Shown here piece by piece: positions 1-21,316 of a stretch of 21,316 nucleotides of DNA. Origin of the DNA: a virus; IMG/VR virus record IMGVR_UViG_3300036985_004197, positions 1 through 21,316 of that record; one strand, 5' to 3'. The stretch's first letter is position 1; each line of letters starts with the position of its first letter. The notes beneath the pieces are model-generated. The model was given only the letters and a program-made list of their open reading frames with translations. It searched no databases and was not told where the DNA came from. Both the position numbers and the translations under genes were made by a program.

Positions 1-12
1 TCGAGAAATTGA

Positions 13-1776
13 TTAGTAAACCGAATCGCCACCATATGGAGCAGGTGCATTGAATGGCTTCACTGGCTGCTTTGAGGGTTGAATGGCGATGCCCTTTCCT
101 CTCAAGTACTTGATGGCTTTTACCATATCCATCAAGTCTTGCGAACCGGCCGGAGGCGGACCGCCGTTGTTCTTCGCACTAATCACCTTGATTATCTGAA
201 GTGCCGCTGCGGCCTCCTTGTCGCCACCAGCCATCGTCTTTTCCATGTGCGAATCGATGTTTGTTGACGACATAGGAACCGGATTTCGTACTGGCGATGT
301 TGGTGGTTTTGAATACACACCACCACTCTTAATCTGTTCCGAGTAGTCCATTTTCGGACTCTGCGTCTGTGCCTGTCTTTCCTGAAGTCTTTGCCGGTAC
401 TGATCCGCCACTGGCGGCTTTTGTGGGCCAGTCGTCGGCCGGAAGGGAACTGGCGTGCCGTCCTTCATTTGCTCTTGGTAAATCGGGTGAGGCTGAAGAC
501 CGTAGCTTTTCTGATAGTAATTGTCCGTATCGGCAAATCGCGACTTGGCCTCTGCCATCGCTGCTGCACGCGTTGGATACAACAGTTCTTCATCCGGTCC
601 CAATTCATTCTGGACGTCGTTCACCAAACTGTTGAAGTCCTTGATCCGGTCATGTTCGGCCTTGATCCTGTCATCAGCGATTTTCTCCTGCTGAAGACGT
701 TGCTTCTCCTGCTGAGCTTGCAAATGCTTTTCTTGGTCCATTTGCATCTTCTGTTGATACTGCTGCTGTCGAGCCATGCCGTTATCATCAACGCTCCACG
801 GCTCATATGTTTCAAAGCCTTTTGCATCCTTACCAACTTTGACCCACGTCTTTGTTGGTTCATGGAATATCAGCGAGGAATTCATTCCTTCCTCGGGCTT
901 CCTGATCTTCTCTTCCGGAACGATTTGAGACAGCTTCTTCTGGTGAAGCAGCATCGCCTGTTGTCTCAGTCCTTCATCAAGCTCGTCATTGGTCATGACA
1001 GTCTTGCGGAATACCGCATCCAGTTCCTTCATCTCCTGCTTTTGTCGCTCGCTGAAATCCATGCCGGCGTTGCGAGATTCCTGAATTGTCTGTTGCCATC
1101 GTGCAGAGATTTCAGCCGTCTCTCGCTGGGCCGCGTTCTGCTGCGTGTACTTCTGCTGTTGAGCATCCCGGGCAACGTCGAATTGATTCCTCCGGGTGTC
1201 CTGCTCGGTCGAGAACTGATTCTGGAACTGATCTCGCTCCAGCGTGTTGCCATGCTGGAATCGGTCCCGTTGCATTTGATGGCCGAACTGCTGTTCGTTC
1301 TCCATCGTCTGATACCCGAACTTCTGCTCGTTCTCCTTGGTGGTGAATCCGAACCGGCGTTTGTCCTGGTCCTGCTGATCACGGGCTTGTTCGCGATCAC
1401 GGTTCAACGTGAAATCGTTATTCAGGATATCCCTGCGTCGAACGTCCTTCTGCTGCTGATTGTTCAGCTGCTGAGTACGTGAAAAGTCGGTGGCCGATTC
1501 GTTCGCCGCATAATAGGCACGCTGAGCGTTGTTGGACTGATCGTAAAAATGCCGAGTCTTATCGCGTCGTGTTTGCGCAGCTTCCTGCTGGGCCTGAAGC
1601 TCAGCTTTCCGTTTTGCCTCTTCCTGTTCGCGACGTCGCTTATCACGACGTTCAATACTTGCCTGCAATGTCGCAGAGTAACTGGCTTTGGCGCTCTGAT
1701 ACCCAGGAGAACTTGAGATCGACTTTTTTCGTTTCTCTGCTTCCCGATCAATTCGACCTGATGGATTCATGAACAT
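13..1776 (-). CDS. Gln-rich hendecad-repeat protein, putative internal virion protein
   Basis: A 587-residue protein dominated by Gln, Arg, Glu and Asp, with no signal peptide, membrane segment or enzymatic motif that I recognise. Residues about 35-75 are a strongly charged helix. Residues about 121-219 fall into 11-residue units (for example QKFGYQTMENE then QQFGHQMQRDR). A compact stretch around residues 300-330 contains FHEPTKTWVKVGKDAKGFE, and the C-terminal 150 residues are Pro- and Gly-rich. The start is well fixed: AGGAGG stands 8 bases before the ATG, and the TAG stop of the upstream gene lies inside that ribosome binding site, so the pair is translationally coupled. The position after the fibres at the end of the structural run suggests a virion-internal or ejection protein; this is inference. 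It could also be a fibre-associated or assembly protein. Confidence 0.85.
   Translation of the reverse strand: MFMNPSGRIDREAEKRKKSISSSPGYQSAKASYSATLQASIERRDKRRREQEEAKRKAELQAQQEAAQTRRDKTRHFYDQSNNAQRAYYAANESATDFSRTQQLNNQQQKDVRRRDILNNDFTLNRDREQARDQQDQDKRRFGFTTKENEQKFGYQTMENEQQFGHQMQRDRFQHGNTLERDQFQNQFSTEQDTRRNQFDVARDAQQQKYTQQNAAQRETAEISARWQQTIQESRNAGMDFSERQKQEMKELDAVFRKTVMTNDELDEGLRQQAMLLHQKKLSQIVPEEKIRKPEEGMNSSLIFHEPTKTWVKVGKDAKGFETYEPWSVDDNGMARQQQYQQKMQMDQEKHLQAQQEKQRLQQEKIADDRIKAEHDRIKDFNSLVNDVQNELGPDEELLYPTRAAAMAEAKSRFADTDNYYQKSYGLQPHPIYQEQMKDGTPVPFRPTTGPQKPPVADQYRQRLQERQAQTQSPKMDYSEQIKSGGVYSKPPTSPVRNPVPMSSTNIDSHMEKTMAGGDKEAAAALQIIKVISAKNNGGPPPAGSQDLMDMVKAIKYLRGKGIAIQPSKQPVKPFNAPAPYGGDSVY
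405..417. repeat. 13-bp palindrome CCGCCACTGGCGG, copy 1
   Basis: Perfect inverted repeat around a central base, inside the Gln-rich protein gene, where it encodes PPVA (in QKPPVADQ). Confidence 0.8.
1120..1416 (-). repeat. 11-residue repeat region in the Gln-rich protein
   Basis: About nine consecutive 11-residue units at residues 121-219, with an aromatic residue (F or Y) recurring every 11 positions and a polar or charged remainder. The period is seen directly in the protein sequence. Such periodicity normally means a long amphipathic or right-handed coiled-coil helix. The DNA copies have diverged, unlike the 66-bp repeats in the neighbouring gene. Confidence 0.7.
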
Positions 1777-1788
1777 GATTCAAACCTC

Positions 1789-3204
1789 CTAGACCCAGAT
1801 ATACGCTGGTGTATAACCACCATACTTGGTACGTCCCAGATTGGGATTCGCAACTTTTGTTTGACCATAATGTTCCCCCTGACTTTGTGCGAGTCGATCC
1901 CGTTCGCCTTCATACGCTGTCGCTTGCTGCTGTTTTGAGGATTCCCTCTCCTGCAACGCACGATCCTTAGCGGCTTCTTCAATCTTCGTGTTACGTTCCT
2001 GTTCAGCCTGCCTCTGCTGCCATTTACGATCAAGTTCGGCTTCTTCATGTCTCGACGCTCGTTCAGCTGCAGACTCCTTGCCCTTAAAGAGTTGGTCCTG
2101 CTGAGCCTGCTGAGCCTGCCAAACGCGATTAATGTCAGCCTCCTGCTTCTGGGCTTCGCGTTGCAGAAGACTCTGGTCGCCTTGGAATGCACGGTCAAGT
2201 GCAGCCTGGCTGATCTGCGTACCGATCTGTTTGTCGGTCTGCTCTCTCTGCAATGAGCGATCGAGTTCCGATTGTCCAGCTTGAAATACACGGCCAGTGT
2301 TTGCTTCCTGAAGTCTCGCGTCGCGCTCCAGCCTTGTTTCACCAGCCTGAAACGCACGGCCGGTGTTTGCCTCCAACGTGCGGGCATCTCGCTCAAGCCT
2401 TGTTTCACCCGCTTGGAACGCACGACCAGTGTTCGCTTCCAAAGTGCGAGCATCACGTTCCAGCGTGTTCTGCTCGTTCTGGTTCTGCATTCCGTACTGC
2501 TGTGCGTAGAGGTTAGCTACACCATTAAATCCGGACATGTCCTCTTGGATTCCTCCGATGTAGCCGAGTCGCTGGCTGGTGAGGGAATTCTCATTGTTCA
2601 TGTTCTGGTTGAACTGCTGATTGAGCCCGGTCGCTCTGGTGTTCAGCGATCCTTGGTACGCGGCACTAAGATTCATGTCCGTGGAAATACGGTTCTGCAA
2701 CAACTGATCTTCGAGGGCCAGCTGTTGGCGAGTGTTATCGAATGCTGCTCCACGCTGCAGGGAATTCGCGACGGTTGTGTTTCCAAGACCGCGTTTAATC
2801 GCTGACTGGGAGGCCGTTGCCATCGCCTGTCTGGCCCGCACATTGAGGTCACTTCGCGCCGAATTGCCGTACTGATCGACGCGAGCCATGTTTCTGGACC
2901 GTGTCGAATTCGCGTCGGCAGAAATCGCGTCGTAATTCTGGGCGAGGGTTGCATATCCCTGATCGCCCAACAGCCGGTTATTTTGAATCTGTTGGTCATA
3001 GCCGCCGATTACTGCATTCTGCCGCTCCGCAGATCGTTGCGATAACGCCTGTCGCTCCCTTTCAGCAGCATCACCCAACAATCCGTAACCGGCAACTGGA
3101 TTAGTCTGCGGCATCGGCCCAAGTGACGACGTCGGGGTGGGCATCCTGTATGCTGGCAGTGGTTTAAGTTTGCTCAATGGTGCATATAGATTATTAACAG
3201 CCAT
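1789..3204 (-). CDS. Helical 11-residue-repeat protein, putative internal virion protein
   Basis: A 471-residue protein. The start is taken at 3204 because GGAGA lies 7 bases before this ATG; the reading frame stays open to 3240 but has no comparable ribosome site further up. Residues about 1-50 are Pro-rich, and residues 50-240 are Gln-, Asn- and Ala-rich and probably helical. Residues 248-445 are exactly eighteen 11-residue units beginning LERDARTLEAN and TGRAFQAGETR. The 26-residue tail ends in an aromatic Gly/Tyr segment (KYGGYTPAYIWV). The first six units are three near-identical 66-bp DNA repeats. It shares composition and the 11-residue period with the gene downstream, and its stop overlaps that gene's ribosome binding site. 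No enzymatic domain such as a lytic transglycosylase is visible. A role inside the virion or in DNA ejection is inferred from position and helical character only. Confidence 0.85.
   Translation of the reverse strand: MAVNNLYAPLSKLKPLPAYRMPTPTSSLGPMPQTNPVAGYGLLGDAAERERQALSQRSAERQNAVIGGYDQQIQNNRLLGDQGYATLAQNYDAISADANSTRSRNMARVDQYGNSARSDLNVRARQAMATASQSAIKRGLGNTTVANSLQRGAAFDNTRQQLALEDQLLQNRISTDMNLSAAYQGSLNTRATGLNQQFNQNMNNENSLTSQRLGYIGGIQEDMSGFNGVANLYAQQYGMQNQNEQNTLERDARTLEANTGRAFQAGETRLERDARTLEANTGRAFQAGETRLERDARLQEANTGRVFQAGQSELDRSLQREQTDKQIGTQISQAALDRAFQGDQSLLQREAQKQEADINRVWQAQQAQQDQLFKGKESAAERASRHEEAELDRKWQQRQAEQERNTKIEEAAKDRALQERESSKQQQATAYEGERDRLAQSQGEHYGQTKVANPNLGRTKYGGYTPAYIWV
2266..2463 (-). 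repeat. Three 66-bp tandem repeats
   Basis: Three adjacent 66-bp copies at 2463-2398, 2397-2332 and 2331-2266. Each encodes 22 residues made of LERDARTLEAN followed by TGRAFQAGETR. Copies one and two encode identical peptides but differ at several silent positions. Copy three has small changes (LQ for TL, V for A, and an altered end). Twelve further, diverged 11-residue units follow down to 1870, so the block looks like recent expansion at one end of an old repeat array. Confidence 0.85.
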
Positions 3205-3232
3205 CACTATTTCTCCAATGTTAAACTGACCG

Positions 3233-5140
3233 CTAAGCAAAGCGGATCACTACCGCATAATATGTCCTGTATTCACCACTAGGATGAAGACTGGGAAGCA
3301 ATCTTGTCGCCGCGCGAACTTCGACTTGATTAGCAGCAGTCACGCACCCTGACCACCCAATAATGTGGCCGTTTGGCTGACCATCCGGAGACACAAACAC
3401 CGTATCTCCGACTTGTGCGCCTGTGACGGTAATGTTGTCAGCATAAACTTCCCCGGTATAACCCCATGCTAACAAAGTGCTGCCAGACCCATACATGACC
3501 TTTGCGACCTTGGCTCCGCTACCAATCTTCAGCCCTCCAGCCCCTGGAGTAATATCCATCGTTGTTGCGGATAACGTCGCTTTTCCTGCAGCGTCCACTG
3601 TTACCGACAAATAATTTGAGGCATCATACCCAAGTCGCAGTTGCTCAGTAGTTTGAATCACATGCCAGCCAGCACTGACCGTTGTTGTGTTAACTCCAAG
3701 TCCTCCTGCAAAGTAGTTTTCTGCACTTCCCGCCATATAGCAATTCCATTTGCCAGTTGCGGACGCAACATTACCAGAAAACGCCGCTGCAAGGGTTGAA
3801 GCTCCAAGTGTTAAGTTGTCACACAAGAATCCATACTGGTTCGTCGTCGTGCTTCCAGCACCAAACGTCGCATCACTTGAGTGAAATCCAACGACACTTG
3901 TCAGAGTCAACGATGGTCCCGTTACCAATGCTGTTTTAGCCCCAACCCATTCAGTTGAAACCGTTAAGTATCCAATCGAGTCCGCCGTTCCCGGAGTATA
4001 AGGAACCTCAAGCCCCAGTGCCGTCTGCACTATGCCGCCACCCGGCTTTAGTTTTGCCGAAACTTGACCAGATCCATTGAATTCAATGCCCGTTCCACTC
4101 GCCAGCACCTCAAGCCCCGAAGCCGCCTGCGATAGCCCTCCTGATGCCTTGAGCTTTGCTGCAACCTTATTGGTCCCGTCAATTTGAATCCCAGTACCAC
4201 TCACCGGCACTTCAATTCCTGATGCGGATTGCGATAGTCCGCCGATCGTCTTTAATTTTGCTGCAACGCTTCCTGTGCCATCGATCACAACGCCAGCATT
4301 GCTCACCAGCACTTCCATACCGGAAGCGCTCTGAGATAGAGCCCCAAGCGTCTTCAGCTTTGTTGAAACCGTGCCGAAACCGTCGACCTCTATTCCCGTT
4401 CCGCTTGTCAGAACTTCAATTCCAGATGCTGATTGTGCGAGCCCACCAAGTGTTTTAGGAATTGCAGCGATGTTTCCAGAGCCATCCAAGGCGATGCCCT
4501 GGCCGCTGACCTTCGCAGCCAGTTCCCCCGTTCCATCGATTGTGATGCCATCACCACTTACCAGCACTTCCATACCGGAAGCACTTTGGGACATCCCACC
4601 AAGCGCCTTCAACTTTGCGGAAATCTGGTTTGACGCGTCAATCTCGATGCCGGCACCACTTACCAGCGATTCGAGGCCGAACGAACTTTGTGTCATCCCA
4701 CCAAGCGGCTTGAGCTTTGCAGCGATGTTTCCAGCTCCGTCGAGAATAACCCCTGTGCCACTTACCTTCGCAGCCAGTTCGCCAGCACTATCAATCCAGA
4801 CGCCATCGCCGCTCACCTTCAATGCAATTTTTCCCTCAGCATCAATTGTTATGCCTTGCTCCGTTACCTTGAGCGTGAGGTTTCCGTCGTCGTTAATCGT
4901 AATTCCTTCATCGATTACCATAAGAGCGACTTGACCAAGCTCGTCGATATTCACGCCCCTGTTGCTCATTCTCAGGCTAATCTTGCCTGTGCCATCAATC
5001 GTTACCCCTTGATTCGTGATGATCATATTCGGATTTGCAAGCGTACCGAGAGCCTTTCGCACCAACACCGACTGGGACGGATCGATTTCAATTCGGCCTA
5101 AACCGACCGACATCCTGTTGGCTACGATGTCCTCTGTCAT
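3233..5140 (-). CDS. Long tail fibre with 20-unit shaft, paralogue 1
   Basis: A 635-residue fibre, the downstream member of a tandem pair. The order is an anchor (residues 1-42, with NRMSVGLGRI and SVLVRKALGTL), a shaft (about 43-382) of twenty 15-19-residue units of the form GIxIDGxGxVxAKLK alternating with GLSQxASGMEVLVSG, a head region (about 383-540, with GFHSSDATFGAGSTTTNQ, NYFAGGLGV and LRLGYDASNYLSVTVD), and a variable tip of about 90 residues. The head motifs are common in trimeric phage fibres, and the shaft resembles the triple beta-spiral of adenovirus fibres. It is predicted to be a trimeric receptor-binding fibre on the tail. GGAG precedes the ATG by 10 bases within a 20-bp gap after its paralogue. 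I see no intramolecular chaperone motif at the C-terminus. Confidence 0.9.
   Translation of the reverse strand: MTEDIVANRMSVGLGRIEIDPSQSVLVRKALGTLANPNMIITNQGVTIDGTGKISLRMSNRGVNIDELGQVALMVIDEGITINDDGNLTLKVTEQGITIDAEGKIALKVSGDGVWIDSAGELAAKVSGTGVILDGAGNIAAKLKPLGGMTQSSFGLESLVSGAGIEIDASNQISAKLKALGGMSQSASGMEVLVSGDGITIDGTGELAAKVSGQGIALDGSGNIAAIPKTLGGLAQSASGIEVLTSGTGIEVDGFGTVSTKLKTLGALSQSASGMEVLVSNAGVVIDGTGSVAAKLKTIGGLSQSASGIEVPVSGTGIQIDGTNKVAAKLKASGGLSQAASGLEVLASGTGIEFNGSGQVSAKLKPGGGIVQTALGLEVPYTPGTADSIGYLTVSTEWVGAKTALVTGPSLTLTSVVGFHSSDATFGAGSTTTNQYGFLCDNLTLGASTLAAAFSGNVASATGKWNCYMAGSAENYFAGGLGVNTTTVSAGWHVIQTTEQLRLGYDASNYLSVTVDAAGKATLSATTMDITPGAGGLKIGSGAKVAKVMYGSGSTLLAWGYTGEVYADNITVTGAQVGDTVFVSPDGQPNGHIIGWSGCVTAANQVEVRAATRLLPSLHPSGEYRTYYAVVIRFA
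3995..5014 (-). repeat. Fibre shaft repeat array, paralogue 1
   Basis: Twenty protein units. The first five are short (17-18 residues, ending KVSG or similar). Most of the rest alternate a 19-residue unit ending KLKxLG with a 15-residue unit ending LVSG, with one extra 17-residue unit in the middle. The register matches the upstream paralogue unit for unit, including the single interrupted alternation (DGITIDGTGELAAKVSG). Confidence 0.8.
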
Positions 5141-5160
5141 TGTGAATTAACTCCGCATCA

Positions 5161-7074
5161 CTAAATAAACTTGACCACTACCGCGTCCCATGTTCTGGCG
5201 TCATCATATGCGCCGAAAGTGCCGCCTATATTCGCGTCTATACGCACTTCGACGGTATTCGCCGAAATCACGGAGCCCGACCACATTCGTATCTCGTACG
5301 GCGGCTGATTCCTGGGAGACACAAACACCGTATCTCCGACTTGTGCGCCTGTGACCGTAATATTCTCTATCAAAATGCTGGGGGTAACTGTGGGGAACAA
5401 GAAATAAAGACCCGCAGACCCCTTCAGGACTTTTGCTATTGGGTTCCCGCTACCAATCTTCAGCCCTCCAACCCCTGGAGTAATATCAACTGTTGGTGCA
5501 GACAATGTCGCTTTGCCTGCAGAATCCACTGTTACCGACAAATAATTCGAGGCATCATACCCAAGTCGCAGTTGCTCAGTAGTCCTAACAACGTGCAGGC
5601 CAGCACTAATAGTTGTTGTGCCAATACCGACCTTTCCTGCAAAGTAATTTGGTGCCGTCCCTGCCATGTAGCAATTCCATTTGCCAGTTGCGGACGCAAC
5701 ATTACCAGCAAACGCCGCTGCAAGAAGTGAAGCCCCAAGTGTCAGGTTGTCGCACAAAAATCCAAACTGGTTCGTCGTCGTGCTTCCAGCACCAAACGTC
5801 GCATTACTTGAGTGAAATCCAACAACATCTGTCAGAGTCAACGAGGCATCTGTCACCAACGCTGCTTTGGCACCGGCCCATTCAGTCAAGGTCGTTGTTA
5901 AGTATCCAATCAAGTCCGCCGTTATTCCCAGGACAATATTCACTTCAATTCCTAAAGCAGTCTGCGCGAGTCCTCCACCAGCCTTGAGCTTTGCTGCAAT
6001 CTGACCGGATCCATTTAATTCAATGCCTGTCCCGCTCACCAGCACTTCAAGGCCAGAAGCAGTCTGCGATAGTCCAGAGAGACTCTTCAACTGTGCTGCA
6101 ACCTGACCAGTGCCATCGAGAATAATTCCTGTGCCACTGACATTCACTTCCATGCCTGAAGCACTTTGCGATATTCCCCCCAACGCCTTCAGCTTCGCGG
6201 AGACCTCCCCAGATCCATCGATTTCGATTCCCGTCCCACTCGGAACGACTTCAATTCCTGTGCCAGACTGGGACAGCCCGCCGAGTGTCTTCAGCTTTGC
6301 AGACACGGCGCCACCGCTGAGTTCGATGCCCGTGCCGCTGACGAGTACTTCCATGCCAGTGGCGGCTTGCGATAGTCCGCCAAGCGTCTTGAGATTGGCT
6401 GCAATTTGGCCGGCACCATCGATCACGACTCCTGTGCCACTAACCTTTGTCGTTAGCTCGCCAGCACCATCGATTACGACGCCATCGCCGCTTACTAATA
6501 ATTCCATCCCGGCGGCGCTCTGGGACATTGCGCCCAACGCCTTCAGTTTTGCGGAAATCTGGTTTGACGCATTGATCTCTATTCCAGTTCCAGTCACCTT
6601 CGCTTCGAGGCCGGAAGTCGTCTGTGCAAGTCCGCCGAGTGTCTTGAGCTTTGCAGCAATGTTGCCCGCGCCATCGAGCATAATGCCTGTGCCGCTTACC
6701 TTCGCGGCCAGTTCTCCAACACCATCAATCCAGATGCCATCACCACTGACCTTCAGCGCAATGTTGCCCTCGGCATCAATCGTGACGCCTTCGTCCGTTA
6801 CCTTGAGCGTGAGGTTTCCGTCGTTGTTAATCGTTATTCCCTCATCGCTCACCATCAAATCAATCTGGCCAAGGTCGTTGATCTTCACGCCCAGATTACT
6901 CATTCGCAGGCTGATCTTGCCCGTGCCATCAATCATCACGCCCTGATTGGTGATGATCAGATTCGGATTCGAAAGCGTACCGAGAGCCTTCCGCACCAAG
7001 ACCGACCCTTTCGGATCATTGATGATTCGTCCCAAACCAACCGACATCCTGTTGGCTACGACCTCAGCTACCAT
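5161..7074 (-). CDS. Long tail fibre with 20-unit shaft, paralogue 2
   Basis: A 637-residue fibre co-linear with its downstream paralogue along the whole length. The anchor is residues 1-42. The shaft (43-381) has twenty glycine-punctuated units such as TGIEIDGSGEVSAKLKALG and GISQSASGMEVNVSG. The head region (about 382-545) contains NYFAGKVGIGTTT and LRLGYDASNYLSVTVD. The tip (about 546-637) differs strongly from its partner except at VTGAQVGDTVFVSP. The start ATG overlaps the stop of the nozzle-like gene (TAATG), with GGAG 9 bases upstream, so the two are coupled. The anchor-shaft-head-tip order and the link to the nozzle gene suggest a receptor-binding tail fibre; trimeric assembly is inferred from the repeat type. 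Confidence 0.9.
   Translation of the reverse strand: MVAEVVANRMSVGLGRIINDPKGSVLVRKALGTLSNPNLIITNQGVMIDGTGKISLRMSNLGVKINDLGQIDLMVSDEGITINNDGNLTLKVTDEGVTIDAEGNIALKVSGDGIWIDGVGELAAKVSGTGIMLDGAGNIAAKLKTLGGLAQTTSGLEAKVTGTGIEINASNQISAKLKALGAMSQSAAGMELLVSGDGVVIDGAGELTTKVSGTGVVIDGAGQIAANLKTLGGLSQAATGMEVLVSGTGIELSGGAVSAKLKTLGGLSQSGTGIEVVPSGTGIEIDGSGEVSAKLKALGGISQSASGMEVNVSGTGIILDGTGQVAAQLKSLSGLSQTASGLEVLVSGTGIELNGSGQIAAKLKAGGGLAQTALGIEVNIVLGITADLIGYLTTTLTEWAGAKAALVTDASLTLTDVVGFHSSNATFGAGSTTTNQFGFLCDNLTLGASLLAAAFAGNVASATGKWNCYMAGTAPNYFAGKVGIGTTTISAGLHVVRTTEQLRLGYDASNYLSVTVDSAGKATLSAPTVDITPGVGGLKIGSGNPIAKVLKGSAGLYFLFPTVTPSILIENITVTGAQVGDTVFVSPRNQPPYEIRMWSGSVISANTVEVRIDANIGGTFGAYDDARTWDAVVVKFI
5932..6948 (-). 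repeat. Fibre shaft repeat array, paralogue 2
   Basis: Twenty units of 15, 17, 18 or 19 residues with the pattern G-hydrophobic-x-hydrophobic-x-x-x-G-x-hydrophobic-x-hydrophobic. One unit (TGIELSGGAVSAKLKTLG) is a residue shorter than its counterpart. The pattern is that expected for a triple beta-spiral shaft: two short strands joined by a glycine turn in each unit. Confidence 0.8.
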
Positions 7075-8963
7075 TATGGCGTACTCCGCATCACTCGTCC
7101 CAGTGTGTCGCTGGCCTGTTCAACGACAGCCATCAGGCTTTCAATGGCCCATGCTCCAGTCCCCTCAAGTCGAATGTAACCTTGCTCAATGAACGATCGC
7201 GGCCAATGACTCTGGTTTTGCCCCGCACGGAATCGGCCCGAATGTTTTGGCTTTGCTCCTAAAGCCCTCTCGGCGCTTGAGGCTGTGCAAACGCTCCACG
7301 TAACGTTGCTGCTTCCCTCGCGGAGAATCGCCACGATCTCGACCAGCATCAGCCCACTGAATGGCCCGATGTAGACATGGCTTTCGATTGTCGACCCATC
7401 ATCCGAAGTCGCATCAATATCGACCTTGCGAATGTAGCCGTCTTGGCCGTATTCCAAGATTAGTCGTTCTTCCGGACTGTTCCCGGCCAGCAAGTGAACC
7501 GAACGCGGGTTGTGAAGTGGGGACGCATAACTGAACGGCCACCATGCTTCGTTTCGCACGTCCCATGTGTAGTGCGTTCCGGCCGTTCCATCATTCGGGC
7601 TGATGTAGACCCTAACCGCCATTGCCCTGTCGTCCCATGTAAGCGTGACGGTGTTCGCACTCAGGTCAACATCCGATAACCGCTCATCGATCGTTGTCGA
7701 TGTTATTCTCTGCGGAGTGCCGCTTTCTGGATTTATGCGATACACGCCACCGCGACTTCCGAAGAAGTAAATGATTCCTTCCGGTGACTGACACCACGCA
7801 GCCCCAAACGCTATGCCGGTGATTTCTGTAACACTGACGTTTATGCCCCCTTCGGCCGGATTGCCGAGGAACTTCCGAATTGAGTGCGTGCCACCGATTA
7901 GCATGATGTCATCCGTGTACGGAATCAGTGCCGTCACGATGTCTGGATTCTTGCCATACCCGGATGTGATGTTGCCCGCAATGGCCTGCTGAATCGTCTG
8001 AATATCTGGCGCGTAGTTCCAATCGAACGGATCACCGACGGCAGACATAAAGATATTGTTCGGATCCGTAGGAAGTCCGCTCATGACGATGCGACCACCC
8101 CACACGGCCATCAGCGTGCATTTCGTGTCATTGATTCTGGATACACATCCGCCGCCAGTGTATGAACTCCCACCGTTCAACCCCGTGAGTTGAAATGTGT
8201 TTGTGGCGACTCCTGCAATTGTCCATCGCCCATTGGCCGTTAGCTTCCCTCTCGCGTCAGTAATCTCAACCTGATCCCCATTTGCAAACCCATGGCCCGC
8301 AGCTGTGACGACGTTTGGTGTTCCATTTGTAATAGCCGTTATCACCTGCTTGTTAGCCGCCAATGACGGGATAGTTCCGCCCGTCTCTTCTCTTGCAGTC
8401 CACGGGACCATCATGTTGGCGCTGATATCATAATATTTGTACGTCGCCCCATCGCAGAAGTAGATATCCTGAAAGAACGATTCTGCCGCAATCACTCCGC
8501 GCACGGGCGAAAGGGCATTTGTTCCTCCATCAACTGTTGCTGCTCCACTTGGAGTAATCAGAGAAACCGTTCCATTTGCGACGGCAACCAGAGTCGTGAC
8601 ACGATCGCCGACCATGCCGGCCGTGCCTGCCCCAAGATCCCGAGGAATTCCAGCTGCAGTCACTCGCGTCTGGCTGGCTGGACTGCTTCCTGCCGTTGTT
8701 TCTCTGATTCCCAAGTTGAGATTAACAACCGAGTGAATCAAGCATTGGCCAGCATCATCCCCAGACACGCGATCAGGACAATACTTTGCCAGCCCTGCTC
8801 GAGCAGCCCCACGATTACGTCCAGTCGTTGGGTCGAAGCCCACGACATTGCTGCACTTTGCCGTTGTGTGGGTTCCTTGCTGGCCACCCTTTTGACGCGA
8901 AAATGCCGCGGACTCATCGAGTCCTTTTAGCGGAAACTGCAGTTCGATTTTTCGTAGTGGCAT
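7074..8963 (-). CDS. Tail nozzle-like protein (P22 gp10 / T7 gp12 type)
   Basis: A 629-residue protein starting at the ATG at 8963, one base after the TAA of the upstream gene; a TTG further up would overlap that gene and is unlikely. It begins MPLRKIELQFPLKGLDESAAF. The body is rich in short beta strands with Trp- and Gly-containing turns (AVWGGRIVMSG, ALIPYTDDIMLIGGTHSIRKFLG, PEGIIYFFGSRGGVYRI), typical of the beta-propeller nozzle proteins that seal short tails. Residues about 205-273 form an inserted module (ITNGTPNVVTAAGHGFANGD, then TANGRWTIAGVATNTFQLTG) like the small beta domains common in phage tail proteins (FCCH-like). Known relatives extend the portal-adaptor channel and bind fibres. 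Its place directly before two fibre genes agrees. Family assignment is from motif pattern, without alignment. Confidence 0.7.
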   Translation of the reverse strand: MPLRKIELQFPLKGLDESAAFSRQKGGQQGTHTTAKCSNVVGFDPTTGRNRGAARAGLAKYCPDRVSGDDAGQCLIHSVVNLNLGIRETTAGSSPASQTRVTAAGIPRDLGAGTAGMVGDRVTTLVAVANGTVSLITPSGAATVDGGTNALSPVRGVIAAESFFQDIYFCDGATYKYYDISANMMVPWTAREETGGTIPSLAANKQVITAITNGTPNVVTAAGHGFANGDQVEITDARGKLTANGRWTIAGVATNTFQLTGLNGGSSYTGGGCVSRINDTKCTLMAVWGGRIVMSGLPTDPNNIFMSAVGDPFDWNYAPDIQTIQQAIAGNITSGYGKNPDIVTALIPYTDDIMLIGGTHSIRKFLGNPAEGGINVSVTEITGIAFGAAWCQSPEGIIYFFGSRGGVYRINPESGTPQRITSTTIDERLSDVDLSANTVTLTWDDRAMAVRVYISPNDGTAGTHYTWDVRNEAWWPFSYASPLHNPRSVHLLAGNSPEERLILEYGQDGYIRKVDIDATSDDGSTIESHVYIGPFSGLMLVEIVAILREGSSNVTWSVCTASSAERALGAKPKHSGRFRAGQNQSHWPRSFIEQGYIRLEGTGAWAIESLMAVVEQASDTLGRVMRSTP

Positions 8964-8964
8964 A

Positions 8965-9840
8965 TTAAGGGACCACAAATGTCATGTTGACAATAAGATA
9001 ATCGCCCGAACCTACGATAGTCGGCGTTTTGACTGTGATCAGTTGGCCATGTGCGATTTCTACGGCCCCAGCAACAATAGTCCCAGATGCTGATGTTGAC
9101 CACGGACCGCGGATCGTCGCGCTGAACCCTGCTCCCGGAACGACTCCTGTCAACGAAACGTTTGGTGCAGCCCCCCCAGCGTTATTCATCTGGAGATTCA
9201 CGACCGTCGCTGAAGACGTATTCGTGTGCGAGACCGAGTATGAACACAGATGCCCCGTGCGGCCTCGCCACAAATGCTGACACCCTCTGCCGAGAACCAG
9301 AGTTGTTGAGTTGTTGTACCCAGTAGTCGGGAAGATCATGTCTACATGCTTGACCATGTCTGGCAACCCAACGGCCAGGCTAAGGATCGGCGACAATGGC
9401 ATCAGAGCCCCAGCGATGGAAATGCCGAATTCGATCGCTTGATCCACGATACCGTAATAGAAGACCCCGGCTCCGATCTCGACTCGGACAGGATCCCCCA
9501 CCTGAAAGTAATCGGTGGCTTTTCGCATGATTCCAAGACTTGTGGATCCACCGGGGAACGCTACCGAAACACCAAGAGGCGGGCTCGTCGCAACGTAGGC
9601 CGTTGCCGGGACGATTCTCCAGCGAGGCACAGCCCCTGAAACGAAATCATTTCCACTGCCGTACGAAATCGTGTCGCCAACCAAAGGTAGGTTGGTCGCG
9701 TAGGCGGGATCACTAAACAGCAATGACCGCAGCTGTGTTTTTGTCAGCTTTCGGCTAACTCCGTCCGTTTGCTCGACCTCAAAGACGTCCCCCTCATTCA
9801 TTGCGGAGATTGCCAACAGTTCTGAAATCGTGATTCCCAT
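8965..9840 (-). CDS. Putative tail fibre or tail-associated protein
   Basis: A 291-residue protein. The N-terminal 42 residues (MGITISELLAISAMNEGDVF, then KLTKTQLRSLLF) resemble the short anchor segment seen at the start of many phage fibre proteins, where a stretch of this type ends in a Gln-Leu helix. The remainder is Gly-, Ser- and Thr-rich beta sequence with hydrophobic stretches around residues 140-165 (ISIAGALMPLSPILSLAVG) and a beta-rich C-terminus resembling an immunoglobulin-like or jelly-roll domain (residues about 200-291). I do not recognise a precise family. The stop is one base from the nozzle start. No strong ribosome binding site precedes the ATG, although GGGAAAA lies upstream. 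Confidence 0.7.
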   Translation of the reverse strand: MGITISELLAISAMNEGDVFEVEQTDGVSRKLTKTQLRSLLFSDPAYATNLPLVGDTISYGSGNDFVSGAVPRWRIVPATAYVATSPPLGVSVAFPGGSTSLGIMRKATDYFQVGDPVRVEIGAGVFYYGIVDQAIEFGISIAGALMPLSPILSLAVGLPDMVKHVDMIFPTTGYNNSTTLVLGRGCQHLWRGRTGHLCSYSVSHTNTSSATVVNLQMNNAGGAAPNVSLTGVVPGAGFSATIRGPWSTSASGTIVAGAVEIAHGQLITVKTPTIVGSGDYLIVNMTFVVP

Positions 9841-9855
9841 TAGAATATTTTCCCG

Positions 9856-10212
9856 TTAAGTGACACGGTCAACAACAGTGACCGGAATTGATCGTCTTGC
9901 CGTTCTGCCATTGGCGGTTGCGTTGATCTCGATCGTGTACTGCAAATCTATGTTCAGGTTGATCGATGCCGCGAGCAGCCCCCGATACGTACCGTTGCTG
10001 CCAGCTACATACGTCATCGTCACTGGGCCGTACCAAAGCAAATTCACTGCACCACCCGGAGTAGTCAACGCACCTGAACCGGGAATGAGTGAGTACCCTG
10101 AATACAGGGTAAACGTTACTGCCGCATTGTTAACGTAGTCGCCATCTGTCGCATTGGTGAGCCATGTCCATTCAATCGTGTTGTCGTTCTTACGGTAGAT
10201 TACGTGGGTCAT
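9856..10212 (-). CDS. Small phage structural protein, beta-rich
   Basis: A 118-residue protein with the pattern of a widespread small phage family: a Trp-rich first strand (NTIEWTWLTNATDGDYVNNA), a middle MTYVAGSNGTYRGLL, and a closing YTIEINATANGRTARRSIPV segment. Members lie among tail genes and have no assigned function that I can state with confidence. It is probably a single immunoglobulin-like domain. Its ATG overlaps the stop of the 71-residue gene upstream by 4 bases (ATGA), so the three genes from 10897 to 9856 are one translational unit. Confidence 0.75.
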   Translation of the reverse strand: MTHVIYRKNDNTIEWTWLTNATDGDYVNNAAVTFTLYSGYSLIPGSGALTTPGGAVNLLWYGPVTMTYVAGSNGTYRGLLAASINLNIDLQYTIEINATANGRTARRSIPVTVVDRVT

Positions 10213-10424
10213 TTGTTGATCTCGATTTTACCGCGAACCGTGGGATACATATTAACGTTACCCAGAACCGTGAGCTTCATACTGATGTCACCCTCGACGG
10301 TAGCGTACGTATCCAGCGTCCCGTGCATGAAGTCACGCTGAAATGTTCCACCGCCCTTGAATCTTCCGGCCGCGAACCGTGTTGCCACGAACCGGCGTGC
10401 CAGATATCTCTGCTTGTTGCTCAT
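10209..10424 (-). CDS. Small basic protein of unknown function
   Basis: A 71-residue protein with a basic N-terminal half (MSNKQRYLARRFVATRFAAG) and a C-terminal half of repeated short beta strands (LDTYATVEGDISMKLTVLGN, then VNMYPTVRGKIEINK). Both ends overlap the neighbouring genes by 4 bases as ATGA, which supports it as real despite its size. I do not recognise the family. The alternating strand pattern suggests a small structural component; no function is proposed. Confidence 0.7.
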   Translation of the reverse strand: MSNKQRYLARRFVATRFAAGRFKGGGTFQRDFMHGTLDTYATVEGDISMKLTVLGNVNMYPTVRGKIEINK

Positions 10425-10897
10425 GGGAATGATACCGATGAAATATCACCTGCGGGAGTGACAACCAAAACGCCGGTTCTCGTTCCGTCAACTGACGTTA
10501 ATGTTTCTGTTCCGGATCCTGCCCCACTTGACGTTGATGCACCGGAAAACATTTCAATTCGCTTAAATGCTTCCTGATACGAATGCCCAAATACTGGCGT
10601 TCCCAGCAGCATGACGTCTTCAGACGCCTGGTACGTTCCATCTACAGCACCCAGCACAAGCGCCACGGAATAATGAGGCTCGCTGATTGTGATCCCATTG
10701 AACTTCACTACGACACGGTATGTTGCCGTTGCCTTGTCCGTGACAGTTCCGCTGAACCGGCCTTTCAGCGTCGCGTTCTCAGTGATCGAGGATAACGTTG
10801 CAGCCAGAGTTGTCCCGAGGAACAGAAATGCCGTGACGGTTCCGCTTCCGATTTCGGAAATGGAAGGTGCGTCAAATTCAACCGTTTGCGTGACCAT
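10421..10897 (-). CDS. Phage structural protein of unknown function
   Basis: A 158-residue protein. Residues 1-95 are beta-rich and look like an immunoglobulin-like domain (GSGTVTAFLFLGTTLAATL, TATYRVVVKFNGITISEPHY). They are followed by a helical stretch (GHSYQEAFKRIEMFSGAS), a Ser/Gly linker and a closing beta segment (TRTGVLVVTPAGDISSVSF). It lies 10 bases after the fibre stop and overlaps the next small gene by ATGA. The role is unknown; the context is tail or fibre assembly. Confidence 0.75.
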   Translation of the reverse strand: MVTQTVEFDAPSISEIGSGTVTAFLFLGTTLAATLSSITENATLKGRFSGTVTDKATATYRVVVKFNGITISEPHYSVALVLGAVDGTYQASEDVMLLGTPVFGHSYQEAFKRIEMFSGASTSSGAGSGTETLTSVDGTRTGVLVVTPAGDISSVSFP

Positions 10898-10907
10898 GAC
10901 TCATCCA

Positions 10908-12209
10908 TTACCCAGCTGCGCTGGCTTCGAAATACATGACTGTTCCGTCCCATCGCCACCGAACATTACGAACAGCGTTCGCAGCATCAGAACCCCACGT
11001 TGGCTGAGTTCCAAGCCACTTGATGCTACCGGCTGAAACTCCCCACGTAACAGAACGGACAGTTGCCCCCTGCTTCAGAATTATCGAACCATCAGCAGCG
11101 CCAATCGTTGGAACTGTAAGCGTTGCCAGGACTGGTGTCCCTGATGCTGTGGCCAGTGACAATGTTTGGCATCTTCCAGCGTCCAAAGGAATCGTCTGAG
11201 TTGTTCCGACTGGCGTGTATGTGACTTCGGCAGTCTGGCCGATCAATCGCTCGGTTCTTACCACCCCAGCACTCGTGATTCGCATTCGCTCCGTCACGGT
11301 CCCGGTGTTGGTATCTGTACCAAATGCGATGGAAGCATTAGCAGTAAATGACTGGTCGACTACGCTTGCGATCCACGCCTTTACACCAACCCCCGGTGCT
11401 GATGCGTCTCCAGAGTAAAACTCAATTTTCCCCAGAACTTGGCCTATGGCTACGTTGTTCCCAGAGTCATGAAACCTAAGAGTGTTGTTTTCTGCTCCAC
11501 TGTTGTTATTCCCAACAAGAGTCAGTACCGCCGCCAGTGGCGTTGCTGTGGTAAATGGCCCAATACTAACTAATCCGGCCTCCGTAATTGCCATTCGCAC
11601 AGCCGATGTGGCCGACGACGTAGGGCAGGTATTGAACAACAGCCGTGTTGGGGTTGACGATGCACTGAAGTTGTCAGTGGCTTGCGCCTGAACTGCTGCT
11701 GACGTAGCGATTGTTGTTCCGTTGTACCCTTGAAACAACACCTGTCCAATTAGGTCGCCGAGAAGCATGGCGGTTGGTAAGGATTCTGTGCCTCTGTATT
11801 TTCTCATCTGCAACAGTGATGCAAATGCGTTGTCCCCATATCGTCGATTTTCGAGAGTTGCACCATATACGGTGAACACTCCTGCTGCCGTCAGTTCCAT
11901 CCAGCGAGTCAGTACCGTTGGGGTTGCTCGTTCATAAACCCCAAATGATATCCCCCGGTTTGACCCACCGATTGATCCCTGAAACGACCCGATTTCATAG
12001 TTTGCTGTTGAGACGGCCTTCAGCCTGAGCCCTTCCAGCGATGTACTGCTGTTGTAAACGCTCATCAGTTCGAATGTTTGACGAGTCGTTCCGCTTACCA
12101 GCCTGAACACATTTGCTGCGGTGACGTCAATCGTCGTCGTGGCGAACAACAGCTTGCCGTTGGCTGAGGCATCGAGAATCATCCCGATAATCGTTGGCTT
12201 TGGAAGCAT
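10908..12209 (-). CDS. Tail fibre protein
   Basis: A 433-residue protein if it starts at the ATG at 12209. The frame is open up to a TTG at 12302, but those 31 extra codons run through a terminator hairpin and a palindrome and translate to an Ala-rich string, so I reject them. The ribosome site before 12209 is weak, which lowers confidence in the start. The middle contains IEFYSGDASAPGVGVKAWIA and TERMRITSAGVV, hallmark segments of phage fibres that carry repeated beta modules. The last 90 residues (ATLTVPTIGAADGSIILKQG, ending RWRWDGTVMYFEASAAG) look like the small beta knob found at the ends of many fibres. It is likely a host-binding or short tail fibre, distinct from the two long paralogues. 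Confidence 0.8.
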   Translation of the reverse strand: MLPKPTIIGMILDASANGKLLFATTTIDVTAANVFRLVSGTTRQTFELMSVYNSSTSLEGLRLKAVSTANYEIGSFQGSIGGSNRGISFGVYERATPTVLTRWMELTAAGVFTVYGATLENRRYGDNAFASLLQMRKYRGTESLPTAMLLGDLIGQVLFQGYNGTTIATSAAVQAQATDNFSASSTPTRLLFNTCPTSSATSAVRMAITEAGLVSIGPFTTATPLAAVLTLVGNNNSGAENNTLRFHDSGNNVAIGQVLGKIEFYSGDASAPGVGVKAWIASVVDQSFTANASIAFGTDTNTGTVTERMRITSAGVVRTERLIGQTAEVTYTPVGTTQTIPLDAGRCQTLSLATASGTPVLATLTVPTIGAADGSIILKQGATVRSVTWGVSAGSIKWLGTQPTWGSDAANAVRNVRWRWDGTVMYFEASAAG

Positions 12210-12229
12210 TGAACCGGCTCGCTCTAAAC

Positions 12230-12242
12230 CCGCCACTGGCGG
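12230..12242. repeat. 13-bp palindrome CCGCCACTGGCGG, copy 2
   Basis: A perfect inverted repeat around a central base, one of four CCGCCANTGGCGG copies in the window. This copy is in the leader of the fibre gene, 14 bp from the terminator hairpin. A GACAGGAAGA decamer (12247-12256) lies between them; the same decamer occurs beside copy 3. Confidence 0.8.
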
Positions 12243-12250
12243 CTGAGACA

Positions 12251-12286
12251 GGAAGAAAGCCGCCGCAATGAATACTGCGGCGGCTT
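12251..12286 (-). terminator. Rho-independent terminator after the 195-residue protein gene
   Basis: An 11-bp GC-rich stem (AAGCCGCCGCA with TGCGGCGGCTT, 12257-12286) closes an 8-base loop and is followed on the minus strand by TCTTCC. It begins 24 bases after the stop at 12310. The thymine run is interrupted, so termination may be partial. It would lower transcription into the fibre gene. Confidence 0.75.
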
Positions 12287-12309
12287 CACCAGTGACAATC
12301 AAATCAGCA

Positions 12310-12897
12310 TTACGCTGTTACAGCTTTGATAATCACGAAGTTGATGATGATCGCCCCGGTTTCAGCAGTACCGGCCGCGACGTTATTGTTCATCACGTTA
12401 AGTGCAAATGAACCAGCTGCAACAGTAGACACTTGCACGGCTGTCATTCCACCATTCGAACCGGACCGAATGCACGCAACGACAACGTCTCCGACTGCAA
12501 CGCTTGAATTCGTCACAGTAAACGCCGCTGCAGCTTCAGCCGCCAATGACGCGGTATTGGTCGTGATCTGGCCGCAGATCGTATTGAGCGTCACACCTGT
12601 AGTTCTGCTCGTCGCCTGAACTACTGCCCCGCCAGCCCCGGTTGCGTACCCAATACCGACGGAAGGGCTTGTGCTTTGCAGTCCCGAAGAGGTGAATAAT
12701 GAGGACGCCTTCGTTCCAAGATTCACGAACTCGACGGTTGATGCCGACGTTCCGTTTGTCTTAATAAACTTACAGCCGGGCGCGTATCCGGCTCTTGCGT
12801 TCGGAGGAACGGTCGATCCATAGGCCAGCAGAATGCCAAGCCCCGGATCTCTGGCAACGATCCCTGTCCCGTCATGAATAACCAAACCTTTTGACAT
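12310..12897 (-). CDS. Phage structural protein, small fibre- or decoration-type
   Basis: A 195-residue protein. The N-terminal 70 residues include KGLVIHDGTGIVARDPGLGI and a Cys-containing GYAPGCKFIKTNGTSAS segment. Residues about 80-195 match a small beta domain common in phage structural genes: GYATGAGGAVVQATSRTTG, then LNTICGQITTN, AFTVTNSSVAVGDVVV and closing INFVIIKAVTA. Genes of this kind usually lie near the capsid gene and are thought to encode surface or decoration proteins. GGAG lies 7 bases before the ATG. The gene ends shortly before a GC-rich terminator, which suggests it is made at higher level than the fibre gene that follows. Confidence 0.8.
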   Translation of the reverse strand: MSKGLVIHDGTGIVARDPGLGILLAYGSTVPPNARAGYAPGCKFIKTNGTSASTVEFVNLGTKASSLFTSSGLQSTSPSVGIGYATGAGGAVVQATSRTTGVTLNTICGQITTNTASLAAEAAAAFTVTNSSVAVGDVVVACIRSGSNGGMTAVQVSTVAAGSFALNVMNNNVAAGTAETGAIIINFVIIKAVTA

Positions 12898-12977
12898 TTC
12901 ACGTCTCCAATCAAAACGACTTTAGTGGTGGTGTCTTGTATGTGACACTCTGAAAGGAACACTCCAACAACTATTCA

Positions 12978-13367
12978 TCACCGAACGTACACGATCAGTG
13001 ATCCGGCCTTCGAAGCCCCAGCGTTCGTTACATTCAGCGTTAATACCCCATCAACAACAACAGGAACGACACTGGTGGTCGTGCCGTCCTTCAAGGGAAC
13101 ACCAGGACAGACTTGAGTGTTTCCAGACGCAGCAAGGTTTGCTCCCTGCCCAGCCAAAACATCAACGCTGTCAGTATCCGTCAAAGTGACGTCATACAGT
13201 GCCGTCGGCGCGGCAGTGGTAGACGGGACAATTACGACACGTTCAATCTGCCCACTAACTGCCATACCTGATGACACGGTCGCGTTTCCGCTTGCATCAC
13301 TGACCCAAGTAATCGTGTGCTTAACGATGTCCGATCCGTTTCGTCTGTTCGCAACTGCCCATGGCAT
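12978..13367 (-). CDS. Small phage structural protein
   Basis: A 129-residue beta-rich protein with the segments VKHTITWVSDASGNATV, SGQIERVVIVPSTTAAPTAL, YDVTLTDTDSVDVLAGQGAN and VVVDGVLTLNVTNAGASKAG. This is a recurring small family in phage structural regions, usually near head-tail or decoration genes; its exact function is unknown to me. AAGGGG stands 7 bases before the ATG, giving a good start. An 80-bp gap follows, holding the next gene's ribosome site and a weak 5-bp hairpin (12931-12948), with nothing else seen. Confidence 0.8.
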   Translation of the reverse strand: MPWAVANRRNGSDIVKHTITWVSDASGNATVSSGMAVSGQIERVVIVPSTTAAPTALYDVTLTDTDSVDVLAGQGANLAASGNTQVCPGVPLKDGTTTSVVPVVVDGVLTLNVTNAGASKAGSLIVYVR

Positions 13368-13401
13368 CTCAAATCCCCTTCAAACAAAGATCAAACAACA
13401 A

Positions 13402-14406
13402 TCAGCCCGTGTACAACGTAGGGCCAAGTCCCGCGTGAATGACTCGAGGCCCATTCCTCAAAAGATTACCAAGCTCGTAACTGCGATCGAGATTCTGGCC
13501 GATGATTCCGGGATTGTTCATTTGCCGGTCAAATGAAACAGCCGCCTGCAGCTTCCTCTGGAACATCTGCATGTGAATTCTTGCCTCGCCGAAGAACTCC
13601 ACTTCAGCAGCGCCCATGACTGCCTCTCGCAAGCACTCAGAAAGCGGCAAGCCTCCCATTGGATATGGAAGGGCCGAAGTCAGGCGATACGGGTTGATAA
13701 TGTACCACCCGGTTAGCGTGTACGCCTGATCCGGCAACGGCCAGACAGTCAGCATGGATCGTTGGTCAGCTGCTCCCGTCTGATCCCCAGCGAAGATTGC
13801 GAATTTGCACGGCTGGGCCGAGTAATCAGCAACGCCGCTTTTTTGCAGTTCCAACAGTTCTTCTTTGGTGGCTCGATCAATCACGTATCCAAGCGTGTTT
13901 GCACCCTGATTAAGAAACAGGTTTCCTCTCATGCCGCCGAACAACTCCGGCAGAACGTAGTCCACCTGCTGCAGCATGTAGCTTGTCCCAGCTGCGGCGC
14001 TCACTGTCGTGTCCGTCAACAAGAGAGACGTGCTGCCGCCGTATAGGGAAACCGGATAGCTGACGCCATTCACAACCAGCTCAGCATCTGCCGCCCAGCT
14101 GGGGAATACAGTCCCGGAACCGACCACATATCCACCAGCAATGACAGTGACGGTCCCGGTTGCGTATGGAGCATTCAGGCTGAAGGTGAACAGTTTCGGC
14201 TGCATGAATGACCAGATATGCACCTGAGCTTCATCAGGAAGCAGATCAGGCTCGTACACCCACCGACACCCAATATCGACGCACATATCAACGCGCGTAG
14301 CGAAATCGGCATCGTCCCAATTCGTGATGTCGACGCCTTTGCCCATCATGTTACCGATGGCTTTGCGAAGATCATCACGCTTGAGTGTGAGTGTTGATTC
14401 AGCCAC
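13402..14406 (-). CDS. Head-tail adaptor-like protein
   Basis: A 334-residue protein with a GTG start (GGAG 9 bases upstream, 4 bp after the preceding stop). An N-terminal helical part (KRDDLRKAIGNMMGKGVDIT) is followed at residues about 80-150 by a beta insertion (GTVTVIAGGYVVGSGTVFPS, ELVVNGVSYPVSLYGG, TSYMLQQVDYVLPELFGG) of the type seen in podoviral adaptor proteins. A helical C-terminal part (PLSECLREAVMGAAEVEFFG, then HMQMFQRKLQAAVSFDRQMN) follows. In that family, monomers form a ring beneath the portal that joins it to the tail. Its place between capsid and tail genes fits. The assignment rests on the characteristic insertion and helix pattern, not on an alignment; it could be another head-completion protein. 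Confidence 0.65.
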   Translation of the reverse strand: MAESTLTLKRDDLRKAIGNMMGKGVDITNWDDADFATRVDMCVDIGCRWVYEPDLLPDEAQVHIWSFMQPKLFTFSLNAPYATGTVTVIAGGYVVGSGTVFPSWAADAELVVNGVSYPVSLYGGSTSLLLTDTTVSAAAGTSYMLQQVDYVLPELFGGMRGNLFLNQGANTLGYVIDRATKEELLELQKSGVADYSAQPCKFAIFAGDQTGAADQRSMLTVWPLPDQAYTLTGWYIINPYRLTSALPYPMGGLPLSECLREAVMGAAEVEFFGEARIHMQMFQRKLQAAVSFDRQMNNPGIIGQNLDRSYELGNLLRNGPRVIHAGLGPTLYTG

Positions 14407-14410
14407 TGAA

Positions 14411-14854
14411 TTACGCTCCGGCTAATTGAACCTGCTGCGGTCGGAAATGCTTCTCTTCGCCATTCACCATAACATCGAGCCAGTTTGACCGGCGTGCAAT
14501 GAATTTGCCAGGGAATGTCACGCCCTTGTCTTCAATGACAACAGGGGTTTCTGGCTTTACTTTGAACCAGTCTACCCGATTGTCGCCGGAACTGCCCGTA
14601 CTATCATCTGCGGAGAACATATCGCCGAGATTCGTACTCTTGGCCGCAAACTCGCGACCCTCGGTTGTCCCGCTGAGCCACGTCAGGGAAATCGCCAACG
14701 CGGTTGCTTTCGTGATCGTGCTTCCGAGCCCCAATGCCTGGTGCCGCTTCTCTGCGAACGTGTGCAGGGCCATCAGGCTTTTCGGCAACGGACTTGAATC
14801 CTGTCCGTCGGCGAACAGGACAGCACGATAATAGCTTGCTACTTGAGAATTCAT
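14411..14854 (-). CDS. Unknown structural-region protein with SH3-like end
   Basis: A 147-residue protein. Residues 1-70 are mostly helical (SYYRAVLFADGQDSSPLPKS, TKATALAISLTWLSGTTEGR). The C-terminal 45 residues (VVIEDKGVTFPGKFIARRSN, WLDVMVNGEEKHFRPQQVQL) read as a small SH3- or KOW-like beta barrel. Its first 12 bases (ATGAATTCTCAA) are identical to those of the gene upstream. It lies just after a strong terminator, so expression needs read-through or a weak promoter I cannot see. The ribosome site is poor (AGGGGG 10 bases away). The function is unknown. Confidence 0.7.
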   Translation of the reverse strand: MNSQVASYYRAVLFADGQDSSPLPKSLMALHTFAEKRHQALGLGSTITKATALAISLTWLSGTTEGREFAAKSTNLGDMFSADDSTGSSGDNRVDWFKVKPETPVVIEDKGVTFPGKFIARRSNWLDVMVNGEEKHFRPQQVQLAGA

Positions 14855-14870
14855 GGTCTAAACGCCCCCT

Positions 14871-14912
14871 GTGGAAAAACAAAGGGACGGCACAGAATTG
14901 CCGTGCCGTCCC
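14871..14912 (-). terminator. Strong Rho-independent terminator
   Basis: A perfect 10-bp stem GGGACGGCAC with GTGCCGTCCC (14884-14912) and a 9-base loop is followed directly on the minus strand by TTTGTTTTT. It lies 27 bases after the stop of the concanavalin-like protein gene and should end most transcripts of the capsid block. Confidence 0.93.
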
Positions 14913-14938
14913 AAACAAAATCCGGCACAAACCGAAGC

Positions 14939-15784
14939 CTACCTCAGAATCTGGCAAGCCTTAACCCAGTCGATCTCGCTGCTGCCAGGAGTCGTCCCAG
15001 TGCCATTCAGAACGGCGATCACAAACGCCAACCGCACGTCGTTAGGGAAGTCCGTTCCCTGAGCAGTTGGAACCGTGTAAGTCGTCGCCAACTTCACACC
15101 GTTTCGGAAGAACGAAAGAACGTTGTTCGTTGGATCGAACACCATTCCCAGTTTAATCCACGTATCAGCCACAAGCGTCACGGCATCAGTCTGGAGCGTC
15201 ACAGCCGTCACACCGTCCGCTTTGTAGACCGTGTTCATGATGGCCCCACCAGTGCCAGCTACACCGCGTGCAGACTCTGGCCGATGGAAACCAACGAGAT
15301 TAACGTCAGCAAGCGCACCCAATGCAGTGATCGGCGAAGTCGCCGTCAATGCAACGTCAGCCATCAGGCCAACGAATAGATTGTGCTTCGTGTCGGTAAT
15401 CGTCGAGGACTTGACTCGAGCTTCAACCCAGAGCTTTCCGTTATTACGGTTGATCTGGAATGGGGCGCAAGCCATTCGGAAAGATGCACCTTCGTTGTCG
15501 CCGTCACTGGACAGATCCACTGTGCCGCCGATTTCCCCACCGTCCTGGACGAGACCACCAGTATCGGCGAATCCGCGGTATCCACCACCAGCGCCTGAGT
15601 AGGACGCCTCAGCGCCAGCTGCAACGCGAGGGCCAGCCTGAAACTCATCAAAATGGATTACACCATCGGTGATACCATTGATGATTTCAAGAAGCGGGCA
15701 ATCGCCCCAGATAGACTGACTTGGCCCACGGCCTGTATCAAGCAAACCAGTAAGCTGATTCCCTTTGTACTGTTGAGAATTCAT
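14939..15784 (-). CDS. Concanavalin-like (LamG-type) capsid-associated protein
   Basis: A 281-residue protein. The N-terminal 45 residues contain IWGDCPLLEIINGITDGVIH. The remainder shows the strand order of a concanavalin-like lectin/LamG fold: VIHFDEFQAGP, FRMACAPFQINRNNGKLWVE, ARVKSSTITDTKHNLFVGL, then TWIKLGMVFDPTNNVLSFFR, NGVKLATTYT and VRLAFVIAVLNGTG. Such proteins occur next to capsid genes in phages and may decorate the head or bind polysaccharide; the role is inferred. AAGGTG lies 5 bases before the ATG. It is preceded by a 200-bp gap after the capsid gene and followed by a strong terminator, which suggests abundant expression. Confidence 0.8.
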   Translation of the reverse strand: MNSQQYKGNQLTGLLDTGRGPSQSIWGDCPLLEIINGITDGVIHFDEFQAGPRVAAGAEASYSGAGGGYRGFADTGGLVQDGGEIGGTVDLSSDGDNEGASFRMACAPFQINRNNGKLWVEARVKSSTITDTKHNLFVGLMADVALTATSPITALGALADVNLVGFHRPESARGVAGTGGAIMNTVYKADGVTAVTLQTDAVTLVADTWIKLGMVFDPTNNVLSFFRNGVKLATTYTVPTAQGTDFPNDVRLAFVIAVLNGTGTTPGSSEIDWVKACQILR

Positions 15785-15944
15785 GTTAACACCTTATTCC
15801 AAAACACTGCTTCGTCGCTGAACCCCTCCAGCGATCATTTGTTGCCATTCGACAACTGGGGTCCGCTCCCGTTACGGCACTCATTCTGGACAACATGCCC
15901 AGTCGGGAAAACAACACCAGAACAAAACAACTTGACAGGAAGAG
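15785..15944 (-). other. Leader between capsid gene hairpin and concanavalin-like gene
   Basis: This is 160 bp without a supported gene. It holds the ribosome site for the gene at 15784 and a weak 5-bp hairpin (CGCTG with CAGCG, about 15812-15830). I see no convincing promoter. An open frame of 72 codons crosses it from 16004 but overlaps the capsid gene end and has no ribosome site or recognisable protein. Confidence 0.5.
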
Positions 15945-15967
15945 GGAACCCGCCACTGGCGGATTCC
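15945..15967 (-). terminator. Hairpin after the major capsid gene, weak terminator or mRNA end stabiliser
   Basis: On the minus strand GGAATCCGCC and GGCGGGTTCC pair over 10 bp (one T-G wobble) around a 3-base loop, 17 bases after the capsid stop. No real thymine run follows (CTCTTCCTGTC), so a stabilising 3' hairpin or weak terminator is more likely than a full stop. An alternative fold of GGCGG with CCGCC uses the adjoining bases. Confidence 0.55.
15950..15962. repeat. 13-bp palindrome CCGCCACTGGCGG, copy 3
   Basis: Identical to copies 1 and 2, and forms the core of the hairpin after the capsid gene. The decamer GACAGGAAGA (15934-15943) stands beside it, as it does beside copy 2. Confidence 0.8.
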
Positions 15968-15984
15968 GCCTCCCGTCAGTCCGA

Positions 15985-17094
15985 TTACTTGCCGAAAACG
16001 GCACACTTTCGACGATTGACGCACAGGAAGTTGTACGTCAGGTCAATGAACGTTCGCCACATATTGTGCTGGTTCGGAGCCTGCGTCGGGCCAGTCTCGC
16101 GAAGATAGTCACCCTTCAAGCAAACCGGGTAGAACACGGAATGGTCGATCTGGTAAACAGGGTTAGTGGCTGCAGTGAACACTGTCGTGTCGTCCAGCTG
16201 AGGGACGTACACGATGGGGTTCTTCTTGAACACCAACGTACCGTCCATTTCGCTAACGCCACCACGGCCACGGCTGCTGTGCTGGCCAGCTTCCATCGGA
16301 GCCAAGTCGCGGCCGAGGTTTTCGTTCTGCGACTCGCCAACGTCTTCGAACGCGCTGCATGTCACTTCGTCGCAGTAGTAGCGACGATCGTTGGCACGCT
16401 TCGTGTTCATGTCCTCTTTCGTGACCGGACTCTTGAAGTTGGTCTTGCGGAGGGCCGTTCGCATCTTCGGCAACAGGTCAGTCTTGCTGACAGTCGCGTA
16501 ATTCGCGGTGTAGTTCTTGAACTTCGGGGACTCGGTCAGGTTGATGCCCGCAATGGCTGTGTGGACAACAGCGTCTGGGCCGGTCGGATATCCGCCGTTG
16601 AATCCAGTCGTTGCGTTGTACACAACCCAGTACGGCAAACCGTAAGGGTTGAGCTTGTCACTCGAGTTCGGAACCTGCCAGGCTTTGGCTTCCAGTTCCT
16701 GCGCCAAGTCGATCATCGCAGCAACGCGACGAGGCTTGACGGTGTCATTGATACGGGACTTGCCCGAGTTCATCAAGATGTCGGTCTGGTAGTTATAGCC
16801 CCATTTCGTCTGAGCATGACGCCAAGGGACGGTCATGTCGTCCATCAGATCCGGGATATCGACATCGTCAATGTCAGTCATGCCCGTGTGGGATGCTGCA
16901 CCTGACAACTGAGTCAACAGATTCTTGCGAATCGCGATGCCATCGTTGAAGGTGACTTTGTCATCCGTCAACCAGTGCGACATCATTTCATAATCCTGCA
17001 AGTCCTGGGCAATTTGCTCCCAGTTCATGCGGTCCAGTTCCGGAAGGATACTGGATACCAAATCGGCAACATCCTGTGGTGTGACTACTGCCAT
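15985..17094 (-). CDS. Major capsid protein
   Basis: A 369-residue protein directly after the scaffold gene, the usual place for the major capsid protein. It begins MAVVTPQDVADLVSSILPEL and contains DDKVTFNDGIAIRKNLLTQL, NYQTDILMNSGKSRINDTVK, RVAAMIDLAQELEAKAWQVP and a closing beta region (NPVYQIDHSVFYPVCLKGDY, then MWRTFIDLTYNFLCVNRRKC). The long helix near residue 140, the large beta middle and the C-terminal A-domain-like sheet agree with an HK97-type fold; that fold is the family expectation, not something proved here. AAGGAA lies 8 bases before the ATG. Five cysteines in the last half (two in CDEVTC) are unusual for a capsid protein. A hairpin follows the stop. Confidence 0.85.
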   Translation of the reverse strand: MAVVTPQDVADLVSSILPELDRMNWEQIAQDLQDYEMMSHWLTDDKVTFNDGIAIRKNLLTQLSGAASHTGMTDIDDVDIPDLMDDMTVPWRHAQTKWGYNYQTDILMNSGKSRINDTVKPRRVAAMIDLAQELEAKAWQVPNSSDKLNPYGLPYWVVYNATTGFNGGYPTGPDAVVHTAIAGINLTESPKFKNYTANYATVSKTDLLPKMRTALRKTNFKSPVTKEDMNTKRANDRRYYCDEVTCSAFEDVGESQNENLGRDLAPMEAGQHSSRGRGGVSEMDGTLVFKKNPIVYVPQLDDTTVFTAATNPVYQIDHSVFYPVCLKGDYLRETGPTQAPNQHNMWRTFIDLTYNFLCVNRRKCAVFGK

Positions 17095-17123
17095 GTGAAT
17101 TATTCCTTATAGAGTGATCGCTG

Positions 17124-18116
17124 CTAAAGACTGTTTTGCTTCCAATAGTCCTGTTCCATCTGCAGTGCCTTTGACGGACCATTAAGCGGCGTTGCGCCAC
17201 CTGAGTTCGGTCGAGACAATGCTTGGGAACCGGACTTCTTGATATCGCCCTTCAGTTTTTCGCGTGCGGTCGTTTGTGCATGTTTGTAAAAGGAGGCGTG
17301 AACCGCTTCCTGAATAAGTTCCGATTCTGCTGGCACTTTCTTACCAGCTGTCAGATACCCATGTCGGAGCATGTTCACTTTGTCGAACACCTGTTGCCGA
17401 TTCTGGGCCTGCTCTGGTGACTTCGTGAGAAGCTCACCACGATTACCAGTGCCGAATACATCCTTGAATTCGTCGCCGATGTTGTTGAGTGTCGCATCAA
17501 ACCGGTCGCATTGTGCCTCAAATGCACGCTGATTTTCGATCTGGGTTAACTGCCTGACTTGGGCTTCGGCTCGCTCTGCACGCTCCCAGTTTTTCTTCTG
17601 GAGCGCCACCATATCCGGATCATGCCCCTGCTCGATTAACTCTTCCCAATTGGGCGGAGTATTTTCATCGTCAACAGGAGTATCCGCCAATGGCGGTTCA
17701 GTGACCGGAACTTTCCCGGCTTCATGAACCTTGAAGCGTTCCTGAAACTTCGCGACTCGAGTGATCTCTCTTTCCAACGACTTAACATCGTCGAATTTCT
17801 TTAGATCGTCGATCGAGTAACCAAGCTCGAATGCCTTATCCAACAGTTCATCGCTGATCGTTTCCGAATCAACGGTTTCAACAAGAGGTGTCTCCACCTT
17901 CTCTTCAGTGGTTGTGCCACTGGCTTCGTCCGACGTCTCAGACGGTTGTTCCGTGTTACTGGATTCTTCATCAGAGTCTTCAAAGGCTTCATAGCCGGGA
18001 TCCGTCGCCGAATAGCCAGTGCCGGAGTCATTCGTCTCAACGGCTGCTGTTTCACTTGAAACTGTTTCGGAAACAGTCTCTGACGCGGGGGCTGTGCCAG
18101 TTTCCAGACTCATCAT
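17124..18116 (-). CDS. Scaffolding protein
   Basis: A 330-residue acidic protein before the major capsid gene. The start is put at one of two adjacent ATGs (18116 or 18113) because AAGGG lies 5 or 8 bases away; a longer frame from a TTG at 18167 would run through the terminator hairpin. Residues 1-100 are almost all Ser, Thr, Glu and Asp. Residues about 85-125 contain ISDELLDKAFELGYSIDDLK. Residues about 180-215 form a helix (KKNWERAERAEAQVRQLTQI). The C-terminus is basic and Gly-rich (KLKGDIKKSGSQALSRPNSG). Acidic, helical scaffolds with a basic capsid-binding end are typical. The protein should guide procapsid assembly and then leave. One PPLAD stretch is encoded by palindrome copy 4. Confidence 0.85.
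   Translation of the reverse strand: MMSLETGTAPASETVSETVSSETAAVETNDSGTGYSATDPGYEAFEDSDEESSNTEQPSETSDEASGTTTEEKVETPLVETVDSETISDELLDKAFELGYSIDDLKKFDDVKSLEREITRVAKFQERFKVHEAGKVPVTEPPLADTPVDDENTPPNWEELIEQGHDPDMVALQKKNWERAERAEAQVRQLTQIENQRAFEAQCDRFDATLNNIGDEFKDVFGTGNRGELLTKSPEQAQNRQQVFDKVNMLRHGYLTAGKKVPAESELIQEAVHASFYKHAQTTAREKLKGDIKKSGSQALSRPNSGGATPLNGPSKALQMEQDYWKQNSL
17684..17696. repeat. 13-bp palindrome CCGCCAATGGCGG, copy 4
   Basis: Same palindrome with A at the centre, inside the scaffold gene, where it encodes PPLA. Copy 1, in another gene, encodes PPVA in the same frame relative to the repeat. Confidence 0.75.
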
Positions 18117-18125
18117 CAAAACCCT

Positions 18126-18165
18126 TAAAAGAAAATGGGAGCGCGGGCTACTAAACCCGGCTCCC
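18126..18165 (-). terminator. Terminator-like hairpin just before the scaffold gene
   Basis: On the minus strand GGGAGC-CGGG pairs with CCCG-C-GCTCCC (10 bp with one bulged base, 8-base loop, 18137-18165), followed by ATTTTCTTTT. The scaffold ribosome site AAGGG starts directly after it, so it would act either as the end of a short RNA made from the promoter at 18338 or as an attenuator in front of the capsid block. Confidence 0.75.
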
Positions 18166-18303
18166 ACAGAGGGCCGCGATGTTCTGTGGACATCTTCGCG
18201 AGTGGTGGTGTCGACTCCACTTCCTCGCTCTGTCCGACTGCAATTGCCGGGAATCTGACCCGGCTCCCATGTACAAATTGTTGCTTACACGCGTTGCGTG
18301 CGA
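18126..18303 (-). ncRNA. Candidate structured leader RNA or small RNA
   Basis: About 175 bases between a promoter and a terminator-like hairpin with no credible open frame. Seen on the minus strand, in order: CACGC-AAC-GCGTG hairpin (18288-18300); GCCGGG with CCCGGC around a 7-base loop (18246-18264); a two-part stem GCGAG/CTCGC and GTGG/CCAC (18198-18228); GATGT-CCACAGA-ACATC (18178-18194), whose whole loop is complementary to TCTGTGG at 18164-18170; and the terminator hairpin. The sequence TGGGAGCCGGGT occurs twice (18258-18269 and 18155-18166), so the terminator's 3' strand could pair with either copy. It could be a regulatory leader of the scaffold gene, a free small RNA, or an assembly RNA. 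It matches no class I know, and it is not a tRNA. Confidence 0.5.
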
Positions 18304-18307
18304 GCAA

Positions 18308-18337
18308 TGACAGTATTCCAAAAACTGATAACTGTCA
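18308..18337. promoter_or_regulatory. Inverted repeat overlapping the promoter, possible operator
   Basis: TGACAGT and ACTGTCA form a perfect 7-bp inverted repeat with a 16-bp spacer. One arm covers most of the -35 element and the other covers the -10 element, so a dimeric protein bound here would block the promoter. The symmetry may instead be chance or a weak hairpin. Confidence 0.4.
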
Positions 18338-18338
18338 A
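18310..18338 (-). promoter_or_regulatory. Sigma70-type promoter upstream of the structured leader
   Basis: On the minus strand the -35 TTGACA (18338-18333, full consensus) stands 17 bases from a -10 TACTGT (18315-18310, keeping the T-A-n-n-n-T frame). The expected start of transcription is near 18303. It overlaps the end of the 111-residue protein gene and is the only consensus-spaced promoter I find in the window on the coding strand. Confidence 0.65.
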
Positions 18339-18670
18339 CTACGAAGTGCCTGTCGTGCTGCTTCTCGCTGTTCTGGAGTTGCCTCAATCCATTCAGACTT
18401 CATGCTCTTGAACGTTGAATCCAATTCGACTTTCTGGGCCGTCTGGGCTATGTAACTGTCGTGAATCCTAAGCACGAATTCAGCAGCATGACCCTCATAA
18501 AACTCCTTCAACGCTGCCCTGTCGGTGAGATCCAAACTTGGCACTTCCGCATCAGGAGCAGTGTCAGACGACGATCGAACTCCGCTGCTCGCTTTCGCCG
18601 CATGACGTATTGCTCGCATATCCTCCGGATCCATCTGCGAAATGTTCACTGTGATGACGATCGTCGACAT
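18335..18670 (-). CDS. Unknown small acidic-helical protein
   Basis: A 111-residue protein. The first strand MSTIVITVNISQMD is followed by a helix (EDMRAIRHAAKASSG), a disordered Ser/Asp-rich linker, and two helices (DRAALKEFYEGHAAEFVLRI and EATPEQREAARQALRS). No known family is evident. Its ATG overlaps the preceding stop (TAATG), and AGGAGA lies 8 bases upstream. It sits between portal and scaffold. The end of the gene carries the -35 element of the promoter for the following leader. Confidence 0.75.
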   Translation of the reverse strand: MSTIVITVNISQMDPEDMRAIRHAAKASSGVRSSSDTAPDAEVPSLDLTDRAALKEFYEGHAAEFVLRIHDSYIAQTAQKVELDSTFKSMKSEWIEATPEQREAARQALRS

Positions 18671-19074
18671 TACCTGTATCTCCTGACATTGGCGGTTCTG
18701 TGTGTTGATGATGGATCTCCGTATCCACCATTCCTGTCGAATAGACCCAGTGCCTCACAAACTTTCTTACGCTGCCGTGCGTCCTGAAAGACTACATCGC
18801 CATCCTTGTTGTGTTCAACTTCTCCGCATCCCTTCTTTCGCAAGTGGTCCATTTGCTCTTTGATCTGAGCAGGATGAACACCAGCTGCGGAACTGACCAT
18901 CGGGTAATTTGCCGGGACCGTTGAAATCCCTGAACCCGGATTGAAGTACGACTTTGCCTTTCGGCCGTCATCCAGCTTGATCACTCCGTTCTTCACCCTG
19001 CGATCATGCTCGGCAAACGGCATGAACAGTTCAACGATCTCACCATCCTCTGTTTGAAACTCATACGTCGGCAT
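18670..19074 (-). CDS. FmdB-like N-terminus protein, unknown phage function
   Basis: A 134-residue protein that starts MPTYEFQTEDGEIVELFMPF, close to the start of FmdB-type zinc ribbons (MPTYEYxCxxCG), but the metal-binding cysteines of that family are absent. The middle has SYFNPGSGISTVPANYPMVS and the helix HPAQIKEQMDHLRKKGCGEV. The end holds VVFQDARQRKKVCEALGLFD and a basic tail. It is coupled to the portal gene (TAATG overlap, GGAGGTGA upstream). It may be a small head-vertex or assembly protein; the only firm points are its position and the altered zinc-ribbon start. Confidence 0.7.
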   Translation of the reverse strand: MPTYEFQTEDGEIVELFMPFAEHDRRVKNGVIKLDDGRKAKSYFNPGSGISTVPANYPMVSSAAGVHPAQIKEQMDHLRKKGCGEVEHNKDGDVVFQDARQRKKVCEALGLFDRNGGYGDPSSTHRTANVRRYR

Positions 19075-20810
19075 TACTCTTCACCTCCACCAGACATCAA
19101 CATTTGTGCCATCTGCTGGTCCGCAGCTTGTGGCGTCATCCCTTGGCTCACGTTGTTCCGCGTGTACTTCCCGTTTGGCTTCCCAACCTGCGGTGGCTGT
19201 CCGCCCTGCGTTCGTTCTTCAGGCGGCATAGCTTCCTGAGACGTCTTCACAATGTCACGGAGTTCAGGAAGATCGTAATACTTCGCCAGCTTGTCGAGGT
19301 AAGCGTAACAGTCCGGAACAACACCGAGTTGAACAGCCGGAACAATGTCCTCGCGCCAAATCTGACGAAGCAGCTGGGCTCGCTGGCCGGGTGACACTTC
19401 AGTCATTGAGTATGGTTCAATGTTGATTCCATACTCTTCAATGGTCCCCTTCCTGACGTCCATCTCGTTCCCGAATCCGTCATCACGACGCGGCCACTTA
19501 ATTGGCAACTTCATGTCGGTCCCGCTGATCTCGCGAGTCATCTCAAATTCGATCGTTGGGTGATGATGGAGATAAAACGCTATGTCCTGCAAAACTCCCT
19601 GCGTCGCGCTGAGCAACACGCCCTGCATACTCCCGATTCGGAGGTTCGCAGCCTGCTTGATCATTTGTTCCTGACCAAGCGTGCTGGCCGATGCCCCGAG
19701 TCCCATCTGTGCGGACAGATTCCCCATGACGAAGTCTGCCATGGATTTGACATTGAGGGCAAACCCCAGAGTCTGCTGATTGACGCCCCCAAAGGATGCT
19801 TCCTTGAATGCGTTCGGATTACCAACAGCAATCACATCGCCATCATTGGTCTTGATGATGTTCTGGCCGTCCGGAACGCCCTGAAGATCGGTAATTCCAA
19901 TCGTCTTCTGCCGCGCGGCCTGCTTCCCGAGTTTCGTGTACAGCTTGTTCTCGAGATCATCCAAGTCGACCCAGTTGGCCACGGGTGACAATGGCATGAT
20001 GTTGTTCAGAACTGGATTGAAACCAAACATATGATACGGGCCGTGCTTCGGGCCTTTCCACTTGATCGTCTTCAACGGAACTTCGCCGCCATCGACGGCA
20101 AACGTGACAACCTCGTTCTCTTCGGGGACGAAAATCTGCCAGATTTCACACATCTCACTGAACACTTCACCGTTCGAATCACCCTGCCTCGAAAGGCTTG
20201 CAGTGTCATCCTTCCTGCCATTCTTCGTGATAGCTTTCAGGTTTTTGCGAGCTTCCTCACCGAACTCAGGATTCTCCCTGGCTACGGACAATGGCATCAG
20301 ATACTTGTGACCCCAGAACGCCGCGTTTCGAGATCCCCATTTCTTTGCATTCGTGTCGAACACGAAATCGTCGAACATGATTGTCTCAACAAACACGTCC
20401 GTAATCGGAAGTGGTTCGCCATCGACTTCCGGCCGGTCAACGACATTCAATCCAACTTCCATAATACCGACCATGAAAATGGCCGACAGAACCCAGACTC
20501 GATGCTCCTGCTCGAACTTCATTTTCTTCAAGGCTTGATTCATCGCCAGTTCAAGCTCGATGGCCGACGACTTCAATGAAGGGTTGTGCGTCGTGCAGAG
20601 AACCTGCGGGGCTCGAGACGACAACTGCTGCAGCAACGACTCTACAGACAGCTGAAGCATGTTGATTGGACGCTCGGCACCGTTCTTTTGCCCGTAATGC
20701 GGACCAGTGTAGGAGTCCAAGAATTCCTTCAGTTCCCGGCGAAACGGTTCCAGCTGCTTCACGCTTGGGTCAATAGCGGCCTGCAGGGATTTGAATCGTT
20801 TTTCGTCCAT
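19074..20810 (-). CDS. Portal protein
   Basis: A 578-residue protein next to the terminase, the usual place of the portal gene. Helical N-terminus (KQLEPFRRELKEFLDSYTGP, then INMLQLSVESLLQQLSSRAP), a middle with beta structure (ITDVFVETIMFDDFVFDTNA, WQIFVPEENEVVTFAVDGGE), and a long helical section GLGASASTLGQEQMIKQAAN followed by GSMQGVLLSATQGVLQDIAF, typical of the portal stem and crown. The tail is Pro-, Gly- and Met-rich (MTPQAADQQMAQMLMSGGGE). Portal rings of 12 subunits form the DNA entry channel, bind terminase during packaging, and later hold the adaptor. GGAG precedes the ATG by 6 bases and overlaps the end of the terminase gene. Confidence 0.85.
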   Translation of the reverse strand: MDEKRFKSLQAAIDPSVKQLEPFRRELKEFLDSYTGPHYGQKNGAERPINMLQLSVESLLQQLSSRAPQVLCTTHNPSLKSSAIELELAMNQALKKMKFEQEHRVWVLSAIFMVGIMEVGLNVVDRPEVDGEPLPITDVFVETIMFDDFVFDTNAKKWGSRNAAFWGHKYLMPLSVARENPEFGEEARKNLKAITKNGRKDDTASLSRQGDSNGEVFSEMCEIWQIFVPEENEVVTFAVDGGEVPLKTIKWKGPKHGPYHMFGFNPVLNNIMPLSPVANWVDLDDLENKLYTKLGKQAARQKTIGITDLQGVPDGQNIIKTNDGDVIAVGNPNAFKEASFGGVNQQTLGFALNVKSMADFVMGNLSAQMGLGASASTLGQEQMIKQAANLRIGSMQGVLLSATQGVLQDIAFYLHHHPTIEFEMTREISGTDMKLPIKWPRRDDGFGNEMDVRKGTIEEYGINIEPYSMTEVSPGQRAQLLRQIWREDIVPAVQLGVVPDCYAYLDKLAKYYDLPELRDIVKTSQEAMPPEERTQGGQPPQVGKPNGKYTRNNVSQGMTPQAADQQMAQMLMSGGGEE

Positions 20811-20813
20811 GTG

Positions 20814-21316
20814 TTACTCCGTTTCCCAGTACGATTTGTTCTTATTACTCTTGATTCGTTCTTCGAACTGCTGACGTCGCCACAAGTATGATCCGTATGG
20901 CGCATTTGATTTAACTTCTGCTGCCGGCGTCACAGGAATATCATCAATACCGAATACGGCACATCCCAGGGCGATTGCCGCATCGCCGTGGGCCAATCCC
21001 ATCCCGGCGCCGTCTTCTGTCGTCTCAGCTGCTGAGTGAACCAATTTACCGTTCTTCATGAAATACCGGCTACATTCATTCAGAGCGATCAGGGAATTCA
21101 ACTGAACTCGCTTCTTCCGGATTGCCGCTTCCATGGTTTTCAAAAGCTCAATGCCCTTGTCATTGTTGACGTATCCTATCCTTTCCGTTTTCTCTCGCCA
21201 TGCGACTTTGGCTTTCACCTGTTTGAACACGTTGCCGTACTTCAAGTCCTGGCATACTTTGTTGATAAACAGCTGCCCCAACGGGCCGTTGACTTCCGGG
21301 ACCAGATACGCCCCAT
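20814..21316 (-). CDS. Terminase large subunit, C-terminal part (cut by window edge)
   Basis: The frame is open to the window edge, so the gene begins outside; 166 residues are visible. The first visible residues GAYLVPEVNGPLGQLFINKV and the later GLAHGDAAIALGCAVFG are the nuclease (RNase H-like) domain of the large terminase; the Asp in HGDAAIAL is at the usual place of a metal-binding acid residue near the end of this domain. A TTG at 21281 could be mistaken for a start but lies inside the domain. The enzyme cuts concatemeric DNA and packages it with ATP. The ATPase half is outside the window. The final 30 residues are basic and Tyr-rich. Confidence 0.88.
   Translation of the reverse strand, partial: GAYLVPEVNGPLGQLFINKVCQDLKYGNVFKQVKAKVAWREKTERIGYVNNDKGIELLKTMEAAIRKKRVQLNSLIALNECSRYFMKNGKLVHSAAETTEDGAGMGLAHGDAAIALGCAVFGIDDIPVTPAAEVKSNAPYGSYLWRRQQFEERIKSNKNKSYWETE

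Follow-up and report, generated by a model that had tools for sequence, protein, structure and literature searches.

A structured phage RNA family with a self-complementary loop and a loop complementary to the ribosome-binding site of the next, late structural gene

What fills a 213-bp gap between two genes of a phage structural operon? The gap was found in a window of 21,316 nucleotides (positions 1 to 21,316 of the IMG/VR virus record IMGVR_UViG_3300036985_004197), where it separates the gene of a 111-residue protein, p111, from a scaffold-like gene. Near the gap every gene lies on the minus strand, in the order terminase end, portal, p134, p111, scaffold and capsid, and the gap itself holds a structured RNA on that strand (Table 1). 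The preliminary description considered the gap exceptional among overlapping neighbours, which is true upstream (portal, p134 and p111) but not generally, as 200 nt (15785-15984) follow the capsid gene. This second gap has an inverted repeat GGCGGAATCCGCC and gave no match to the covariance model of the RNA family. The scaffold-like protein has relatives of 24-46% identity at the same gene position; neither it nor the major capsid protein has a PHROG match, and hence the name scaffold is taken from position. Elsewhere in the window, two tandem paralogous proteins of 635-637 residues (3233-5140 and 5161-7074), both built of repeated GIxIDGxGxVAAKLKxLGGLxQSASGxEV units, are probably tail fibres, and a scan for tRNA and tmRNA genes found none. 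The INPHARED phages contain no DNA or protein relative of the window phage, hence no cultured host or annotation came from there, and alignment of the portal protein against bacterial genomes gave no match. As argued below, the region is reasonably likely to encode a leader or small RNA of a hitherto undescribed family whose effect is to reduce expression of the gene that follows (scaffold in the window, and capsid by way of scaffold).

Table 1. Features of the RNA locus and of related planctomycete loci.
Feature	Record	Position	Strand	Remark
Portal gene	window	19074-20810	-	
p134 gene	window	18670-19074	-	
p111 gene (111 aa)	window	18335-18670	-	TGA stop 18335-18337
-35 box TTGACA	window	18333-18338	-	read directly; perfect match; overlaps TGA stop of p111
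-10 box TACTGT	window	18310-18315	-	read directly; weak; 17-nt spacer from -35
5' hairpin TTGCTCGCACGC-AAC-GCGTGTAAGCAA	window	18282-18308	-	strong; at expected RNA start
P1 region	window	18246-18268	-	first GGGAGCCGGGT copy 18268-18258; local hairpin GCCGGG/CCCGGC or pairing with terminator 3' arm
P2 hairpin	window	18188-18235	-	outer stem GGACA/TGTCC; inner GCGAG/CTCGC, GTGG/CCAC; 3'-side internal loop GAAGA
P2 apical loop AGTCGACA	window	18209-18216	-	palindrome GTCGAC 18215-18210; candidate homodimer kissing loop
P4 hairpin	window	18164-18189	-	CCACAGA/TCTGTGG; 12-nt loop ACATCGCGGCCC 18182-18171
Intrinsic terminator	window	18127-18166	-	hairpin 18166-18136 (one bulge) and U-rich tract UUUUCUUUU 18135-18127
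Scaffold translation start	window	18111-18126	-	SD AAGGG 18126-18122; ATGATG 18116-18111; P4 loop target
Scaffold-like acidic protein gene	window	17124-18116	-	presumed control target; between portal module and capsid
Major capsid protein gene	window	15985-17094	-	after scaffold in operon; identified by gene order
Planctomycete locus	L373	5230-5345		
Planctomycete locus	L382	1902-2030		
Planctomycete locus	L384	5393-5508	-	
Planctomycete locus	L355	6528		
Planctomycete locus	L344	1581-1695		
Planctomycete locus	L325	7930		

The preliminary description reported a consensus -35/-10 pair at 17-bp spacing at the upstream end of the gap. The -35 box is perfect and the spacer is indeed 17 nt, but the -10 box agrees with TATAAT at only three of six positions, and the word consensus was generous. 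Transcription from this promoter would be expected to start near 18303. The pattern TTGACA-N17-TANNNT is kept in the three nearest RNA-carrying relatives (L002, L001 and L005), and the same -35 motif with N17 also occurs in L129, so the local promoter is limited to the window's clade and, outside it, to L129. As it is not a family feature, the RNA in most phages must come from read-through of the structural operon. Neither is the hairpin at the expected 5' end a family feature, being unique to the window and absent in L002 and the other members. At the downstream end, a G+C-rich hairpin is followed by a U tract, as in intrinsic terminators, and the scaffold Shine-Dalgarno sequence begins directly after the tract; both points had been described correctly. 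A generic promoter and terminator scan flagged neither site in the window, with counts not above chance, because of the bulged terminator stem and the weak -10 box. The 213-nt region folds with -83.6 kcal/mol, compared to -62.5 ± 4.5 kcal/mol for shuffled sequences (z -4.7, 0/200); the opposite strand folds too (z -5.6), thus the strand does not follow from the z-score by itself. Single-sequence evidence for promoter and terminator is weak, and the case rests on conservation.

Relatives were located via their capsid and portal proteins. The RNA of L002 shares 82-84% nucleotide identity with that of the window, and the identities of p111, scaffold, capsid and portal are 67-73%. The two RNAs differ by indels of 2, 1, 1, 1, 1 and 1 nt; such non-triplet changes rule out a coding explanation of the gap and, together with the fold, support the earlier view of a hairpin-dense region with no credible frame. 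In L001 and L005 there is no detectable nucleotide similarity to the window RNA, yet the corresponding position shows the same layout. Altogether, 18 phages have the RNA directly before the scaffold gene. It is absent from the scaffold junction of the relatives L004, L011 and L172, and is therefore dispensable.

Covariation was scored on a MAFFT alignment of 14 members (A8) with the consensus structure supplied by hand. In this alignment 81.0% of the cells are paired, compared to 65.9 ± 1.5% after shuffling, and the covariation score is 0.460 versus 0.228 ± 0.021 (0/500), figures that lean towards the structure given by hand, those from A10 even more. Sliding the partners cuts pairing to 40-51%. 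For 35 members aligned to the covariance model, 89.9% of the cells are paired with a score of 0.565 versus 0.193, on an alignment that had been fitted to the structure being scored. RNAalifold on the MAFFT alignment missed P4, probably because P4 competes with P2 and the terminator. The covariance model was built from the 14 members, leaving out the window and L002 because of their longer P2; it nonetheless finds the window RNA with 22.3 bits (E 0.008), as well as further phages. Viral contigs were scanned for the P2 hairpin CGGGAGTAGCTACCCG and then with this model. Loose descriptor scans gave many chance matches, in one case 142 versus 144, the control strand yielding as many as the real one; they served only to propose members, each of which was then checked by position, model score or permutation test. 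L216, L262 and L244 are weaker members (missed by R1, or with a poor loop match), and L056 and a match at 9032 of the window were dismissed as chance. The conserved pairing that the preliminary description called for among relatives is thus present as compensatory changes, and we are nearly certain that the RNA family is real.

The first variable part of the family is the apical loop of P2. Across members, P2 has an A-rich internal loop on its 3' side (GAAGA, GAGAA or GAGA) and an apical loop of 6-10 nt; in the window its 3' strand overlaps P4 by two bases (CC). The loop carries a palindrome that differs between phages: GUCGAC in the window, UAGCUA in L002, L001, L014, L157, L161 and L252, UGAUCA in L005 and L204, UCAUGA in L080, UGGCCA in L216 and, with a G-U pair, UGGCCG in L035. 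L087, L186 and L168 have only a 4-nt CAUG core without a 6-nt palindrome, and L239 and L129 have GAUC. The self-pairs of the loop are paired in 88.9% of cases, compared to 53.8% after shuffling, with a covariation score of 0.912 versus 0.299 (0/500 shuffles); columns 18-21 hold AU five times, CG four times and GC three times, and columns 19-20 hold AU and GC six times each. Counting distinct loops from members not chosen by this exact pattern, a 4-nt palindrome is present in 14 of 14 (shuffled mean 5.0, maximum 12 in 20,000) and a 6-nt palindrome in 8 of 14 (shuffled mean 0.9, maximum 6); most of these members were identified by position alone, and the figure is somewhat optimistic because some were first proposed by a palindrome-preferring scan. 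A self-complementary apical loop kept by compensatory change is one feature expected of a kissing-loop homodimer, and kissing between two molecules is the natural reading, so that dimerisation appears probable from the pattern of substitutions. In the dimer initiation site of HIV-1, a 6-nt palindrome with purines on either side occupies an apical loop of 7-9 nt, and the identity of the palindrome varies between relatives. The P2 loop, as a candidate dimer site, resembles it in these respects, but here the loop sits in a leader RNA of a bacterial virus, beside an antisense loop and a terminator.

The second variable part is the loop of P4, a hairpin with a stem of 5-7 bp and a loop of about 12 nt across members. 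Its neighbouring helices compete, because the 5' CC of P4 is also in the P2 outer stem and the 3' GG touches the terminator. In the window, the loop is complementary to the scaffold ribosome-binding site (RBS) by CCCU/AGGG and CAUC/GAUG, and this site is the best of 20 gene starts (-13.6 versus -11.7 kcal/mol for the next). Other members match their own RBS with other sequences, namely UCGUUGCCC/GGGUAACGA in L157, UUCGCAGUCC/GGACUGUGAA in L001, AACGCACCU/AGGUGCGUU in L168, GCGUUCCU/AGGAACGC in L186, GCUGUCC/GGACAGC in L252 and 9 bp in L035. In seven independent members, the loops of which were chosen by eye, none of the 5040 permutations pairs better than each loop with its own RBS. Moreover, 19 held-out members, detected solely through the P2 pattern or the model and with loops taken from the model alignment against a fixed 45-nt window, have a mean of -11.8 compared to -9.3 kcal/mol, with 1 of 100,000 permutations as good. 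When the test was repeated in fully mechanical form on every locus with the P2 pattern, z was -6.5 for viral loci (n=48) and -5.3 for loci in bacterial genomes (n=44), with 0/20,000 each. Complementarity is moderate in L129 and little in L420, L457 and L244. Judged from these permutations, the loop-RBS pairing is very probably functional, and the match could also exist to couple, rather than block, translation.

The RNA is not confined to scaffold genes. It precedes the large terminase gene in L427 and L448, the small terminase in L414, the major capsid gene in L456, L436, L460 and L423, the capsid-protease in L431, the major tail protein in L441, the cement protein in L440 and, in L129, found by the model alone, the portal gene. 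In members it lies on the same strand as the next gene and immediately upstream, hence we infer that the two are cotranscribed. Most phage records have a single copy. The preliminary description proposed a phage small RNA, or a leader deciding whether scaffold and capsid genes are transcribed. Its general idea is borne out by the structure, the compensatory changes, the own promoter in the window's clade and the conserved terminator before the scaffold RBS. However, the most specific conserved feature, the P4 loop against the RBS, points to translation, and the variety of genes that follow the RNA in relatives shows that it is not tied to scaffold. At 4743-4960 of L161, about 20 nt separate the end of a tRNA-Met gene from the RNA, the 5' end of which could therefore arise by tRNA processing.

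In planctomycete genomes the same P2 hairpin stands just behind tyrosine-recombinase genes and beside tRNA genes (Table 1). This form has -10-like sequences upstream and, after P2, a longer hairpin without a U tract, the loop of which matches the start of the next gene by 6-10 bp. The gene after the RNA has no Pfam match, and no Rfam family covers this form. These loci look like integrative elements that harbour a relative of the phage RNA. Over bacterial genomes as a whole, the P2 pattern gave 88 matches, not above the ~120 expected by chance, and only the subset behind integrases with loop-RBS complementarity was taken as related. Similar hairpins were also seen in other settings. Six viral contigs with Bacteroidetes-like promoters (L433, L453, L478, L445, L450 and L432) have a compact P2 hairpin, GTGGATAGTCGGGAGTAGCTACCCGATGACA...TTCCACTTTTT, and a second loop TGTCTATC that matches GATAGACA before the next ATG. 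A multi-copy element has the same 16-nt hairpin in another conserved surround, TGAATACnnnAGCCAC...GTGGnGAATA (L329, L339, L385 and L386, four copies in one Binatota genome, and L321, L323, L353, L359, L371 and L387), and is apparently a separate repeat family. Several of the Oscillibacter contigs L342, L360, L378, L383, L392 and L405 end about 30 bp from the same hairpin, possibly as repeat-caused contig breaks.

How might such an RNA act? RNA transcribed from the local promoter, or reaching the gap from upstream genes, would fold into P1, P2, P4 and the intrinsic terminator, where most polymerases would stop to give a free RNA of ~170 nt. In read-through mRNA, the P4 loop would pair with the Shine-Dalgarno and start region of scaffold and block initiation. 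In cis this pairing would form a pseudoknot around the terminator hairpin, which looks sterically easy, the U tract being amply long to bridge the 6-bp P4 stem; pairing in trans from free copies is also possible. Through the self-complementary P2 loop, two free RNAs could kiss each other, or a free RNA could kiss the same leader in an mRNA and dock there in trans, so that repression could depend on RNA concentration. The copy of the terminator 5' arm at P1, described below, could pair with the terminator 3' arm and so offer an alternative, antiterminated fold. Pairing in cis would be hard to escape, and repression alone would be incomplete without a trigger, for which genome copy number, a phage protein and ribosome traffic are candidates. 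Repression of this kind seems somewhat more probable than not. It is possible, but at present only a tentative suggestion, that the family is a new and widespread class of self-recognising riboregulators, in which the palindromic loop binds its own kind, the second loop is re-tuned to each late-gene RBS, and dimerisation senses concentration or copy number.

The free RNA might instead confer immunity in trans: made by a resident element or a first phage, it would pair with the late-gene RBS of a related incoming phage, and immunity groups would follow from the differences in the P2 and P4 loops. The co-variation of loop and RBS between phages fits this idea, as do the planctomycete loci, where the RNA directly follows integrase genes and has -10-like sequences close upstream, and the precedent of c4 in the antirepressor control of phages P1 and P7. 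In P1, c4 is encoded directly before its target, with which it shares strand and transcript, and is processed by RNase P at a GGW motif to ~77 nt. One of its loops (b') covers the ribosome site of the target, and another (a') adds specificity upstream (PMC5320573). The RNA of the window likewise stands on the same strand upstream of its target and carries antisense bases in its loops, and in both families one loop is complementary to the target RBS, the c4 target being a1b1. By contrast, the window RNA consists of four hairpins with its own intrinsic terminator; its second loop carries a self-complementary palindrome that varies between phages, whereas a' of c4 matches a separate target sequence; and it precedes late structural genes rather than an antirepressor. 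The logic is like that of c4 with recognition made self-referential, but by this comparison the RNA is not a c4 member. An immunity function is unlikely, as most phages have no own promoter and an RNA within the late operon would be made too late, and as the target is a structural gene instead of an antirepressor.

A plain attenuator or processed leader, with the other loops incidental, would have the terminator set the portal:scaffold:capsid ratio through partial termination, the copy of its 5' arm acting as antiterminator. This copy, overlooked in the preliminary description, belongs to an 11-nt repeat GGGAGCCGGGT, the second occurrence of which (18165-18155) is the 5' arm of the terminator hairpin; P1, where the RNAs start with GGG, is a 5' hairpin whose 5' arm repeats it. 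The arm copy is conserved, identity to the own terminator in 32 members exceeding that in permuted pairs (0/50,000), and the terminator covaries strongly among members. The long-range pairing between P1 and the terminator is the minimum-energy fold in the window, L010, L035 and L157, and pairing of the 5' copy with the terminator 3' arm would give an alternative, antiterminated fold. However, attenuation alone leaves unexplained the palindromic, covarying P2 loop and the loop-RBS complementarity of held-out members, and the planctomycete form has no U tract yet keeps both P2 and this complementarity, which makes the plain attenuator quite unlikely. In phage lambda, the pR' promoter is followed by the terminated 6S RNA of 150-200 nt (tR') and then by late structural genes. 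The window shares this order of promoter, short terminated RNA and late structural genes, but its RNA lies inside the structural operon before varying genes, with conserved loops that match the RBS, and unlike for the lambda system we know of no Q-like factor for it.

Action in particle assembly or packaging, as a pRNA-like scaffolding RNA whose RBS match keeps it free of ribosomes or autoregulates, is suggested by the self-complementary loop, which would allow oligomers, and by the location among head genes in many phages; it is highly improbable given that Rfam phage_pRNA gives no match, tail and small-terminase genes are also preceded, relatives with the same head genes lack the RNA, and the RBS matching goes unexplained. 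We likewise give very little credence to a functionless terminator or hairpin cassette that hops between phages and is similar through recent transfer: positions do differ between phages, and L035 has two copies (3811-3919 and 9666-9775) 5.8 kb apart before two different genes, ~92% identical (91.8% over 110 nt), that share one loop sequence and the RBS GGAATGCGCG matching it, but across the family the sequence has diverged while pairs covary, and every target gene has its RBS matched anew.

The preferred reading, a leader or small RNA that lowers expression of the next gene, has parallels in other phages. P22 sar is likewise a small phage RNA that pairs with a ribosome site and blocks translation, but it is encoded opposite its target. 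The scaffolding protein of P22 is under autogenous translational control, with the protein itself as effector; scaffold synthesis is likewise regulated after transcription in our model, here by an RNA element for which no effector was found. No Rfam family reaches its gathering score in the window or at any of 46 loci from relatives, in line with the earlier remark that no named RNA class fits; this includes the c4 antisense RNA (RF01695) and phi29-type pRNA. Under relaxed thresholds (E≤10 for the window region, E≤5 for L161 and L157), RF01695 was not among the matches. The isrK sRNA (RF01394) scored 17.1 bits against a gathering score of 50 bits and c4-a1b1 matched weakly, far below threshold, both in the terminator region only. 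Among open papers, two structured-RNA surveys (PMC2864571, PMC8040213) and a phage sRNA review (PMC12197685), as far as consulted, describe nothing like this before structural genes, and the words capsid and terminase are absent from the review; the family may nevertheless have been described before. Antisense masking of the RBS and attenuation are known; the RNA family and its combination of parts are not.

Known phage regulatory RNAs are mostly lysogeny switches, whereas this family fronts particle-building genes of phages with unrelated capsids. It offers a sequence-level hypothesis for the long-standing question of how phages control, after transcription, the relative amounts of scaffold, capsid and terminase and the time at which they are made. 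For a switch that responds to concentration, it is a natural design to combine a palindromic kissing loop with an anti-RBS loop adapted anew to each gene. If the riboregulator class proposed above is true, dimerisation would time particle building, and the related forms would do likewise in planctomycete integrative elements. The RNA has the look of an on/off control of virus particle production that had so far gone unrecognised.
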